A stretch of 64,000 nucleotides of DNA from positions 62,001-126,000 of the forward strand of contig JACPNX010000044.1 of the NCBI GenBank assembly GCA_016185275.1, in the 5' to 3' direction. A program made the position numbers and the translations under genes. The notes under the pieces were generated by a model. It saw nothing but the letters and a program-made list of their open reading frames with translations. It was not told the origin of the DNA and did no database searches. Positions 1 to 64,000 of the stretch are shown one piece after another (the stretch's first letter is position 1; each line of letters begins with the position of its first letter). Origin of the DNA: Actinomycetota bacterium (GTDB lineage: Bacteria > Actinomycetota > Acidimicrobiia > Acidimicrobiales > Iamiaceae).

Positions 1-263
1 GCGTCGGTGAGCCCGAGGGCCTTCGCCGCCGCGCTCAACCCTCCGAAGGGACCGTGGCCGGGGCCGTCGGGGCGATCCCCGTCGCGGCCGGGATGGCCGG
101 CCGGATCGTCACTGGTGGGGGAGGTCGTCGCGGTGGGGGCCGTCGTGGTGGACGCAGAGGCGCCGGGGACCTGGGCCTGTACGCCGGTCGGCGCCATGAA
201 CAGCAGGCCGGCCGTCCCGGCGATCGAGGCCAGTGCGGTTCCGGCGACGGTGAGCTTGCGCAT
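1..263 (-). CDS. Partial secreted protein with signal peptide (C-terminus outside the window)
   Basis: The frame opens with ATG at 263 and runs off the left edge after 87 codons, so only the N-terminal part is present. Residues 1-30 have a basic start (MRK), a hydrophobic stretch rich in Ala, Gly and Leu and an AQA-like cleavage region, which indicates Sec export. A low-complexity linker rich in Thr, Ser, Pro, Asp and Gly follows, and the visible part ends in an AAAKALGLTDA-type segment. That segment resembles the start of the short helical repeats (LGxTxxEL) seen in many actinobacterial secreted proteins of unknown function. It is divergent from the acyl-CoA dehydrogenase at 455, with a 191-bp spacer. 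No function can be assigned. Confidence 0.6.
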   Translation of the reverse strand, partial: MRKLTVAGTALASIAGTAGLLFMAPTGVQAQVPGASASTTTAPTATTSPTSDDPAGHPGRDGDRPDGPGHGPFGGLSAAAKALGLTD

Positions 264-454
264 CGGTGGGGTTCTTTCGGTCGTCGTGTGGAGGGTGGGT
301 CCGGGTGGGACGGCTGGCACGATGCCAGCCGCATCTCAGAGCAACCTTGGAAGAGCCGCCGACTTTCGCCTGACGTCGGCTCGTCGGACCGGCGCCGGCG
401 GTCCCGCTTGCCGGTAGTTGACCGCCGCGTCGGGGCAGGGCATAGCGTTCCGCC

Positions 455-1651
455 ATGACTGATGCCGCCGCGCTCGTGCAGGAGCGCCTCGAGAAGCTGC
501 TCGCGGACGTGGACCCTCGCACCGCCGACCCGGTGGACGTGCGGGGTCGCCAGTATGAGCTGGGCCTCGCCTGGGTCCACTTCCCCGAGGGATACGGCGG
601 CCTCGGCATCGCCCCGTCGCACCAGCGGACGGTCGAGATGCGCCTCGCCGAGGCCGGCGCCCGGGCGATCGGGTCCCGCGAGTTCTTCGGTCTGACGATG
701 GCCGGGCCGACCATCGTCACCCACGGCAGCGAGGAGCTGAAGGCCCGGCTGCTGCGGCGCATGTTCACCGGTGAGGATGCGTGGTGCCAGCTGTTCAGCG
801 AGCCCGGGGCCGGTTCGGACCTCGCCGGCCTCGCGTGCCGGGCCGTCCGTGACGGCGACGAGTGGGTCATCACCGGCCAGAAGGTCTGGAACACCCTGGC
901 CCACATCGCCGATCGAGGGATGCTCGTGGCTCGCACCAACCCCGACCTCCCCAAGCACAAGGGGCTGACGTACTTCGCGCTCGACATGCACGCCCCGGGC
1001 GTCGAGGTGCGCCCGCTGCGCCAGATCACCGGCGAGGCGGAGTTCAACGAGGTCTACCTCACGGAGGTGCGGGTGCCCGACGCCGACCGTGTGGGCGACG
1101 TGGGCGACGGCTGGCGCATCGCCATGACGACGCTCATGAACGAGCGCACGACCATCGGCGGAGGGTCCGGTCCGCCCGGGCGGGGCTCGGGCGCCATCGC
1201 CGAGGCCGTCAGGATCTGGCGGGACGAGGCTCACGACCGCAGCCCCGCCACCAAGGACCGGTTGATGCGGCTCTGGGTCGAGGCCGAGGCCCTGCGGCTC
1301 ACGAACATCCGCGCCGGGCTGAACCGCAAGGCCGGCAACCCCGGCCCCGAGGGTTCGATCGCCAAGCTGATGTTCGCCGAGGTCAACAAGCGGATCTACG
1401 AGCTGTGCGTCGACCTGCTCGGACCGGCGGCGATGGTCGGGTTCGACTACGAGATGCGCCGGGCCGAGAACCTCGGCCTCGTCGGTGCCCCCGGGTCCTC
1501 GCGCAAGATGTTCCTACGCTCGCGAGCCAACTCGATCGAAGGAGGCACCTCGGAGATCCAGCGCAACATCCTGGGCGAGCGCATCCTCGGCCTCCCCGGC
1601 GAGCCGCGCACCGACAAGGACCAGCCCTGGAAGGACGTGCCCCGCAGCTAG
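455..1651 (+). CDS. Acyl-CoA dehydrogenase family protein (398 aa)
   Basis: This is an FAD-dependent dehydrogenase introducing an alpha-beta double bond into an acyl-CoA. The SEPGAGSDLA segment (residues 115-124) and GQKVWNT (141-147) are the first acyl-CoA dehydrogenase signature and flavin-binding region. EGGTSEIQRN (362-371) is the second signature, and its Glu362 sits where medium-chain enzymes carry the catalytic base. The length of 398 residues is usual for the family. The substrate cannot be read from sequence. The gene ends 63 bp before the TetR gene at 1715 and lies beside the CoA-ligase/aldolase-like operon, so it probably belongs to the same acyl-CoA catabolic module but may have its own promoter. 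The ATG at 455 is the only start giving the normal N-terminus. Confidence 0.92.
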   Translation: MTDAAALVQERLEKLLADVDPRTADPVDVRGRQYELGLAWVHFPEGYGGLGIAPSHQRTVEMRLAEAGARAIGSREFFGLTMAGPTIVTHGSEELKARLLRRMFTGEDAWCQLFSEPGAGSDLAGLACRAVRDGDEWVITGQKVWNTLAHIADRGMLVARTNPDLPKHKGLTYFALDMHAPGVEVRPLRQITGEAEFNEVYLTEVRVPDADRVGDVGDGWRIAMTTLMNERTTIGGGSGPPGRGSGAIAEAVRIWRDEAHDRSPATKDRLMRLWVEAEALRLTNIRAGLNRKAGNPGPEGSIAKLMFAEVNKRIYELCVDLLGPAAMVGFDYEMRRAENLGLVGAPGSSRKMFLRSRANSIEGGTSEIQRNILGERILGLPGEPRTDKDQPWKDVPRS

Positions 1652-1692
1652 GGCCCAGCTAGGGCTGCCTGGCGGCACCTTGACGGTCGGCC

Positions 1693-1707
1693 GAATAAAT
1701 GTTGTTC
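1693..1707. promoter_or_regulatory. Imperfect dyad in AT-rich DNA, candidate TetR operator
   Basis: GAATAAATGTTGTTC is symmetric in five of seven base pairs around position 1700. It is one of the few AT-rich stretches in this part of the window and lies 7 bp upstream of the GTG start of the TetR-family gene, where an autoregulatory operator would be expected. No Shine-Dalgarno sequence is visible, so a short-leader or leaderless transcript is possible. That it is an operator is inference. Confidence 0.35.
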
Positions 1708-1714
1708 TGAGCGG

Positions 1715-2353
1715 GTGACGACGGCCCCACCCGACCCCGCGCCCCGGCGCGCCGAGGACCCGCTGCGCGGCAAGCTCCTGGACGCGGCCGCCCGCGTGTT
1801 CGCCCGCCAGGGCTACGACGGCACGAAGATCCTGGACATCGTCCGCGAGGCGGGACTGTCGACCGGTGCCGTCTACGGCCGCTTCCGCTCGAAGAACGAC
1901 CTGCTGCGCGAGGCGATCATGGTCCGCTCGGGTTCGGCGGCCCGCCTCGGCGACGACGGTGTCGACCGGGTGGCCGACCTCGTCACCCGCGGCGCCTCGA
2001 GGATCGCCGAGCCGCTCGCCGACCACGAGGCCGTGCGGCTGGAGGCCTACGTCACGGCGCGCCGCGAGCCGGAGGTGGCCCGGGCACTGAGCGAGTCGGT
2101 CGCCCGCTGGCACGACGCTGCGCAGCCGCTCGTGGAGGCGGCCCGCGGCGACGGCACGATCCGCGAGGACGTGGACGCCGAGGCCGTGCTGTTCTTCGTG
2201 CGCGCCCTGCACCTCGGGCTGCTGCTGCACCGCGGCTCCGGCCTGCCGGGTCCCGATCAGGACGCCTGGAGCGCGCTCGTCGCCGGCGTCGTCGCCAGCT
2301 TCGGCGCGCCGCAACCCGCGCCCACCGCACCCGGATCAGAGGAGACGCCATGA
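1715..2353 (+). CDS. TetR/AcrR family transcriptional regulator (212 aa)
   Basis: The N-terminal domain has the TetR helix-turn-helix: LLDAAARVFARQGYDGTK, then ILDIVREAGLSTGAVYGRF (about residues 21-57) and a K-N-D-L-L helix after it. The C-terminal 140 residues form the variable all-helical ligand domain. The start is GTG at 1715, because upstream codons run into AT-rich non-coding DNA. The stop overlaps the ATG of the diiron gene by four bases (ATGA), so the regulator is the first cistron of a coupled operon that continues to 6716. It most likely represses that operon and responds to an acyl-CoA or other lipid intermediate (inference). Confidence 0.88.
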   Translation: MTTAPPDPAPRRAEDPLRGKLLDAAARVFARQGYDGTKILDIVREAGLSTGAVYGRFRSKNDLLREAIMVRSGSAARLGDDGVDRVADLVTRGASRIAEPLADHEAVRLEAYVTARREPEVARALSESVARWHDAAQPLVEAARGDGTIREDVDAEAVLFFVRALHLGLLLHRGSGLPGPDQDAWSALVAGVVASFGAPQPAPTAPGSEETP

Positions 2354-3480
2354 CCGCGACACCGAGTCCCGGCGAGGAGGCGGGCCTGCCGGATCGCGCC
2401 ACGGTCGACGAGCGGGTGAAGGTCGTGCACGACCACGCGGACCGCATCTTCCTGTGGGACTACGAGCGCAACCGCACGCAGCTCGTCACGCTCTACAACA
2501 AGGCCATGGCGTCCCAGTGGAACAGCGTCACCGAGCTCGACTGGTCGACCGACGTCGATCCCGAGGGTCTCGTGGACCTGGACACGCCGATGCTGCGCAT
2601 CGTGGCGGCCGCCCGCGACCTGCCAGGCTCGCCCATCGCGGCATGGTCCGACCGCGAGCTGACCGCGGTGGCGGTCGAGATGTTCAAGGCCAGCCTGTCG
2701 CAGTTCATGCACGGCGAGCAGGGGGCCATGATGACCGCGGCCAAGATCGTCGAGACCGTCCCGTGGATCGACGCCAAGTACTACGCGGCCACCCAGACGA
2801 TGGACGAGGCGCGCCACACCGAGGTGTTCGCCAAGTACCTCGACTGCAAGCTCGGCGACGCCTACCCGATGAGCCCGTTCCTCGAGGACCAGATCACGGC
2901 CCTGCTCGAGGACGGCCGCTGGGACATCGCCTACCTCGGCATGCAGATCGTGATCGAGAGCCTCGCGCTGGCCGCCTTCGGCGACATGCTGCGCCGCACC
3001 GAGGAGCCGCTGCTGCGCAAGCTGCTGCGCTACGTCATGTCCGACGAGGCCCGGCACGTGGCCTTCGGCGTGCTGAGCCTGGCCGAGCACTACCGCGATC
3101 TGTCCGCCGCCGAGCTGAAGGACCGCCAGGACTTCCTCCTCGAGAACACGCTGCGGAGCCGCCTGCGGTCCACGACGCCGGAGGTGTGGGAGCGCATGGG
3201 GGTGTCCGCCGAGGTGGTGGGCCCGTTCCTGGTGGAGGCGGCCACCACGGTCGGGGTGAACCCGTTCGCCGGCTTCCGGCGGGGCTTCTTCGCCAAGCTC
3301 GTCCCCAACGTCCGCAAGCTCGGCCTGCTCGACGCCAACGACGGCTACCTCCGCGAACGGTGGGGCGAGGCCGGTCTGCTCGAGTTCGAGTTCGCCGACG
3401 ACACGGCCGCGGACTACGAGACCTACGACGCCGTCGCCGAGGACCGGGCCCGGCTCGCCGCCCAGGCGCAGGGAGCGTGA
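2350..3480 (+). CDS. Diiron ferritin-like (R2-like) protein (376 aa)
   Basis: Two ExxH motifs in DEARH sequences (Glu153/His156 and Glu233/His236), together with Glu123 (HGEQG) and Glu203 (IESLAL), give the six-ligand carboxylate-bridged diiron set typical of ribonucleotide-reductase-R2-like oxidases and oxygenases. The body is predicted all-helical with no signal peptide. It is too short and too divergent to be a ribonucleotide reductase subunit and has no nrdA partner here. It is coupled to the TetR gene upstream (ATGA) and to the thiolase-like gene downstream (GTGA), so it probably acts as an oxygenase, desaturase or oxidase in the same pathway. The exact reaction is unknown. Confidence 0.75.
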   Translation: MTATPSPGEEAGLPDRATVDERVKVVHDHADRIFLWDYERNRTQLVTLYNKAMASQWNSVTELDWSTDVDPEGLVDLDTPMLRIVAAARDLPGSPIAAWSDRELTAVAVEMFKASLSQFMHGEQGAMMTAAKIVETVPWIDAKYYAATQTMDEARHTEVFAKYLDCKLGDAYPMSPFLEDQITALLEDGRWDIAYLGMQIVIESLALAAFGDMLRRTEEPLLRKLLRYVMSDEARHVAFGVLSLAEHYRDLSAAELKDRQDFLLENTLRSRLRSTTPEVWERMGVSAEVVGPFLVEAATTVGVNPFAGFRRGFFAKLVPNVRKLGLLDANDGYLRERWGEAGLLEFEFADDTAADYETYDAVAEDRARLAAQAQGA

Positions 3481-4640
3481 TCCCGCTGCGGGGAGCGGCC
3501 GCGCTGGTCGGGGTCGCCGACGACGCTTCGCCCACCGGTGAGCTCGACCGGCACGGGCGGGCCCTGGAGGCGGAGATGGTGCGCCTGGCCCTGGACGACG
3601 CCGGCCTCGCCTTGGCCGACGTGGACGGCGTCTGCCATGCGCAGTCCTCCATGGCGTTCGCCGAGTACCTCGGCATCCACCCTCGCTTCACCGACTCCAC
3701 CAACACCGGCGGGTCGAGCTACGAGGTGCACGTGGAGCACGCCGCCGCCGCCATCGCCGCCGGCCTGTGCGAGGTCGTCGTCGGCGTCTACGCCTCGACG
3801 CCCCGCAGCGACCGCCGGCGCGCCGGCGGGCAACAGGGCCGCTGGATGCCGCCCGGCCCCAACCCGCAGGCGGAGTGGGAGTGGCCCTACGGCATCCGGA
3901 TGCCGATGGGCCCCTACGCGCTCGCGGCGAGCCGGCACATGGCCCAGTACGGCACGACCCCCGAGCAGCTCGCTCAGATCGCGGTCAGCACCCGCCAGTG
4001 GGCGGCCATGAACCCCAAGGCGCGGTACCGCGATCCGATCACGGTCGACGACGTGCTGGCCTCGCCGGTGCAGTCGTCGCCGCTGCACCTGCTCGACTGC
4101 TGCCTCGTCACCGACGGCGCCGGCGCGTTCGTGATGACCAGCGCCGAGCGCGCCCGCGACCTGCGCAAGCCGCCGGCCTACGTGCTCGGCGCGGCCACGT
4201 GCCACGACCACCTGATGATCACCCAGATGCCGGACCTGACGGTCACGCCCGGCGCGGTGTCCGGGCCCAGCGCGTTCAAGATGGCCGGCATCACGCCCGA
4301 CGACGTCGACGTCCTCATGGGCTACGACAGCTTCACCATCACCGCGCTGTTGCACCTCGAAGACCTCGGCTTCTGCGCCAAGGGCGAAGGCGGTGCGTTC
4401 GTCGAGGACGGCCGCACCGGCCCGGGCGGCTCGTTGCCGATGAACACCAACGGGGGAGGGCTGTCGTACACCCACCCGGGCATGTACGGGATGTTCCTGC
4501 TCGTCGAGGCGGTGCGCCAGCTCAGGGGCGAGTGCGGAGACCGCCAGGTGCACGGGGCGGACATCGCGGTGGCCCACGGTTCCGGCATGGTGCTGTCGTG
4601 CATGTCGACCGTGGTGCTCGGAACGGAGGCGGCACGGTGA
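3477..4640 (+). CDS. Thiolase-superfamily protein without catalytic cysteines, Ltp2-like (387 aa)
   Basis: The thiolase fold is recognisable from the HAAAAIAAGL helix (residues 88-97), GYDSFTITALLHLEDLG (282-298), the NTNGGGLSYTHPG segment (323-335) and the C-terminal AHGSGM (366-371). The region where thiolases carry the nucleophilic Cys reads TNTGGSSYE (75-83), and the C-terminal CGGG position reads HGSG, so both catalytic cysteines are absent. This is the pattern of the steroid side-chain retro-aldolase Ltp2, which works with a DUF35 partner, and the next gene encodes a DUF35 protein. The start GTG at 3477 overlaps the preceding stop (GTGA), and the stop overlaps the next GTG. An SCP2-type thiolase or inactive homologue remains possible. 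Confidence 0.8.
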   Translation: MIPLRGAAALVGVADDASPTGELDRHGRALEAEMVRLALDDAGLALADVDGVCHAQSSMAFAEYLGIHPRFTDSTNTGGSSYEVHVEHAAAAIAAGLCEVVVGVYASTPRSDRRRAGGQQGRWMPPGPNPQAEWEWPYGIRMPMGPYALAASRHMAQYGTTPEQLAQIAVSTRQWAAMNPKARYRDPITVDDVLASPVQSSPLHLLDCCLVTDGAGAFVMTSAERARDLRKPPAYVLGAATCHDHLMITQMPDLTVTPGAVSGPSAFKMAGITPDDVDVLMGYDSFTITALLHLEDLGFCAKGEGGAFVEDGRTGPGGSLPMNTNGGGLSYTHPGMYGMFLLVEAVRQLRGECGDRQVHGADIAVAHGSGMVLSCMSTVVLGTEAAR

Positions 4641-5119
4641 GCGACCCGACCCAGAGCTCCGACCGCCGCGGACCGGGCGATGCCCCGCAGCGGATGGAGC
4701 CACCGACCACGGACGTGTCGGCGCCGTTCTGGGCCGCGACGCGCGAGCAGCGGCTCGAGCTGCCCTGGTGCACCAAGTGCGAGGAGCCGATCTGGTGCCC
4801 GCGCGAGGTCTGCCCGGGGTGCCTCGGCACGTCGATCGAGTGGCGGCCGGCGGCCGGTACCGGCACGGTCTACGCCGTGACCGTGGACCACAAGCCGCAG
4901 AACCCCGGCATGGCCGGCTGGGCTCCCTACGCGGTGGCGCTCGTCGATCTCGACGAGGGCGTGCGGTTCCTGACCAACGTGGTCGGCTGCCCGCCGGACG
5001 ACGTGGTCGTCGGCATGCCCGTCGAGGTCACGTGGGAGGCACTGCCCGACGGTCGCCAGCTTCCCCTGTTCCGGCCGCGCGAGGTGCGCGCTCCCGACGC
5101 CGCCGGGGCCCGGGGATGA
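4637..5119 (+). CDS. Zn-ribbon and OB-fold protein, DUF35 family (160 aa)
   Basis: After a disordered N-terminus the protein has a rubredoxin-like zinc ribbon, C-x2-C (WCTKC) and C-x2-C (CPGC) about 14 residues apart (roughly residues 45-65). A C-terminal OB-fold follows (GTVYAVTVDHKP to the end), which is the DUF35 architecture. Such proteins are obligate partners of thiolase-like aldolases or synthases, and ChsH2-DUF35 with Ltp2 is the characterised example. The immediately preceding, translationally coupled thiolase-like gene is therefore its likely partner. The start GTG at 4637 shares bases with the preceding stop; the CoA-ligase gene follows after 4 bp. Confidence 0.85.
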   Translation: MSDPTQSSDRRGPGDAPQRMEPPTTDVSAPFWAATREQRLELPWCTKCEEPIWCPREVCPGCLGTSIEWRPAAGTGTVYAVTVDHKPQNPGMAGWAPYAVALVDLDEGVRFLTNVVGCPPDDVVVGMPVEVTWEALPDGRQLPLFRPREVRAPDAAGARG

Positions 5120-5123
5120 GCGC

Positions 5124-6716
5124 ATGACGTCCGCCGCCGAGGCCGGCCCGCTCAGCCGCCCTCCCGACGACGAGGGCCGCGCCGGGGCGCAGGAGCAGGG
5201 GATGGCCCTGGCCTGGTGGGCCCGCCGCATCGGGAACCGGCCCGCCATCACGTCACCGGCCGGAGACCGCACCTTCGAAGCGCTCAACGCCCGAGCCAAC
5301 CAGCTGGCGCGCGCGCTGCGCCGGCGCGGTCTCGGAGCGGGCGACGCCGTGGCGCTGATCTGCACCAACCGACCCGAGTTCGCCGAGGTGGTCTTCGCCT
5401 GCCTGCGCGCCGGGCTGCGCCTGACGCCCATCAACTGGCACCTCACCGGCGGCGAAGCGGCCTACATCGTGGGGGACTGCGAGGCCAGGGCCGTCATCGC
5501 CGACGCCCGGCTGGCCGCCGTCGCAACCGGTGCGGTGGCCGGGGCGCCCGCGGGCGTCGCCACCGTACGGATGGCCGTGGGCGCCGACATCGACGGCTTC
5601 GAGCCCTACGACGACGCCGTGGCCGCCGAGGACGCCTCCGACCTGCCCGACCCCGTGCCCGGCACGTCGATGCTCTACACCTCGGGCACGACCGGCCGTC
5701 CCAAGGGAGTGCACCGGCCCCCCGAGGCGACCTCGGCGGTCACGGTGAACATCTACGGCTACGAGGAAGGCGGCGACGACCGCCACCTGTGCACCGGGCC
5801 GCTGTACCACGCCGCACCGCTGGCGTTCTCCCTTGCCGCGCCGCTGAACCTGGGTGTGGGCGTCGTGCTGATGGAGTCGTGGGACGCCGGGGAGGCCCTG
5901 CGACTCGTCGAGCGGCACCGCATCACCCACACGCACATGGTGCCGACCATGTTCCACCGCCTGCTCTCGCTGCCGGCGGACGTCCGCGAGCGCTACGACA
6001 CCTCGTCGCTGCGGTACGTGCTCCACGGCGCCGCGCCCTGTCCGGTGCCGGTGAAGGCGGCGCTCATGGACTGGCTCGGACCGGTGGTGTGGGAGTACTA
6101 CGCGGCGACCGAGGGCGTCGGCACCTTCGTCGACCCGCAGACCTGGCTCCAGCGGCCCGGCACGGTGGGCAAGCCGGGCCCGGCGGACCAGGTGCTCGTC
6201 GGCGACGAGCGCGGCGACCCGCTCCCCGCCGGCGAGATCGGCCTCGTCTACATCAAGGCGCCGGCCACGGGCCGCTTCGAGTACTTCAAGGACGCCGACA
6301 AGACGGCCGGAACCTACCGGGGTGACCACTTCACCCTCGGCGACGTCGGCTACCTCGACGAGGACGGCTACCTGTACCTCACCGACCGCACGGCCAACCT
6401 CATCATCTCGGGCGGCGTGAACATCTATCCGGCGGAGGTGGACGCCGTGCTGCTCGGTCACCCCGCCGTCGGCGACGCGGCCACGATCGGTGTGCCGAAC
6501 TCCGAGTGGGGCGAGGAGGTGCGCGCCGTCGTCGAACTGCAGCCGGGCGTCATGCCGTCGGAGGAGCTCGCCGCCGAGCTCGTCGCCTACTGCCGTGAGC
6601 GCCTCGCCGGGTTCAAGTGCCCGCGCGCCGTCGACTTCATCGACGAGCTGCCCCGGCAGGACAACGGCAAGATCTACAAGCGGCTCCTCCGGGACCGCTA
6701 CCGGGCCGGCGCCTGA
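5124..6716 (+). CDS. Acyl-CoA synthetase (AMP-forming), FadD type (530 aa)
   Basis: This enzyme activates a carboxylic acid to its CoA thioester through an acyl-adenylate. The AMP-binding P-loop YTSGTTGRPKG is at residues 185-195, YYAATEG is the A5 motif, and GDVGYLDEDGYLYLTDR and ISGGVNIYPAEV are the A7/A8 hinge region. The C-terminal catalytic Lys516 lies in DNGKIYKR. The length is normal for the family. It is the last gene of the operon starting at 1715. Downstream DNA to 6768 is short and non-coding. The substrate is probably a lipid or steroid acid, given the aldolase-like pair upstream (inference). Confidence 0.92.
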   Translation: MTSAAEAGPLSRPPDDEGRAGAQEQGMALAWWARRIGNRPAITSPAGDRTFEALNARANQLARALRRRGLGAGDAVALICTNRPEFAEVVFACLRAGLRLTPINWHLTGGEAAYIVGDCEARAVIADARLAAVATGAVAGAPAGVATVRMAVGADIDGFEPYDDAVAAEDASDLPDPVPGTSMLYTSGTTGRPKGVHRPPEATSAVTVNIYGYEEGGDDRHLCTGPLYHAAPLAFSLAAPLNLGVGVVLMESWDAGEALRLVERHRITHTHMVPTMFHRLLSLPADVRERYDTSSLRYVLHGAAPCPVPVKAALMDWLGPVVWEYYAATEGVGTFVDPQTWLQRPGTVGKPGPADQVLVGDERGDPLPAGEIGLVYIKAPATGRFEYFKDADKTAGTYRGDHFTLGDVGYLDEDGYLYLTDRTANLIISGGVNIYPAEVDAVLLGHPAVGDAATIGVPNSEWGEEVRAVVELQPGVMPSEELAAELVAYCRERLAGFKCPRAVDFIDELPRQDNGKIYKRLLRDRYRAGA

Positions 6717-6768
6717 GCGGTGCGCACGGCGACGGATCCTCGTCTGGTGCAGGGGTAGGGAGCGGCCG

Positions 6769-7110
6769 ATGCCCATCTCGATCCTGTGGGACCCGCACCG
6801 CAGCGTGGCCAGCGTGGCCGGAACGCTCGAGGTGTCGACGGTCGAGGAGTTCCGCACCTACATGGACAGCCTCTCGGCTGGTCCACCCGGTCGGCTCCAC
6901 GTCGATCTCGGCGGCGTCACGTTCCTCGACTCGAGCGGTCTGCGGGAGCTCGTCCGGCTCAAGCGCCGGCTCGACGGTGCCGGCTCGACGCTGTCGGTCG
7001 GCGGTGCGTCGGCTCAGGTCCGGCGCCTCTTCGAGCAGACGGGGCTCGACGGGGCCATCGATCTGCGTGACGCCCCGCTCGGCATCGACGCCGACCCTGC
7101 TCCGTCGTAG
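6769..7110 (+). CDS. STAS-domain protein, anti-sigma-factor-antagonist type (113 aa)
   Basis: The whole protein is a STAS domain. The hallmark VTFLDSSGLRELVRLKRRL contains the serine that is phosphorylated by anti-sigma kinases in SpoIIAA/RsbV proteins. A GGTAGGGAG-like ribosome binding site precedes the ATG at 6769. No anti-sigma kinase or phosphatase lies beside it; the neighbours are a CoA ligase and the convergent qcrC. It is either a free-standing switch component for a distant sigma-B/F system, for example the SigF-like factor at 18.5 kb, or part of another signalling chain. Confidence 0.8.
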   Translation: MPISILWDPHRSVASVAGTLEVSTVEEFRTYMDSLSAGPPGRLHVDLGGVTFLDSSGLRELVRLKRRLDGAGSTLSVGGASAQVRRLFEQTGLDGAIDLRDAPLGIDADPAPS

Positions 7111-7117
7111 CCGGCCG

Positions 7118-7927
7118 CTACGACGACCCGGATCCCGACGGGCGGCTGCGGGTACCGAGCCAGCGGGCGCCGAGCACGATCGTGCCGAGGCCGAGCACCC
7201 AGGCCGCAAGGCCCTCCGGGACCGGACCCAGGCGGCCGATGCTCCAGCCGCCGCGGTCGCGCGGGCGCTTCAGGTACTCGACGTAGGTGGCGATGGCCGC
7301 GGCGTCGCGGTCGTCGAACGCCGACCGGTCGAAGCGCGGCATGCGGCCCGGACCGGTGCGCATCGCCTCGACCACGAGCTTGGCGTCGGCCGCACCCAGC
7401 GGCGGCGCGATCCCGCCGTAGGCGAGCGCCCCGCCGGCGCCCGCGGCCTGGTGGCACGCCGCGCAGTTCGCCTCGTAGAGCCGGCTGCCGGTGGGCAACA
7501 GCGCGGGGTCGGTGCGGACCCTGGGCACCGGCGGGCCGCCGACGAAGCGGGAGGTGTAGGCGACGATGGCGGCGATCTGGTCGGGGCGGAAGCGGGGCGG
7601 GTGGCGCTGGATGCTGTCGTCGGGACTCTGGATCGGCATGCGGCCGCTGCGCAGCATGTAGTCGACCGAGGCGGTACCCGACCGGCGCAGGTTCGGACCG
7701 CGGTCGGTGCCTCCGCCCGAGGGTCCGTGGCAGAACGCGCACTGCGACCCGTAGAGCCGCTCGCCGACACCGGCTCCGGCCGGCGCCTGCCCCGGCGCCC
7801 GCCCGAGCACCCGCCCGCGGCCGGAGGCAGCAGCCGGGGTGCGGGAGGCGGGGGCGCTCGCGGCCGCGGTCTGGAGGCCGGCGGCCACGGCGACCAGGAG
7901 GGGAACGGCAGCCAGGAGGCGACGCAT
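7118..7927 (-). CDS. qcrC: Cytochrome bc complex diheme cytochrome c subunit QcrC (269 aa)
   Basis: An N-terminal signal or anchor (residues 1-25) is followed by two c-type haem sites, CAFCH (63-67) and CAACH (155-159), and a C-terminal membrane helix (about 244-260). This is the actinobacterial QcrC layout, which passes electrons from the Rieske/cytochrome b core directly to the oxidase. The two domains look duplicated, each with a GRMP-type methionine loop for axial ligation. Unusually, the gene is separated from qcrA-qcrB by the cox operon and read divergently from coxB, with an 81-bp spacer that must hold both promoters. It converges on the STAS gene with only 7 bp between stops. Confidence 0.9.
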   Translation of the reverse strand: MRRLLAAVPLLVAVAAGLQTAAASAPASRTPAAASGRGRVLGRAPGQAPAGAGVGERLYGSQCAFCHGPSGGGTDRGPNLRRSGTASVDYMLRSGRMPIQSPDDSIQRHPPRFRPDQIAAIVAYTSRFVGGPPVPRVRTDPALLPTGSRLYEANCAACHQAAGAGGALAYGGIAPPLGAADAKLVVEAMRTGPGRMPRFDRSAFDDRDAAAIATYVEYLKRPRDRGGWSIGRLGPVPEGLAAWVLGLGTIVLGARWLGTRSRPSGSGSS

Positions 7928-8008
7928 CCGCCCCCAGCCTTCCCCGCCCCGACGCGCTCAACCCGTAACGGTTTCGGAACCGGTGCCGGCGGGAACCGCG
8001 TGGACCGG

Positions 8009-9064
8009 ATGTCGCCGGCCCCGATCCGTCGCGCCCCGAGGCGCGCCGCCGACCGAGCGGGCGCGCGCCCGGCCCGCGGCACCGCGGCCCGGTCCGCGAC
8101 GGTGGCCCTGCTCGTCGCCCTGGCGGCCGGCGCGCCGGGATGCTCGGGCGGCCACAGCGCGCTGCGCACCGAGGGCACGGGCGCCGACCGGGCGGCATGG
8201 CTGGGGTGGGGGATGATCGCCGTCGCCTCCGTGATCACCGTCGGTGTGCTGACGGCCTTCGTGGTCGGATCGCTGCGGGACCGGCCGGGAGTGGAGGACG
8301 AGCGCCGGGAGCGGCGGTGGGTGATCGGTGGTGGCATCGTCATGCCGGCCGTCGTGCTGAGCGTCCTTTCGGGTCTCACGGTGGCGACCCTGCGCGCCCA
8401 GGACACGTCCGCGCGCCGCACCCGCTTGCGCATCGAGGTCACCGGCTACCAGTACTGGTGGGCGGTTCGGTACCCGTCGAACGGCGCGGTCACGGCCAAC
8501 GAGATCCACGTACCGGTGGGCACCGCCGTCGATGTCGACCTCCGGTCGCGGGACGTGATCCACAGCCTCTGGGTGCCGTCGCTCGCCGGTAAGACCGACC
8601 TGATCCCGGGCCAGGTCAACCACATGGTCCTCCAGGCCCGGCGGGCGGGCCGGTACCGCGGGCAGTGCGCGGAGTTCTGCGGCGCCCAGCACGCCAACAT
8701 GGCCTTCGTCGTCGTGGCCGAGCCTCCCGCCACCTTCGACCGGTGGCGGCGCGCCCAGGCCCGTACCGCCGCCGAGCCACGCAACGCCCAGGCTCAGGAG
8801 GGTCGGCGCATCCTGCTGGCCCAGCCGTGCGCGGCGTGCCACACCATCCGGGGGACGTCGGCCCGAGGCACGGTGGGACCGGACCTCACCCACGTCGCCT
8901 CGCGCCAGCGCATCGCCGCCGGAACCCTGGCGAACGACACGGCCTCGCTCACCCGATGGGTCCGCAACGCCCAGGAGGTGAAGCCGGGCGCGCTGATGCC
9001 GCCCATCGACCTCACGCCCGGCGAGGTCCGCTCGATCGTCGCCTACCTCCGGGAGCTGCGGTGA
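8009..9064 (+). CDS. coxB: Cytochrome c oxidase subunit II fused to a cytochrome c domain (351 aa)
   Basis: An N-terminal lipoprotein-like signal ends near Cys45. Two membrane helices (about 63-88 and 105-128) precede the CuA cupredoxin domain. The CuA ligands are visible: His185 and CAEFCGAQHANM (Cys220, Glu222, Cys224, His228, Met231). The C-terminal 90 residues add a c-type haem domain with CAACH (274-278) and a GALMPP methionine loop. That makes this a caa3-type subunit II. Start: ATG 8009; an in-frame GTG at 8000 is an alternative. The stop overlaps the coxA start (GTGA). Having a haem-bearing subunit II next to a diheme QcrC is uncommon. Confidence 0.93.
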   Translation: MSPAPIRRAPRRAADRAGARPARGTAARSATVALLVALAAGAPGCSGGHSALRTEGTGADRAAWLGWGMIAVASVITVGVLTAFVVGSLRDRPGVEDERRERRWVIGGGIVMPAVVLSVLSGLTVATLRAQDTSARRTRLRIEVTGYQYWWAVRYPSNGAVTANEIHVPVGTAVDVDLRSRDVIHSLWVPSLAGKTDLIPGQVNHMVLQARRAGRYRGQCAEFCGAQHANMAFVVVAEPPATFDRWRRAQARTAAEPRNAQAQEGRRILLAQPCAACHTIRGTSARGTVGPDLTHVASRQRIAAGTLANDTASLTRWVRNAQEVKPGALMPPIDLTPGEVRSIVAYLRELR

Positions 9065-11040
9065 CCATCGCCGAACCGCGCCCACCCTCGCCCACGTCCA
9101 CGCCGGCGCCCGAAGCGGCGGCCGTGGTCCCACCGGAGCTGACCGTGGCCGGGGACGCACCCCTGGCCCGGCAGTGGGAGGACCGCCCGGGGTTGCCCGG
9201 GTTCCTCACGACCGTCGACCACAAGCGCATCGGCGTCCGGTACATCGTCACCGCCTTCATCTTCCTGCTGGTCGGGGGAGTGGAGGCGCTGTTCATGCGG
9301 GCCCAGCTGGCGCGGCCGGGGGGAAGCGTGCTCGGCCCGGACACCTACAACCAGCTCATGACCATGCATGGAACCACCATGGTCTTCCTGTTCAACACCC
9401 CCGTCTTCGCCGGCTTCGGCAACTACCTCGTACCGTTGCAGATCGGCGCTCGCGACATGGCGTTCCCGCGCCTGAACGCCCTGTCGTATTGGATCTACGT
9501 CCTGTCGGGAGTTTTCCTGTACGGCAGCCTCGCGATGCGGCAGGTTCCCGACGGTGGCTGGTTCGCGTACACACCGCTCACGTCGTCGGCCTACAGCCCG
9601 GGCAAGGGCATGGACTTCTGGGCCATAGGCGTCACCTTCCTCGGGATTTCCACGACCGTCGGCGCCATCAACTTCATCGTCACGATCATGCGCATGCGGG
9701 CCCCCGGGATGTCGCTGAACCGGATGCCGATCTTCTGCTGGGGCGTGCTCTCGATGGCCGGGATGATCGTGTTCGCCGTGCCGTCGATCACGCTCGCGGG
9801 CCTGCTCCTCGAGAGCGATCGGGCCTTCGGGATGCACCTGTTCGACCCCGCCCGGGGTGGCAACCCGGTCCTCTACCAGCACCTGTTCTGGTTCTGGGGC
9901 CACCCGGAGGTCTACATCCTGTTCATCCCGGCCACGGGCATCGTGTCCACGGTGATCCCCACGTTCGCGGGTCGCAGGATCGCGGCCTACCCGCTCGTCG
10001 TCGCCGCGCTCGTGGCGACGGCGTTCATCAGTTTCGGCCTGTGGGTGCACCACATGTTCGCCACGGGCACGCCGCTGCTCGTCGCCAGCTTCTTCTCGGC
10101 GGCCAGCATGATCGTGGCCATACCGAGCGGCGTTCAGATCTTCGCTTGGATCACGACCGTTTGGCTGGCCAAACGCGTGCGCTACGAGCCCCCGATGCTG
10201 TTCGCGCTGGGCTTCATCGTGATCTTCGTGATCGGTGGAATGACCGGCGTCATGGTCGCGGTGGTCCCGTTCGATCAGCAGGTGACCGACACCTACTTCG
10301 TCGTCGCCCACTTCCACTACGTGCTCATCGGCGGAACGGTCTTCCCGGCGTTCGCCGGCTTCCACTTCTGGTTCCCGAAGATCACCGGGCGGATGCTCAA
10401 CCCCCGCCTCGGGCGACTGTCGTTCTGGTTGATGTTCGTCGGGACCAACCTGACGATCTTCCCGATGCACATCCTGGGTCTCGAGGGGATGCCCCGGCGG
10501 GTGTACACGTACCAGGACGGTCTCGGCTGGAACGTCTGGAACATGCTCTCGTCGATCGGCGCGCTGATCCTCGCCGCCGGGGTGGTCGTGGCCGGCTTCG
10601 ACTTCTGGTGGGCATGGCGGCGGGGCCGGCCCGCGCCGGCCGACCCGTGGGGCGGCGACTCGTTGGAGTGGGGCGTGCCGTCGCCGCCGCCGGCCTACAA
10701 CGTCGCCGCCTTCCCCGTCGTATCGGACCTCCATCCGATGTGGCAGGCCCGCGACGAGGGCCGGCTCATGCCGGCCGTGGTGTCCGTGGCCGGTGAGGAT
10801 CTGGTCGAACCCCACGGAGAGCACCACCGCACCCTCACGACCTCGGCCATCGACGCCTCGTCGGTGGACGTCTCGTCGATGCCGGGACCGTCGCACCTGC
10901 CGCTCGTGCTGGCCGTGGGGGTCCTGGTGCTGTGCGTCGCCCTGATCTCGCGCAACGCGATGGTGGGCATCGCCGGCGGTGTCCTCACCGCCGTCAGCCT
11001 GATCCGCTGGCACGACGAGGGCGGGGAGCCGGTGGAGTGA
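9061..11040 (+). CDS. ctaD: Cytochrome c oxidase subunit I (659 aa)
   Basis: This is the haem-copper oxidase catalytic subunit, with at least twelve membrane helices. Haem a and CuB ligands are visible: the MHG segment (TMHGTTMVF), WGHPEVYILF with the His-Tyr crosslink pair, HHMFATG and VAHFHYVLIGG. The Glu in HPEVY and Thr in the HHMFATGT loop fit a proton-pumping A-type enzyme. About 110 C-terminal residues beyond the usual core contain two extra hydrophobic helices, suggesting a subunit III/IV-like extension. GTG 9061 overlaps the coxB stop, and the stop overlaps the next GTG, so the four cox genes are translated as a coupled unit. Confidence 0.96.
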   Translation: MTIAEPRPPSPTSTPAPEAAAVVPPELTVAGDAPLARQWEDRPGLPGFLTTVDHKRIGVRYIVTAFIFLLVGGVEALFMRAQLARPGGSVLGPDTYNQLMTMHGTTMVFLFNTPVFAGFGNYLVPLQIGARDMAFPRLNALSYWIYVLSGVFLYGSLAMRQVPDGGWFAYTPLTSSAYSPGKGMDFWAIGVTFLGISTTVGAINFIVTIMRMRAPGMSLNRMPIFCWGVLSMAGMIVFAVPSITLAGLLLESDRAFGMHLFDPARGGNPVLYQHLFWFWGHPEVYILFIPATGIVSTVIPTFAGRRIAAYPLVVAALVATAFISFGLWVHHMFATGTPLLVASFFSAASMIVAIPSGVQIFAWITTVWLAKRVRYEPPMLFALGFIVIFVIGGMTGVMVAVVPFDQQVTDTYFVVAHFHYVLIGGTVFPAFAGFHFWFPKITGRMLNPRLGRLSFWLMFVGTNLTIFPMHILGLEGMPRRVYTYQDGLGWNVWNMLSSIGALILAAGVVVAGFDFWWAWRRGRPAPADPWGGDSLEWGVPSPPPAYNVAAFPVVSDLHPMWQARDEGRLMPAVVSVAGEDLVEPHGEHHRTLTTSAIDASSVDVSSMPGPSHLPLVLAVGVLVLCVALISRNAMVGIAGGVLTAVSLIRWHDEGGEPVE

Positions 11041-11747
11041 CGGCGCCACCCGAGACGCCCCCGACGCCCGAGGCGGTGTCCGCCGCGCCTGGCGCGCCGG
11101 GCGCACCTGGCGCGCCCGGCGCCACCTCGCCTCGCATCGATCTCCTGCCCGCGGCCGGCGAGGTTCCCCCGCCGCGGGCGGCCCGCTCCGGGCGGCCGCT
11201 CGGATGGTGGGGGACGTGGTGCGTCATCGCCACCGAGGGGATGATCTTCGCCCTCCTGCTGTTCGTGTGGTTCTACCTGCGGGCCAACACGAACCCGTGG
11301 CCCCCCGCCGGCGTCCCCCGCCCGGAGCTGGTGCGCAGCGGCACGCGCACGGTCATCCTGTTGACGAGCAGTATCCCGCTGCACCTCGGGGAGCGGGCGT
11401 TGTCCCGCGGCGATCTGCGGCGGTTCCGGATCTGGCTGGCGATCACCTTCACCCAGGGCGTGCTCTTCATCGTGGGCCACGCCATGGAGTACGTCACGCT
11501 CTGGCCGACGTTCACGCCGCGGAGCCACGCGTACGGCTCGATCTTCTACACGCTGACCGGCCTGCACGCCCTCCACCTGATCGTCGGCCTCGGCGTGCTG
11601 GCGTTCCTGTTCGTGCAGAGCCTGCGCCGCCGGTACTCCGCCGCGCATCACGTGCCCGTCACCTGCGGGGTCATGTACTGGCACTTCGTGGACGTCGTCT
11701 GGGCCGTCGTCTTCTCGTCGCTCTACCTCTCGGAGCGCCTCCGGTGA
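11037..11747 (+). CDS. ctaE: Cytochrome c oxidase subunit III (236 aa)
   Basis: This subunit III has five or more membrane helices and the family features ATEGMIFALLLFVWFYLR, GHAMEYV and GLHALHLIVGL near the C-terminal half. Residues 1-50 are a low-complexity Pro/Ala/Gly tail containing a GAP tripeptide repeat, which lies outside the conserved fold. The start GTG 11037 overlaps the ctaD stop (GTGA), and the stop overlaps the next GTG. Subunit III stabilises the oxidase and its proton uptake. Confidence 0.92.
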   Translation: MTAPPETPPTPEAVSAAPGAPGAPGAPGATSPRIDLLPAAGEVPPPRAARSGRPLGWWGTWCVIATEGMIFALLLFVWFYLRANTNPWPPAGVPRPELVRSGTRTVILLTSSIPLHLGERALSRGDLRRFRIWLAITFTQGVLFIVGHAMEYVTLWPTFTPRSHAYGSIFYTLTGLHALHLIVGLGVLAFLFVQSLRRRYSAAHHVPVTCGVMYWHFVDVVWAVVFSSLYLSERLR

Positions 11748-12145
11748 CCGCAGAGGCGCCGGCGCCGGCGGCCGCCCACGGCCAGCCGGCGCCCGACCCC
11801 GACGAACCCGGCTGGATCACGGTCGGGTTCGCGCTGGCCGGCGGTCCCGCGCTGTGGACGGTGCACCTCGTCGCCAGCGCCGCGCTCGTGCCCCTGTCGT
11901 GCGCACGGGACCTGTCCTGGACCATCAACGCCGCCACGATCGGGACCGCCCTCGGGACGCTGTGGTCGATGTGGGTGGCGTGGGGGCTCGTGCGGCGGCG
12001 GCTCGGGTCGACGCTGGCCCGACCGCACCAGAGCTCGGCCGTGCGGTTCCTCGGCCTGCTCGGGCTGCTGTGGGGCACCGTCTCGCTCGCCCTGATCGTG
12101 CTCGAGGGCATCCCCAACCTGGCCCTGTCCCCCTGCCTGCGCTGA
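11744..12145 (+). CDS. Small membrane protein of the cox operon (133 aa)
   Basis: The protein has an Ala/Pro-rich N-terminus and three predicted membrane helices (about residues 25-48, 58-80 and 100-120), with no recognised motif. It is translationally coupled to ctaE (GTGA) and is the last gene of the cox operon, so it is probably an accessory or assembly subunit of the oxidase. It does not match the canonical subunit IV families that I recognise. Its stop lies one base from that of the convergent qcrB. Confidence 0.7.
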   Translation: MTAEAPAPAAAHGQPAPDPDEPGWITVGFALAGGPALWTVHLVASAALVPLSCARDLSWTINAATIGTALGTLWSMWVAWGLVRRRLGSTLARPHQSSAVRFLGLLGLLWGTVSLALIVLEGIPNLALSPCLR

Positions 12146-12146
12146 C

Positions 12147-13697
12147 TCAGCGGGGACGGCGAGTCGTCCCTGCGCTGCGCGCGCCGGACGACGGCGCCAG
12201 GCCCAACTCGGTCGGATCGTCTCCCGCCACGGCCTCGACCGGCGGGCGCGACCCGAGCGAATCGACCGACCCGAGCGAATCGACCAACCCGGCTGGTGCT
12301 GCCTCGGGGGCGGTTGGGTCCCGCGCCGGGAGCCCCGGCGGCGCCGGCACCTCGACGGGCGCGATCCCCGCAGCCGGGGTGACGGGCTCCGCCAGAGCCT
12401 CGCGGTCCGCGGCGGCGAGGTCCCGGCACACCTTGTAGGCCAGCCCGGCGGCGGCGAGAGGCACCACGACCAGCGCCACTCGCAGCACGCGGGTCAGGTT
12501 GTTCACGGAGATGGCGAGCTGCGAGGCGATCACGTCGTTGCCGCCGGCCACGAAGAGCACCGTGTAGAAGGCGAGCGTCGCCACGCCGAGGGCCGTACGC
12601 ACCGGACGGTCCCGCGGCGCGTCGAGCAGGTGGTGCTCACGGGTGTCCTTCGTGAACCGGCGTTCCAGCGCGGGCCACGCGTACAGCAGCGTGAACGTCA
12701 GCCCGGGCAGGACGACGCCGGCGAAGAAGACGTTCGGGACGGTGTGGCCGGCGACGCGCAGGTCCCACGGCGGCATGACGCGCAGCGCGCCCTCCAGCCA
12801 GCCGACGTACCAGTCGGGCTGAGCCGCGCTGGTGACCACCGAGGGCTCGTAGGGCCCGTACATCCAGATCGGGTTGACCTGGACGAGTCCGCCGAGGAGG
12901 GCGAGCACACCGAAGACCCCGAGGGCCAGCGACACCGACTTCACCGCGTAGGTGGGCCACAGCCAGGAGCCGACCACGTTGCCCGACGTGCGGGCGCCGC
13001 CGCGGAACTGGGTGTGCTTCTGGCGCCAGACGAGGGCCAGGTGCACCGACAGCAGGCCCACGATGGCGGCCGGCAGCACGAGCACGTGCAGCACGAACAG
13101 GCGCGTGATGATCGACTCGGCCGGGTACTCGCCGCCGAAGATCAAGAACGCCAGGTTGTCGCCCACGAACGGGATCGACTGCACGATCGAGAACATGATC
13201 CGCAGGCCCGTGCCCGACAGCAGGTCGTCGAGCAGCGAGTAGCCGGCGAAGCCGTTGCCGAGGGCCAGCAGCAGCAGCGTCACCCCGACGTACCAGTTGA
13301 GATCACGCGGCTTGCGGAAGGCGCCGGTGAAGAAGATGCGGCAGAGGTGGGCGACGATCGCGGCGAGGACCACCAGCGCGGCCCAGTGGTGGATCTGGCG
13401 CATGACGAGACCGGCGCGCACGTCGAAGCTGATGCGCACGGCGGAGTCGTAGGCGGCCGAGACGCTCCGACCCCGCAGCGGCGCGTAGCTGCCGTCGTAG
13501 GTGACCCGCTCCAGGCTGGGCCTGAAGAAGAACGTGAGGTAGGTGCCGGTGAGCACGAGCGCGAGGAAGGCGTAGAGCGCGACCTCGCCCAACATGAACG
13601 AGAAGTGGTCGGGGAAGACCTTGCCGAGCGCCTTGGTCACCCAGCTCGCCGCACCGACCCGTTCGTCCACGGCCCGCGCCGCGCGGCGCACGACCAT
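12147..13697 (-). CDS. qcrB: Cytochrome bc complex cytochrome b subunit QcrB (516 aa)
   Basis: This is the membrane core of menaquinol oxidation. Two His pairs for the b haems are visible, in RQIHHWAALVVLAAIVAHL and LFVLHVLVL...SVHLALVW. The PEWY-like quinol loop region is represented by QPDWYVGWLEG. Eight or more membrane helices are predicted. The C-terminal 100 residues after the last helix are hydrophilic and contain a duplicated DSLGS segment; this tail is longer than in most family members. The start ATG 13697 has a strong GGGAGGTG ribosome binding site and overlaps the qcrA stop (TGATG). Confidence 0.94.
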   Translation of the reverse strand: MVVRRAARAVDERVGAASWVTKALGKVFPDHFSFMLGEVALYAFLALVLTGTYLTFFFRPSLERVTYDGSYAPLRGRSVSAAYDSAVRISFDVRAGLVMRQIHHWAALVVLAAIVAHLCRIFFTGAFRKPRDLNWYVGVTLLLLALGNGFAGYSLLDDLLSGTGLRIMFSIVQSIPFVGDNLAFLIFGGEYPAESIITRLFVLHVLVLPAAIVGLLSVHLALVWRQKHTQFRGGARTSGNVVGSWLWPTYAVKSVSLALGVFGVLALLGGLVQVNPIWMYGPYEPSVVTSAAQPDWYVGWLEGALRVMPPWDLRVAGHTVPNVFFAGVVLPGLTFTLLYAWPALERRFTKDTREHHLLDAPRDRPVRTALGVATLAFYTVLFVAGGNDVIASQLAISVNNLTRVLRVALVVVPLAAAGLAYKVCRDLAAADREALAEPVTPAAGIAPVEVPAPPGLPARDPTAPEAAPAGLVDSLGSVDSLGSRPPVEAVAGDDPTELGLAPSSGARSAGTTRRPR

Positions 13698-14596
13698 CAG
13701 GGCACCTCCCACGACGGGGGGCCCACAGGGTCGGGGAAGTCCCCGCGGGCGCGCAGGTAGCCGTCGGAACCGACCTCGAGGGGTAGCTGCGGGAGCGGCC
13801 GGTCGGCGGGCCCGAAGATCGGCTTGGCCCCGTCGAGCACGTCGAACAGCGACTGGTGGCAGGGGCAGACCAGGCGGTGCTTGGCGGCCTCGTACAACCC
13901 CACGGGGCAGCCCGCGTGCGTGCACACCTTCGAGTAGGCGACCAGCCCACCGGGCGCCCAGTCCTCGCGGCCGGGCGCCGGGCGCAGGCAGCCGGGGCGG
14001 ACGCCGATCAACAGGGTCTGCGAGTCGGCCCGGTCCTGCAGGGTCGAACCCTCGGGGAACACGGTGAGGACCGCGTCGACGGGCACGTCGGCGGCTCGCA
14101 CGGGGGTGCCGTCCTCGGTGACGAGCCGCTTGCCGCGCCCCCACGCGGTGGTGCGCAGCGACCGGCCGGGCCGCGGCCCCAGCGACCGCAGCGGGAACAG
14201 GGCCGCGGCACCGAGCGCGGCGACCCCCAGGCCCAGCAGCTTCACGAGCAGGCCGCGCCGCGTGAGCTCCCGTTCGCCCCCCTCGAACCGCTCGACGAAG
14301 GACCGGCGCTCGACCTCCGACGACGCGAGCTGGTGGCGAGGCTCCACGGCATCGCCGCCCGGCAGGAAGTGGTGGGCCCACAGGCCGAGCGCGAAGGCCA
14401 GGCCGACCAGAGCGCCGCCCAGGAACAGGCCCTCGAGCTGCGGCTGCCCGCCCCTCAGGTAGACGACGACGAGGCCGATGCCGCCCGCCACGGTGCCGAG
14501 CAGGGCCAGCGCGACGGCGAGCTCCGCACCGGAGCCGCGCTCGCCGCCAGAGGTCGGCCCGCTCACCGTCGCACCGTGGCGTGCGTCGCTGTCCAC
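13697..14596 (-). CDS. qcrA: Rieske iron-sulfur subunit QcrA (299 aa)
   Basis: Three N-terminal membrane helices (about 25-47, 55-78 and 115-135) give the actinobacterial QcrA topology. The C-terminal Rieske domain carries CTHAGC (Cys225, His227, Cys230) and CPCH (Cys244, Cys246, His247), which bind the 2Fe-2S cluster. The protein takes electrons from menaquinol and passes them to QcrC. It is coupled to qcrB downstream. An internal GTG at codon 11 is an alternative start. A 147-bp divergent spacer separates it from the carbamoyltransferase gene. Confidence 0.93.
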   Translation of the reverse strand: MDSDARHGATVSGPTSGGERGSGAELAVALALLGTVAGGIGLVVVYLRGGQPQLEGLFLGGALVGLAFALGLWAHHFLPGGDAVEPRHQLASSEVERRSFVERFEGGERELTRRGLLVKLLGLGVAALGAAALFPLRSLGPRPGRSLRTTAWGRGKRLVTEDGTPVRAADVPVDAVLTVFPEGSTLQDRADSQTLLIGVRPGCLRPAPGREDWAPGGLVAYSKVCTHAGCPVGLYEAAKHRLVCPCHQSLFDVLDGAKPIFGPADRPLPQLPLEVGSDGYLRARGDFPDPVGPPSWEVP

Positions 14597-14743
14597 CCGC
14601 GCTCGCGCAGGAGCCCCATCACGGCCGGGGCGCTACCCGATCCGCGGTCGGCGCAAACGGAGGTGGCCACCGCTCCGTGGTGGTTTCGCCGAGCGGCCCA
14701 CCGGGGAGTCCCACGCCGACCCTGCGACAGGAGAACCGGATCC

Positions 14744-16420
14744 ATGGCCACCGTGCTCGGCATCAACGCCGTGTTCCACGACCCCGCCGCCGCCCTCGTC
14801 GTCGACGGAACCATCGTCGCCGCCGCCGAGGAGGAGCGCTTCAGCCGGCGCAAGCACGGCAAGACGCCGGTCCCGTTCTCCACGTGGGAGCTGCCCGAGT
14901 CGGCCGCACGCTGGTGCCTCAGCACGGCAGGGGTGGACCCGCGCGACCTCGATGCCGTGGCCTACTCCTACGACCCCCAGCTCGCGAAGCCCGAGAGCGA
15001 CGACATCACCGACGACGCGTGGGAGTCGCTGCGCACGCTCTTCGTCCGCCGGGCGCCGAGGTTCCTGGCCACCGCGCTGCCCGGGCTCGACCCGTCGATC
15101 GTCCGCTTCGTGCCGCACCACGTCGCCCACGCGGCCTCGGCGTACCTCGCCGCGCCCTCGCGCTCGTCGGCCGTGATGGTCGTCGACGGCCGCGGCGAGG
15201 GTCACTCGTTCCTCGCCGGCCACGTCCGGGACGGCGACCTGGAGGTGCTGGCCCGCCAAGCGCTGCCTCACAGCCTCGGGCTCATGTACGAAGAGCTCAC
15301 CGCCCACCTCGGCTTCCGGCGCTCCTCCGACGAGTACAAGGTGATGGCCCTGGCCGCCTTCGCCGAGCCCGAGCTGCTCGACCGGCTCCGCCAGCTCGTA
15401 CGGGTCGGCGACGGCCACTTCACCGTCGACCCGATCGACTGGTCCGCGCTGGCACCAGCCGTCCCTCCGGGCAGTGAGCCGTCCGAGGTGCACGCCGTGC
15501 TGGCTTCGAGCGTGCAGGCCCGGCTGGAAGAGGCGCTGCTCGAGCTGGCCGCCTGGCTGCACGAGCGCACCGGCGAGGGCCTGCTCACGATGGCCGGCGG
15601 TGTGGCCCTCAACTGCGTGGCGAACAGCCGCATCTGGCGCGAGAGCCCCTTCGACGACGTGTGGGTGCAACCGGCGTCGGGCGATTCGGGCACCGCGCTC
15701 GGCGCGGCCCTGCACACCGCGCACGCGCTGGGCGACACGGTGCAGCCCATGGCCACCGCCGCGCTGGGCCGAGGCTGGTCCGACGACGAGATCGCCGCGA
15801 CCCTGCGCGACGCCGACATCTCCGCCGAGCGCCCCGACGACCTGGCCGACGCGATCGCGGAGGTGCTCGCCGCCAACGGGGTCGTCGCGTGGGTCCAGGG
15901 GCGTAGCGAGTTCGGCCCCCGCGCCCTGGGCCACCGCAGCCTCCTCGCCCATCCCGGGCACGACAACCAGGACCGGCTCAACCGGATCAAGGGTCGGGAA
16001 TCGTTCCGGCCCGTCGCCCCCATGGTGCTCGCCGAGCGCGCCCCCGAGATCTTCGACGGTGGACCGCTGCCCAGCCCCTTCATGCTGTTCACCCACCGCG
16101 TCGCCCCGGGCTGGAGGCAGCGCATCGCCAGCGCCGTCCACGTCGACGGCAGCGCCAGGGTCCAGACCGTCGACGCGGCCGACGAGCCGCTGGTGCACCG
16201 GGTCCTCGAGCGGTTCGAGGCCCGCACGGGGATCCCGGTCGTGATCAACACGAGCCTCAACACCGCGGGGCGCCCCATGGTCGACGACCCGCGCGACGCG
16301 CTGGAGTGCTTCGGCTCGGCGCCGGTCGACGTGCTCGCCGTCGGCCCGTTCCTCGTCCGGAGGCGATCGCTGACGGCTCCGGGCACCGACCGGGTGGGCG
16401 CGGCGGCGACGACCGGCTGA
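14744..16420 (+). CDS. Carbamoyltransferase, NodU/CmcH/TobZ family (558 aa)
   Basis: This family transfers a carbamoyl group from carbamoyl phosphate, through carbamoyl-AMP, to a hydroxyl on a sugar or other small molecule. The N-terminal domain has the DPAAALVVDG and EEERFSRRKHGK segments and the HHVAHAASAY metal-binding histidines (about residues 125-134). TMAGGVALNCVAN and the GRSEFGPRALGHRSLL signature mark the Kae1-like and YrdC-like parts. The length is usual. A ribosome binding site (ACAGGAG) precedes ATG 14744. No antibiotic, nodulation or glycosylation genes lie nearby, so the acceptor is unknown. It diverges from qcrA. Confidence 0.9.
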   Translation: MATVLGINAVFHDPAAALVVDGTIVAAAEEERFSRRKHGKTPVPFSTWELPESAARWCLSTAGVDPRDLDAVAYSYDPQLAKPESDDITDDAWESLRTLFVRRAPRFLATALPGLDPSIVRFVPHHVAHAASAYLAAPSRSSAVMVVDGRGEGHSFLAGHVRDGDLEVLARQALPHSLGLMYEELTAHLGFRRSSDEYKVMALAAFAEPELLDRLRQLVRVGDGHFTVDPIDWSALAPAVPPGSEPSEVHAVLASSVQARLEEALLELAAWLHERTGEGLLTMAGGVALNCVANSRIWRESPFDDVWVQPASGDSGTALGAALHTAHALGDTVQPMATAALGRGWSDDEIAATLRDADISAERPDDLADAIAEVLAANGVVAWVQGRSEFGPRALGHRSLLAHPGHDNQDRLNRIKGRESFRPVAPMVLAERAPEIFDGGPLPSPFMLFTHRVAPGWRQRIASAVHVDGSARVQTVDAADEPLVHRVLERFEARTGIPVVINTSLNTAGRPMVDDPRDALECFGSAPVDVLAVGPFLVRRRSLTAPGTDRVGAAATTG

Positions 16421-16508
16421 GCCACTGCGCGCCGCCCGGCGCGGGGCCTGGGTAGGTTCGGGCGGCGACCCGCCTCGCCCCGCTGGGGCCATCCCGAAGG
16501 ACCGGACC

Positions 16509-18485
16509 ATGACCGACGTCGACGCCGCCCGGCCCGGCCGTGACCAGGCCGCGTTCGCGACTCTTGTCGACTTCCTCCGCGAGGAGCGCTCGTTCGAGTT
16601 CACCGGATACAAGCCCCGCACGCTCATGCGGCGCGTCGACCGCCGGCTCGACGAGCTCGGGATCGACAGCTACGAGAGCTACACCGACCACCTCCAGCTC
16701 AACCCGGACGAGTTCGCGGCCCTGCTCGAGTCGCTGCTCATCAACGTGACCGGGTTCTTCCGGGACGAGCCCGTCTGGCGCACGCTCGACGAGCGCTGCA
16801 TCCCGGCACTGCTGGCCGCCAAGGGCGACGGCGAGCCCGTGCGGGTCTGGGTGGCCGGGTGCGCCTCGGGCGAAGAGGCCTACTCCGCAGCGATGCTGCT
16901 GGCCGAGCACCTCGGCGACGAGGCCGCCGCCCGCCTGAAGATCTACGCCACCGACGTGGACCACGCGGCGCTGGACGAGGCGCGTCGGGGCTGGTTCCCG
17001 GCGTCGGCGGTCGAGTCGGTCGGCGAGGATCGGCGGTCGCGGTGGTTCGCTCCCCACGACGGCGGCTACTCCTTCGACGCCGACCTGCGCCGGCGGATCG
17101 TCTTCGGCCGCCACGACCTGCTGCGCGACGCGCCGATCTCGCGGGTCGACCTGCTGCTGTGCCGCAACGTCCTCATGTACTTCAACGCCGAGGCGCAGGC
17201 CGGGCTGGTCAACCGGTTCCACTTCGCCCTCGCCGACGCCGGGTATCTGGTCCTCGGCAAGGCCGAGATGCTCCTCGCACACGGCCACCTGTTCGCCCCC
17301 CTCGACCCCCGGACCCGGATCTTCGTGAAGCAGGCCGACTCACCACGCCGGGACCGCCACGGCGACCTCGGTGACCCCGGGGCAGCCGCCCTGGTGGTCG
17401 TCGCCGACCCGGCTCACGCGCCGGGCTCGCCGGGCGGTTTCGCGGCTGGCGGCGCCGCGTCGCTCGCCGTCCGAGCGGTCGAGGCGTCGGCGCAGCCCCA
17501 GATCCTCCTCGACGCCCACGGGCGGGTGGCGGTGGTCAACGCCGCGGCGCGCGATGCGTTCGACCTCACCGACGGCGCCGTCGGCCAGCCGTTCTCCGAC
17601 CTCGCGGTGTCCTACCGACCGCTCGAGCTGCGCTCGGCGATCGAGGAGGCCCGCCGCACCGGACGCGCTGTCGGCCGCCGCAGCGGCGACGACATCGGGG
17701 GCGACGACGCCGGCCGGATCTTCGACGTCGAAGTGGTTCCTCTCGACCTCTCCCGTCGGACCGACGCGCAGGACTCCGACCGCTCTGCCGCGAGCGCCCT
17801 CGGCTTCCTGTTGGCCTTCGCCGACGTCACCGCGCTCCACCGCAGCGAGGCCCGGCTGGCCGTCGTCGACGGGGAGCTGCACGCGGCCTACGAGCAGCTC
17901 CAAGCGGCCAACGAGGAGCTGACCACGGCCAACGAGGAGCTCCACGCCACGATCGAGGAGCTCGAGACCACGAACGAGGAGCTCCAGTCCACCAACGAGG
18001 AGCTGGAGACGATGAACGATGAGCTGAGTGCCACGAACCTGGAGCTCAGCGCCATCAACGACGAGCTCCAGGACCGTGGTGCGCAGGTCGACGAGCTGAA
18101 CGCGTTCCTCGGCTCCGTGCTGGACGTGATGGACGCCGCGGTCGTCGTGGTGGACCGCGACCTTCGCATCCGGGCCTGGAACCGTCGCTGCACCGAGCTC
18201 TGGGACGTCGCTGCCGCGGCGGTGACCGGTCGCCCGCTGGTCGGCCTCGACATCGGCCTGCCGGTCGGCGAGATCGCCGACCGCGCGCGGGCGGTGCTCG
18301 GCGGCTCGTCGACCAGCCCGGAGCTGGAGATCGCCGGCGAGGACCGGCGGGGTCACAGCCCCCGCTACCTGGTCCGCTTCACCGGTCTCCAGCACCGCGA
18401 CGGACGCCCGGCCGGAGTGGTCGTGGTGCTCTCCGTCGTCTCCGAACCGGCCAAACCCCGCGCTGGTCGCTCGGCGGGGCGCTGA
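16509..18485 (+). CDS. CheR-type methyltransferase with long coiled coil and PAS domains (658 aa)
   Basis: Residues about 10-275 form a CheR domain: an N-terminal helical part, the SAM-binding GCASGEEAYSAAMLL and the LLCRNVLMYF motif. A PAS-like domain follows (about 315-445). Next comes a heptad coiled coil in which E-E-L-x-T-x-N repeats eight or more times (about 455-525), and then a second PAS domain (about 530-650). This is the CheR-PAS arrangement found in CheB/CheR hybrid sensors, but no CheB, histidine kinase or receiver domain is present, and no chemoreceptor or flagellar genes lie nearby. It probably signals in a non-chemotaxis pathway, perhaps with the neighbouring sigma factor (inference). 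ATG 16509 follows a GAAGGACC site. Confidence 0.85.
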   Translation: MTDVDAARPGRDQAAFATLVDFLREERSFEFTGYKPRTLMRRVDRRLDELGIDSYESYTDHLQLNPDEFAALLESLLINVTGFFRDEPVWRTLDERCIPALLAAKGDGEPVRVWVAGCASGEEAYSAAMLLAEHLGDEAAARLKIYATDVDHAALDEARRGWFPASAVESVGEDRRSRWFAPHDGGYSFDADLRRRIVFGRHDLLRDAPISRVDLLLCRNVLMYFNAEAQAGLVNRFHFALADAGYLVLGKAEMLLAHGHLFAPLDPRTRIFVKQADSPRRDRHGDLGDPGAAALVVVADPAHAPGSPGGFAAGGAASLAVRAVEASAQPQILLDAHGRVAVVNAAARDAFDLTDGAVGQPFSDLAVSYRPLELRSAIEEARRTGRAVGRRSGDDIGGDDAGRIFDVEVVPLDLSRRTDAQDSDRSAASALGFLLAFADVTALHRSEARLAVVDGELHAAYEQLQAANEELTTANEELHATIEELETTNEELQSTNEELETMNDELSATNLELSAINDELQDRGAQVDELNAFLGSVLDVMDAAVVVVDRDLRIRAWNRRCTELWDVAAAAVTGRPLVGLDIGLPVGEIADRARAVLGGSSTSPELEIAGEDRRGHSPRYLVRFTGLQHRDGRPAGVVVVLSVVSEPAKPRAGRSAGR

Positions 18486-18539
18486 CCGCCCGCGCGCCCG
18501 AGCGCGGCGGCCGCCCGTCCGGCGCGGCCGGCCGGCCCG

Positions 18540-19520
18540 TCAGGTGTTCGGCATGCGGCCGCGCAGGCGGCGCAGGGCCGAGCTGAGCCAGCGCGACACC
18601 TGCATCTGGCTCACGCCGTAGCGGGCGGCGATCTGGGTCTGCGACAGCTCGTCGAAGAAGTAGAGCCGCAAGAGGTCCCGGTCGCGTTCGTCCAGCTCGC
18701 TGAGCGCCTGGCGGAGCGCGACCCGGTCTTCGGCGCGACGCATTCCGGGATCGCTGGCGCCGAGAACGTCGAGCTGCGAGCGGGCCTCGTCGATCGGCGC
18801 GTCGAGCGAGGTGACGGCCCGGGCGTGGGTGGCGTCGTTCGCCTCGAGCAGCTGCTCCACGGTGACCCCGATGGCTTCGGCCACCTCGGGCACCGTGGGT
18901 TGGCGGCCCAGTTCCATGGCCAGCCGATCGGCGGCCGCGCGTGCCGGCCCGGCGATCTCGTGGATCCGGCGAGGTACCCGCACGGCCCACCCGACGTCGC
19001 GGTAGTGGCGCTTGAGGGCGCCGACGATGGTCGGCGTCGCGAACGCCGGGAACGGCAGGCGACGGTCGGGGTCGAAGCGGTCGAGAGCCAGCAGCAGCGC
19101 CTCCATCGCCACCTGCGCGAGGTCCTCGGCGGGTTCGAGGTCGCGCTGGAACCGGCGGGCCAGCGCCAGCGCGTAGGCGCGGTACTCGTCGACGAGCACG
19201 GCGCGGTCCTGCACGCAGCGTGTGCGGGCGTAGCGGACATGCAGGAGCCAGACCGCGGGGTCGACCGATCGGGAACCGTCCGAGCCGGCCGGAGGAATCG
19301 AGCGCAGCGCATGGAACCGGTCGACCTGGGTCGTGCAGCCGTCCATGGCCCGGCGGACCTGCGTGGCCCGCCGCCGCAGGTCGCGTCGGGCGCGTCGGTT
19401 GGCGTTGCGCAACCGGGCCGCGTCCTCGATGGCGCCGTGCGCCTCCTTGGCCAGCGTGGTGGCTCGGGCCACCTCGCGCCGGACGGGCTCGCAGATGGGG
19501 GAGACGGTGGTGACCGGCAT
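18540..19520 (-). CDS. RNA polymerase sigma factor, SigB/F/G type (326 aa)
   Basis: After an extra 90-residue N-terminal segment rich in Arg and Ala, the protein has sigma-70 region 2 (YRAYALALARRFQRDLEPAEDLAQVAMEALLLALDRFD), region 3 (RVPRRIHEI... and LGRQPTVPEVAEAIG) and region 4 with the helix-turn-helix LSQTQIAARYGVSQMQVSRWL. This is the group 3 architecture of stress or sporulation sigma factors regulated by partner switching. The start ATG 19520 has a strong GGAAGGAGG site. It is divergent from a STAS protein (139-bp spacer), which fits such a switch, although no anti-sigma kinase is encoded here. Confidence 0.9.
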   Translation of the reverse strand: MPVTTVSPICEPVRREVARATTLAKEAHGAIEDAARLRNANRRARRDLRRRATQVRRAMDGCTTQVDRFHALRSIPPAGSDGSRSVDPAVWLLHVRYARTRCVQDRAVLVDEYRAYALALARRFQRDLEPAEDLAQVAMEALLLALDRFDPDRRLPFPAFATPTIVGALKRHYRDVGWAVRVPRRIHEIAGPARAAADRLAMELGRQPTVPEVAEAIGVTVEQLLEANDATHARAVTSLDAPIDEARSQLDVLGASDPGMRRAEDRVALRQALSELDERDRDLLRLYFFDELSQTQIAARYGVSQMQVSRWLSSALRRLRGRMPNT

Positions 19521-19658
19521 CACGCCCCTCCTTCCCGCTCCGGCTCCGTCGTGCCACCCGACTGTCCGCCGGGGCCGGGGCGCGCCTCGGCCGGCCGTCG
19601 CAGAGCCAGGTCCGCCACCGGCTCGGTTGGTCGCCCAAGCCGCGGGTATTGGCCGCGC

Positions 19659-20084
19659 ATGAGCACCCCGGCGGGGCGACGATGGGGCGACGGCGACGCC
19701 GGTGGCGACGGTGCGGACGCCAACGCTGGAGCCAGTGAGGGGGCGCTCTCCGTGCAGGTCCACTGGGACGACAGCCGGCCGGGTTGGCCGGTGGTGGAGC
19801 TGGCCGGTTCCTGTCGCGCCGAGGCGTCGAGCGGCCTGACCGACGTCCTGTTCGACCTCGTGGTGAACGGCTGCGCCGAGATCGTCCTCGACGTCCGCCG
19901 CCTCACGGTGCTGGACCCGGTCGCGGGGCGGGTGCTGGTCACGACGGCACGGTTCCTGAGCCACGTGGGTGGCCGGCTCGTCGTGTGCGACCCCAACCAG
20001 GTCGTGCGCCGGGCGCTCGAACCCGATCCCGATCGGATCCGCGAGGTGGACATCGTGCCGGGCTCGCGGCCCCGGTACTGGTAG
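19659..20084 (+). CDS. STAS-like protein lacking the phosphorylatable serine (141 aa)
   Basis: A Gly/Asp/Ala-rich N-terminus of about 32 residues precedes a STAS-like fold (VVELAGSCRAEASSGL to the end). The strand and loop that carry DSSG in anti-sigma antagonists read LTVLDPVAGRVLV, so the usual phospho-acceptor Ser is replaced by Pro. It may be a regulator locked in one state, or it may bind a ligand instead. Its position divergent from the SigF-like gene suggests it belongs to that switch. A strong double hairpin follows 39 bp downstream. Confidence 0.7.
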   Translation: MSTPAGRRWGDGDAGGDGADANAGASEGALSVQVHWDDSRPGWPVVELAGSCRAEASSGLTDVLFDLVVNGCAEIVLDVRRLTVLDPVAGRVLVTTARFLSHVGGRLVVCDPNQVVRRALEPDPDRIREVDIVPGSRPRYW

Positions 20085-20122
20085 TCGGGACCGTCGGCCC
20101 GCACGACCGCCGGCCCGACGCA

Positions 20123-20180
20123 GCGCCCGGGGTGGATCCCGGGCGCGAAGGAGCGCCGGCCGAGGCCGGCGCTCCTTCGC
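20123..20180 (+). terminator. Two consecutive hairpins downstream of the STAS-like gene
   Basis: The first hairpin has 9-bp perfect arms at 20123-20131 and 20138-20146 with a 6-nt loop. The second has 16-bp perfect arms at 20145-20160 and 20165-20180 with a CGAG tetraloop. They share two bases, so they are partly exclusive. They lie between the STAS-like gene (+) and the stop of the small membrane gene (-) at 20229. There is no T tract, which is usual for high-GC actinobacterial terminators. A bidirectional terminator is likely. Confidence 0.75.
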
Positions 20181-20228
20181 AGCCTTGATCAGGTCAGGGC
20201 GCCCCGTTGCGCCCGACCGGCGGGCGAC

Positions 20229-20384
20229 TCAGATGCCGACGCCCCGTCCGCGGTAGCCGCTCAGTGCGGCCAAGATGAGGCCGACCACACCGACGACCGC
20301 GACGATGAAGCCGATGGTCGGGTCGAGGAAGGCTACGATCAACAGGCCGGCGACGATGACGACGAGTGCTGCGCCGATGGTCAC
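20229..20384 (-). CDS. Small two-helix membrane protein (51 aa)
   Basis: A GTG start at 20384 is preceded by AGAGGAGAT at ideal spacing, and the frame encodes a 51-residue hydrophobic protein. It starts MTIGAALVVIVAGLL, has a central DPT turn and a second Val/Leu-rich helix, and ends in a basic GYRGRGVGI tail. Small proteins of this kind are common next to stress sigma genes in actinobacteria. The function is unknown. The clear ribosome binding site, the sharp stop and the flanking terminator support a real gene. Confidence 0.65.
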   Translation of the reverse strand: MTIGAALVVIVAGLLIVAFLDPTIGFIVAVVGVVGLILAALSGYRGRGVGI

Positions 20385-20477
20385 GGTGGGGATCTCCTCT
20401 GTGGGGGACAGGTCGCTCGTATCCCCCGGGGGGCTCCGGCGACACTGGCGGCACCCCTACCCCCGCGCCGGTTCGGC

Positions 20478-21662
20478 ATGCCGGGGCCCAACGCGGCGGC
20501 AGAGGCGATGAGAAGCACGGGCTCGCCACGCGGCGGGGAGCGCCACGACGTCCGGGTCGTGTGTGCCCCGGGCCTCGAGCGCGTCGTTGTCTCGGAGCTG
20601 GCCGCCCTCGGTCTGGCGGCGCGCCGCCCGGGCCAGGGCGTGGTCCCCGTGCAGATGTCGACGCGGGAGCTGTACCTGGCGACGGCGTCGCTGAGGTCGG
20701 CGGCACGGGTCCTCGTGAGCGCGGCCCGCTTCCGGGCCGCAACGTTCGCGGAGCTCGAGCGGGGGGCCGCCGAGGTTCCGTGGGGCGACTGGCTCCGGCC
20801 CGGTCAGCCGGTGCGTTGGAGGGTCACGTCCCATCGCGCACCGCTGTTCCACACCGGCGCGGTCGCCGAGCGCCTTGCCGCCGTCGTGGGTTCGGGTCCG
20901 GCCGAGCCAGGTGCAACGGACGTCCAGTCGGTCGTGGTGCGCATCGTCGGGGCCGACGCGGTCGTGCGCGTCGACGCGGCGGGCGCCCCGTTGCACCAGC
21001 GCGGCTGGCGGCTCCGGCCGGCACAGGCGCCGCTGCGCGAGACGCTCGCCGCCGCCGCCCTGCTGGCATCCGGATGGCGCACCGACGAGCCGCTGGTCGA
21101 TCCGTTCTGCGGCTCGGGCACGATCGCCATCGAGGCCGCCCTCATGGCTCGCCGCGCCGCGCCAGGTCTGCAGCGCGGCTTCGCCTTCCAGGGCTGGCCG
21201 TCGTTCGCACCGGGCACGTGGGCGTCGGTGCGGGAGGCGCTGCGCGGCGCGCTCCGGGTCGACGGGCCCTCACCGACCATCGTGGCCACGGATCGGGACC
21301 GGGCGGCGATCGACGCCACCCGCGCCAACGCCGAGCGGGCCGGCGTGGCCGGTGATATCGAGGTGCGGCGGTCTTCGCTGTCGGCGCTCGTGGATCCGGC
21401 TCCCGGCCGGACCGGTTGGCTCCTCACCAACCCGCCGTGGGGCGGCCGCCTCGGTGGCGCCGGCGACCTTCGCGACCTCTACGCCGCGCTGGGCACGGTG
21501 GCGGGCACCCGCCTGCCCGGCTGGGGCGTCGCCCTGATAGCGGCCGACCCACGGCTGGCGGGCCACACTCACTTGGGGTTGGAGCCCCGGCTGCGGACCC
21601 GATCAGGCGGCGCTCTGGTGCACCTGCTCGTCCGCGAAGCGGTCGGCCGCTCAGGTGGGTGA
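20478..21662 (+). CDS. THUMP-domain RNA methyltransferase, RlmL/TrmN-like (394 aa)
   Basis: Residues about 20-190 match a THUMP-type RNA-binding region followed by the hinge HQRGWRLRPAQAPLRETLAAA, which is typical of RlmL and Trm14/TrmN. The Rossmann methyltransferase domain has the SAM loop DPFCGSGTIAIEAALMA (about 222-238), ATDRD for motif II and the catalytic TNPPWGGRLG motif IV. The protein probably makes an N2-methylguanosine in rRNA or tRNA. An in-frame ATG at 20508 is an alternative start. Its 3' end overlaps the convergent rhodanese pseudogene by 12 bp. Confidence 0.85.
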   Translation: MPGPNAAAEAMRSTGSPRGGERHDVRVVCAPGLERVVVSELAALGLAARRPGQGVVPVQMSTRELYLATASLRSAARVLVSAARFRAATFAELERGAAEVPWGDWLRPGQPVRWRVTSHRAPLFHTGAVAERLAAVVGSGPAEPGATDVQSVVVRIVGADAVVRVDAAGAPLHQRGWRLRPAQAPLRETLAAAALLASGWRTDEPLVDPFCGSGTIAIEAALMARRAAPGLQRGFAFQGWPSFAPGTWASVREALRGALRVDGPSPTIVATDRDRAAIDATRANAERAGVAGDIEVRRSSLSALVDPAPGRTGWLLTNPPWGGRLGGAGDLRDLYAALGTVAGTRLPGWGVALIAADPRLAGHTHLGLEPRLRTRSGGALVHLLVREAVGRSGG

Positions 21663-22093
21663 CGCCGGCGGCACGATGCCCGGCCCGGCGCAATCGGCCG
21701 CGCGCACCACGGGCAGCCCTGCAGCCGCCCAGGCCTGGAACCCTCCGACCAGATCCGTGGCCCGGTGCAGACCGATGTCGTGCAAGGAGACCGCGGCGAG
21801 GCTCGATGCATATCCCTCGTGGCACACGATGATCCACTCGACGTCCGGGCCGGTGGCGTCGGGGAGGCGGGCGGGCTCGTCGGGTCGAGCCTCCACTCGA
21901 GCCGGTTGCGCTCCACGACGAGCGCACCCGGTATGGCGCCGTGCGCCTCGGCGCGACGCTCGAACCACCGGTGCGAGGTCTGGGCCCCGCCGCGGTGGAT
22001 CCAGGCGGACGGGCGCTCGGCGACCGCACGGGCGAGCCGCTCGAGGTCGGCACCGGCGGTCGCCGGGATGACAGACGCGGAGATGACGGCCAT
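21651..22093 (-). pseudogene. Rhodanese-like sulfurtransferase gene broken by a frameshift
   Basis: The N-terminal half (from ATG 22093, through HGAIPGALVVERNRLEWRLD) and the C-terminal half (TGPDVEWIIVCHEGYASSLAA, then GGFQAWAAAGLPV) together make one rhodanese domain, but they lie in different frames. The catalytic Cys is in VCHEGYASS. The switch falls near 21865-21880 in a run of C and G (CCCGCCCGCC on the minus strand). Adding one base there restores S-P-A-R-L-P and joins the halves, so one base appears to be missing. This is either a real inactivation or a sequencing error. The stop at 21651 lies inside the 3' end of the methyltransferase gene. Confidence 0.75.
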
Positions 22094-22161
22094 GGCCGAA
22101 GACCCTGTCCCCGCAGTCCCGACTCAGCGAGTCGGGATTCGCCATCGATCACGCCCATCGG

Positions 22162-24288
22162 TCAGCGCAGCGATTCGGCCACCCGCACGAGGTCGTCACG
22201 AGCAAGGTCGCCCGACACCGTGAAGGCGAGGTCGCCGTCGCTGCCCCACAGCGATGGGCGGGCTCCGAGCTGGCTGACACGCTGCACCACGACGCCTCGG
22301 AACCGGCCCCGCTCGAGCGTGAGACGGTCCCGGCGCACCGTGCGGCCGCGTCGGTCGAACGGATCGGGCCACGGCGTTCCGGCGGCCACGGGGGACCGGC
22401 GGAGGGACAGGACCACCGCTTGGAGGCCACGCGCGTAGCGGAGAGACACCACGCCGCCCCGGTTGCTGACGGCGGCTCGGTCGAGCTCGTAGCCGGCCGG
22501 GAGCCAGGCGGGACGGGGCGGCTCGTACCCGATGGCGCTCTCGACGCCGACCACCTCGGCGGGCCGGAAGCCCTCGTCCACGGTGCGCAGCGAGGCGCCG
22601 GCGCCGTCGACCCTGAAGGGCCCGGCCACCGCGCGATCGAAGCTGGCACCGTCGAAGCGCAGCTCGCGCACCAGGCGGCTCCCGGCGAGGAACCTCAGGC
22701 GCAGAGGCACGAGCGCCCCCTCGTCGACGCTGAGCTCCACCCGGTCGGGATCGCCACGTCCGCCCCGGTCGGGCAAGGGGCCGCGGAGCGTCCACGCCGG
22801 GCGACCCGCGACCCGCCCGCGCTGGCCCGCTTCGTCCCGCACCTGCACCAGTGCCCGGATGGCCAGACCGAGGTCGTCGTCGGGGAGCGCGACGTCGCCC
22901 GGCCCGGGATCGGGGGAGCCGGTGGCCAGACCGCGCTGCTCGAGCACCTCGGGTGGACGGCCGGGGGTGGACCGCCGACTCCACCGGACGTTCGCGGCCG
23001 CGTCGTAGGCGACCGCGCGGGGGCCGGCCAGCACGTAGGACCCGTCGCTGCGCTCCGCGAGGAGGTAGGTCTCGTCGACGCGGCGGCCGGAGGGCGTCAC
23101 GTCGACGCGCTCCATGCGAGCCGTGAAGCCGTCGGCCCGGGCGAGCGCATCGTTCACCCGTCCCGCGAGCTCCGCGACGGAGTTGTGCCGGACCGGCGAA
23201 CGGGCCTCGGCCGCGGCGAGAAGGAGCTTCGCCACCCCGGCTGCGACGACGAGGAGGAGCGCGGTGACGGCCAGGGCCCGGCCCGAGGGACGCGGGCGCC
23301 TGGGCGGCGGGCCGCCGCTGCTGGCCAGCGCCGCCACGCGATCGCGGCCGGGGCCGGCAGACCGGCGGGCACCGGTGGCGTCGTCGGGAGGAGGGGCGGC
23401 GCCGAGGGCGGCCACCTGCTCGGGCCGCAGGATCGGCGTGGGGAGCGCGGGACGCTCCCGCTCGGCCAGGAGCCGGGCGCCCAGCCCGGACCAGAAGCCG
23501 GGCGAGTGCTGCGGCGGTGGCAGGACGAGATCGGCCGGCTGGCGGGCGGGGTCGTGCGCGGTGACGGGCCGGTCCGGGCCCCGCTTGGCCGGACGGGTGA
23601 GTGCCTCGGTGAGCGACACCTCGGGCGCCGGTGGTACCGGTGGAACGTCGGGTTCGTGCCCCGGCCCGTGCCCCGGCTCGCGGGCGGGCTCGTGCCCCGG
23701 CCCGTGCCCCGGCTCGCGGGCGGGCTCGCCGGGCGGCCTGCCGGCCGGCCGCTCCTGGGCGGCGGCCAGCGCCCGGCGGGCCCGGGCCAGCAGGTTGCCC
23801 ACCGTCTCGACCGGCGCACCGAGCACCATCGCGACCTCGGGCAGGGGCACGCCGGTCTCGTCGACGAGCACGACGACGGCCCGCTGGTCGGGGGGCAGCG
23901 AGCCGAGGGGACCGGCGTCGGGCGCCGGAGGGACCGGCTCGGTGACCGGCTTGCGCCCCGGGCCGCCCCGCCGGCGTCGCTCGCGCCGGTCGACCTCCTC
24001 CAGCGCGGCGAGGTACACGCGCCGCGCCAGCCACGGCTTGGCCGGGCCGCGCTGGCGCCCGAGTGCCCGGTAGGCCTTCACGTAGGCCTCGGCCAGGACG
24101 TCCTCGGCCCCGTGCCCGTCGAGGAGCCGGTAGACCAGCGTCAGCAACAGCGCGTCGTTGCGCTCGAGGAGCTCGGCGAACGCGGTGTCGTCGCCGGCGC
24201 GGGCGGCGGCGAGCAGGCGATCGTCGGGCGGTGGTGAGCGCCGCGCGCTCGGGTGGCGCCTGGCGTGAGGGTCGGGTCGTGGAGGCAA
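22162..24288 (-). CDS. Sigma-70-like domain fused to membrane helix and RseB/LolA-like outer domain (about 708 aa)
   Basis: The N-terminal part has sigma region 2 (DDRLLAAARAGDDTAFAELL, then DGHGAEDVLAEAYVKAYRAL) and region 4 (LPPDQRAVVVLVDETG, LPEVAMVLGAPVETVGNLLARAR). A Pro/Glu/His-rich linker with a tandem repeat follows, then one membrane helix (ALAVTALLLVVAAGVAKLLL). The outer domain of about 330 residues (ADGFTARMERVDVTPSGR...) resembles RseB/MucB or LolA-type beta domains. The ORF is open upstream to GTG 24621, but the extra residues are Cys-rich and look non-coding. TTG 24288 is the only start codon close to the sigma domain, so the start is uncertain. Known ECF sigma factors with fused C-terminal domains are a precedent. 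Confidence 0.65.
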   Translation of the reverse strand: MPPRPDPHARRHPSARRSPPPDDRLLAAARAGDDTAFAELLERNDALLLTLVYRLLDGHGAEDVLAEAYVKAYRALGRQRGPAKPWLARRVYLAALEEVDRRERRRRGGPGRKPVTEPVPPAPDAGPLGSLPPDQRAVVVLVDETGVPLPEVAMVLGAPVETVGNLLARARRALAAAQERPAGRPPGEPAREPGHGPGHEPAREPGHGPGHEPDVPPVPPAPEVSLTEALTRPAKRGPDRPVTAHDPARQPADLVLPPPQHSPGFWSGLGARLLAERERPALPTPILRPEQVAALGAAPPPDDATGARRSAGPGRDRVAALASSGGPPPRRPRPSGRALAVTALLLVVAAGVAKLLLAAAEARSPVRHNSVAELAGRVNDALARADGFTARMERVDVTPSGRRVDETYLLAERSDGSYVLAGPRAVAYDAAANVRWSRRSTPGRPPEVLEQRGLATGSPDPGPGDVALPDDDLGLAIRALVQVRDEAGQRGRVAGRPAWTLRGPLPDRGGRGDPDRVELSVDEGALVPLRLRFLAGSRLVRELRFDGASFDRAVAGPFRVDGAGASLRTVDEGFRPAEVVGVESAIGYEPPRPAWLPAGYELDRAAVSNRGGVVSLRYARGLQAVVLSLRRSPVAAGTPWPDPFDRRGRTVRRDRLTLERGRFRGVVVQRVSQLGARPSLWGSDGDLAFTVSGDLARDDLVRVAESLR
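23654..23725. repeat. Two perfect 36-bp tandem repeats inside the sigma-fusion gene
   Basis: Units 23654-23689 and 23690-23725 are identical and encode two copies of a 12-residue EPGHGPGHEPAR-type segment in the linker between the sigma-like domain and the membrane helix. A shorter CGTGCCCCGG sub-repeat occurs inside each unit. The repeat keeps frame, so copy-number change would only lengthen the linker. Confidence 0.85.
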
Positions 24289-24658
24289 CGGCTCGGGGAG
24301 GGGGTGGTCGATCGGTCGGGGTCTGGGGGCGGGGCCGGGGAACCGGGTCGCCGCGGTGGCGAACGGCGCGCGTCGGGCGTGGGTGCGGTGGGGGCTCGGC
24401 GGTGGGATCGGGGCGCCGGTGGGATCGGGGCGCCGGAGACGGACGGGACCGGCGGTGTCACCGGCCCAGGGACAGCGGCCCGCCGGATCGGGATCCGGTC
24501 CGCCTCCGCCCTGCCTTCCACAACAGCATGCGGAGGGACCACACTTGCTGTCACATGCGCTCGCCCGCCAACCTCCCACCTTCCTGCGCTCGTGCCGTCC
24601 CTTCGCCGCCGCGCCGCGCACCCGGGCCCGCCGGACGCCCGGCGACGACCAGAGGTCG
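24289..24658. other. Divergent spacer between the sigma-fusion gene and the HExxH gene
   Basis: These 370 bp contain no convincing gene, although the minus frame stays open to 24621. A 17-bp tandem duplication (24403-24419 and 24420-24436, unit TGGGATCGGGGCGCCGG) lies in the middle. Promoters for both divergent genes must be here, but no clear -10 or -35 pair can be picked. Confidence 0.4.
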
Positions 24659-26029
24659 ATGATGCCCGCGACGACCTGGTACCCGAACCCGGCGCCCTAC
24701 CCGCCACAGCCGCCGACCGACTGGCCGGTGCCGCCGCCGCCCGCGCCGCCGGGCGGGCCGATCCCGCCCACACCGCCGGAACGCCCCGGGCGGCGTGGTG
24801 CCGCCATCGTGATCGCGGCCGTGGCCGCCGCCGTCGCGCTGATCGCCGTCATCGTGGCCGGTGCCAGAGTCGCCGGCATGGACGACCGGCGCGTGCTCAC
24901 CACCGAGCCGGCCACCGTCCCGTATCCCACCAGCACCTCGACGACCTCGCCGGCGCGGCGGCTGGACTCGGTCCTGCCCGACCTCATCTCGTTCGTGGAG
25001 CGCACCCGCGGTCTGCGCTTCCTGACCCGGCCGGTGGTCACGCCGCTCGACGAGGCGACGTTCGACCGCAGGCTCGCGGCCGCGCAGGACCAGGACCTCG
25101 GCGAGATCGACTCGCAGGCGGTCACCTGGCGCGCGCTCGGCCTCATCACGCCCTCGACCGACCTGCGCCAGGCGTACCAGGCGGCCATGCAGGCTGGTGT
25201 GCTGGGCTTCTACGACCCGAGCTCGAAGGCGCTCTACGTGCAGGGCGAGACGATCACCCCGCTGCGGGAGGCGGTGATCGTCCACGAGCTCACCCACGCG
25301 CTCGACGACCAGCGGTTCGACCTCCAGCGGCTCGACCGGGTGAAGGATCCCGACGCGGGCGCCGCCTTCCTCGCCCTGGTCGAGGGGAGCTCGAAGCGGG
25401 TGGAGACCGCCTACCGGGCCACCTTCAGCCCGGACGACGCCGCCGAGGCGCAGCGCGAAGAGGCCGCTCTCGGCAGTGGGGTCGACCCCCTGACCCTGTC
25501 GCTCCCGCTCGTGGTGACCCTCATGGCGCCCTACGAGCTCGGTGAGAAGTTCGTCGACGCGCTGGTGGCCAAGGGCGGCACCGGGGCGCTCGACGCGGCG
25601 TTCCGTTCACCGCCCACGACCACCGAGCAGATCGACCAGCCCGCCAAGTACCTGGCCCGCGAGGCGGCGCTTCCGGTGGCCGTCGCGGGGCCGAGCGAGA
25701 AGGTGGTCGAGCAGGGCACCTTCGGCGAGCTCGAGGTCCGGGTGCTGCTGTTCGCGTCGGACCCGTTCGGGTCGATCGATCCGAGCACGATCGATCCGGG
25801 CCAGCTCGACCAGTTCCAGCTGAGCGCCCTCCTCCCGGCCATCACGACCTGGGGCGGCGGGCGGTTCGTGTCGTGGCAGACCTCGGACGGCCGGTCGTGC
25901 GTCCGCTTCGCGATCGTCGAGCAGGGCGGGTCGGCCATCAAGGACAAGCTCAGCGGCTGGGTCGCACGCGACGGTGGACGGCTGTCCACGGGTCCGAACG
26001 GCGAGCTGGTCGGCGACCGCTGCGCCTGA
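24659..26029 (+). CDS. Membrane-anchored HExxH metalloprotease-like protein (456 aa)
   Basis: A Pro/Tyr-rich cytoplasmic N-terminus (about 45 residues) precedes one membrane helix (RGAAIVIAAVAAAVALIAVIVAG, about 48-70) and a large extracytoplasmic domain. That domain contains VIVHELTHALDDQ (about residues 210-222), an HExxH zinc site followed by a helix with E-G-S near residue 245 as a possible third ligand. Two ATG codons in tandem follow an AGAGG site; the first at 24659 is used. It diverges from the sigma/RseB-like fusion, so a role in envelope stress sensing is plausible but unproven. The stop abuts the convergent F420 gene without a gap. Confidence 0.7.
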   Translation: MMPATTWYPNPAPYPPQPPTDWPVPPPPAPPGGPIPPTPPERPGRRGAAIVIAAVAAAVALIAVIVAGARVAGMDDRRVLTTEPATVPYPTSTSTTSPARRLDSVLPDLISFVERTRGLRFLTRPVVTPLDEATFDRRLAAAQDQDLGEIDSQAVTWRALGLITPSTDLRQAYQAAMQAGVLGFYDPSSKALYVQGETITPLREAVIVHELTHALDDQRFDLQRLDRVKDPDAGAAFLALVEGSSKRVETAYRATFSPDDAAEAQREEAALGSGVDPLTLSLPLVVTLMAPYELGEKFVDALVAKGGTGALDAAFRSPPTTTEQIDQPAKYLAREAALPVAVAGPSEKVVEQGTFGELEVRVLLFASDPFGSIDPSTIDPGQLDQFQLSALLPAITTWGGGRFVSWQTSDGRSCVRFAIVEQGGSAIKDKLSGWVARDGGRLSTGPNGELVGDRCA

Positions 26030-26917
26030 CTACCCGCGGTCCGCCCACGGGCGCAGCACCCGGTCCGCGAACGCCTCGTAGGCTGCCGGTGCGCTGGCCG
26101 CGTCGAAGGCCTGGGGCGGCACGACGACCCGGCTCACCCCGAGATCCCGGAGCCGCTCGAGCTCGCCCATGGGGTCGTCGCCGAGACCGGGTCCGGCCCC
26201 GGCGGTCACCTCGACCGCGTCCGGGTCCCGCCCGTTCTCGTCGGCCGTGCGCCGCGCGATGGCGATCAGGTCGCGGAGCCGGTCGTGATCACCCTTGCCC
26301 GGGAAGAACCCGTCGCCCAGGCGACCGGCCCGACGGGCGGCGGCCTCGCTGTGGCCACCGATGTGGACCGGCACCCGGCCCGACGGCGGCTTCGGCAGGC
26401 TGACGGCCCGCTCCAGGTGCACGAAGCCCGGTTCGTCCACCGTTGCCTCGTCCTGCTCCCACAGGGCCCGCATCGCCCTGATGTAGGCGTCGAGGCGGCG
26501 GCCGCGGTCCTCGAAGGGCACGTCGAGGGCGTCGAACTCCTCGCGCAGCCAGCCGGCCCCCACCCCGAGCAGGACCCGGCCCCCCGAGAGCTTGTCGAGC
26601 GTGGCCACCTCCTTGGCGGTGACGGCAGGGTTGCGCTGGGGCAGGATCAGGATCCCCGTGCCGAGCTTGATGCGTTCGGTGGCGGCGGCGACGTAGGCCA
26701 ACCAGATCAGCGGATCCGGGATGTCCGACGACTCGCCGCCCGGCATCTTCCCGCTCTTGTCGTAGGGGTACTCCGACTCGTAGCCGGCCGGCACGAGCAC
26801 GTGCTCGACCGTCCAGAGCGACTCGAAGCCGGCCGCCTCGGCGGCTCGCGCGCAGGCGACTCCAGTGACCGGGTCCGCGAACGGTCCGGCGTTGGCAAAG
26901 ACGATCCCGAAGTGCAC
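26030..26917 (-). CDS. LLM-class F420-dependent oxidoreductase (295 aa)
   Basis: This is a luciferase-like TIM barrel. It starts HFGIVFANAGPFADP, and EHVLVPAGYES, KLGTGILILPQRNP and SGGRVLLGVGAGWLREEF are characteristic of actinobacterial F420-dependent enzymes. HIGGHSEAAARRAGRLGDGFF (about 187-207) is the cofactor phosphate region. The start is GTG 26917. The substrate is unknown. The diiron gene at 27030 is upstream on the same strand, but tandem hairpin repeats lie between them. Confidence 0.85.
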   Translation of the reverse strand: MHFGIVFANAGPFADPVTGVACARAAEAAGFESLWTVEHVLVPAGYESEYPYDKSGKMPGGESSDIPDPLIWLAYVAAATERIKLGTGILILPQRNPAVTAKEVATLDKLSGGRVLLGVGAGWLREEFDALDVPFEDRGRRLDAYIRAMRALWEQDEATVDEPGFVHLERAVSLPKPPSGRVPVHIGGHSEAAARRAGRLGDGFFPGKGDHDRLRDLIAIARRTADENGRDPDAVEVTAGAGPGLGDDPMGELERLRDLGVSRVVVPPQAFDAASAPAAYEAFADRVLRPWADRG

Positions 26918-26985
26918 GAGGAGCTTGCTTAGCGCGTCCCGGCGGACTTCGGCGCTTCCGTGCCGATCGGCCGGCGGGCGGGACA

Positions 26986-27021
26986 GTCGCGCCAGGCGCG
27001 ACGGTCGCGCCAGTCGCGACG
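26986..27021 (-). terminator. Two 18-bp tandem repeats, each a small hairpin
   Basis: Units 26986-27003 and 27004-27021 differ at one base (GTCGCGCCAGKCGCGACG, K = G or T). Each is itself palindromic, with CGTCGCG/CGCGACG-type arms. They begin 9 bp beyond the stop of the diiron gene (27030, minus strand) and lie upstream of the F420 gene. A transcription terminator between the two co-directional genes is the simplest reading. Confidence 0.55.
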
Positions 27022-27029
27022 GTCGCGTC

Positions 27030-28145
27030 TCACGCCGCGGCGGCCTGCACCCAGGTGCCGTCGGCCTGGCGACGGGCCGAGCCGAGCGCGTCGAACTCGT
27101 GGAGCAGGTCGGCGGATCCGGGCCGGTCGCCGATGGCGTGGACCACCTCGCGCCACGTCACCTCGAGACCGTCGGCGCGGTTCGGGCCGAGCGACTGCGC
27201 GAGCGCCCGGTCCCAGGTCCCGCCGACCAGCACTGCGCCGGGGTGCCTGCGGCCGCCGTCGCCGACCACGGTGCGGTCGCGCAGCTCGGACAGGACGGTG
27301 CGCAGGTACTCGACGTGCGGCGTCTCGTCGGCGCGGATGTACGAGACCAGCCGTGCCGCCTCCCCGTCGCCCGCCACGAGATCGGGATCGGCGAGGAGCT
27401 CCTCGGCCCAGGCGAACGCGTGGAACGCCGAGATCTCGATCAGCAGGAGCCGGACCATCCGCGTTGTCAGCAGCTCGAGGTCCGCATCGGTGTCGCTCGG
27501 CCAGGTCCGCTCGGGCAGTGCCCGACGCGCGGCGGCGTCGGGCCGGCCGCCGGCACCGACCGGTATGCCCATCCGCTGGAGCATGAGGGCGGTCTCGTCC
27601 TCGGTGACGGGATCTTCGAACGCGACGTCGCGAGCCGCGAACCACATCTGCTTGTGGCCACCCTCGTCTTCGAAGCCCGCCTCGTCTCGGGCGTGCGCTT
27701 CGTAGAGGCCACCTCCGAGGTGGGCCAGCGCGGTCCCGCGCACGTCCTCGTCGACCACGCGCCGCAGGTCGGGCACGACCGAATGGCGGATCATGGCGCC
27801 GAACCCTTCCACCGTGCCGATGCGGGTGAGGGTGGAGATAACGGGCTCCGGCACGCCGGCCGAGACGAGGAAGCGGGCCTGCGCGACGTTCGGGTAATGC
27901 TCCGGCCAGGTGTCGAGGGGCAGACCGAGCAGGTCGGTGCCGAAGTCGGTCGAGTGCTTGGCCTGCCACGCGGCGATGGCGGGCACGCGGTGGCGCGTGC
28001 GCGGCGAGACGTACCGCCCCTCGGCGTCGAAACCGCCGTGGCAGCGGATCCCGCCTGCGAACAACGGCTCGGCGTAGTCGTGCGAGGCGAGCAGCTCGGC
28101 CTCGGTGTACTCGAGCTGGCCGGTCGATGCGGTGGATGCGGTCAC
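27030..28145 (-). CDS. Probable diiron ferritin-like protein (371 aa)
   Basis: No close family is recognised by name. A carboxylate/histidine pattern is visible: DEGGH (Glu161/His164), IEISAF (Glu237) and ADETPH (Glu274/His277), with Glu113 or Glu149 as candidates for the first helix. This is the ExxH plus ExxH arrangement of diiron four-helix proteins. It lacks a signal peptide. The start GTG 28145 follows an AAGGGGG site. A 14-bp palindrome lies 44-57 bp upstream. Its association with F420 enzymes and an acyl-CoA ligase suggests an oxidative step in catabolism (inference). Paralogy with the diiron protein at 2350 is limited to the ligand pattern. Confidence 0.55.
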   Translation of the reverse strand: MTASTASTGQLEYTEAELLASHDYAEPLFAGGIRCHGGFDAEGRYVSPRTRHRVPAIAAWQAKHSTDFGTDLLGLPLDTWPEHYPNVAQARFLVSAGVPEPVISTLTRIGTVEGFGAMIRHSVVPDLRRVVDEDVRGTALAHLGGGLYEAHARDEAGFEDEGGHKQMWFAARDVAFEDPVTEDETALMLQRMGIPVGAGGRPDAAARRALPERTWPSDTDADLELLTTRMVRLLLIEISAFHAFAWAEELLADPDLVAGDGEAARLVSYIRADETPHVEYLRTVLSELRDRTVVGDGGRRHPGAVLVGGTWDRALAQSLGPNRADGLEVTWREVVHAIGDRPGSADLLHEFDALGSARRQADGTWVQAAAA

Positions 28146-28188
28146 GGGGCCCCCTTGAACCGTCGTGCCGCCAGGTTAGGCCAGAACT

Positions 28189-28202
28189 TGACCGGGCGGT
28201 CA
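28189..28202. promoter_or_regulatory. Palindrome TGACCG-GG-CGGTCA, candidate operator of the diiron gene
   Basis: The 6-bp arms are perfect around a 2-bp centre. The site lies 44-57 bp upstream of the GTG at 28145, where it could overlap the core promoter of that minus-strand gene. GACCG-N2-CGGTC sites are typical targets of TetR-family repressors of lipid metabolism in actinobacteria. The regulator is not encoded next to it. Confidence 0.45.
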
Positions 28203-28209
28203 GGGCAAG

Positions 28210-28225
28210 GCGGCGCAAGCGCCGC
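28210..28225 (-). terminator. Short GC-rich hairpin after the second F420 gene
   Basis: GCGGCG (28210-28215), loop CAAG and CGCCGC (28220-28225) form a perfect 6-bp stem 18-33 bp beyond the stop of the minus-strand F420 gene at 28243. It probably ends that transcript before the diiron gene promoter. Confidence 0.5.
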
Positions 28226-28242
28226 AGCGCTGGGCTAGCGGG

Positions 28243-29139
28243 TCATGTCTCGAGGGGCTTGAGCACCTCGGCGAGAGCACCGAGCTCGTCGTCCCAGTCC
28301 GGGGGGTCGGCCAGCGGCAGGACCACGAACTTCGAGGCACCGGCCGCGCAGAACGCCTCGACGCGGGCACGCAGCGCGGACAGCCCCACCGGGACGACCT
28401 CGGTCGGGTCGAGGTCCGGGCGGCGGCGGCGCAGGAGCGTGCGCACGGCGTCGGGTACCTCGGTGTGGCTGTAGGCGATCAGCGCTCCGAGGTGCTCGGG
28501 GTCGACGGTGCGGCCGTGGCGTCGCGCCTCGGCACAGATGATCGGCCAGCCGTCGCGCACGTCGGCGACCGTGCAGAACGAGGGCAGCCAGCCGTCGCCG
28601 AGGCGGCCGGTGCGGCGCAACTCGGAGGGCGCGGTGCCGCCGAGCCAGACGTCGATCGGTTGCTGGACCGGCCGGGGCCTCAGCGTGACCCCTTCGACCC
28701 GGAAGCGGGCGCCCTCGTGCGTCACCGAGTCTTCGACCCACAGGCGGCGCATCAGCCCGAGCGCCTCGTCGAACCACGCCGCCCGCTCGCCCCGCTGCAC
28801 GCCGAACGCCGAGTGCTCCGCCGGGTTCGGTGCACCGAGCCCCACGGCCGGCAGCAACCGCCCGCCGCTCAGGCGGTCGAGGCTGGCCAGCTCCTTGGCG
28901 AGCACCACCGGGTTGCGGCCGGGCACGACGAGCACGCTCGTGCCCAGCTTGAGCCGGTGGGTGCGCCCCGCGGCGAAGGCGAGTGCGACCAGCGGGTCGG
29001 GCGCGTCGCCGGTGAGGCGTTCCGACAGCCACAGCGAATCGAACCGCAACCGCTCGAGCGCGTCGACCAGCGCGGCGAACGTCGACGGCTCGTTGGCCCG
29101 CGTCGCCGCCCCGAGACCGAACCCGATGCGCACCTTCAC
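28243..29139 (-). CDS. LLM-class F420-dependent oxidoreductase (298 aa)
   Basis: This is a second luciferase-like TIM barrel. It starts KVRIGFGLGAATRANEPSTF and contains DSLWLSERL, LKLGTSVLVVPGRNP and SGGRLLPAVGLGAPNP, with VWLGGTAPSELRRTGRLGDGW as the cofactor loop. It shares the fold but little direct identity with the protein at 26030. GTG 29139 gives the usual family N-terminus. An ATG at 29202 with GGAG nine bases upstream would add 21 residues and cannot be excluded. It is divergent from the acyl-CoA ligase at 29346. Confidence 0.85.
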   Translation of the reverse strand: MKVRIGFGLGAATRANEPSTFAALVDALERLRFDSLWLSERLTGDAPDPLVALAFAAGRTHRLKLGTSVLVVPGRNPVVLAKELASLDRLSGGRLLPAVGLGAPNPAEHSAFGVQRGERAAWFDEALGLMRRLWVEDSVTHEGARFRVEGVTLRPRPVQQPIDVWLGGTAPSELRRTGRLGDGWLPSFCTVADVRDGWPIICAEARRHGRTVDPEHLGALIAYSHTEVPDAVRTLLRRRRPDLDPTEVVPVGLSALRARVEAFCAAGASKFVVLPLADPPDWDDELGALAEVLKPLET

Positions 29140-29345
29140 CGGCCGATGGTCGCACGAATCGTCGCCCTGGGACGGCCCGCCGGGCGTGCGGGTCGACGCC
29201 ATGACCGGCCACTCCTCGTCGTGGGCGGGGGTTGGAGCGCCCGCCGACCGGCCGGCGCTCGGGCGGCCCCGTGACGGCGTCAGTACGGTTGGGCCCGGTC
29301 CAGCCGCTCGGATCGAGCGGCCGCCTGCTCGGAGGAGGCTCGCGC

Positions 29346-30881
29346 ATGAAGGTGCCACTGACGCTGTCGGACTTCCTCGACCGGGGCGTGGCGGTCTACG
29401 GCGATCGCACCGCGGTCGTCGACGAACCGGACCAGCCCGCGGCGTCATGGGGATCGCTCACCTTCCGCGAGCTCGGCCGGCGCGCCCGTGCCCAAGCCGC
29501 AGGGCTCGACGCGCTGGGTGTGGCCCGCGGCGAGCGCGTGGCCATGGTGTCGCAGAACTCCGCCCGGCTGCTCACGTCGTTCTGGGGCGTCGGCGCCTTC
29601 GGGCGGATCTTCGTGCCGATCAACTTCCGGCTGAGCGCCGAGGAGGTCGGCTACATCGTCGAGCACTGCGGCGCGTCGGTGCTCATGGTCGACCCCGAGC
29701 TCGAAGCCGCCCTCGCCGGCGTCGACGCCAAGCACCGGTTCGTGCTCGGCGAGCAGACCGACGACGAGCTGTTCGGCTCCACCGAGGAGCCGGAGCCTTG
29801 GGAGCCCGACGAGGACGCCACGGCCACGATCAACTACACGTCGGGGACCACCGCCCGGCCGAAGGGTGTGGAGCAGACCCACCGGGCGCTGTGGCTGAAC
29901 GCCACCACCTTCGGGTGGCACACCGGGGTGTCGGACCGCGACACGTACCTGCACACGTTGCCGATGTTCCACTGCAACGGTTGGGGGATGCCGTTCGCGA
30001 CGTGCGCCATGGGTGTGCCGCAGGTCGTGCTGCGCAAGGTCGACGGCACGGAGATCCTGCGGCGCGTGGACCGGTACGGGGTCACGCTGCTGTGCGGCGC
30101 TCCGGCGGTCGTGAACGCCATCCTGGACGCGGCCGCGTCGTGGGATGGTGACATCCCGGGTCGGGGGACGACCCGCATGGTGGTCGCCGGCGCCCCACCG
30201 CCCACGCGCACGATCGAGCGCATCGAATCCGAGCTGGGGTGGGAGTTCATCCAGATCTACGGCCTGACCGAGACGGCGCCGTTGCTGACCATCAACCGCG
30301 GCCGGGCCGAGTGGGACGGCCTGGACCCGGGCGCGCGCGCCGCCAAGCTGTCGCGGGCCGGCGCTCCCGCCATCGGCATCCGGGTTCGAGTCGACGGCCA
30401 GGGCGAGGTGCTCGGCCGCGGCAACCACGTCCTCGAGGGCTACTGGGAGCAGCCCGACGCGACGGCGGACGCGATCGTCGACGGCTGGTTCCACACCGGC
30501 GACGGCGGCTCGCTCGACGGCGAGGGGTACCTGACCATCTCGGACCGCAAGAAGGACGTGATCATCTCCGGCGGCGAGAACGTCTCGTCCATCGAGGTGG
30601 AAGACGCCCTGTTCAGCCACCCGGGTGTGGCCGAGGTGGCCGTGATCGGCATCCCGGACGACAAGTGGGGCGAGCTGGTGACCGCGCTCGTCGTCACCGC
30701 GCCCGGAGCGCAGGTCACCGACCAGGAGCTGATCGCGCACTGCCGCGCCCGCCTCGCCGGGTTCAAGACGCCCAAGCGCATCGAGTTCCGCGACTCGCTC
30801 GCCCGTACGGCCACCGGCAAGCTCCAGAAGTTCAAGCTCCGCGCGCCGTACTGGGAGGGTCGTGAGCGGCAGGTGAACTGA
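29346..30881 (+). CDS. Acyl-CoA synthetase (AMP-forming) (511 aa)
   Basis: Adenylate-forming ligase motifs are present in order: YTSGTTARPKG (P-loop), PMFHCNGWG, the GLTETAPL motif, WFHTGDGGSLDGEGYLTISDR, KDVIISGGENVSSIEV and the C-terminal TATGKLQKF with Lys492. HCNGWG is typical of medium or long-chain acyl or aryl ligases. A strong GGAGGAGG ribosome binding site precedes ATG 29346. The VOC-domain gene follows 64 bp later on the same strand. The substrate is unknown. Confidence 0.92.
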   Translation: MKVPLTLSDFLDRGVAVYGDRTAVVDEPDQPAASWGSLTFRELGRRARAQAAGLDALGVARGERVAMVSQNSARLLTSFWGVGAFGRIFVPINFRLSAEEVGYIVEHCGASVLMVDPELEAALAGVDAKHRFVLGEQTDDELFGSTEEPEPWEPDEDATATINYTSGTTARPKGVEQTHRALWLNATTFGWHTGVSDRDTYLHTLPMFHCNGWGMPFATCAMGVPQVVLRKVDGTEILRRVDRYGVTLLCGAPAVVNAILDAAASWDGDIPGRGTTRMVVAGAPPPTRTIERIESELGWEFIQIYGLTETAPLLTINRGRAEWDGLDPGARAAKLSRAGAPAIGIRVRVDGQGEVLGRGNHVLEGYWEQPDATADAIVDGWFHTGDGGSLDGEGYLTISDRKKDVIISGGENVSSIEVEDALFSHPGVAEVAVIGIPDDKWGELVTALVVTAPGAQVTDQELIAHCRARLAGFKTPKRIEFRDSLARTATGKLQKFKLRAPYWEGRERQVN

Positions 30882-30945
30882 AGCGCCACCGGTCGCCGCC
30901 GCCGCTCCGGGGACCATCGTTGCGCGTGCAAGTGTTGGGGCGGGC

Positions 30946-31440
30946 ATGGCCATCCGCAGCTTGAACCACGCCGTCCTCTACGTCCGCGACGCCGAGCGCA
31001 CCGCCCGGTTCTGGACCGACGTGTTGGACTTCGAGGTGGCGCACGCCTTCCCGGGCGGGGTGTTCCTCCGGGCGCCGCGCTCGACGAACGACCACGACCT
31101 GGCGCTGTTCTCGATCGGTGAGGCGGCGGGTGGGCCGACGGCTGGACGATCGACCGTCGGCCTCTACCACCTGGCCTGGGAGGTCGAGCGGCTCGGCGAC
31201 CTCGAGCAGCTCGGCGCACGGCTGGAGGCCGCGGGCGCGCTCGTCGGCGCCTCCGATCACGGCGCGTCGAAGAGCCTCTACGCCAAGGACCCCGACGGCA
31301 TCGAGTTCGAGGTCTGCTGGTGCGTGCCCGCAGAGCAGGTGACCGAGGGAATGGCTCCCGTGCGGCCCCTCGACCTTCCCGCCGAGCTGGCGCGCTTCGG
31401 TCCCGACGCCAAGAGCCGCCTGGCCCACGCCGCTCGCTGA
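30946..31440 (+). CDS. VOC (glyoxalase/dioxygenase fold) protein (164 aa)
   Basis: Two beta-alpha-beta-beta-beta modules are visible. Candidate metal ligands are His8 (LNHAVLYV), the His in GLYHLAWEV (about 78) and the Glu in DGIEFEVCW (about 124), which is the His-His-Glu set of extradiol dioxygenase-like VOC enzymes. The length suits a single-domain member. ATG 30946 follows a GGGGCGGG site. It is co-directional with the acyl-CoA ligase. The substrate is unknown. Confidence 0.82.
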   Translation: MAIRSLNHAVLYVRDAERTARFWTDVLDFEVAHAFPGGVFLRAPRSTNDHDLALFSIGEAAGGPTAGRSTVGLYHLAWEVERLGDLEQLGARLEAAGALVGASDHGASKSLYAKDPDGIEFEVCWCVPAEQVTEGMAPVRPLDLPAELARFGPDAKSRLAHAAR

Positions 31441-31477
31441 GCCACGAGCCCAACGAGCCGAGGTTGGGCCGGCGCAG

Positions 31478-32674
31478 TCAGGCGCCGTCGAAGCAGGCGA
31501 GGATCTGCTCGAGGTGGGCGTCGAGGACGTCACCGTGGTCGCCGAGGGTCTTGCCCAGGCGGACGACGACGAGATCGGTGGAGGGCACGAGCAGGATCCG
31601 TTGGCCCTCGAAGCCGTCGGCTGCGAACGTGCCCCGGCCGTCGTCCCACACCCACCAGTGCATCGAGTGCCAGAGGCGCTCGTCCCACGAGACCGGCGTG
31701 CGGGCCGCGTCCACCCAGCCGGGTGGCAGCAGGCGGCGACCCTCCCACACCCCGTCGCGCAGGTACAGCAGGCCGAAGCGGGCGTAGTCCTGCGCCGTGG
31801 CGTGGAGGTAGGACGACGCGACGAACGTGCCTGCTGCGTCGAAGGACGGTTCCGCCGAGCGCATCCCGAGCGGAGCGAACAGCCGGTCGGTGAGCAAGCT
31901 GCGCATCCCGGTCTCGTCGACGTCGAGCACGCGCTGGACGCAGGCGGCGAGGATGTTCGTGGTGCCCGACGAGTACCGGTAGGCGGAGGGCGAGCCCGGT
32001 TCGTCGTCCAGAGGGAACGACGCCGCGAACGCGGCCATGTCGGCTGCGGGCTCGCCGTAGAGCATCGCCACCACGTCGGGGATGCGGTCCGGTTCGACGT
32101 CGAAGTACTCCTCGAGCCATTGCAGCCCGGGTCGCATCTGGAGCAGATGGCGCCAGGTGATGCGGTTCCGGGGATCGTCCGGTCCCTGCCATGCCGGCAC
32201 GGGTGCGGGATCGTCGATGTCGACGAGGCCGTCGAGGACCAGGACGCCGATCACGGCGTGGAGCACCGACTTGGCCATCGACCACGACAGGAGCGGCGTG
32301 GCGGCCGTGACTGCACCTCCCTCGATGCCGGCGAGGACCTCGAGCTCGCCGGCGTGGCGCTCCCCGTAGCGCTCCAGCACCAACCGGCCCCGCTGCACGA
32401 CGAGGAAGGCGAGGGTGGCGCCGATGGGCCGCGCGGCCGGATCGGGATCGGCCAGCAGCTCGTCGACCAGCGCCGACAACCTCGCCCGGTCGACGCCGTC
32501 CGCCACCTCGCCCGCCGGCCACCGATCGGTGGGCCACGGCACCCCGGCCGGCGGGTGGGGCAGGGCGACCAGTGGTCCGGGCGGCGGCGTGTGCGGCTCG
32601 GCGCGGGAGGGCTCCGGGCGAACGGGCTCGGCGCGGGAGGGCTCGTTCGAGTCGGTCGTGGGCGAGTCGGTCAT
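31478..32674 (-). CDS. Serine hydrolase of the beta-lactamase/EstB family (398 aa)
   Basis: A Pro/Glu-rich N-terminus (about 45 residues, containing a duplicated EPSRAEP) leads into a class C beta-lactamase-like fold. The nucleophile motif is SMAK in LLSWSMAKSVLHAV, and the Tyr motif is in YRYSSGTTN. LHATAQDYARFGLLYLRDG and GFEGQRILLVPSTDLVVV are family C-terminal segments. There is no clear signal peptide, so it is probably a cytoplasmic esterase or amidase and not an antibiotic-resistance enzyme. It is divergent from the ABC-F gene with 48 bp between starts. Confidence 0.85.
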   Translation of the reverse strand: MTDSPTTDSNEPSRAEPVRPEPSRAEPHTPPPGPLVALPHPPAGVPWPTDRWPAGEVADGVDRARLSALVDELLADPDPAARPIGATLAFLVVQRGRLVLERYGERHAGELEVLAGIEGGAVTAATPLLSWSMAKSVLHAVIGVLVLDGLVDIDDPAPVPAWQGPDDPRNRITWRHLLQMRPGLQWLEEYFDVEPDRIPDVVAMLYGEPAADMAAFAASFPLDDEPGSPSAYRYSSGTTNILAACVQRVLDVDETGMRSLLTDRLFAPLGMRSAEPSFDAAGTFVASSYLHATAQDYARFGLLYLRDGVWEGRRLLPPGWVDAARTPVSWDERLWHSMHWWVWDDGRGTFAADGFEGQRILLVPSTDLVVVRLGKTLGDHGDVLDAHLEQILACFDGA

Positions 32675-32722
32675 GGGCCGGCGACGGTATCGGCTTCGGT
32701 CGGAGGGCGGGCGGGTGCGACC

Positions 32723-34339
32723 ATGGCGCCCGTGCTCGCGGCCACCGACCTGCGCATCGAAGCCGGCGGGGTCACCCTGCTCGACGGGGTGACGTTCTCG
32801 GTGCGCGCCCGCGACAAGGTCGGCCTCGTCGGGCGCAACGGTGCGGGCAAGACCACGCTGCTGCGCGTGCTGGGCGGTGCCGGCCAGCCCGCCGCCGGAT
32901 CGGTCAAGGTCGCCGGTGGGCTGGGCTACCTGCCGCAGGATCCTCGCCTCGACGGCGCCCCTGACGACCTCAGCGCGCTGCGCCACGTCCTGTCGGGCCG
33001 GGGCATCGACGAGGCCGTGGATCGCCTCGAGAAGCTGCGACTGCGCATCGAGGAGGACCCTTCCGAGCGCAACGTCGCCCGCTACTCCCGGGCCGAGGAG
33101 CGCTTCCGGCTGGAGGGCGGCTACGCCGCGGAGGCCGACGTGCGCCGCATCGCCGCCGGGCTCGGCGTGGGCGACGACCGGCTCGAGCTTGCGCTCGGAG
33201 CCCTGTCGGGCGGCGAGCGGCGGCGGGTGGAGATCGTGCGCATCCTGTTCGCAGGCAGCGACGTCCTCCTGCTCGACGAACCGACCAACCACCTCGACAC
33301 CGACGCCAAGGGCTGGCTCCTCGGCTTCCTGCGCAGCTATCGGGGCGCTCTCGTCGTCATCAGCCACGACCTCGACCTGCTCGACGAGGCCATCACCCGG
33401 GTCCTGCACCTCGATCGGCGCGGGGACACCGACGTCGGCACGATGGTCGAGTACAAGGGCACCTACTCGCAGTACGTCGCCCAGCGGCACCGTGACGAGG
33501 AGCGGGCGGCGAAGATGGCGGCCACGCAGGCCCGAGAGATCAACCGCCTGCAGACGGTCGTCGACCGCTTCGGGGCCAAGGCCACGAAGGCCTCGATGGC
33601 CCACAGCATCGAGAAGCGCATCGCCCGGCTCGAGCGCGACCGGGTGCACGGGCCCGCGGGGGGACGCGACCTCGCCGTGCGCTTCCCGGATCCGCCCCGA
33701 GCCGGGCGCACCGCGCTCGAGGTGAGCGGGCTGGCCAAGTCGTACGGGTCGCTGCACGTGTTCGACGACGTCAGCTTCGACCTGGGCCGCGGTGACCGGT
33801 TGCTGGTGCTGGGGTTCAACGGCGCGGGCAAGACGAGCCTGCTGCGCATCCTCGCCGGCACCTCGACGCCGGACCGCGGTGAGGTCCGCTTCGGCTTCAA
33901 CGTGACGGCGGGCTACTACGCCCAGGAGCACGAGGGGATCGTGGCCGGCCGCACCCTCTTCGACCATGTGCGGGAGTCGGCGCCCGAGCTGGCCGAGACG
34001 CAGCAGCGGGCCCTGCTGGGCATGTTCGGGCTCACCGGCGACAAGGTGTTCCAGGACGCCTCGTCGCTGTCCGGCGGCGAGAAGACCAAGCTCGCCCTGT
34101 GCCAGCTCGTCGGCGGCCGGCACAACCTGCTGCTCCTCGACGAGCCGACCAACAACCTGGACCCAGGTTCTCGTGAGGCCATCGCCCGGTCACTGGCCGA
34201 GTGGCCCGGAGCGCTGGTGCTCGTCAGCCACGACACCGACTTCGTGCGGGCGCTGCGCCCGGACCGTGCGCTGCTCATGCCGGACGGCACGCTCGACCAT
34301 TGGAACGACGACCTGCTCGACCTCGTCGCCCTCGCGTAG
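32723..34339 (+). CDS. ABC-F family ATP-binding protein (538 aa)
   Basis: Two ATPase domains sit in one chain. Domain 1 has GRNGAGKTTLL, LSGGERRR and LLLDEPTNHLD; domain 2 has GFNGAGKTSLL, LSGGEKTKL and LLLDEPTNNLD. They are joined by a basic helical linker with YSQYVAQRHRDEERAAKMA, the ABC-F P-site tRNA interaction motif. There are no membrane helices. Members act on the ribosome as translation factors or antibiotic protection proteins; nothing nearby suggests resistance. It ends before an inverted-repeat terminator shared with the convergent PH-like gene. Confidence 0.93.
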   Translation: MAPVLAATDLRIEAGGVTLLDGVTFSVRARDKVGLVGRNGAGKTTLLRVLGGAGQPAAGSVKVAGGLGYLPQDPRLDGAPDDLSALRHVLSGRGIDEAVDRLEKLRLRIEEDPSERNVARYSRAEERFRLEGGYAAEADVRRIAAGLGVGDDRLELALGALSGGERRRVEIVRILFAGSDVLLLDEPTNHLDTDAKGWLLGFLRSYRGALVVISHDLDLLDEAITRVLHLDRRGDTDVGTMVEYKGTYSQYVAQRHRDEERAAKMAATQAREINRLQTVVDRFGAKATKASMAHSIEKRIARLERDRVHGPAGGRDLAVRFPDPPRAGRTALEVSGLAKSYGSLHVFDDVSFDLGRGDRLLVLGFNGAGKTSLLRILAGTSTPDRGEVRFGFNVTAGYYAQEHEGIVAGRTLFDHVRESAPELAETQQRALLGMFGLTGDKVFQDASSLSGGEKTKLALCQLVGGRHNLLLLDEPTNNLDPGSREAIARSLAEWPGALVLVSHDTDFVRALRPDRALLMPDGTLDHWNDDLLDLVALA

Positions 34340-34373
34340 CCCGCGCCGCGGCCCCCGCCGGCGTCCTGCCGGA

Positions 34374-34420
34374 TTCTTTGGTTCTTTGTCAGCGCTAGAC
34401 GTTGCCAAAGAACCAAAGAA
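34374..34420. terminator. AT-rich inverted repeat between convergent genes, copy 1
   Basis: A perfect 15-bp arm TTCTTTGGTTCTTTG (34374-34388) and its complement (34406-34420) enclose a 17-nt loop that begins TCAGCGC. The element stands out as AT-rich in a very GC-rich surrounding and lies 35 bp past the ABC-F stop and 24 bp past the stop of the convergent PH-like gene. The same design recurs at 48651-48697, so this is probably a dispersed bidirectional terminator family. Confidence 0.8.
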
Positions 34421-34443
34421 GCTCGAGGAACCCAGGGACGGGA

Positions 34444-34926
34444 TCAGCCGAGCAGGGCGCGGCGGAGGGCGATGGCGGCCGCCTCGGGCTCGGCCACCTG
34501 GACGACGACGCGGTCGTAGGACTGGTCGACGAAGTCGATGACGAGGACGCGCGACGTCCGGCCGACCATCCACAGCGACTTCGAGCCACGGCGCCGGTAG
34601 GTGCCCGCGCACACCACCCCGGGCAGGTACGCCCCGGGCGCCCGCAGGCCGAGGGGCACGGCCCGCCGGTCGGCGACACCGATGTCCGCGACCGCGCTGA
34701 CCGGAACGCTGACGCCGCGCGACAGCGCCCACACCCGCATCGCGCCGAGCGGGCGTACGACGAGCTCGTCCTCGACGATCCCGATGGTGGCCTGGTCGGG
34801 CGCGCCCGTGGTGAGCACGAGCGCGAGGACCACGCCGGCGGCCACGCCGAGCCCGGCCGTCACGGCCAGCCCGGCCGCGCCCGGGAGCAGGAGCGCGCTC
34901 ACCGTGGAGGCCGGCGGCATCGGCAC
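34444..34926 (-). CDS. Membrane protein with PH-like domain (160 aa)
   Basis: Two short hydrophobic segments near the N-terminus (about 8-38) are followed by a beta-rich domain (VEDELVVRPLGAMRVWALSRGVSV... SVPVSAVADIGV... TSRVLVIDFVDQSYDRVVVQV... EAAAIALRRALLG). The strands plus a C-terminal helix resemble bacterial PH domains. The function is unknown. GTG 34926 is chosen because GAGGTG stands seven bases upstream; ATG 34920 is the alternative. It is downstream of the class I fumarase on the same strand, with only 9 bp between them, and is probably cotranscribed. Confidence 0.6.
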   Translation of the reverse strand: MPMPPASTVSALLLPGAAGLAVTAGLGVAAGVVLALVLTTGAPDQATIGIVEDELVVRPLGAMRVWALSRGVSVPVSAVADIGVADRRAVPLGLRAPGAYLPGVVCAGTYRRRGSKSLWMVGRTSRVLVIDFVDQSYDRVVVQVAEPEAAAIALRRALLG

Positions 34927-34935
34927 CGCGGCACC

Positions 34936-36573
<1,638 letters not shown>

Positions 36574-36649
36574 CGCCGCCGACGGTACCTGCGGTGGCGG
36601 CCCGCCCCGAAGCCTGCGCCCGCCGGTCGGCTCGGGTAGGACTGGCGCC

Positions 36650-38035
36650 ATGGCCGACGACTCCCGCATCGAGCACGACTCCCTCGGCGAGGTCCGCGTG
36701 CCGGCGAGCGCCCTGTGGGGCGCCCAGACGCAGCGGGCCGTCGAGAACTTCCCGATCTCCGGTCGCACGATCGACGCCGAGCTCATCAAGGCGCTCGCGA
36801 CCATCAAGGGCGCGGCCGCGACGGTGAACGCCTCGCTCGAGGTCATCCCGAAGAACATGAGCCGGGCCATCCACGACGTCGCGGCCGAGATCACCCGCGG
36901 AGAGCACCTCGACCAGTTCCCCGTCGACGTCTTCCAAACGGGGTCGGGCACGTCGTCGAACATGAACGCCAACGAGGTGATCGCCCGTCTCGCCTCGGAG
37001 CAGCTCGGCTCGCCGGTCCACCCGAACGACCACGTGAACGCCTCCCAGTCGTCGAACGACGTGTTCCCGTCGGCCATCCACCTGGCTGCGGCCCGGTCCG
37101 TGCAGCGCGATCTGCTCCCGGCGGTGCGCCACCTGGAGAAGGTGCTGCGGGCCAAGGCCAAGGCGTTCAAGGGGGTCGTGAAGTCGGGCCGGACGCACCT
37201 CATGGACGCCACGCCGGTGACGCTGGGACAGGAGTTCGGCGGCTACGCCGCGCAGGTGGCCGAGGCGGCCGAGCGCATCGAGGCGGCGTTGCCTCACGTC
37301 GGCCGGCTCCCGCTTGGCGGTACCGCGGTGGGCACTGGCATCAACGCCCCGAGGACGTTCGCCCGGCGGGTGATCGCCCGCATCGCCGAGGACCTGGGCC
37401 TGCCGCTGTCCGAGGCGCCCGACCACTTCGCCGCGCAGGGCGCCCGGGACGCGCTCGTCGGGCTGTCGGGCGACCTGCGCACGCTGGCCGTCGCGCTGGT
37501 CAAGATCGCCAACGACATCCGCTGGATGGGCTCCGGGCCTCGCACGGGGCTGGCCGAGATCCGCATCCCGGACCTCCAGCCCGGGTCGTCGATCATGCCG
37601 GGCAAGGTGAACCCGGTGCTCGCCGAGGCGGTCACGCAGGTGGCCGGCCAGGTGATCGGCAATGACGCCGCCATCGCCTTCGGCGGCTCGCAGGGCAACT
37701 TCGAGCTCAACGTCTACCTGCCGCTCATCGCCGACAACCTGCTCGAGTCGATCCGCCTGCTGGCCAACGTGAGCCGCGTGTTCGCCGACCGGGCCGTCGC
37801 CGGGATCGAGGCGAACGAGGAGCGCTGCCGGGAGTACGCCGAGGCATCGCCGTCCATCGTCACCGCCCTGAACCCGCTGATCGGCTACGAGCGGGCGGCC
37901 AAGGTGGTCAAGGTGAGCCTCGCTTCGGGCCGGTCCATCCGGCAGGTCCTGATCGAGGACGAGGGGCTGAGCGAGGACGAGGTCGACAGGGGCCTCGACG
38001 TTCTCGCCCTCACCAAGGGCGGCATCGTCGGATGA
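36650..38035 (+). CDS. fumC: Class II fumarate hydratase FumC (461 aa)
   Basis: This is the iron-independent fumarase of the TCA cycle. The signature [11 protein letters not shown] and the [14 protein letters not shown] and [17 protein letters not shown] segments are intact, and the fumarase/aspartase lid loop is present. The length is normal. ATG 36650 is the natural start (the usual R-I-E-x-DSLGEV N-terminus). It is divergent from the class I fumarase. Four 15-bp tandem repeats follow the stop. Confidence 0.96.
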
Positions 38036-38044
38036 ACACGGCGA

Positions 38045-38104
38045 GCCCCGGCCGAGCGACCCCCGGCCGAGCGACCCCCGGCCGAGCGAGCCCCGGCCGA
38101 GCGA
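38045..38104. repeat. Four 15-bp tandem repeats after fumC
   Basis: Units 38045-38059, 38060-38074, 38075-38089 and 38090-38104 have the sequence SCCCCGGCCGAGCGA (S = G or C). They fill the space between the fumC stop and the stop of the convergent methyltransferase gene. Each unit contains the CCGG/GGCC palindromic core. This is a minisatellite; a role in transcript ending is possible. Confidence 0.85.
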
Positions 38105-38108
38105 CCGG

Positions 38109-38876
38109 CTACGCCCGCTTCTCGAACACCGCCACCACCGACACCCCGAGGTGGCGCAGCGGGGTGCGCTCGAGTGCGAGCACGGGCCCGCGCAGGTGGC
38201 GGCCGGGGCCCCAGCGCTCGAGCGGCGGCATCATGAACGTCGTACCGACTTCGACGAAGCCGATCGGACGGAGCAGCCGCCGCAGATCCGCGGGCCGGTA
38301 GTTGCGCGCCGTGGAGATCCGGCGGTGCAGCGGCCGGATCCACGGCACGAACGGGTACCACTTCGACCGGCGCTCGCGGCCCCCGACCATGAACGAGTGG
38401 GTCTCGAACGGAAAGCCGCGGTTCGGCACGGTCACGTAGAAGGCGCCGCCGGGCCGCAGCACCCGGAAGATCTCGCGCGCCGCCGCCTCGTCGTCGACGA
38501 CGTGCTCGAGCGTCTCGATGCAGACCACCGCGTCGTAGGTGGCGTCCGCGTCGCTCAGGTGCTCGGCGCTCTCGAGCCGCAGGGTCACGCGCGAAGCCCA
38601 GTCCCGCTCGGCGATGCGGCTCCGGAACTCGTCCAGGCGCCCGGGCTCGATCTCGACGCCGGTCACCCGCGCGTACCGGTCGACGAGGCGCTCGGTGTAC
38701 GACCCGTTGCCGCACCCCACGTCGAGCACCGTCGCGCCGTGCAACGGCCGGAGCCGGTCGAGCAGCTCGAGCCGGCGGGCGATCCCGATGGAGCCGCGCG
38801 GCTCGGGCCAGCCGAGGCTCAGCGCGCGGCCCCGCCCCCACAGCGACTCCGGCGCAGCCGCCGCCTCGTCGGTCAC
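38109..38876 (-). CDS. Class I SAM-dependent methyltransferase (255 aa)
   Basis: The Rossmann SAM-binding motif VLDVGCGNGSYTERL (about residues 50-64), the acidic VEIEPG loop, DAVVCIETLEHVVDD and the post-motif FRVLRPGGAFYVTVPN fit a Methyltransf_11-type enzyme. The later region (RSKWYPFVPWIRPLHRRIS) resembles methyltransferases acting on lipids or sugars. The GTG start at 38876 overlaps the stop of the aminotransferase gene (GTGA), so the two are cotranslated. Confidence 0.85.
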   Translation of the reverse strand: MTDEAAAAPESLWGRGRALSLGWPEPRGSIGIARRLELLDRLRPLHGATVLDVGCGNGSYTERLVDRYARVTGVEIEPGRLDEFRSRIAERDWASRVTLRLESAEHLSDADATYDAVVCIETLEHVVDDEAAAREIFRVLRPGGAFYVTVPNRGFPFETHSFMVGGRERRSKWYPFVPWIRPLHRRISTARNYRPADLRRLLRPIGFVEVGTTFMMPPLERWGPGRHLRGPVLALERTPLRHLGVSVVAVFEKRA

Positions 38877-40042
38877 CGCGGACCCAGCCCGGCGAGGCGC
38901 TCGGCCGCCTCGGCGAGGACCTCGTCACGCTTGCAGAACGCGAAGCGCACGAGGTGCCGGCCGCGCTCGGGTTCGAGGTAGAAGACCGATGTGGGCACCG
39001 CGACGACGCCGCAGCGCTCGGGCAGCGACCGGCAGAACGACAACCCGTGGTCGTCGCCGAGCGGGCGGATGTCGGCGGTCGCGAAGTAGGTGCCGTCCGG
39101 CTCGAACACGTCGAAGCCGGCGGCCCGCAGTCCCGCGCACAGCAGATCGCGCTTGCGATGGAGATCGGCCCGCAGTGGTTCGACGAGCCGCTCGGTGTCG
39201 TCGAGCGCAGCGGCGATGGCGGGCTGGAAGGGCGCTCCGCTCACGTAGGTGAGGAACTGCTTGGCCGTGCGGACAGCTTCGACGAGCGCCGGCCGCCCGC
39301 AGGCCCAGCCGATCTTCCAGCCGGTGAACGAGAACGACTTGCCGGCCGAGGAGATGGTGAGCGTGCGGTCGGCCATGCCCGGGAACGTAGCGAGGGGTCG
39401 GTGCGCACCGCGGAAGACGAGGTGTTCGTAGACCTCGTCGGTGACGGCCAGCAGGTCGTGGTCGACGCACAGCCGGGCCAGCGCGGACAGCTCGCGGTCG
39501 GCGAAGACCTTGCCCGTCGGGTTGTGCGGCGAGTTGAGCAGCAGCAACCGGGTGCGCGGACCGACCGCCGCGGCGACGGCATCCACGTCGACGGCGTAGC
39601 CAGGGGGCGACAGGGTCACGACCCGCAGCGTGGCACCCGCCATGGCGGCCACCGCCCGGTACGAGTCGTAGAACGGCTCGAAGGTGAGCACCTCGTCGCC
39701 CACCTCGCACAGGGCGAGGAGCGCGGCGGCGATCGCCTCGGTGGCGCCGGTCGTGACGAGCACCTCGGCGTCGGCATCGAGGTCGAGGCCCCAGCAGCGC
39801 TGCTGGTGGCGGGCGACGGCGGCGCGCAGCTCGGCGACGCCAGGTCCGGGCGGGTACTGGTTGTGCCCGGCGCGGATGGCGGCGACCGCGGCCTCGGCGA
39901 TCTCCGCGGGGCCGTCTGTGTCGGGGAAGCCCTGGCCGAGGTTGATGGCACCGGTCCGGGCGGCCAGCGCCGACATCTCGGCGAAAATCGTCGTGCCCAG
40001 ACCCTGGAGCCGGGCGGCGAGGTGCGGGGAGCGTCCGGTCAC
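38873..40042 (-). CDS. PLP-dependent class I/II aminotransferase (389 aa)
   Basis: This is a fold-type I aminotransferase. INLGQGFPDTDGP near the N-terminus, LLNSPHNPTGKVF, the DEVYEHLVF segment and the PLP-lysine motif SSAGKSFSFTGWKIGW resemble N-succinyldiaminopimelate aminotransferase (DapC-like) and kynurenine/glutamine aminotransferases. GTG 40042 is chosen because it leaves the usual short N-terminus; a TTG at 40060 would add six residues. It is coupled to the methyltransferase downstream. The substrate is not determined. Confidence 0.88.
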   Translation of the reverse strand: MTGRSPHLAARLQGLGTTIFAEMSALAARTGAINLGQGFPDTDGPAEIAEAAVAAIRAGHNQYPPGPGVAELRAAVARHQQRCWGLDLDADAEVLVTTGATEAIAAALLALCEVGDEVLTFEPFYDSYRAVAAMAGATLRVVTLSPPGYAVDVDAVAAAVGPRTRLLLLNSPHNPTGKVFADRELSALARLCVDHDLLAVTDEVYEHLVFRGAHRPLATFPGMADRTLTISSAGKSFSFTGWKIGWACGRPALVEAVRTAKQFLTYVSGAPFQPAIAAALDDTERLVEPLRADLHRKRDLLCAGLRAAGFDVFEPDGTYFATADIRPLGDDHGLSFCRSLPERCGVVAVPTSVFYLEPERGRHLVRFAFCKRDEVLAEAAERLAGLGPR

Positions 40043-40064
40043 CGCAGCGCTGGCCGGCAACCAG

Positions 40065-40559
40065 TCAACCCAATGCGGGGGAACCCGCGAAGGGCGTCGG
40101 GTCGCCGGCGGCAGGCAGCACTGGCCGCGACCACGACATGATGCGGCCGAGGTTGTCGGTCACGGCTTCCCACTCGGCCGGGTGCCAGCCCTCAGCGACC
40201 CCGACGACGGCCAGGTCCTGGCGGACGTGGACGAGGGCGGGCAGCCGCTCGAGGCCGAGCGCCTTCACGGCGATGCGGTCGGGGTCGACGAACGTGAGGA
40301 GCTCGTCCGCCCACGGACCGAGGAAGGCTCGGGCGTCGTCGGCGTCGGCCGTGACGAGCCATCCGGTCCGGCAGTCTGCGCCCCGGAACGTGGTGAGGAT
40401 GCGGGCCGCGGTCTCGAGGAGCCACGAGCTCTCGTTGGTGTACGGGTCGATCGCGACGAGGGCGAGGTGGAACGTGGTCACCCACTGCGCCGCCGTCGCG
40501 GAGCTCCCGCCGATGGTGGTGAGCGTCAGCTCCGCCGGGACCTGGGGTGCCACTGCCAT
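40065..40559 (-). CDS. Conserved hypothetical protein (164 aa)
   Basis: This is a soluble protein with no signal peptide and no recognised family name. It has alternating strands and helices, with LPALVHVRQDLAVVGVAEGWHPAEWEAV followed by an NLGRIMSWSRP tail. The pattern of a short beta strand and a W-H-P-x-E-W segment recalls thioredoxin-fold C-termini, but no CxxC is present. ATG 40559 is the best start. It lies upstream of the aminotransferase on the same strand. Confidence 0.6.
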   Translation of the reverse strand: MAVAPQVPAELTLTTIGGSSATAAQWVTTFHLALVAIDPYTNESSWLLETAARILTTFRGADCRTGWLVTADADDARAFLGPWADELLTFVDPDRIAVKALGLERLPALVHVRQDLAVVGVAEGWHPAEWEAVTDNLGRIMSWSRPVLPAAGDPTPFAGSPALG

Positions 40560-40659
40560 CGGGCGGGAACGGTAGCAACCGCCCTTCCGGCGACCACAAA
40601 CCCCACTGTGAGGGCCGCGGGCGCCTAGGTTGCGCGGCGACACCAACCCAGGAGGGGCG

Positions 40660-41118
40660 ATGAACCTCGGCGCCGCCGGCGACAGCTTCGGTTACCGGCT
40701 CTTCTTCTTGCTGCACATCATCGCCATCGTCGTGGCGTTCGCGCCCGCGTTCGTCGTGCCCGTCCTGCAGAGCCGCTACAAGCGCGCCGGCGAGGCGATC
40801 CCGCCCCAGCTCATGCGGATGTTCAGCGCCAACGGCATGCAGATCCACGGGCCGGCGCTGGTGCTGATCGGCGTGTTCGGCATGGCGATGGTCGGCATGA
40901 GCAACGACCTCTTCACGTTCAGCCAGACCTGGGTGTCGATCGCCCTCGCGCTGTGGCTGCTCATCATGGTGGTCGTGTTCGGCGGCATCATCCCCGGCGA
41001 GCGCAAGGCGGCCGCCGGCGACACGGCCGTCGAATCGCGGGTCGCCGCGCTCGGCGGCGTGGTCCACCTGCTGTTCCTGCTCATGGTCATCGACATGGTC
41101 TGGAAGCCGGGCGTCTAG
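40660..41118 (+). CDS. Four-helix membrane protein, DUF2269-like (152 aa)
   Basis: Four hydrophobic helices are predicted (about 15-35, 60-80, 88-108 and 127-145). The FLLHIIAIVVAFAPAFVVP segment and the G-x-I-I-P-G motif are typical of DUF2269-like integral membrane proteins. An excellent GGAGGGG ribosome binding site precedes ATG 40660. The function is unknown. Confidence 0.75.
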   Translation: MNLGAAGDSFGYRLFFLLHIIAIVVAFAPAFVVPVLQSRYKRAGEAIPPQLMRMFSANGMQIHGPALVLIGVFGMAMVGMSNDLFTFSQTWVSIALALWLLIMVVVFGGIIPGERKAAAGDTAVESRVAALGGVVHLLFLLMVIDMVWKPGV

Positions 41119-41249
41119 CCCGCCGTCTCGCCCGCGGGTCAATACCGACAAGGCGTGCCATGCGCTGAGCCTGCTGATCGCCCACCGGCGACGCTCTTCG
41201 GGGATGCTCGTTATGGGCATCCGCTCTGAGCGACCCGGCTTCCCAAACC

Positions 41250-41277
41250 GTACATGTCGAGGGACCCTATCTTGTAC
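41250..41277. promoter_or_regulatory. Interrupted dyad upstream of the toxin-antitoxin pair
   Basis: GTACA (41250-41254) and TGTAC (41273-41277) flank a nearly concentric GGGACCC. The element ends 9 bp before the ATG of the antitoxin gene in a locally AT-rich stretch. Type II antitoxins usually repress their own operon through such a palindrome, so this is a candidate autoregulatory operator. Confidence 0.4.
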
Positions 41278-41286
41278 ACTTGACGT

Positions 41287-41550
41287 ATGGACGTGGCTGT
41301 TAGCGTCTTGCGGGCACACCTCAGCGAGTGGCTTGAACGTGCCCGCGATGGTGAGGAGATCGTCGTCACGGAACGCGGCGTGCCTATCGCTCGGCTGCTC
41401 GGCATGACTGCTACGGCCACACTCGAGCGGCTCATCGCCGATGGAGTCATCGCCTGCCCGGAGAGAGCCGAGAGGCCAGTCGCGACCGGGAAGGCTCGTC
41501 CGCGGGCTCGGCGCTCGGTGTCCGAGCGGGTCAGCGATCAGCGTCGCTGA
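41287..41550 (+). CDS. Type II antitoxin, Phd/YefM family (87 aa)
   Basis: The protein starts with a MDVAVSVLRAHLSEWLERARDGEEIVVTERG-like domain, which is the Phd/YefM DNA-binding fold (helix, then strand and turn, then I-A-R-L). The C-terminal half is basic and probably disordered until bound to the toxin. The stop is one base before the GTG of the PIN-domain toxin gene. It neutralises that toxin and probably represses the operon. Confidence 0.85.
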   Translation: MDVAVSVLRAHLSEWLERARDGEEIVVTERGVPIARLLGMTATATLERLIADGVIACPERAERPVATGKARPRARRSVSERVSDQRR

Positions 41551-41551
41551 C

Positions 41552-41986
41552 GTGGCCCTCGTCTACTTCGACGCCAGTGCGTTTGTGAAGCTTGTCGTCG
41601 AAGAAGCCGGGAGCGAGCTCGCTGCCGACATGTGGGATGGCTGTGACGCCGCCTTGTCGAGTCGCCTCGCCTACCCAGAGGTCCGCGCCGCGCTGGCATC
41701 GGCCAACCGCAACCACGACCTCACCGACGATGGCCTTGCCGCCGCCGAGGCGGCATGGGAGGAGTATTGGTCGGCGACGCGTCCCATCGAGTTGACTCGG
41801 ACGGTCGAGCGTCACGCCGGCGATCTCGCTTGCCAACACGCGCTCCGCGGCGCCGATGCGGTCCACCTCGCAAGCGCGCTTGCCGTCGACGACCCAGAAC
41901 TACTCGTGGCTGTATGGGATCAACGGCTCCACGCGGGCGCCCGTGCCCTCCGCCTGCGCGTCGCCCCACTCGACATCGCGTCGTAG
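41552..41986 (+). CDS. PIN-domain toxin, VapC type (144 aa)
   Basis: This is a PIN-domain ribonuclease. The first acidic residue is in YFDASAFVKLVV, the Glu in SRLAYPEVRAAL and the C-terminal acidic pair in LRGADAVHLASAL, giving the DDE/D metal site. GTG 41552 starts one base after the antitoxin stop. VapC toxins cleave tRNA or rRNA; the target here is unknown. Confidence 0.88.
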   Translation: MALVYFDASAFVKLVVEEAGSELAADMWDGCDAALSSRLAYPEVRAALASANRNHDLTDDGLAAAEAAWEEYWSATRPIELTRTVERHAGDLACQHALRGADAVHLASALAVDDPELLVAVWDQRLHAGARALRLRVAPLDIAS

Positions 41987-42321
41987 CCCGCTGCCTTCGC
42001 TGTTCATGTCAACGGCTTCCTGGAACGAGACAGGGCCGTCGGCGACCGTCGCGCGGAACAGCGCCGCGAAGCCGTGATGACCGCCGTTGCCGCCCTGTGC
42101 GGCGCGTGAAGCGCCGCGGTCGGGTCGTGGCGCGCCAGTGGGCGGGGCGCAGGCCGCAACGCCGTAGCCGCGGCTGCGGCCGACGGCTCTGCCGCTGCCG
42201 ATCGCGATCCGCGGCGTATCGACACGATGGCCCCGTTGTCATGGGTCGCCTGAACGAGAGCGCCGGCGCCGTGGCCGTGCCGCCGGCCGGCTCGCCACGG
42301 GCCGGCGGTAGGGTCGACCCG
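41987..42321. other. Spacer of 335 bp with no recognised gene
   Basis: No convincing coding frame is seen. A minus-strand stretch near 42000-42080 reads like a worn coding fragment (GFAALFRATVADGP...), but it has no start, ribosome binding site or extended frame. A plus-strand ATG at 42241 would extend the next protein by 27 residues. The promoter of the eIF2B-like gene should be in this region. Confidence 0.35.
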
Positions 42322-43113
42322 ATGCACCCGATCGAGCGGCTGCGCTTCGTCGCCCGGGCCTCGGGAGCCGACACGGCGCTGCTCGCCCAGGAGACCGCCG
42401 GAGCGCTGTCCGCCTTCGTCGACGATCCGGCCGGCCTCGTCACGGCCTGCCGGCGCATCGTCTCGCGGCATCCGGCCAACGGTCCGCTGTGGTGGCTGTG
42501 CAGCCGGGTGCTGTGCTCGGTGGAGCCCGCCCGGGAAGCGTGGCGCGCGGTGGAGGACCTCGACACCGACGCCACGGGAGGGTTGCTGGCGGCGACGTTG
42601 CCCGACGGCGCGACCGTGTGCGTGGTCGGCTGGGGCTCGGTCGTGGGGGAGGCGCTGGGCCACCGCGGCGACCTGGAGACGCTCGTGATCGATGTGTTCG
42701 ACGAGGGCGCGGGTCTCGTGCGCCGCCTCCGGCGCGACGACGTCCACGCCGTCGACGTGCCGCTGCCCGGCCTCGGTGCGGCCGCGGCCGGATCCGACCT
42801 CGTCCTGCTCGAGGCCAGCGCGGTCGGTCCCCACGGCGCCCTGGCGGTGGCGGGGTCCACGGCGGCGGCGGCCGTCGCCCACCACGCTGGCGTGCCGGTC
42901 TGGCTGGTCGCTGGCCGGGGTCGCCTGCTGCCCGCCCGCGTCTTCGACCACGCTCGCGCCCTCGCGGCGGCCCACGACGAACCCTGGGACCGCGACGACG
43001 ACCACGTCCCCCTCGAGCTCGTCGAGTGCATCGCCGGCCCGGACGGGCCCGAGCCCGTGGCCGCGGCCCTGCGGCGCACCGACTGCCCGGTCGCTCCCGA
43101 GCTGCTCCGGTAG
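42322..43113 (+). CDS. eIF-2B alpha/beta/delta-like family protein (263 aa)
   Basis: The C-terminal two thirds show the IF-2B fold: LLEASAVGPHGALAVAGSTAAAAVAHHAGVPVWLVAG (about 168-204) is the characteristic dinucleotide-like segment of eIF2B subunits and methylthioribose-1-phosphate or ribose-1,5-bisphosphate isomerases. It is shorter (263 aa) than those isomerases, and the catalytic Cys/Asp pair is not obvious, so enzymatic activity is uncertain. ATG 42322 is preferred; ATG 42241 would add a low-complexity extension. Confidence 0.65.
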   Translation: MHPIERLRFVARASGADTALLAQETAGALSAFVDDPAGLVTACRRIVSRHPANGPLWWLCSRVLCSVEPAREAWRAVEDLDTDATGGLLAATLPDGATVCVVGWGSVVGEALGHRGDLETLVIDVFDEGAGLVRRLRRDDVHAVDVPLPGLGAAAAGSDLVLLEASAVGPHGALAVAGSTAAAAVAHHAGVPVWLVAGRGRLLPARVFDHARALAAAHDEPWDRDDDHVPLELVECIAGPDGPEPVAAALRRTDCPVAPELLR

Positions 43114-43183
43114 CGGCTCGGCCCGCCCTGCGGCAGTGACGGTCGGGCCGCAGGCGGCCATGCGGGACGCGGCCGCTCACAAC

Positions 43184-43197
43184 TAGAACAAGTTTCA
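43184..43197. promoter_or_regulatory. KstR-like operator overlapping a start codon
   Basis: TAGAACAAGTTTCA matches the published actinobacterial KstR consensus TnnAACnnGTTnnA at every fixed position. The last A is the first base of the ATG at 43197. KstR is the TetR-family repressor of cholesterol catabolism. A repressor bound here would cover the start of the PPOX gene. Chance occurrence is possible, but the motif is AT-rich in a GC-rich background. Confidence 0.45.
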
Positions 43198-43658
43198 TGC
43201 CGAAGCGCCGCGACCAGGTCCGCATGACGCCCGCCGAGGTGGACGCCTTCCTCCACGGGCGCCACACCATGAACATCGCCACGATCAACCACGACGGCAC
43301 GATCCACCTCGTGGCCATGTGGTACGGCTTCGTCGACGGCGACCCGGTGTTCGAGACCTACGCCCGCAGCCAGAAGGTGCTGAACCTGCGCCGTGACCCG
43401 CGCCTCACCGCGCTGGTCGAGGACGGCGACGCCTACGAGAACCTCCGAGGCGTCGAGCTGGTCGGCACCGGCGAGGTGATCGAATCGCGCGACGTCATCC
43501 AGGCCGCCGCCGAGGACGTGGTGCACCGGTACCTCGACCTCCCGGACGGCACGGACGTCGCCGACATCGCGGCGGCGATGTCGGCCAAGCGGGTGGCCAT
43601 CCGCGTCCGCGCCGAAAAGGTCGTCTCGTGGGACCACCGCAAGCTGCCCACGGGGTGA
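43197..43658 (+). CDS. PPOX-class F420-dependent oxidoreductase (153 aa)
   Basis: This is a split-barrel flavin/F420-binding fold: MTPAEVDAFLHGRHTMNIATINHDGTIHLVAMWYGFVDGDPVFET, then SQKVLNLRRDPRLTALVEDG and LRGVELVGTGEVI, which is typical of small F420-dependent pyridoxamine-oxidase-like reductases. Substrates of such enzymes range from biliverdin to nitroaromatics and quinones; none can be chosen here. ATG 43197 coincides with the end of a KstR-like motif. Confidence 0.85.
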   Translation: MPKRRDQVRMTPAEVDAFLHGRHTMNIATINHDGTIHLVAMWYGFVDGDPVFETYARSQKVLNLRRDPRLTALVEDGDAYENLRGVELVGTGEVIESRDVIQAAAEDVVHRYLDLPDGTDVADIAAAMSAKRVAIRVRAEKVVSWDHRKLPTG

Positions 43659-43691
43659 TCGCCGCCGGCGCGGCCCGGTACCGTGCGGCGC

Positions 43692-44378
43692 ATGGGAGAG
43701 ATCGTCCAGTTCCCCAGCAACGGCCACGAGGCCCAGGGCTACCTGAGCGTCCCCGCCGGCGGTGCCGGACCCGGCCTCGTCGTGATCCAGGAGTGGTGGG
43801 GCCTCGTCCCCCACGTCGAGGACGTCTGTGACCGGTTCGCCGCCGAAAGGTTCGTGGCGCTGGCGCCCGACCTGTATCACGGCAAGACCACCACCGAGCC
43901 CGACGAGGCCGGCAAGCTCATGATGGCCATGAACCTCGACCAGGCCGGGCGGGACATGGCCGGTGCCGTGCACTTCCTCCAGCGGCACGACGCCGTCACG
44001 GGCGAGGCGCTCGGCGTCACCGGCTTCTGCATGGGCGGCGGCCTCGCCCTGGTGCTCGCCTGCCAGCAGCCCGAGGCCGTCAAGGCCTGCGTGCCCTGGT
44101 ACGGCATCATCCCGTGGGAGCACGCCGAACCGGACTGGTCGGCGCTCCAGGCCAAGGTGCTGGGCCACTTCGCCTCGGAGGACGGGTTCTTCACGCCCGA
44201 CAAGGCCCGTGCGCTCGAGTCCAAGCTGCGCGACCTCGGCAAGGACGTCCGGTTCGAGATCCACGAAGGCGCGGACCACGCCTTCTTCAACGACACCCGG
44301 CCCGAGGTGTACGACGAGGACGCCGCCCGCGCGGCGTGGGCCAGCACGATCTCGTTCCTCCACGACACGCTCGGCTGA
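43692..44378 (+). CDS. Dienelactone hydrolase family protein (228 aa)
   Basis: This alpha/beta hydrolase has the dienelactone-hydrolase nucleophile motif G-F-C-M-G-G-G (about residues 111-117), the QEWWGL segment near the N-terminus and the C-terminal catalytic His in EGADHAFFN. The catalytic Cys makes it a DLH-type enzyme acting on lactones or similar esters. ATG 43692 is used; a GTG nine bases upstream is possible. The DUF885 gene follows after 10 bp. Confidence 0.9.
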   Translation: MGEIVQFPSNGHEAQGYLSVPAGGAGPGLVVIQEWWGLVPHVEDVCDRFAAERFVALAPDLYHGKTTTEPDEAGKLMMAMNLDQAGRDMAGAVHFLQRHDAVTGEALGVTGFCMGGGLALVLACQQPEAVKACVPWYGIIPWEHAEPDWSALQAKVLGHFASEDGFFTPDKARALESKLRDLGKDVRFEIHEGADHAFFNDTRPEVYDEDAARAAWASTISFLHDTLG

Positions 44379-44388
44379 GGGCCACCCC

Positions 44389-45597
44389 GTGAACCCGGGC
44401 GCCACGGACGCCGACGCCGTCGCCGTCGAGCGCTACCTGGCCCTCGGGCTGGCCCTCGGTCGCCACCTCGACGGCCTCGTCGACGCGTACTACGGACCGC
44501 CCGACCTGGCCGCGCGCGCCGCGGCCGGCGCACCGCAGCCGCTCCCCGCGCTGGCCGCCGACGCCCGGCGCCTCGTCGCCGACCTCGACGCGGGCGTGCC
44601 GGGCCTGTCCGACGCCCGCCGGCGCTGGGTCCGCGCGCAGGTCCTCGGGTTGCACACCGTCGCCCGCAAGCTCGCCGGCGAGGACATCGACTACCGCGAC
44701 GAGGTCGAGGCCTGCTACGGCGTGCGCCCCGACGCCGTCCCGGAGGACGCCATCGCCGAGGCCCACCGCTCGCTCGACGAGGCGCTGCCCGGCCGCGGCC
44801 CGGTGCGCGACCGGTACGTGAACTGGCGGCGGTCCCAGGAGGTGCCCGGCCATCTGCTCGAGCCGGCCGTGCGGTCGCTGGCCGAAGACCTGAGGGAGCG
44901 CACCGGGCGCACGTTCGGCCTCCCCGAGGGCGAGCACGTGGACTGGGTGTTCGAGACCGGCAAGCCCTGGGCCGGCTTCAACTACTACCTCGGCGATCTG
45001 CGCAGCCGCGTCGCCATCAACGTCGACCTGCCCGTCTTTTCGACCGTGCTCGGTCACCTCGTGGCCCATGAGGCGTATCCCGGTCACCACACCGAGCACT
45101 GCCGCAAGGAGGTCGGCATCGTGCGCCGGCGCCGCCACCTCGAGGAGACGATCTTCCTCGTGGGGACGCCCCAGTGCCTGCTCGCCGAGGGCCTGGCCGA
45201 CCTTGCCCTCGAGGCGCTCGTCGGCGAGCATCCCGAACCCCTGCTGGCCGAGCACCTTCGCCCCCTCGGCATCCCCTACGACGCCGACGTGGCGGCTCGG
45301 GTGGCCTCGGCCGCGGCCACGCTCGGCGCGGTGCGCGGGAACCTGGCGCTTCGGCTCCACGTCGACGGAGCCGATCCCGAGGTGGTGGTCGGCGAGGCGG
45401 AGCGCTGGCTCCTGCTGCCCCGCGAGCGGGCCGAGAAGCAGGTGCGCTTCCTCACCGACCCGACCTGGCGCGCGTACATCTTCTGCTACGTCGAGGGGGT
45501 CGAGCTGTGCCGTCGCTTCGTGGCCGGCGATGCCGCCCGCTTCGAGCAGCTCATCACCGAGCCGCTCCTGCCCGCCGACCTGGCCGCCGCCGCGTAA
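44389..45597 (+). CDS. DUF885-like protein with HEAYPGHH motif (402 aa)
   Basis: The C-terminal half contains HLVAHEAYPGHHTEHCRKE (about residues 225-243), the signature of the DUF885 family. It resembles a zinc metallopeptidase site with His-Glu and a second His pair. The protein is predicted helical and soluble, with no signal peptide. GTG 44389 follows the dienelactone hydrolase stop by 10 bp, so they are likely cotranscribed. DUF885 members are mostly uncharacterised. Confidence 0.8.
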   Translation: MNPGATDADAVAVERYLALGLALGRHLDGLVDAYYGPPDLAARAAAGAPQPLPALAADARRLVADLDAGVPGLSDARRRWVRAQVLGLHTVARKLAGEDIDYRDEVEACYGVRPDAVPEDAIAEAHRSLDEALPGRGPVRDRYVNWRRSQEVPGHLLEPAVRSLAEDLRERTGRTFGLPEGEHVDWVFETGKPWAGFNYYLGDLRSRVAINVDLPVFSTVLGHLVAHEAYPGHHTEHCRKEVGIVRRRRHLEETIFLVGTPQCLLAEGLADLALEALVGEHPEPLLAEHLRPLGIPYDADVAARVASAAATLGAVRGNLALRLHVDGADPEVVVGEAERWLLLPRERAEKQVRFLTDPTWRAYIFCYVEGVELCRRFVAGDAARFEQLITEPLLPADLAAAA

Positions 45598-45639
45598 GCC
45601 GGCCGGGGCCGCCCCGCGGCACGGCTACCGTCGGCCGCC

Positions 45640-46908
45640 GTGATCGACGTCAGGCTGCTGCGCGACGAACCCGAGCGGGTGCGCGCCTCGCAGCGGGCGC
45701 GGCGCGCCGACCCCGGCCTGGTCGACGCCGCGCTGGCCGCCGACGAGGCACGGCGGGGCGCCATCGGCCGGTTCGAGGCGCTGCGGGCCGAGCAGCGCTC
45801 GATCGGTGCCGGCATCCCCAGCGCCGCGGCCGACGAGAAGGCCGCGCTGCTGGCCCGCACCAAGGACCTGGCCGTGGACGTGAAGGCCGCGCAGGTCGAG
45901 CTCGACGAAGCGGAGGCCGCCTTCGATGCCGCGCTGCGAGCGATCGACAACGTCATCGTCGACGGCGTCCCCGAGGGGGGCGAGGAGGACTTCGTGGTCC
46001 TCGACGAGATCGGCACGCTCCCCGACATCGCGGACCCGCGCGATCACCTCGCGATCGGCGAGGCGCTCGGCATGATCGACGTCGAGCGCGGCGTCAAGGT
46101 CTCCGGCAGCCGCTTCTACTACCTGACCGGTTGGGGGGCCCGGCTCGAGCTGGCGCTGGTGAACCTGGCCATGGCGCAGGCGATCGAGACCGGCTTCACG
46201 CCGATGGTCGTGCCCGCGCTGGTGCGCCCCGCGGCCATGGAGGGCACCGGCTTCCTCGGGCAGGCCGCCGAGAACGTGTACCGGCTGGAGGCCGACGACC
46301 TGTACCTCGTGGGCACGGCCGAGGTCCCCCTCGCCGGTTACCACATGGGCGAGGTGCTCGACGGAGCGGCGCTGCCCCTGCGCTACGCCGGCCTGTCGCC
46401 GTGCTTCCGGCGCGAGGCGGGCACCTACGGCAAGGACACGCGTGGCATCTTCCGCGTCCACCAGTTCGACAAGGTGGAGATGTTCTCCTACACGCACCCC
46501 GACGACGCCGAGGCGGAGCACGAGCGTCTGCTCGGCTGGGAGAAGCGGTTCCTGTCCGCGTTGGAGCTCCCGTTCCGCGTGATCGACGTGGCCGCCGGCG
46601 ACCTCGGCGCGTCCGCCGCCCGCAAGTTCGACTGCGAGGCCTGGATCCCGAGCCAGGGGCGCTACCGCGAGCTGACCTCGGCGTCGAACTGCACCACGTT
46701 CCAGAGCCGCCGGCTCGACATCCGCGCCCGCGGCGACGACGGCCGGCCCGCTCCGGTGGCCACGCTCAACGGGACGCTGTGCGCCGTGACCCGCACCATC
46801 GTCGCCCTGCTGGAGAACCACCAGCAGCCGGACGGATCGGTGCGCGTGCCGGCCGCGCTGCAACCCCACCTCGGCGTCGACACGCTGCGCCCGGGGGAGG
46901 ACCGTTGA
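45640..46908 (+). CDS. serS: Seryl-tRNA synthetase (422 aa)
   Basis: Class II aminoacyl-tRNA synthetase. The N-terminal coiled-coil arm (about 1-105, starting [13 protein letters not shown]) binds the tRNA long arm. Motif 2 is in [26 protein letters not shown], and motif 3 near [32 protein letters not shown] is the serine-binding TXE region (here GTAEVPL). GTG 45640 gives the canonical N-terminus. The stop overlaps the TTG of the DJ-1 gene. Confidence 0.97.
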
Positions 46909-47501
46909 GCGAGCCGAGCACGATCGGCATCTTCGTGTTCGACGACGTCGAGGAGCTCGACGCCGTCGGTCCCTGGGAGGTGCTCGCCTACTGGACGCGC
47001 ACGTGGCCCGAGGACGGTTGGCGCGTCGTCACGCTCTCGCCGGACGGAGGCCCGGTGCGCTGCGCCAAGGGCCTGCGCATCACGCCCGACCACGGGTACG
47101 AGGACGCACCGGCGCTCGACGTCGTGGTCCACCCGGGCGGCCGCGGCACCCGTGCGATGACGGCCGACGAGGCGGCGCTGGCCCGGGTGCGGGCATGGGC
47201 CGGGCGGGCGCAGCTCATGGCCAGCGTGTGCACCGGTGCGCTGGTCTACGCGGCGGCCGGGTTGCTGCGGGACCGGCCGGCGACGACGTACTGGTCGGCG
47301 TTCGACGAGCTGCTCGCGCTCGACCCGAGCATCGAGGCGCGCCCCGAGGACCGCTTCGTCGACGACGGCGACGTGCTCACGTCCGCCGGTGTCTCCGCCG
47401 GCATCGACCTCGCCCTGCATCTCGTCGTGCGGCTGGCCTCGCTGGAGCGGGGCCGCCAGGTCCGCAGGGGCATCCAGTACGACCCGCAGCCGCCGTGCTG
47501 A
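46905..47501 (+). CDS. DJ-1/PfpI (GATase1-like) family protein (198 aa)
   Basis: This is a glutamine-amidotransferase-like fold. [21 protein letters not shown] at the N-terminus carries the conserved Glu, and the nucleophile elbow is [16 protein letters not shown] with Cys near residue 106. This resembles AraC-type regulator N-domains and isonitrile hydratases, but no helix-turn-helix is present. TTG 46905 overlaps the serS stop (TTGA) and follows a GGGGGAGG site, so it is coupled to serS. Confidence 0.85.
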
Positions 47502-47563
47502 CGCACGACCGTGCCGCGCTCGGCCCGCGCCTGCTCGCGGACCGGGTCTGAGCGGCCCGGGTG

Positions 47564-48640
47564 ATGAACCGATGCGACGTGGTGGTGGTCGGCGCCGGCG
47601 TCATGGGTGCGGCGACGGCATGGACGCTGGCGCGCGAGGGCCGCGACGTCGTGCTCCTCGAGCGCTACGCCCCCGGGCACGATCGGGGCTCCAGCCACGG
47701 CGGCACCCGCATCTTCCGCCTCGCCTACGACGACCGGCGCTTCGTCCGCATGGCCCTCGAATCCCTGCCGCTGTGGCGCGAGCTCGAGTCGGACGCGGGC
47801 GAAGAGCTGCTGCAGACCGGCGCCGCCGTCGACCACGGGCCCCGCGCCGCGCTCGAACCCATCGCGGCCGCGCTGGCCGCCGAAGGCGTCGACCACGAAT
47901 GGCTCGCACCGGGCGAGGCGCACGAGCGCTGGCCCGGCATGCGCTTCGACGGCGCGGTGCTGTTCCACCCCGGCGGCGGCCGGTGCTTCGCCGAGCGGAC
48001 GGTGTCGGCGCTGTGCGCCCGGGCCGCGCACCATGGCGCCGACGTGCGCTTCGGGGCCGGCCGGGCCGAGGTCGTGCGGCGCGACGGCGCCGCGTCCGTG
48101 CTGGTCCGGGCCGGCGGCGAGGAGTGGGAGGCCCGCGTCGCGGTGGTGACGGCGGGGGCCTGGGTGGGCGAGGTGGTGGCCGGTCTGGGGATCGAGCTGC
48201 CGCCGCTGCGGGTCACGCTCGAGCAGGTGCAGCACTTCCGTCCCCGCGACGGCGGTGGGATCGATCCGCACCCGGACTGGCCGTCGTTCATCCACCACCG
48301 CGCCGACGGCGCGGCCGTCTACGGGCTGGCGACGCCGGGGGAGGGCGTCAAGGTCGACGAGCACCACGCCGGCCGGGCCGTCGACCCCGAGCACGACGAC
48401 CGGCTGGCCGACCCGGTGCGGCGGGCCGCACTGTGCCGCTACGTCGCCGACTGGTTCCCGGGTCTCGAACCCAACCCGGTCCACATGGCGACCTGCCTGT
48501 ACACGTCGACACCCGACGACTCGTTCGTCCTCGAGCGGCGGGGCCCGATCGTCGTGGGCTCACCGTGTTCGGGCCACGGGTTCAAGTTCGCGCCGTGGAT
48601 CGGTCGCCAGTTGGCCCGCCTGGCCAGCTCCCGCTCCTGA
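47564..48640 (+). CDS. FAD-dependent amine oxidase, MSOX/MTOX-like (358 aa)
   Basis: The N-terminal Rossmann motif VVVVGAGVMGAATAWTLA is followed by the LLERYAPGHDRGSSHGGTRIFRLAY segment typical of monomeric sarcosine oxidase and N-methyltryptophan oxidase. The Cys in ATCLYTSTPD matches the covalent FAD attachment position in MSOX, and CSGHGFKFAPWIG is the C-terminal FAD loop. It probably oxidises a secondary amine, making an aldehyde and H2O2. ATG 47564 is chosen over GTG 47561. It ends 10 bp before the second inverted-repeat terminator. Confidence 0.88.
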   Translation: MNRCDVVVVGAGVMGAATAWTLAREGRDVVLLERYAPGHDRGSSHGGTRIFRLAYDDRRFVRMALESLPLWRELESDAGEELLQTGAAVDHGPRAALEPIAAALAAEGVDHEWLAPGEAHERWPGMRFDGAVLFHPGGGRCFAERTVSALCARAAHHGADVRFGAGRAEVVRRDGAASVLVRAGGEEWEARVAVVTAGAWVGEVVAGLGIELPPLRVTLEQVQHFRPRDGGGIDPHPDWPSFIHHRADGAAVYGLATPGEGVKVDEHHAGRAVDPEHDDRLADPVRRAALCRYVADWFPGLEPNPVHMATCLYTSTPDDSFVLERRGPIVVGSPCSGHGFKFAPWIGRQLARLASSRS

Positions 48641-48650
48641 CCCCCCGGAG

Positions 48651-48697
48651 TTCTTTGGTTCTTTGTCAGCGCCTCGCCACGCCAAAGACCCAAAGAA
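48651..48697. terminator. AT-rich inverted repeat between convergent genes, copy 2
   Basis: The left arm TTCTTTGGTTCTTTG (48651-48665) is identical to that at 34374. The right arm (48683-48697) matches its complement at 14 of 15 bases. The loop is again 17 nt and again begins TCAGCGC. It lies 10 bp after the amine oxidase stop and 34 bp before the stop of the convergent acyl-CoA dehydrogenase. A bidirectional terminator is the most economical explanation. Confidence 0.8.
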
Positions 48698-48731
48698 TTG
48701 TGGCGGGCACGGGCACGGGCACGGGGACGGC

Positions 48732-50315
48732 TCAGGCGACGAGGCGGCGGGCGATCACCTTGAGGCACAGCGTCTCGTCGGCGCCTTCGAAGATCGACAG
48801 GACGCGGGCGTCGACGAAGTACCGGCTCACGTCGTACTCCTCGGCGTAGCCCATGCCGCCGTGGATCTGCATCGCCTCGCGGGTGACCCACTCGGCCGCC
48901 TTGCACACGTAGGCCTTGACCATCGAGGCCTCGAGCGTGCCCTCGCCCTTCGCCATCAGCTTGGCCACCTGGTAGGCGAACTGCCGGGCGGCCTGGGTGA
49001 TCACCGCCATGCGGGCCAGCTTGGCCCTGGTGAGCTGGTAGTCGCCGATGGGACGGCCGAACACGACGCGGTCCTGCGCGTACTGGCGGGCCGCTTCGTA
49101 CGCGGCCTGCATGACGCCGACGGCGCGCGCCGCGGTCTGCAGCCGGCCGTTCTCGAACCCGGCCATCTGGTAGTAGAAGCCCTTGCCCTGGCCGGACTCC
49201 ATGCCGATCAGGTTCTCGGCGGGCACGAACCAGCTGTCGAAGGCGATCTCGTAGGAGTGCATGCCGCGGTAGCCGACCGTGTCGATCGGGCGGCCCTCCA
49301 TCTTCCCGCCGCCGGGCGCGCCGTCGAGCGCCTCCTGGACCAGCTCGAAGCCGTGCGAGTCGCCACGCTGCTTCGGCACGATGAACAGCGACAGGCCCCG
49401 GTGGCCCTTGGAGCGGTCCGGGTCGGTACGGGCCAGCACGACCAGCACGTCGGCCCGGGCCCCGAACGTGCACCACGTCTTGACGCCGTTCAGCAGCCAG
49501 CCGCCGCCGGTCGTGGTGGCGGTGACCTTCACGCCGGCGACGTCGGAGCCGTAGTCGGGCTCGGTCACGGCGATCGCGTTCATCACCTCGGTGGTGGCCA
49601 GCTTGGGCAGCCACTCCTGCTTCTGCTCCTCCGTCCCGCCGGCGAGCAGGGCGCGGGTGAGGATCTCGGGGCGGGTGATCAGCGACCCGCCGACGCCGAG
49701 CGACCCGCGCGACAGCTCCTCGGTGGCGACCACCATGGCGATGTACTCGCCCTCGCCGCCGCTGCCGTAGCCGCCGTACTCCTCGGGGATCGACAGCCCG
49801 AAGGCGCCCATCTCGGCGAGCCCGGATATGACCGACTCGGGGATGTCGCCGTTCGTGCGGTGGACGTGCTCGGCGATCGGCTTCAGCTCGTTGTCGGCGA
49901 AGCGGCGGAAGGTGTCCTGCACCATCTCGAACTCCGGGTCGAGGTGGCGAGGGCCGGGTTCGTCGAGCGCGGCCAGGAAGGCCGGGTCGCGGTAGGCGGC
50001 GAGGAACGGGCGGCTGCCGTCGAGCGCGCCCGGCTCCACGCCCCACTCGGCCTCCCGGCCGAAGACCTTCGCCGCCAGGTCGTGGACGGCGTCGGCGACG
50101 AACGCGCAGGTGATACGGCCCTCGACGTCGCCCTTGGCGCCGTAGTCGAGCAGCGATCGGGCGGTGGCCACCCCCGACGCGGCGTGGGCGAGGTCGTAGG
50201 CGAGGACCTGGTGCTCGTCGATCGAGGAGGCGGCGAGGGTCCGGGTGGCGGCTTCGACCACCGAGGCGGCCTGCTCGACGACCTCCGCGGCGGCGGTGAG
50301 ATCGGGGGCGGTCAT
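48732..50315 (-). CDS. mcd: Methylsuccinyl-CoA dehydrogenase-like acyl-CoA dehydrogenase (527 aa)
   Basis: The acyl-CoA dehydrogenase core is preceded by an N-terminal helical extension of about 130 residues. In that extension LLDYGAKGDVEGRITCAFVADAV and KVFGREAEWGVEPGALD closely recall Mcd, the methylsuccinyl-CoA dehydrogenase of the ethylmalonyl-CoA pathway. The core has VTEPDYGSDVAGVKV, GVKTWCTF and a C-terminal IHGGMGYAEEYDVSRYF. Mcd makes mesaconyl-CoA from (2S)-methylsuccinyl-CoA during acetyl-CoA assimilation. The MaoC hydratase at 53105 could be the next enzyme. No ccr or mutase gene is in the window. Confidence 0.82.
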   Translation of the reverse strand: MTAPDLTAAAEVVEQAASVVEAATRTLAASSIDEHQVLAYDLAHAASGVATARSLLDYGAKGDVEGRITCAFVADAVHDLAAKVFGREAEWGVEPGALDGSRPFLAAYRDPAFLAALDEPGPRHLDPEFEMVQDTFRRFADNELKPIAEHVHRTNGDIPESVISGLAEMGAFGLSIPEEYGGYGSGGEGEYIAMVVATEELSRGSLGVGGSLITRPEILTRALLAGGTEEQKQEWLPKLATTEVMNAIAVTEPDYGSDVAGVKVTATTTGGGWLLNGVKTWCTFGARADVLVVLARTDPDRSKGHRGLSLFIVPKQRGDSHGFELVQEALDGAPGGGKMEGRPIDTVGYRGMHSYEIAFDSWFVPAENLIGMESGQGKGFYYQMAGFENGRLQTAARAVGVMQAAYEAARQYAQDRVVFGRPIGDYQLTRAKLARMAVITQAARQFAYQVAKLMAKGEGTLEASMVKAYVCKAAEWVTREAMQIHGGMGYAEEYDVSRYFVDARVLSIFEGADETLCLKVIARRLVA

Positions 50316-50324
50316 GCCGGGAGG

Positions 50325-52967
50325 CTAACGACGCGTCGGTTCCCCGCTCACATCGGTCAGGGGCATCCCGGGGTGGGCGTCGAGCCAGCCGATCAGGTCG
50401 CCGAGACCGAGCGGTTGGGCGATCACGAACCCCTGGGCGAGGTCGCAGCCGAGCCCTTCGAGCACCTCGATGGTGGCGTCGTCCTCGACGCCTTCGGCCA
50501 CCACGTCGAGGCCGAGGTTGTGGCCGAGATCGACGATCGAGCGGACGATCACGAGGTCGTCGGTGCGGCGGGCCACGCCGCTCACGAAGGACCGGTCGAT
50601 CTTGAGCTCGCGCACCGGCAGGTTCCGCAGGTAGGTGAGCGACGAGTACCCCGTGCCGAAGTCGTCGACGGCCGTGGCCACGCCGAGACGGCTGATGGCG
50701 CCGAGCACCTCGAGGGCGAGGCTCGGGTCGTCCATCAGCTGGGTCTCGGTCACCTCCAGGGTCAGCTCGCTGGGCGGGAGCGGGTGGAGGGCGAGCAGAT
50801 CGCCGAGCAGTGTCGGCAGGTCGGGGTCGTAGAGGTTGCGGACCGACAGGTTGACGGCCAGCCCGACGGGCGTGCCGGCCTGCCACCAGCGGGCGGCCTC
50901 GGCGATGGCGTGGCTGAGCACCCAGTGGGTGAGCGGGCGGACGAAGCCCGACAGCTCGGCCAGCTCGATGAACTCGGCGGGCAGCATCGTGCCGTGCTGG
51001 GGGTGGTCCCAGCGCACCAGCGCCTCGACCCGCACCGGCACCCGCGAGGGCAGCGCCAGCAGCGGCTGGTACTCGACCCGGAACTGGCCGGCTTCGAGTC
51101 CGTGGCGAAGCTCCGACAACAGGGTGAGGCGCCGGACGCTGCTGTGGTCCAGATCGGCCCGGTAGACGGCGTGGCCGGAGGCCGACCGCTTGGCCTGGTA
51201 CATGGCGACGTCGGCTCGCTGGGTCAGCTCGCTGGCATCGTCCGCGTGGTCGGGGAAGAGCGCGATCCCGATGCTGGCGTTGGTCTGCAGCCTGAGCTGG
51301 TCCAGCGTGAACGGCTCGAGCAGGGCGGCCCGGATGCGGTGGGCGACGATCTCGGCGCCCTCTTCGGACACATCGGTGGTGAGCAGGACCGCGAACTCGT
51401 CGCCGCCCAGGCGAGCCACGAGGTCGGCGTCGCGCAGCACGTCCTGGAGGCGGCCGCCGAGCTCGGTCAGCAGGCGGTCGCCGATGTGGTGGCCGAGCGT
51501 GTCGTTGACCTCCTTGAACTGGTCGAGGTCCATCACGAGCAACGCCACCTTCGACTCGGCCCTCGCCGCGCTGGCGAGCGCCCGGCCGACGTGGTCGCGC
51601 ATGAGCGTCCGGTTCGGCAGGCCGGTGAGGCCGTCGTAGAGGGCTTGGCGGCGCAACCGCCGGCTCGCCGTCACTTCGTTCGTGACGTCCTGGAGCGACA
51701 CGCACACGCTGTCGCCGGGCAGGGCGAACGCCTTCACCGCGGCGATCTGCTCGTTGTCCTGACCGGGCCGCAGAACCACCTCGTCGATCGCGAAGCTCGT
51801 GTGGTCCCGTGCGACGGTCGCCAGCCGGTGGTGCAGCCGCAGGTCCTCGACGAGGGGCAGAACCCCGATCAGCCGCCGGCCCGTCCAGGTGTGCAGCGGC
51901 CGGTTCATGATGCGGGCGGCCTCCGCGTTGGCGGCCACGATCTCGAGGGACTCGTCGTCGTCGCGGTCGGCGAGGCGCAGCACCACGAGGCCGAGCTCCA
52001 CGGTCTCGAAGATGTCGGCGTACTGGCGGACGCGCTCCTCGGTCCGCTTGCGCTCGCTGACGTCGACCATCACGCCGCGGGTGATCGCTCCGCCGCGCGT
52101 CGGCGTCACGGTCACAACGTCCTGGAGGTGGACCACCCCGCCGTCGGGCCGCACCATGCGGTACTCGAGCTCGTGGGACCGGCCGGCGCCGACCGCGGCC
52201 TGGTGCTCGGCGACGGCCCGGTCGCGGTCGTCGGCGTGGACGTGGGCGGCCCAGAACCCCTCCTGCAGCCAGGCGGCCAACGGCCAACCCAGGATCTCCT
52301 CCGCCCGCGGCCCGACGTAGCTGAACGACGAGGCGGCCGGGTCGGACTCCCACACGATCCCGTCGAGGCTCTCGAGCAGGTCCCGGTACCGGGCCCGCAC
52401 CCGCCGTTCGGCGCCGGCCACCGCGTTGACCGTCGCGACCGCCAGCGCCGTGCACACCGCGAAGGTCGGCACCATGACCTGGGCGAGGTCCGGCTTGGCG
52501 ACCAGGCTGACGACGGCGACACCGGCCATCGCACCCGCGCTGGCCAGGTAGGTGGTCCGCCGGCGGAAGAGGGCGGCGATGAGCGCCAGGTTGGCCACCA
52601 GGAGCAGGACGGCCGGGAGGTAGGTGCTGTGCGCCTGGAGGGGGAAGACGACCGGCAGCACGACGTCGCCGACCGCCAGCACCTCCGGGATGCGCCCGTG
52701 CCGCGCGTACAGCCGGTTGAGCACGATGTTGTAAGCGAGGCCGATGACCAGGACCGAGCCGGCGATCAGAGCCCGGTTGGGACCGATGTCGGGCAGCACG
52801 AGGGCGAAGACGGCCAGCCCGGCGATCGACGTGATGCGCAGGCGGATGGCCCGCTGCCACAGGTCGTCCCGCCAGGAGTCGATGAGGGCGTTGGCGGAGG
52901 GCGGGCGTGGCCGGGCCACGCGGCCAGTGGATGGCACCCGCTCATCTTCTCCCACTGCTCGACTCAT
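50325..52967 (-). CDS. Membrane GGDEF-EAL protein with two PAS-like domains (880 aa)
   Basis: After a short cytoplasmic start, six or so membrane helices (about 40-190) are followed by two PAS-like sensor segments (about 210-330 and 335-460). A GGDEF domain comes next (RLGGDEFAVLL intact, with the RDAD inhibitory-site RxxD five residues before it) and then an EAL domain (VEALVRWDH, DDFGTGYSSL, FVIAQPL). Both catalytic motifs look intact, so it could make and degrade cyclic di-GMP. ATG 52967 is preferred; the frame is open further upstream. It lies just upstream of mcd on the same strand (gap of 9 bp), so the two may be cotranscribed. Confidence 0.9.
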   Translation of the reverse strand: MSRAVGEDERVPSTGRVARPRPPSANALIDSWRDDLWQRAIRLRITSIAGLAVFALVLPDIGPNRALIAGSVLVIGLAYNIVLNRLYARHGRIPEVLAVGDVVLPVVFPLQAHSTYLPAVLLLVANLALIAALFRRRTTYLASAGAMAGVAVVSLVAKPDLAQVMVPTFAVCTALAVATVNAVAGAERRVRARYRDLLESLDGIVWESDPAASSFSYVGPRAEEILGWPLAAWLQEGFWAAHVHADDRDRAVAEHQAAVGAGRSHELEYRMVRPDGGVVHLQDVVTVTPTRGGAITRGVMVDVSERKRTEERVRQYADIFETVELGLVVLRLADRDDDESLEIVAANAEAARIMNRPLHTWTGRRLIGVLPLVEDLRLHHRLATVARDHTSFAIDEVVLRPGQDNEQIAAVKAFALPGDSVCVSLQDVTNEVTASRRLRRQALYDGLTGLPNRTLMRDHVGRALASAARAESKVALLVMDLDQFKEVNDTLGHHIGDRLLTELGGRLQDVLRDADLVARLGGDEFAVLLTTDVSEEGAEIVAHRIRAALLEPFTLDQLRLQTNASIGIALFPDHADDASELTQRADVAMYQAKRSASGHAVYRADLDHSSVRRLTLLSELRHGLEAGQFRVEYQPLLALPSRVPVRVEALVRWDHPQHGTMLPAEFIELAELSGFVRPLTHWVLSHAIAEAARWWQAGTPVGLAVNLSVRNLYDPDLPTLLGDLLALHPLPPSELTLEVTETQLMDDPSLALEVLGAISRLGVATAVDDFGTGYSSLTYLRNLPVRELKIDRSFVSGVARRTDDLVIVRSIVDLGHNLGLDVVAEGVEDDATIEVLEGLGCDLAQGFVIAQPLGLGDLIGWLDAHPGMPLTDVSGEPTRR

Positions 52968-53104
52968 CGGCGGGCCGGGTCCGTTCCTGAGTGCCGGTCG
53001 GCGGGCTGGCGGCGGGCTGGCGGTGGGCCGGCAGCGCATCGGCGAGCCTCCCTTAGGCTGCGGCCGGCCGCCGCCGGCGGTCCGAGCCCCGACGAGGAGA
53101 CCCC

Positions 53105-53620
53105 GTGACGACCCACGAGCGCCCCTTCGGCCGCCACTTCGAGGACTTCGAGGTCGGTGACGTCTACCGGCACTGGCCGGGCAAGACGATCACCGAGTAC
53201 GACGACCACCTGTTCTGCATGATCACGATGAACCACCATCCCCTCCACACCAACGACTGGTATGCCGAGCAGGCCCCGCAGGGCCGCAACGTGGTCGTCG
53301 GGAACCTCGTGTACTCGCTGGTGCTCGGCATGAGCGTGCCCGACGTCAGCGGGGCCGCCGTGGCCAACCTGGAGGTGGAGGAGCTCAAGCACGCCAGGCC
53401 GACGTTCCACGGCGACACCATCTACGCGGAGACCCGGGTGCTCGACAAGAAGCTGACCTCCAAGGGTGACCGGGGCATCGTCACGGTCGAGACCAAGGGG
53501 CTCAACCAGCGTGGCGAGGAGGTCTGCTACTTCCGGCGCAAGGTCATGGTCTGGACGCACGATGCGGCGCCCGGCCGCACGCGGCCGTACGAGGCGGACT
53601 CCGTCTGGCGCGAAGGCTGA
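53105..53620 (+). CDS. MaoC-family hydratase, possible mesaconyl-CoA hydratase (171 aa)
   Basis: This is a single hot-dog fold with the MaoC catalytic region YDDHLFCMITMNHHPLHTND, where the Asp and His act on the enoyl-CoA. HARPTFHGDTIYAETRVLDKK is the second conserved part. Similar single-domain MaoC proteins sit in the ethylmalonyl-CoA gene clusters of streptomycetes beside mcd, and here mcd lies 3 kb away on the other strand. GTG 53105 follows a GAGGAGA site. Hydration of mesaconyl-CoA is an inference from that context. Confidence 0.75.
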   Translation: MTTHERPFGRHFEDFEVGDVYRHWPGKTITEYDDHLFCMITMNHHPLHTNDWYAEQAPQGRNVVVGNLVYSLVLGMSVPDVSGAAVANLEVEELKHARPTFHGDTIYAETRVLDKKLTSKGDRGIVTVETKGLNQRGEEVCYFRRKVMVWTHDAAPGRTRPYEADSVWREG

Positions 53621-53621
53621 G

Positions 53622-54398
53622 GTGGTGGATCCGGCCGCCGAGGGCGGCTTCGACTGGGCCGCCGAGGAGTACGAGCGGGCCCGGCCGGGCTACCCCCGTG
53701 GCGCGCTCGAGCACATCGTCCGCGAGCTGCGCCTCACGCCCCGCTCGCGCGTGCTCGACGTGGCGGCCGGCACCGGCAAGCTGACCCGGTTGCTGCTCGA
53801 CACCGGCGCCCACGTCGTGGCCGTCGAGCCCGTGGCGGGCATGCGCCGCAAGCTCGGGATCGTGTGCCCCGATGCGGACGTGCGCGACGGCCGGGCCGAG
53901 GCGCTGCCCTTGCCCGACGAGTCCGTGGACGCGGTCACCGCGGCGCAGGCGTTCCACTGGTTCGACGCCACCGCCGCCTTGGCCGAGTTCGCCCGGGTGC
54001 TCCGTCCGGGCGGTGGGCTCGCGCTGCCGTACAACGCCCGTGACCGGCAAGTGGCGTGGGTGCGCAGCTTCGACGAGATCCTCGACCGCTTCCAGCGGGA
54101 GCTGGCGTGGTCGCGGCCGGACCTGCCCGACCTCGTGCCGCTCATGGCCGGCGCCGGCGCCTTCACCGAGCTGCAGGGGGCGACGTTCCCGAACTCCGTG
54201 CCGTGCACCCCCGACCTACTGGTCGCCCTGGCGGCGTCGACGTCCACGGTCGCATCGCTCGATGACGAGCGACGGAGCGCGTGCCTCGAAGAGGTGCGGG
54301 CCCTGGCGCGGTCGCACCCCGACCTGGCCGGCCGCGACCGCTTCGAGCTGCCCCACGTCACCTACGTCTTCTGGTGCTCGAAGCTGCCTCGCTCCTGA
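53622..54398 (+). CDS. Class I SAM-dependent methyltransferase (258 aa)
   Basis: YERARPGYPRGALEHIV, VLDVAAGTGKLTRLLLDTGAHVVAVEPV, EALPLPDESVDAVTAAQAFHWFD and FARVLRPGGGLAL are the UbiE/COQ5-like Methyltransf_11 order. The start is GTG 53622 (or GTG 53625), directly after the MaoC stop. The 3' end overlaps the mutY start by 25 bp. The substrate is unknown. Confidence 0.85.
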   Translation: MVDPAAEGGFDWAAEEYERARPGYPRGALEHIVRELRLTPRSRVLDVAAGTGKLTRLLLDTGAHVVAVEPVAGMRRKLGIVCPDADVRDGRAEALPLPDESVDAVTAAQAFHWFDATAALAEFARVLRPGGGLALPYNARDRQVAWVRSFDEILDRFQRELAWSRPDLPDLVPLMAGAGAFTELQGATFPNSVPCTPDLLVALAASTSTVASLDDERRSACLEEVRALARSHPDLAGRDRFELPHVTYVFWCSKLPRS

Positions 54399-55234
54399 GC
54401 TGGTTCGAGACCGCAGGTCGGGATCTGCCGTGGCGGCGGACCCGGGACCCGTGGGCCGTGCTCGTGTCGGAGCTGATGCTCCAGCAGACGCAGGTGGCGC
54501 GGGTGGTGGACCGCTGGGGCGGGTTCCTCGAGCGGTTCCCGGAGCCGGCGGCGTGCGCCACCGCCGGAGCGGGCGCCGTGGTCGGGGAGTGGGCCGGCCT
54601 TGGCTACAACCGGCGCGCCGTGGCGCTGCACCGGTGCGCGTGCGTCGTGGTCGAGCACCACGCGGGTCGCGTGCCGGGCTCGCTCGATGCCCTGCTCGCC
54701 CTGCCGGGCGTCGGGCCGTACACCGCGCGCGCCGTGCTCGCCTTCGCCTTCGAGCGCGATGTGGGCGTGGTGGACACCAACGCGGCGCGCGTGCTGGCCC
54801 GCCAGGCGGGGCGGTCGCTGGCGGCGCGCGAGGTGCAGGCGATCGCCGACGCGTCGGTCCCCGCGGGCCGGGGTTGGGCCTGGGCCTCGGCCCTGCTCGA
54901 CCTCGGGGCGACGGTGTGCACGGCTCGGGTCCCCGGGTGCCCGGTGTGCCCCGCCCGCTCGACCTGCGCCTGGGCCGCGGCCGGCTGCCCGGCCCCCGAT
55001 CCGGCGGCGGGGTCGGCCGGGGTGGCGGGCCGGCAGGCTCCGTTCGCAGGGAGCGACCGGCAGGGCCGGGGCCGCCTGGTCGACGCCCTCCGGAGCGGAC
55101 CCGTGGCTGCCGCCGAAGTGGCCACGATCATGGGGTGGCCGGGCGACGGCCAGCGGGCGGCGCGGGTGGCGGCCGCGGTCGTCGCCGACGGGCTCGCGCG
55201 CCGCACCGCCGACGGTGCGCTGGTGCTGCCGTGA
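54374..55234 (+). CDS. mutY: A/G-specific adenine glycosylase MutY (286 aa)
   Basis: This enzyme removes adenine mispaired with 8-oxoguanine. The helix-hairpin-helix LPGVGPYTARAV is followed by the catalytic Asp in VDTNAARVLAR. SELMLQQTQV holds the catalytic Glu, and the 4Fe-4S loop is C-x6-C-x2-C-x5-C (CTARVPGCPVCPARSTC). The length of 286 shows that the C-terminal NUDIX-like domain is missing or very short, as in many actinobacteria. GTG 54374 lies within the end of the methyltransferase gene, in another frame. Confidence 0.92.
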   Translation: MLEAASLLSWFETAGRDLPWRRTRDPWAVLVSELMLQQTQVARVVDRWGGFLERFPEPAACATAGAGAVVGEWAGLGYNRRAVALHRCACVVVEHHAGRVPGSLDALLALPGVGPYTARAVLAFAFERDVGVVDTNAARVLARQAGRSLAAREVQAIADASVPAGRGWAWASALLDLGATVCTARVPGCPVCPARSTCAWAAAGCPAPDPAAGSAGVAGRQAPFAGSDRQGRGRLVDALRSGPVAAAEVATIMGWPGDGQRAARVAAAVVADGLARRTADGALVLP

Positions 55235-55331
55235 GCGATTCGGCGGCTGGCTCGGCGGGACTCCGGCGGCCGATCGCGCTCGCGCGCGTTGCGGCGCTGG
55301 GCGTCGGCTCGGGCCGGCACCGCCGCGCCCC

Positions 55332-56231
55332 TCACCGCGGTGCGAGCTGCACCGCCACGCCTGCGAGGCCGGACCAGTCGGGCGACTCGATCACGCACCG
55401 GGCGAACAGCCACCGCGACAGCCGGTCGGCGTCGAGGCCGAGCAGCCCGGCCATCCGGCGCACCAGGCCGAGCGGGTCACGGCGCAGGCGCTCGGTGCAG
55501 TTGAGGAGGTGCTGGAGCGCGTCGTAGGTGGGATCGCCGACGTACGGTTTGGGGTCGATCGCCAGCCACGGCTCGCGCTCCGCGGCGAGCACGTTGCCGG
55601 CGTGCAGGTCGGTGGCCAGCAGGACCTCCCGTTCGGCGGTGCCCGGCAACGTGCGGAACAGCTCGACCCCCGCTCGCGCCAGCCCGGGATCGAGCCCCGA
55701 GCGGGCACTGTCGTCGCGGCGCTCGAACCCCTCGGCCCACTCATCGCACATGACCTGGAGCGGCCGGAACAAGTCGGCCGGGGCCGGCTTCGCCCAGAGT
55801 CGCGACAGCAGCCCGGCGATCACCTCGTCCTGCTCGAGCTCGGGACGTAGCGCCAGCGGCGAGCCCGGCCGGCACCGCTCCTGGACGAGCGCGTCCGTGT
55901 CGCCGAAGCGCGACGCCGCGTAGAGGCGGACCGTGCCCTGCCCGTCCCAGTGGCGCAGCCCTTCGGCCTCGTCCTCCGCTTCGGGGTGGCGCCAGCCGAG
56001 CTTGAGGACGAGGTCGGTGCCTGCCGCGTCGCGCGCCGGAGCCACCCATGCCGCCTGCCCGCCCGGCTCGAACGGCGGGCCGACGCTCAGCTGCCAGCGA
56101 GCCATGGCGGCGTCGAGGGTGTCGGCCAGCGTGGCCAGCCAGCCGGTGCGCCCCTCACGCTCGGCGGCGGCGACGAGCCGCGCCGGGCAGTGCAGCGAGC
56201 CGGAGTGCCGCCGTCGCTCGATCGAGCTCAA
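55332..56231 (-). CDS. APH(6)-like aminoglycoside/hydroxyurea phosphotransferase (299 aa)
   Basis: This is a kinase-like fold. LATDLHAGNVLA contains the catalytic Asp and Asn, and AIDPKPYVGDPTYD is the Mg-binding DPKP motif characteristic of streptomycin 6-kinase and hydroxyurea phosphotransferase. The N-terminal lobe has LVLKLGWRHPEAEDEAEGL with the ATP Lys. The start is TTG 56231, which overlaps the stop of the upstream 85-residue gene (TTGA). Whether it confers resistance is unknown; many environmental actinobacteria carry such genes without a resistance phenotype. Confidence 0.85.
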   Translation of the reverse strand: MSSIERRRHSGSLHCPARLVAAAEREGRTGWLATLADTLDAAMARWQLSVGPPFEPGGQAAWVAPARDAAGTDLVLKLGWRHPEAEDEAEGLRHWDGQGTVRLYAASRFGDTDALVQERCRPGSPLALRPELEQDEVIAGLLSRLWAKPAPADLFRPLQVMCDEWAEGFERRDDSARSGLDPGLARAGVELFRTLPGTAEREVLLATDLHAGNVLAAEREPWLAIDPKPYVGDPTYDALQHLLNCTERLRRDPLGLVRRMAGLLGLDADRLSRWLFARCVIESPDWSGLAGVAVQLAPR

Positions 56232-56485
56232 GGCCAGCCGATGCCCGCCGCGACCCGGGCGACGAGCGCGTCGCGCTCGGCCGGCGTCGCCACCCGCAAC
56301 CGCTCGAACTCGTCCCCGAACCGGACGTCGGCGTACGGGCCGGACGGGTCCTCGTGGAAGTGGAGGAAGGCCCGCGACCGCCGGTAGAACACGCCGCGCC
56401 GCCGTTCGGTGAGCCCAGGCAAGTCCCGCAGGCGCACCAACAACGGCTCCAGAGCGTCGAGCGTGCCCGTGGTCGCGTGGCGCAC
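56228..56485 (-). CDS. Small conserved hypothetical protein (85 aa)
   Basis: The protein has an N-terminal helix (DALEPLLVRLRDLPGL) and a beta hairpin containing RRGVFYRRSRAFLHFHEDPSGPYADVRF, then a C-terminal helix. No known family is recognised. It is coupled to the phosphotransferase gene through a TTGA overlap. GTG 56485 is chosen; further upstream codons are low-complexity. Confidence 0.65.
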   Translation of the reverse strand: MRHATTGTLDALEPLLVRLRDLPGLTERRRGVFYRRSRAFLHFHEDPSGPYADVRFGDEFERLRVATPAERDALVARVAAGIGWP

Positions 56486-56668
56486 CGGGCGGACGCTACC
56501 CCCGCCCCCGGCCGGCTCGGGCCACGCTTCTGTGGGGATGACCGACGGTCGCACCGGCCGGCGACGTCGCTACGAGGCTGCCGATCCTTGCCACGCTCCC
56601 GCAGTATCGCCTCTGCCGAGGGCCGTACAGTTCGGTCAACGGGGCAACGCCAGGCGCCCAGCAGACCA

Positions 56669-57058
56669 CTACGTCGTCAGGATGCGCAGCGCGGTGTGGC
56701 GGGCCATGACGTCGAAGTCGACATCGGCGTGGACGACCTCCACGTCGTGTCGGATGGCGACGGCCGCGATGAGACAGTCGATCAGCTTGCGCACCGGTTC
56801 TCCGCGGGTTCGGCAGGTTCGGTACAGCGAGGCACCGGTCTCGTAGTCCAGGGCATCGGTGGGCAGCAGCGTCGCCCGCGCCAGCAGCCCGCGCAGGTCC
56901 TTCAGATGGCGCTCGTCGCGCGCTCCCGCCAGGACCTCCATGCGGACCGGATGGCATGTCGCGACCTTCGCCGCCAGGAGCTCGTCGACGAGCTCGCAGG
57001 TCGGGCTGCGCGTGTCGCGTAGGAACTCCACCCAGGCGGAGGTGTCGACGAGAATCAC
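56669..57058 (-). CDS. vapC: PIN-domain toxin, VapC type (129 aa)
   Basis: VILVDTSAWVEFLR carries the first Asp, HPVRMEVLAG the Glu and KLIDCLIAAVAIRHDVEVVHADVDFD the C-terminal acidic residues, giving a complete VapC metal site. GTG 57058 overlaps the antitoxin stop by four bases (GTGA). It is a ribonuclease toxin that targets tRNA or rRNA in characterised relatives. Confidence 0.92.
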   Translation of the reverse strand: MILVDTSAWVEFLRDTRSPTCELVDELLAAKVATCHPVRMEVLAGARDERHLKDLRGLLARATLLPTDALDYETGASLYRTCRTRGEPVRKLIDCLIAAVAIRHDVEVVHADVDFDVMARHTALRILTT

Positions 57059-57258
57059 GCGGTACGGGTCGAGCGCATGGCGTCGAGGTCGCCCTCCCAA
57101 CCCGAGCCGCGCAAGGCGCGGGCATCGTCGACGCCGAGTGGTTCGCTGGCGAGGCTTCGCAGCGCGAAGTTGACGGCCTCGCGCTTCGTCGGAAGGTGGT
57201 AGCGCTGCATCACGACTTGGCAGGCGTCGTCGTCGATGTCGATGTTGGTGCGTCCCAT
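57055..57258 (-). CDS. vapB: VapB-type antitoxin, ribbon-helix-helix (67 aa)
   Basis: RTNIDIDDDACQVVMQRYHLPTKREAVNFALRSL is a VapB/DUF2191-type ribbon-helix-helix DNA-binding domain, and the C-terminal GSGWEGDLDAMR is the typical toxin-binding tail. ATG 57258 has no clear Shine-Dalgarno site. GTGTGTATGG around the start suggests a very short leader. It is coupled to the toxin gene. Confidence 0.9.
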   Translation of the reverse strand: MGRTNIDIDDDACQVVMQRYHLPTKREAVNFALRSLASEPLGVDDARALRGSGWEGDLDAMRSTRTA

Positions 57259-57290
57259 ACACACACGCTACACCGCTGCCTTCCACGGGC

Positions 57291-57408
57291 CGGTGCCTCA
57301 GGGTGCGGTGAGCGCCGCGACCACTTGGTCGAAGGCGGTGTCGGCGAGGGTTCGTAGTTCGTCGTCGGTGCGGTCCTGGATCGGGTGGGCGACGAAGACC
57401 CGTCGCAC
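57291..57408. repeat. Direct repeat copy 1, 118 bp, identical to 58877-58994
   Basis: This segment is identical over 118 bp to the 3' end of the UGSC selenoprotein gene, in the same orientation. It encodes only the last 40 or so codons (VFVAHPIQDRTDDELRTLADTAFDQV... on the minus strand) and lacks the UGA codon. It ends at the junction with another part of the same locus (see the remnant entry). Confidence 0.9.
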
Positions 57409-57568
57409 GCCGGTCGTGGGCGCACCTCCACGGTGACGGGCTCGGCGCCGGTGGCTCCGTTGACCCTCCCGGCGATGATGGTCGAGAACAGACCGGCTCC
57501 GCCGCCGCGAGCTGCAGCCCCCGGCCGATGCCGAGGTTGGCCCGGTTGCTCGTGCCGAGCGCCTTGAC
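57291..57568 (-). pseudogene. Rearranged remnant of the UGSC selenoprotein operon
   Basis: Three blocks of the intact operon at 58884-60874 are joined here. Block 57291-57408 equals 58877-58994. Block 57411 to about 57507 matches 59441 to about 59537 with several substitutions, one of which changes the UGSC start ATG to ACG. Block 57508 to about 57568 matches 60037 to about 60097, inside the thioredoxin-domain gene. The Sec codon and most of both genes are deleted, so nothing functional can be made. Confidence 0.8.
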
Positions 57569-57683
57569 ATCTCCGGAGGGGATACCTTCACGCAGACGGC
57601 CAGCAGGGCAAATGGCAAACCGGTGAGTCCCTCCGGATCTAGGTATGCCGGCTCGGGGAGCTGCTTGGCTGGGGGAACGGCAC

Positions 57684-57932
57684 ATGTCACGACACGGTAG
57701 GGTCGCCAAGGTGGGTGGGGCTGTGGTTGTCATCGCCGCCGCGGTAGCGGCGCAGCCGCCTGCCGCGTATGCGATGAAGGCGCCATTCGGTCCTCCGAGC
57801 GCTATCCAGCACGGGGTGCGGCCAGTGGCGGGTAGCGATCAGAGACTCTGCGGACTGGAATCTGAGCTGGACGAAGGCGATGATGCTCGGATTGGGAGCT
57901 ACGAGATCGGCAAAATTGATGGCTACTGCTGA
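57684..57932 (+). CDS. Small secreted protein (82 aa)
   Basis: The start ATG 57684 follows a GGGGGAA site. Residues 1-30 form a signal peptide (basic SRHGR, then a Val/Ala-rich core and AYA-M as the cleavage region). The mature part of about 52 residues has no recognised domain. Its 3' end overlaps the start of the lipoprotein gene by 14 bp. It lies between the two copies of the 118-bp direct repeat and has lower GC than its surroundings. Confidence 0.5.
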   Translation: MSRHGRVAKVGGAVVVIAAAVAAQPPAAYAMKAPFGPPSAIQHGVRPVAGSDQRLCGLESELDEGDDARIGSYEIGKIDGYC

Positions 57933-58572
57933 CCAAGGCATCCGTCGTGTCATGGCTGTGGCCTTCGCGGTCCTGGCGTTGGCATGCGGCAGCAGTGTGC
58001 GTTCGGATCGGGGGGTCACATCCGCGGCGGCGGATCCGGGCATCCCGTCGCAGCGAGTGTGCGGAACGGAGTTTCCACTGGCTGGCCCAGCCGATCTCGC
58101 CGCCCGGTCTGAACGGGTGCTCATTGGCCGGCTCGCGAGCGTCGAGCCGAGCGCAGTGACAGCACCAAAGGCCGATCCACAAGATCCGAGGCCCGATAGG
58201 TTGCGGTTCACCGCTCTCTCCTTCGAGGTGCTGTCGAACATCAAGGGCGGCGGGGACCCGGAGGTCTCGGTTCTGACCGTACAAGACGCGATCGACGAGC
58301 GGGGGTCCGTAACTTCGGAGATATCGCCTTGCGCGATCGCTGACTTCAGCATGGCAAAACCTGGCGATGAGTTTCTGCTGTTCCTCACCCGCTACAACCA
58401 GTCGCAGCAGTATTTCACCCTATTCTCGTCCTCGGGAGTGGCCCGGTTCGCAAATGGCCGAGTCGTTTCGGTAGGAGCGAGCTCTCCGATCTCCGACGAC
58501 GAGGCCAAGACGCACCTGCTCGCGCCATTGGTGGGCGAAACGACCGAGCAACTTCGTGCGTCCCTGGGCTAG
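57919..58572 (+). CDS. Lipoprotein of unknown function (217 aa)
   Basis: The N-terminus ends in a lipobox, VLALACGSS (Cys near residue 23), marking it for lipid attachment and export. The mature domain has paired strands (VLIGRLASVEPSA, FTALSFEVLSNIKGG, EVSVLTVQDAIDE, GDEFLLFLTRYNQSQQYFTLFSSSGVARF) that resemble a beta-barrel-like or OB-type fold, but no named family is recognised. ATG 57919 is the likely start; ATG 57952 is an alternative. The gene is less GC-rich than its neighbours and lies inside the repeat-bounded segment. Confidence 0.7.
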   Translation: MATADQGIRRVMAVAFAVLALACGSSVRSDRGVTSAAADPGIPSQRVCGTEFPLAGPADLAARSERVLIGRLASVEPSAVTAPKADPQDPRPDRLRFTALSFEVLSNIKGGGDPEVSVLTVQDAIDERGSVTSEISPCAIADFSMAKPGDEFLLFLTRYNQSQQYFTLFSSSGVARFANGRVVSVGASSPISDDEAKTHLLAPLVGETTEQLRASLG

Positions 58573-58876
58573 TCCGAAACCGGTGGAGCCAGAACCTCCA
58601 TGCGTTGACGACGGGAGGCGCGGTCGTGTCTGAGCACGGTTCCACATCGAGCGACGAGCCGTTACTCAGGCACGGACGCATCCATCTTCGCCCGGTCGCT
58701 GCAGCACACTGCCGGGCCATCCACGAGGCAGAGACGATTGGCAGCGCAGTACGGCGCTGGCGGCAACGCGTTCGACCGCGTCGCCCCAGGGGTTCGTTCG
58801 CGGCCTATGGGCCGGAGTTTTGGCGCAGTTCGTGGTCGTCGGGCGGGGTGGCGATGCCAAGGGACCGCCTCGCTCT
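58573..58876. other. Spacer of 304 bp with no recognised gene
   Basis: Only short open frames without ribosome binding sites or domain signals are present. The 3' end of this spacer abuts the second 118-bp direct repeat, so it is part of the segment that lies between the intact and the decayed UGSC loci. Confidence 0.4.
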
Positions 58877-58994
58877 CGGTGCCTCAGGGTGCGGTGAGCG
58901 CCGCGACCACTTGGTCGAAGGCGGTGTCGGCGAGGGTTCGTAGTTCGTCGTCGGTGCGGTCCTGGATCGGGTGGGCGACGAAGACCCGTCGCAC
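58877..58994. repeat. Direct repeat copy 2, 118 bp, 3' end of the UGSC gene
   Basis: This is identical to 57291-57408 and in the same orientation. Here the sequence is the functional end of the selenoprotein gene. The two copies are 1586 bp apart and could recombine, which would delete the two lower-GC secreted-protein genes between them. Confidence 0.9.
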
Positions 58995-59447
58995 ACCGGG
59001 CGCGCCGAGGGCGGTGGCTTGGCGGTCGGCCGCGTCGACGAACTCGGTGGAGGCGACGAACACCGACGGCACGCCGCGGCGCTCGAGATCGACGATGTCG
59101 TGCACACTGCACGACGTGCACGAACCTCAGTCGGCCAGCGCCTCGATGACCACATCGCAGCGCTGGGCGATCTCGTAGCGCAGGTCGGCCGGGGCCGGCT
59201 TGGTGAACGTCGGTTTGGTGAAGCGTTCGACGGTCCAGCCCCGCTCGGCGGCCGGCGCGGCGATGCGGTCGAGGAAGACGTTGCCGCGGGCCTTGGAGAT
59301 GTCGAGCAGCCCGATGCGCCGGCCGTCGAGCGATGCCGGCCGCTCGGCGAGGGGGACGGCGGCGGCAGTGCGCTCGCCGGTGGGGTCGAGCACGATGCGA
59401 GCCGGTGCAGCCGCGTCGGTCGGCGATGCGGGCGGGACCTCGGTCAT
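58884..59447 (-). CDS. UGSC-family selenoprotein with in-frame UGA as Sec107 (187 aa)
   Basis: From ATG 59447 the frame runs 106 codons to a TGA (59129-59127) and continues in the same frame for 80 more codons to the real stop at 58884. Read as selenocysteine, the junction is A-D-U-G-S-C-T-S-C-S-V-H-D, the hallmark of the UGSC (seleno)protein family, with Cys110 and Cys113 close to Sec107. The downstream part (DIVDLERRGVPSVFVAST, FVAHPIQDRTDDEL) is clearly coding. A bSECIS-like hairpin begins 11 nt after the UGA. The ATG overlaps the stop of the thioredoxin-domain gene (ATGA), so it is coupled to it. Redox chemistry is likely, but the reaction is unknown. Ordinary annotation would truncate it at the UGA. 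Confidence 0.88.
59097..59115 (-). promoter_or_regulatory. bSECIS-like hairpin 11 nt after the selenocysteine UGA
   Basis: On the minus strand GTCGTGCA, loop GTG and TGCACGAC form a perfect 8-bp stem, with 11 nt (59116-59126) between UGA and stem. This spacing and size are like those of the E. coli fdhF element that SelB binds. An overlapping alternative stem, TCGTGCAC with GTGCACGA (59116-59123 and 59098-59105), has a 10-nt loop. The role in Sec insertion is inferred from position and shape. Confidence 0.7.
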
Positions 59448-60874
59448 GGGCGCACCTCCACGGTGACGGGCTCGGAGCCGGTGGCTCCGTTGACCCACCC
59501 GCCGATGATGGTCGAGAACAGACCCGCTCCGCCGCCGGCGTGGACGACGAGCAGCCCGCCGGGCCGGAACTTGGGCAACGTGGTGCCGGCGAACGCCTCG
59601 GGCACGCCCTCGGCGATGCCGCCCGCGCCGCGTACGAGGTCGTCGCCGGGAAGCTGCAGCAGCCCGTCGAGCTCGGCCAGCAAACGGGCCCGGTCCCAGC
59701 CCGCTTCGTGGAAGACGCGGCCGTGCTCGGGGGACAGGACGAGCACGGCGTCGAAGGCCATGGGCAGCTTCGGGTGCTGCACGGTGCGCAGGCACGTGGC
59801 CAACGTCCGAGCCAGCGACTCCGGCGTGCGCGACAGCTGATCCACCACTCCTCGCGGGCCTTCGCCGGCGAACAGCGTGACGGTCGACGTACCGGGCGCC
59901 AAGCCGCGGCTCACCGACAGCGGCTCGAACGGCGAGCCCTCCTCGTCCTCGGCGAAGCAGAACGACAGCTTGCCGGGGTTGCCCTGCGTGGCCCGGTCGA
60001 CCTCGCCGGGACGGCCCCCACCGACGTTGCGCACCACGAGCTGCAGCGCCCGGCCGATGCCGAGGTTGGCCCGGTTGCCCTGGCCGAGCGCGTTGAGGCC
60101 GCTGTTCATCCCGGCGCGCCGGCGGATCGGCCCGTTCACGATGATCACCGGTCCCACCGGCATCGTCGTGGCCAGCAGGCCGTGCATGTTGAACGTGTCG
60201 GTGCAGGCGGCCTCGACCGCGGCGAGCACGACCGGCAGGTGCTCGGGCCGGCAACCGGCCAGCACCGCGTTCACCGCCACCTTCTCGACCGTGCACTCGA
60301 CGAGGTCGGGCGGGACGACCGCGACCACCTCGTCGGGCTCCCTCGTGGTCCCGTCGAGCATGCGCAGGACACGCTCCGGCGTCGGCGGCACGACCGGCAG
60401 CCCGTCCGACCACCCGCGCTCGAACATCGCCTCCATGTCGTCTTCGGCCGCGGCCAGCTCGATGCGCCGGCTGCGGAGCCGCCCGCCCTCGAACCGGGCC
60501 CGCAGCGCGTCGACGCGGTCGGGGTCCACGGTGAGCGACCCGCAGCCGGGCCGGAACGGCGGCAGGTCCTCCCCGAGGCGCTCGACGCCGGTGAGCGTGC
60601 GCCAGCGGTCTCGGTCCCAGCCGAACGTGCGACCGGCCTCGGCGCCGCCCTCGTAGCGCACGAGCGTCGGGACGGTGTCCAGGTCGAGCCGCCACGACAG
60701 CTCGAGGCCCGTGTCGTCGAGCGCACCGCCGATCTCCTCGGGGAAGGCGGGGTCGTCCTGGCTGTAGACGGCGAGGTCGAGCCCGGCCGCGCGCAGCTCG
60801 GCCAGCACCGGGCCCACCATCCGGCAGGTGGCGCAGTCGCGCTTGACGACGGCGGTGAACGAGGGAGCCGCCAC
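59444..60874 (-). CDS. Thioredoxin-like domain fused to an uncharacterised domain, UGSC partner (476 aa)
   Basis: Residues 1 to about 95 look like a thioredoxin fold with a redox CxxC (Cys14 and Cys17 in KRDCATCRM) and a cis-Pro-like VPTLVRYEGG. Residues about 145-476 form a domain I do not recognise, with GLPVVPPTPERV, ALGQGNRANLGIGRALQLV, HPKLPMAFDAVLVLSPEH and a glycine-rich end (HAGGGAGLFSTIIGG). GTG 60874 starts it, and the stop overlaps the UGSC start (ATGA). The 12-bp gap to the hydrolase upstream makes one operon of three genes. It probably exchanges electrons with the selenoprotein (inference). Confidence 0.75.
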   Translation of the reverse strand: MAAPSFTAVVKRDCATCRMVGPVLAELRAAGLDLAVYSQDDPAFPEEIGGALDDTGLELSWRLDLDTVPTLVRYEGGAEAGRTFGWDRDRWRTLTGVERLGEDLPPFRPGCGSLTVDPDRVDALRARFEGGRLRSRRIELAAAEDDMEAMFERGWSDGLPVVPPTPERVLRMLDGTTREPDEVVAVVPPDLVECTVEKVAVNAVLAGCRPEHLPVVLAAVEAACTDTFNMHGLLATTMPVGPVIIVNGPIRRRAGMNSGLNALGQGNRANLGIGRALQLVVRNVGGGRPGEVDRATQGNPGKLSFCFAEDEEGSPFEPLSVSRGLAPGTSTVTLFAGEGPRGVVDQLSRTPESLARTLATCLRTVQHPKLPMAFDAVLVLSPEHGRVFHEAGWDRARLLAELDGLLQLPGDDLVRGAGGIAEGVPEAFAGTTLPKFRPGGLLVVHAGGGAGLFSTIIGGWVNGATGSEPVTVEVRP

Positions 60875-60886
60875 GACGTGTCGCCG

Positions 60887-61774
60887 CTACTCGGAGACGG
60901 TCACGAAGTCGACCACGAGCCGGTTCACCTCGGCCGGCCGCTCGACGTGGAGGAAGTGCCCGGCTCCCTCCACCATCTCGAACCGTGACCCGGCATCGTC
61001 GCGCAGGACCTCGGCCGCGCCACGGGCGAGCTCGGGCCCGAGGCAGCCGTCGCCGTCGCCGTGCAGGTACAGCAGCGGCTGCGGCGGTAGCCGGTCGGCG
61101 TGGCTCTGCGCGTCGTCGTAGCGGGCGTCCTTGGGACCGTCGCCCAGCATCGCCCGGTAGTAGCCGAGCGCGGCGGCCAGGTTGGCCGGGTCGCGCAGGG
61201 CGTCCTTCACGTGGGCGAGGTCCTCGGTGGCGTCGTAGCCCGGTGACCAGTCGGCCCAGAGCCCGTCGATGAACGCGAGGTCGTCCATGGCGACGGCCAT
61301 GTCGGACAGCGGGTGCTGGAAGAAGAACATGTACCAGGAGCGCCGCAGCTGGGCGTAGGTGAAGAACCCGCTGCCCATCGCGCCGGGTGGAGGCACGGCC
61401 ATGGTGACCACGCGGCGCCAGCGCTCGGGCTGCCAGCCGGCCGCCGCGTAGGCCGTGATCGCCCCCCAGTCGTGCCCGATGAGCACGGCCCGCGCGTCAC
61501 CGCCGAGCGCTTCGTGGAGGGTGGCGGCATCGGTGGCGAGCGCACCGACCTGGTAGAGGCCGTCCGGGGGCATCTCCGTGGGCGCGTAGCCGCGCAGGAA
61601 CGGAGCGACGGCCCGGAACCCGGCGTCGGCCAAGTCGGGCAGCAGGTGCCGCCACGTCCAGGCCGAGTCGGGAAAGCCGTGGAGGCACAGCGCCAGCGGA
61701 CCGTCGGCCGGGCCGGCCGCGAGGGCGGCGAAGGTGAGGCCGTTGGCTTCGATCGACGTCGTGGCGTGATCCAC
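60887..61774 (-). CDS. Alpha/beta hydrolase, epoxide-hydrolase/dehalogenase type (295 aa)
   Basis: HGFPDSAWTWRHLLPDL (about 30-46) is the oxyanion HGxP motif. The nucleophile elbow is LIGHDWGAI, with Asp in place of Ser as in epoxide hydrolases and haloalkane dehalogenases. The C-terminal catalytic His is in EGAGHFLHVERP. The cap domain has YMFFFQHPLSDMAVAMDDL. GTG 61774 gives the usual N-terminus; the frame is open to TTG 61849. It is the first gene of the operon that contains the selenoprotein, so their substrates may be linked. Confidence 0.88.
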   Translation of the reverse strand: MDHATTSIEANGLTFAALAAGPADGPLALCLHGFPDSAWTWRHLLPDLADAGFRAVAPFLRGYAPTEMPPDGLYQVGALATDAATLHEALGGDARAVLIGHDWGAITAYAAAGWQPERWRRVVTMAVPPPGAMGSGFFTYAQLRRSWYMFFFQHPLSDMAVAMDDLAFIDGLWADWSPGYDATEDLAHVKDALRDPANLAAALGYYRAMLGDGPKDARYDDAQSHADRLPPQPLLYLHGDGDGCLGPELARGAAEVLRDDAGSRFEMVEGAGHFLHVERPAEVNRLVVDFVTVSE

Positions 61775-61911
61775 CGGTCGGACCGTAGTGGCCAGCGCCG
61801 CGGTGCGAGTCGGGAAGGGGGCCCACCCGTCGATCGTCGCCGTTGACAATGGGCGCGGGTTCGGTTTACCCTTCCAGCGGGTGATCGGATCCGACGACGA
61901 CGGGATTGGCG

Positions 61912-62874
61912 ATGAGGGGCGGTAAGGCGCGAGTGGAGCGGCGAGGAGCCCGAAAGTTCAGTCGGATCGGGATCATCGGCGCTGTTGGGACCGCCGCCGT
62001 CATAGTCGGAGGCCCCCCGGCGAAAGCGTCCTGGCAGGGTCGAACGCTGCCAGCATCGTCGGACGTGCCGCCTCCCCCGGGCATGGTGGACTGGCCCGTG
62101 GATCATGGGGACGGCTGGATTCACTACCCAAACCCGGTATTGCCGAGGGCACTGGGCAAGGCTTCGCCAAGGCCCAGGTTCGTCAAGGGAAGCAGAGACG
62201 GCAACGGCGACTGCCTCTTTGCCGACATACAGGTCGTGTCGCCTGGAAGTTCCGGCGTCTTCACGGAGGACGTCGCGTTCAACCCGACCACCTGTGACCG
62301 TATGGTCCTCACCAGTCCGCTGGATGCCGCGGCGTCGACCGCCTTGGCGAACCTGACGGCCGAGCCCGCCTCCCCTCCGGCGACGACGGCAGCGGCCGGC
62401 CCGACCGGCCCCGTTGGATCGCAGAAGTCGTCCTGGTACGACCCCGTGCAAATCACGATCACCTCATTGGCGGCAAATGCGGCGATCAACTACGACGGCC
62501 ATGGCAACGACACCTACGGTGCCAGCAGCTACGTCTTCAAGTACGATGGATGGACCGGCGGCCCGCCGGCGCTGCGGCCAACGGATTTCGGCGACGACCC
62601 CCTGCAACTCATCGCAAGTGTCACGAACTACAATCGCGACTTTCTCGCAATCATGATCGCTCTTGCGACCTTGTCGGGCGTACCCGGGGCATCAGCCGCA
62701 GTTATGGCTGCATGTGGGTTCCCGACCAGTACCCTCGCCAGGTTTTCGCACTATGAGGTCGTCGATGTCTACAAGTCTGGGCAAGTTGTCGGACAGGACA
62801 ACGACACAAAATCGGGCGCATGCAGCAATCTCGTCCACCATCATCAGTGGACCCGCAACTACAAGCAACGGTAG
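61912..62874 (+). CDS. Exported protein of unknown function (320 aa)
   Basis: The N-terminus has a long basic region (ERRGARKFSRI, twin-arginine-like but not canonical) and a hydrophobic segment ending near PPAKASWQG, so Sec or Tat export is likely. The mature part is rich in Thr, Asn, Asp and Gly. It contains DGNGDCLFADIQVVSPGSSG and DGHGNDTYGASSYVFKYDG, and two or three Cys pairs may form disulfides. No domain is recognised. Its GC content is lower than the backbone. The next lipoprotein gene begins 12 bp downstream. Confidence 0.6.
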   Translation: MRGGKARVERRGARKFSRIGIIGAVGTAAVIVGGPPAKASWQGRTLPASSDVPPPPGMVDWPVDHGDGWIHYPNPVLPRALGKASPRPRFVKGSRDGNGDCLFADIQVVSPGSSGVFTEDVAFNPTTCDRMVLTSPLDAAASTALANLTAEPASPPATTAAAGPTGPVGSQKSSWYDPVQITITSLAANAAINYDGHGNDTYGASSYVFKYDGWTGGPPALRPTDFGDDPLQLIASVTNYNRDFLAIMIALATLSGVPGASAAVMAACGFPTSTLARFSHYEVVDVYKSGQVVGQDNDTKSGACSNLVHHHQWTRNYKQR

Positions 62875-62886
62875 CGGGCCGAGCGC

Positions 62887-63381
62887 ATGTTGATGCCGCA
62901 AAAGGCGCCCGGGTTGAAGTGCCTGGTGCTCCTCGTGTTCCTGACGCCGTCTCTCTGGGCATGTTCGTCAACCGGTGCACCGCCGCCTGTGGGGCGTACG
63001 CGCAGGCACCTCAGGCCCGAACAGGTTGCTCTGCAATATACCGACGCGTTCGCGCGGTTTCAGTTCTCCCAGCCCGATGTATCGGAGATGGTTGTGGCGA
63101 ATCAGAGGGACGTCCTCAAGAACTGGGCAGCTGGTGTCGCCGCACAGCCTCGTGCCAAAGCCGGTTGGACGAAGGATCTGCGAGTCGGTTCGGTCGTAAC
63201 GAGGGGCAACGTCGCGACGGTCGTCATGACAGGTTCCGTGTGCTACCCGCGGGCCAAGCCGGTGTGCGCAACGAATGTGGATCCGAAGTCCAAAGATCGA
63301 AATTGGCGCGTCAACACCGTCAGAATCGGCTCCGAATGGTATGTCTACTTCACGGTTCCCGGGTATAGGCCGCCAGCGTGA
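62887..63381 (+). CDS. Lipoprotein of unknown function (164 aa)
   Basis: CLVLLVFLTPSLWACSS is a lipoprotein signal with the lipobox SLWAC (Cys near residue 26). The mature part has a helix (EQVALQYTDAFARFQFSQ), then strands (VATVVMTGSVCYP, WRVNTVRIGSEWYVYFTVPG) in the alpha-plus-beta order of small NTF2-like or DUF4878-like export proteins. No named family is assigned. The stop overlaps the GTG of the next gene. Confidence 0.7.
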   Translation: MLMPQKAPGLKCLVLLVFLTPSLWACSSTGAPPPVGRTRRHLRPEQVALQYTDAFARFQFSQPDVSEMVVANQRDVLKNWAAGVAAQPRAKAGWTKDLRVGSVVTRGNVATVVMTGSVCYPRAKPVCATNVDPKSKDRNWRVNTVRIGSEWYVYFTVPGYRPPA

Positions 63382-63989
63382 GGCGCGAAGAGCAGCGACC
63401 GAAGCGCGCAGATCCGGTCGGTGCCGCTCTTGCCAACGATCGAATCTCTCTTGTGGTGCCGGACGTCGAGCATTACCGATCGCTTCGGCAATGGGAGCTG
63501 TCGGGGTATCTTGCGGTGAGATGGCGGCATCGAGGCCTCACGCCCAGCCCTCAGGCGTTCGAGGAGACGCTCTGGGCAGGGGTGATCGCCCAGTACCTCG
63601 TCGCCGAGAAGAGCACTGGGACCGTACGCGGCATCGTGGCTGCGTACGATGCCAACTTTCAGAGCGGCTACGCACACATCGCTGCGGCCAAGTTCGAGGC
63701 AGCCGACTGCTCTTTGGCGGTAGCTGAGGGCAGTTTGCTACTGGTGAACCACGTATTCAATTCCTGGCCCGTCAGGAAGCTGTACTTTCGCCTTCCGGAA
63801 TTCAATCTTCGTCAGATTGAAGGAGGTCTGCGACGGTTCGCCGTCGAGGAGGCTCGATTGGCCGGCCACGTCTTTGCAGGAGGCCGATTGTGGGATGAAG
63901 TGACCTTTGCGCTCTACCGGGAGCGGTGGGAGAAGGATTGCACGATCTTCGACCGGATACTGGAACCGCATGGCGAGGCGGTATCATGA
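63378..63989 (+). CDS. GNAT-like acyltransferase (203 aa)
   Basis: The order of strands and helices (ISLVVPDVEHYRSLRQWELSG, an AQYLVAEKSTGTVRGIVAAYD core, then KLYFRLPEFNLRQIEGGL and AGHVFAGGRLWDEVTFALYRERW) matches a GNAT fold of the RimJ type; the acetyl-CoA pyrophosphate loop is not clearly recognisable. GTG 63378 overlaps the lipoprotein stop (GTGA). The stop overlaps an ATG that begins a gene running off the window. GC is low for this genome. Confidence 0.65.
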   Translation: MRREEQRPKRADPVGAALANDRISLVVPDVEHYRSLRQWELSGYLAVRWRHRGLTPSPQAFEETLWAGVIAQYLVAEKSTGTVRGIVAAYDANFQSGYAHIAAAKFEAADCSLAVAEGSLLLVNHVFNSWPVRKLYFRLPEFNLRQIEGGLRRFAVEEARLAGHVFAGGRLWDEVTFALYRERWEKDCTIFDRILEPHGEAVS

Positions 63990-64000
63990 ATCGGGCCGAT
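63986..64000 (+). CDS. Start of a further gene cut by the window edge
   Basis: ATG 63986 overlaps the preceding stop (ATGA), like the other coupled genes here, and gives Met-Asn-Arg-Ala-Asp before the edge. Only five codons are visible, so neither length nor function can be stated. The coupling pattern is the only evidence. Confidence 0.3.

Follow-up and report, generated by a model that had tools for sequence, protein, structure and literature searches.

The window analysed here, a stretch of 64,000 nucleotides, carries on its minus strand a run of three closely spaced genes. An alpha/beta hydrolase gene (61849-60887) comes first and is followed, after a 12-nt gap, by a gene for a protein of 476 aa (60874-59444), referred to below as the partner; the last gene of the run, which overlaps the partner gene by 4 nt (ATGA), encodes a selenoprotein of the UGSC family (58884-59447). 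The reading of this last gene starts with the ATG at 59447, runs through 106 codons to an in-frame TGA at 59129-59127 and continues for a further 80 codons up to a final TGA, which is a normal terminator. Once the internal TGA is read as selenocysteine (Sec), the product has 187 residues, and Sec107 lies in the motif A-D-U-G-S-C-T-S-C. Within this one gene TGA appears in two roles, as the Sec codon at 59127-59129 and as the terminator at 58884-58886, with a hairpin lying 3' of the first. The gene limits, the codon counts, the motif and the spacing of the hairpin had been given in the initial annotation and are exact; the strand, on which it was silent, is the minus strand.

The 187-residue product is matched by PF24696 (UGSC) with E=1.4e-51 and 175.4 bits (cut-off 25) and by NF041046 ('UGSC family (seleno)protein') with 166.7 bits (cut-off 125), in agreement with the family to which the initial annotation had assigned it. 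It is an ordinary Sec-type member that carries the Sec/Cys motif and the SECIS position of the family and shows no essential difference from it, and its closest named relatives are found in MAGs of Acidimicrobiales and other Actinomycetota. In an alignment of the window protein with 28 relatives, positions 107 and 110 are invariant as Sec/Cys in 29/29 sequences, a set outside which lies one homologue with Met at the Sec position (L046). The family has been known since 2008, and a 'likely Trx-like fold' has been suggested for it in the literature. Sec recoding in UGSC is not novel, since both the family and its Sec are already described in two publications (PMC2398784, PMC13188914); UGSC-motif selenoproteins that use UAG as the Sec codon have been reported too (PMC5330540). 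According to PMC9402790, UGSC ranks with the commonest orphan selenoproteins of aquatic metagenomes, making up 8.2% of the selenoprotein genes in the updated GOS set, and a 2026 review places it among the families of largely uncharacterised function (PMC13188914).

Homologous loci were fetched (110 in total, 30 from a genome sample of the phylum and 80 named ones, the latter being the best 80 of 428 and so mostly close relatives), and a TGA is present at the Sec codon in 101 of the 106 that match the window protein, with conserved sequence beyond the codon. The remaining five comprise four with Cys and one (L045) that was left unparsed by the scan and was later found to carry U-D-G-C. When the phylum sample was searched for the family with no selection for TGA, one in-frame TGA was found in 35 of the 43 UGSC matches above cut-off, and two of the eight matches without it are short partial ones. 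L047 and L048, which this search hit below the cut-off, resemble flavoprotein reductases and were discarded as false positives. The host genome (3.44 Mb, 92.7% complete) holds all the components that the initial annotation had predicted: selA (399.6 bits), selD (335.3 bits) and tRNA-Sec (66.4 bits; anticodon tca by ARAGORN) are above their cut-offs, and selB, located about 80 nt past selA, reaches 233.1 bits over positions 2-339, formally just under the curated cut-off of 242.25, with a second piece in addition. Across 396 genomes, 22 of the 23 with a TGA-type UGSC (all but G036) have a selA match, compared with 214 of the remaining 373 (Fisher p=1e-4). In four genomes UGSC occurs solely in the Cys- or Met-type form; G150, G102 and G136 show no selA match, and G294 has one.

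The SECIS-like hairpin (59097-59115, minus strand; arms 59115-59108 and 59104-59097) begins 11 nt after the TGA and has a stem of 8 bp, GUCGUGCA/UGCACGAC, with the loop GUG or, alternatively, a stem of 7 bp with the loop AGUGU. As a single sequence of 51 nt its energy is unremarkable (shuffle z-score 0.05), and for the window sequence alone the chance of such pairing under synonymous randomisation is 0.0044. Among the 94 unique Sec-type sequences of the 101, all eight pairs occur at the same place in 89, with 2.4 expected when codons are randomised synonymously according to each gene's own codon use, a count that is not a p-value because related sequences are not independent. At pair 4, four sequences have A-U in place of G-C, and at pair 7 two have G-C in place of C-G; the serine codon of the loop is AGT in 93 of the 94. 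For 35 sequences chosen from the 94 to measure covariation, 97.5% of the cells are paired, two-sided changes affect six cells (0.9 in shuffles), and the covariation score of 0.102, compared with 0.050, is reached by none of 500 shuffles; two pairs show a two-sided change, a number equalled in 30 of 500 shuffles. A register slid by +2 gives a similar covariation score (0.101), yet only 47% of its cells are paired. RNAalifold recovers the inner six pairs, and the four Cys-type homologues retain 4, 1, 4 and 3 of the eight. It is this comparison, and not the energy of a single sequence, that shows the hairpin to be under selection at the RNA level.

In PMC13188914, a bacterial SECIS is described with a loop of 3-9 nt, a stem of 4-16 bp, a G in the first two loop positions and 16-37 nt from the UGA to the loop. 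The window hairpin agrees with this model in its 8-bp stem and 3-nt loop (or AGUGU, which reads as N1 G [G/U] N N2), in the G within the first two loop positions and in its UGA-to-loop distance of 18-19 nt; it differs in that no Rfam match is found, either in the whole window at gathering score or in 58800-59500 at E up to 1. With the TGA conserved in 101 of 106 loci, the machinery encoded in the genome and the hairpin under selection, the UGA at codon 107 is almost certainly decoded as Sec by SelB and tRNA-Sec, guided by the downstream hairpin, a reading drawn from sequence comparison. The Sec codon and the 8-bp hairpin of the initial annotation therefore stand, and the two observations that it had named as speaking against them, a genome without Sec machinery and homologues that end at the TGA, are replaced by their opposites, the machinery being present and conserved sequence continuing past the codon.

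The partner gene (59444-60874, minus strand) begins with a thioredoxin-like domain that contains the motif CATC (60584-60874, approximate limits). In line with the thioredoxin-like partner mentioned in the initial annotation, the partner alignment finds thioredoxins among PDB chains by hmmsearch (best E 4.2e-4), and Foldseek also returns thioredoxins; the CxxC domain is what the partner shares with thioredoxin, from which it differs in the weakness of the sequence match and in its fusion to an uncharacterised domain of about 340 residues. This main domain (about residues 140-476; 59447-60457) bears the motifs DGLPxxPPT, AGC, GNRAN..GRA and GG, and no Pfam or NCBIfam match to it was found for the window protein. 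According to simple text patterns, the CxxC is present in 75 of 89 partner sequences, CxxS in 2 and neither in 12; the last group lacks the thioredoxin-like motif, so another reductant must serve there. Several relationships were considered for the partner and rejected, namely with class I fumarase (weak Foldseek rows at prob 0.25-0.69 for the partner domain; hhalign P=0.12), with UGSC itself (hhalign P=0.18 and 0.25) and with the GRDB family discussed below (hhalign P=0.26 and 0.067).

UGSC is found above cut-off in 27 of the 396 genomes (29 counting weak matches) and the partner domain in 28 (E up to 1e-5), and all 27 genomes with an above-cut-off UGSC also hold the partner (Fisher p 5e-41). 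In the additional partner genome (G183), partner domains stand in tandem on a contig that shows no UGSC (L215, G183:C272). Partner domains on stretches with no UGSC detected are seen at L215 (tandem pairs), L216 and L217, so the partner family is wider than UGSC. Seen from the side of UGSC, a partner-family ORF on the same strand is present in 92 of 100 loci; seven of the other eight have less than 700 nt upstream, and L122 has 2.2 kb upstream with no partner there. At L053 and L054 the partner lies roughly 6.5-7.5 kb upstream of UGSC with other genes between, and these two loci, with L122, represent natural interruptions of the pair; at L044 it is placed directly downstream, unlike the usual upstream order. 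In two loci, L045 (G186:C87) and L046 (G136:C25), UGSC and partner are fused as a single ORF. The L045 fusion has Ala in place of the AGC cysteine of the partner, which by the same kind of text pattern is present in 89 of 89 other partner sequences, and in the L046 fusion Met replaces Sec, and both the UGxC and the resolving Cys are missing. A fusion of UGSC with a second domain, 'Unknown_1', was also described in the GOS selenoproteome (PMC2398784), and Unknown_1 would presumably correspond to the partner family of the window.

The first gene of the run (60887-61849, minus strand) encodes an alpha/beta hydrolase similar to epoxide hydrolases and haloalkane dehalogenases (PF00561, E=4.6e-22), in which a GHDWG nucleophile motif was recognised by eye and which NCBIfam dehalogenase models match below their own cut-offs. 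The initial annotation had pointed to an epoxide-hydrolase-like neighbour as informative context: its identity holds, but it is an occasional neighbour, the hydrolase cluster occurring in 23 of 101 UGSC loci (21 of the 23 have it on the same strand, and some of the 101 are not long enough to reveal it), and the near-constant neighbour is the partner. Distant UGSC loci adjoin genes for CoA-transferase III, acyl-CoA dehydrogenase, SDR, P450, amidohydrolase 2 and isocitrate/isopropylmalate-type dehydrogenase, as judged by gene maps and by Pfam on 10 chosen proteins from four loci, nine of which matched at E up to 1e-10. These neighbours suggest that the substrate is catabolic, of the carboxylic acid, CoA ester or epoxide/halide type.

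An AF2 model of UGSC was built with 29 relatives (pLDDT 93.3, pTM 0.83) and consists of five strand-helix units (E44 H55 E72 H87 E99 H108 E128 H134 E153 H166), with Sec107 between the third strand (99-105) and the helix 108-123. The top Foldseek rows for this model include flavodoxins, TIR domains, lumazine synthases, B12-binding domains and larger multidomain proteins, at query TM-scores of about 0.3-0.5 and with 23 rows at E up to 0.001; since these TM-scores are modest, none of the matched proteins is put forward as a close structural relative. Thioredoxins are absent from the best 50 of the 1698 matches, and when solved relatives were sought by sequence only weak unrelated rows were obtained (E 0.19 or worse). 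In the predicted structure UGSC is a single flavodoxin-like alpha/beta domain, and its topology, as judged from the AF2 model and the flavodoxin-like Foldseek rows, would not be that of thioredoxin.

We take the Sec site of UGSC to be reminiscent of GrdB, and PF07355 (GRDB) genes were collected from 246 genomes of the phylum, 52 of which had matches. The extended GRDB genes carry an in-frame TGA right at the end of the Pfam match in 24 of 24 cases (L130-L140, L144-L155, L158), and the residues that follow are G-T-G-T-R in 11, P-x-C in 12 and L-T-C in one. These 24 genes are full-length or C-terminal only, and beside several of the full-length ones lie genes that look GrdE-like and GrdC-like, as judged by eye or by mutual similarity. 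L147 and L151, whose read-through goes far past the usual end, were left out of the alignments, as were L157 (identical to L155 over the match), L141-L143, L156 and L159. In hhalign comparisons UGSC aligns in register, Sec on Sec, with nine full GrdB-like sequences (P=3.4e-4, probability 37.6) and with 11 shorter GRDB forms (P=3.2e-5, probability 72.8), and 103 UGSC against 22 merged GRDB sequences give P=7.8e-8, a probability of 94.5 and a score of 56.1, in a pairwise comparison of profiles as distinct from a calibrated search of a database. When residues 105-113 are masked, the flanks on their own still give P=6.9e-6 and a score of 43.9. Reversing the profile gave a score of 19.8, and shuffling columns 200 times gave at most 21.9; among 128 ORF-family alignments from the same loci used as decoys, the top one was itself a UGSC cluster, and the best of the other 127 reached 33.3 (an alignment of two sequences), followed by 26.5. 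The merged profile is thus well above the decoys, whereas the larger UGSC alignment against each GRDB subset alone scores only 35.6 and 34.7, just above the best decoy.

These profile comparisons suggest that UGSC is remotely homologous to the Sec-bearing domain of GrdB/PrdB and not a member of PF07355, a model that matches 0 of the 29 aligned UGSC members at E up to 5, with HMMER filters that hide most weak matches. No GrdB structure was found in the PDB set, where the GRDB alignments matched nothing (full forms) and two designed proteins (shorter forms), so a fold common to UGSC and GrdB is putative. The alignment of the two families is in register at Sec and over the subsequent helix, strand and Pro-containing stretch, and PrdB is listed with a UXXC motif. 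They differ in length, UGSC having 187 aa and the PrdB and GrdB of C. sticklandii 242 and 436 (PMC3091704), and in the partner, which for UGSC is unrelated in sequence to the GrdE-like proteins tested. A relationship of the partner to GrdE/PrdA was rejected at hhalign P=0.45 (GrdE-like profile of 10 sequences); as the partner bears no recognisable likeness to GrdE/PrdA, no counterpart of the pyruvoyl half of Grd/Prd is apparent here. In the available text of the UGSC literature located, within a coverage that leaves most subscription journals outside, neither the GrdB/PrdB relation nor the partner is mentioned, save for the unnamed fusion domain Unknown_1.

It is proposed that UGSC is the catalytic half of a two-component enzyme and the adjoining partner its other half, a reading adopted because 27 genomes share both proteins, because L045 and L046 are fusions and because the two genes overlap by 4 nt. 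For D-proline reductase it has been proposed (PMC3091704) that the PrdB selenolate attacks the alpha-carbon, that a Cys cleaves the resulting selenoether and that the Se-S bond is then reduced; by analogy, UGSC may perform the same kind of chemistry on a partner-held substrate. Sec107 lies at the N-terminal end of a helix, and its selenolate would attack an electrophilic carbon in a small substrate bound by the partner. Cys110 of the UxxC would resolve the selenoether into an Se-S bond with release of the reduced product, and the CxxC in the partner's thioredoxin-like domain would reduce the Se-S bond back to selenol and thiol. The role of redox partner is assigned on account of the thioredoxin-like domain, the CxxC in 75 of 89 partners and the invariance of positions 107 and 110 in the 29 aligned sequences. 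For the proposal as a whole, that is Sec decoding, a flavodoxin-like fold related to GrdB/PrdB, a two-component enzyme and this mechanism, we estimate a probability of about one half. More tentatively, UGSC and partner could represent an undescribed class of two-component selenoenzyme, in which a minimal GrdB/PrdB-type Sec subunit is combined with a new substrate-binding subunit that replaces the pyruvoyl protein and brings its own thioredoxin-like reductant, and which, in the catabolic pathways of Actinobacteria from water and soil that are presumably aerobic, would perform a reductive cleavage like that of the Stickland reductases. What is added to the known family is the putative GrdB/PrdB superfamily link, the flavodoxin-like fold model and the near-constant partner; the link, the fold question and a named constant partner together lead to a concrete two-protein biochemical test for UGSC.

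Other explanations of the pair have to be weighed against this proposal. According to the literature, UGSC would be a thioredoxin-fold thiol oxidoreductase or a peroxidase-like antioxidant, with which the UxxC motif and the reducing Trx-like domain of the partner agree, and a paper cited in PMC3091704 attributes, by its title, peroxidase activity to GrdB itself; however, the confident AF2 model, with its five strand-helix units and Sec after the third strand, the lack of any thioredoxin in the best 50 of 1698 Foldseek matches and the homology signal that points to GRDB all argue against a thioredoxin fold, and a stand-alone antioxidant fits poorly with a constant large partner domain and catabolic neighbours, so that this reading is considered unlikely. 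Slightly better placed, though still doubtful, is the view that UGSC and partner form a catabolic isomerase or lyase, or a ligand-binding pair, in which the Sec/Cys either serves as a nucleophile with no net redox turnover or can be dispensed with. The Met and the missing UGxC of the L046 fusion, the 12 of 89 partners without a thioredoxin-like motif and the Cys-type homologues that adjoin SDR, CoA-transferase III and acyl-CoA dehydrogenase genes are all consistent with it, but Sec/Cys is invariant at positions 107 and 110 in the 29 aligned sequences, a set outside which L046 falls, 35 of the 43 matches above cut-off retain Sec, an argument for chemistry that is redox or needs a strong nucleophile, and the CxxC is present in 75 of 89 partners.

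A role of the pair in selenium handling (as a selenide or selenol carrier, or in Sec recycling) instead of catabolism could be read from a SelB-like ORF, recognised by eye, that precedes the partner-UGSC pair in the same orientation at L052, L089, L117, L118 and L119. These are only five of 101 loci, however, Cys- and Met-type forms exist in genomes without a selA match (G150, G102, G136) and the distant forms lie within CoA-type catabolic clusters, which makes such a role highly improbable. There is next to no probability that the internal TGA represents a genuine stop, an error of sequencing or a lesion in a pseudogene: standard translation does end at this codon, and a decayed second copy of the operon is found about 1.5 kb away, but 101 of 106 loci share the TGA at this codon, the sequence past it is conserved, and both the selection on the SECIS and the Sec machinery of the genome stand against a lesion or stop.

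The decayed second copy (57291-57567, minus strand) was detected by blastn as three short pieces. The first, 57291-57416, is 98.4% identical to 58877-59002, the 3' end of UGSC; the second, 57411-57507, is 94.8% identical to 59441-59537, the junction of UGSC and partner; and the third, 57505-57567, is 90.5% identical to 60034-60096, in the middle of the partner gene. The remnant is a mosaic, its pieces being joined with 6- and 3-base overlaps. Beside it, at 56669-57264 on the minus strand, lies what looks by eye like a pair of a VapB/VapC-type antitoxin and a PIN toxin.
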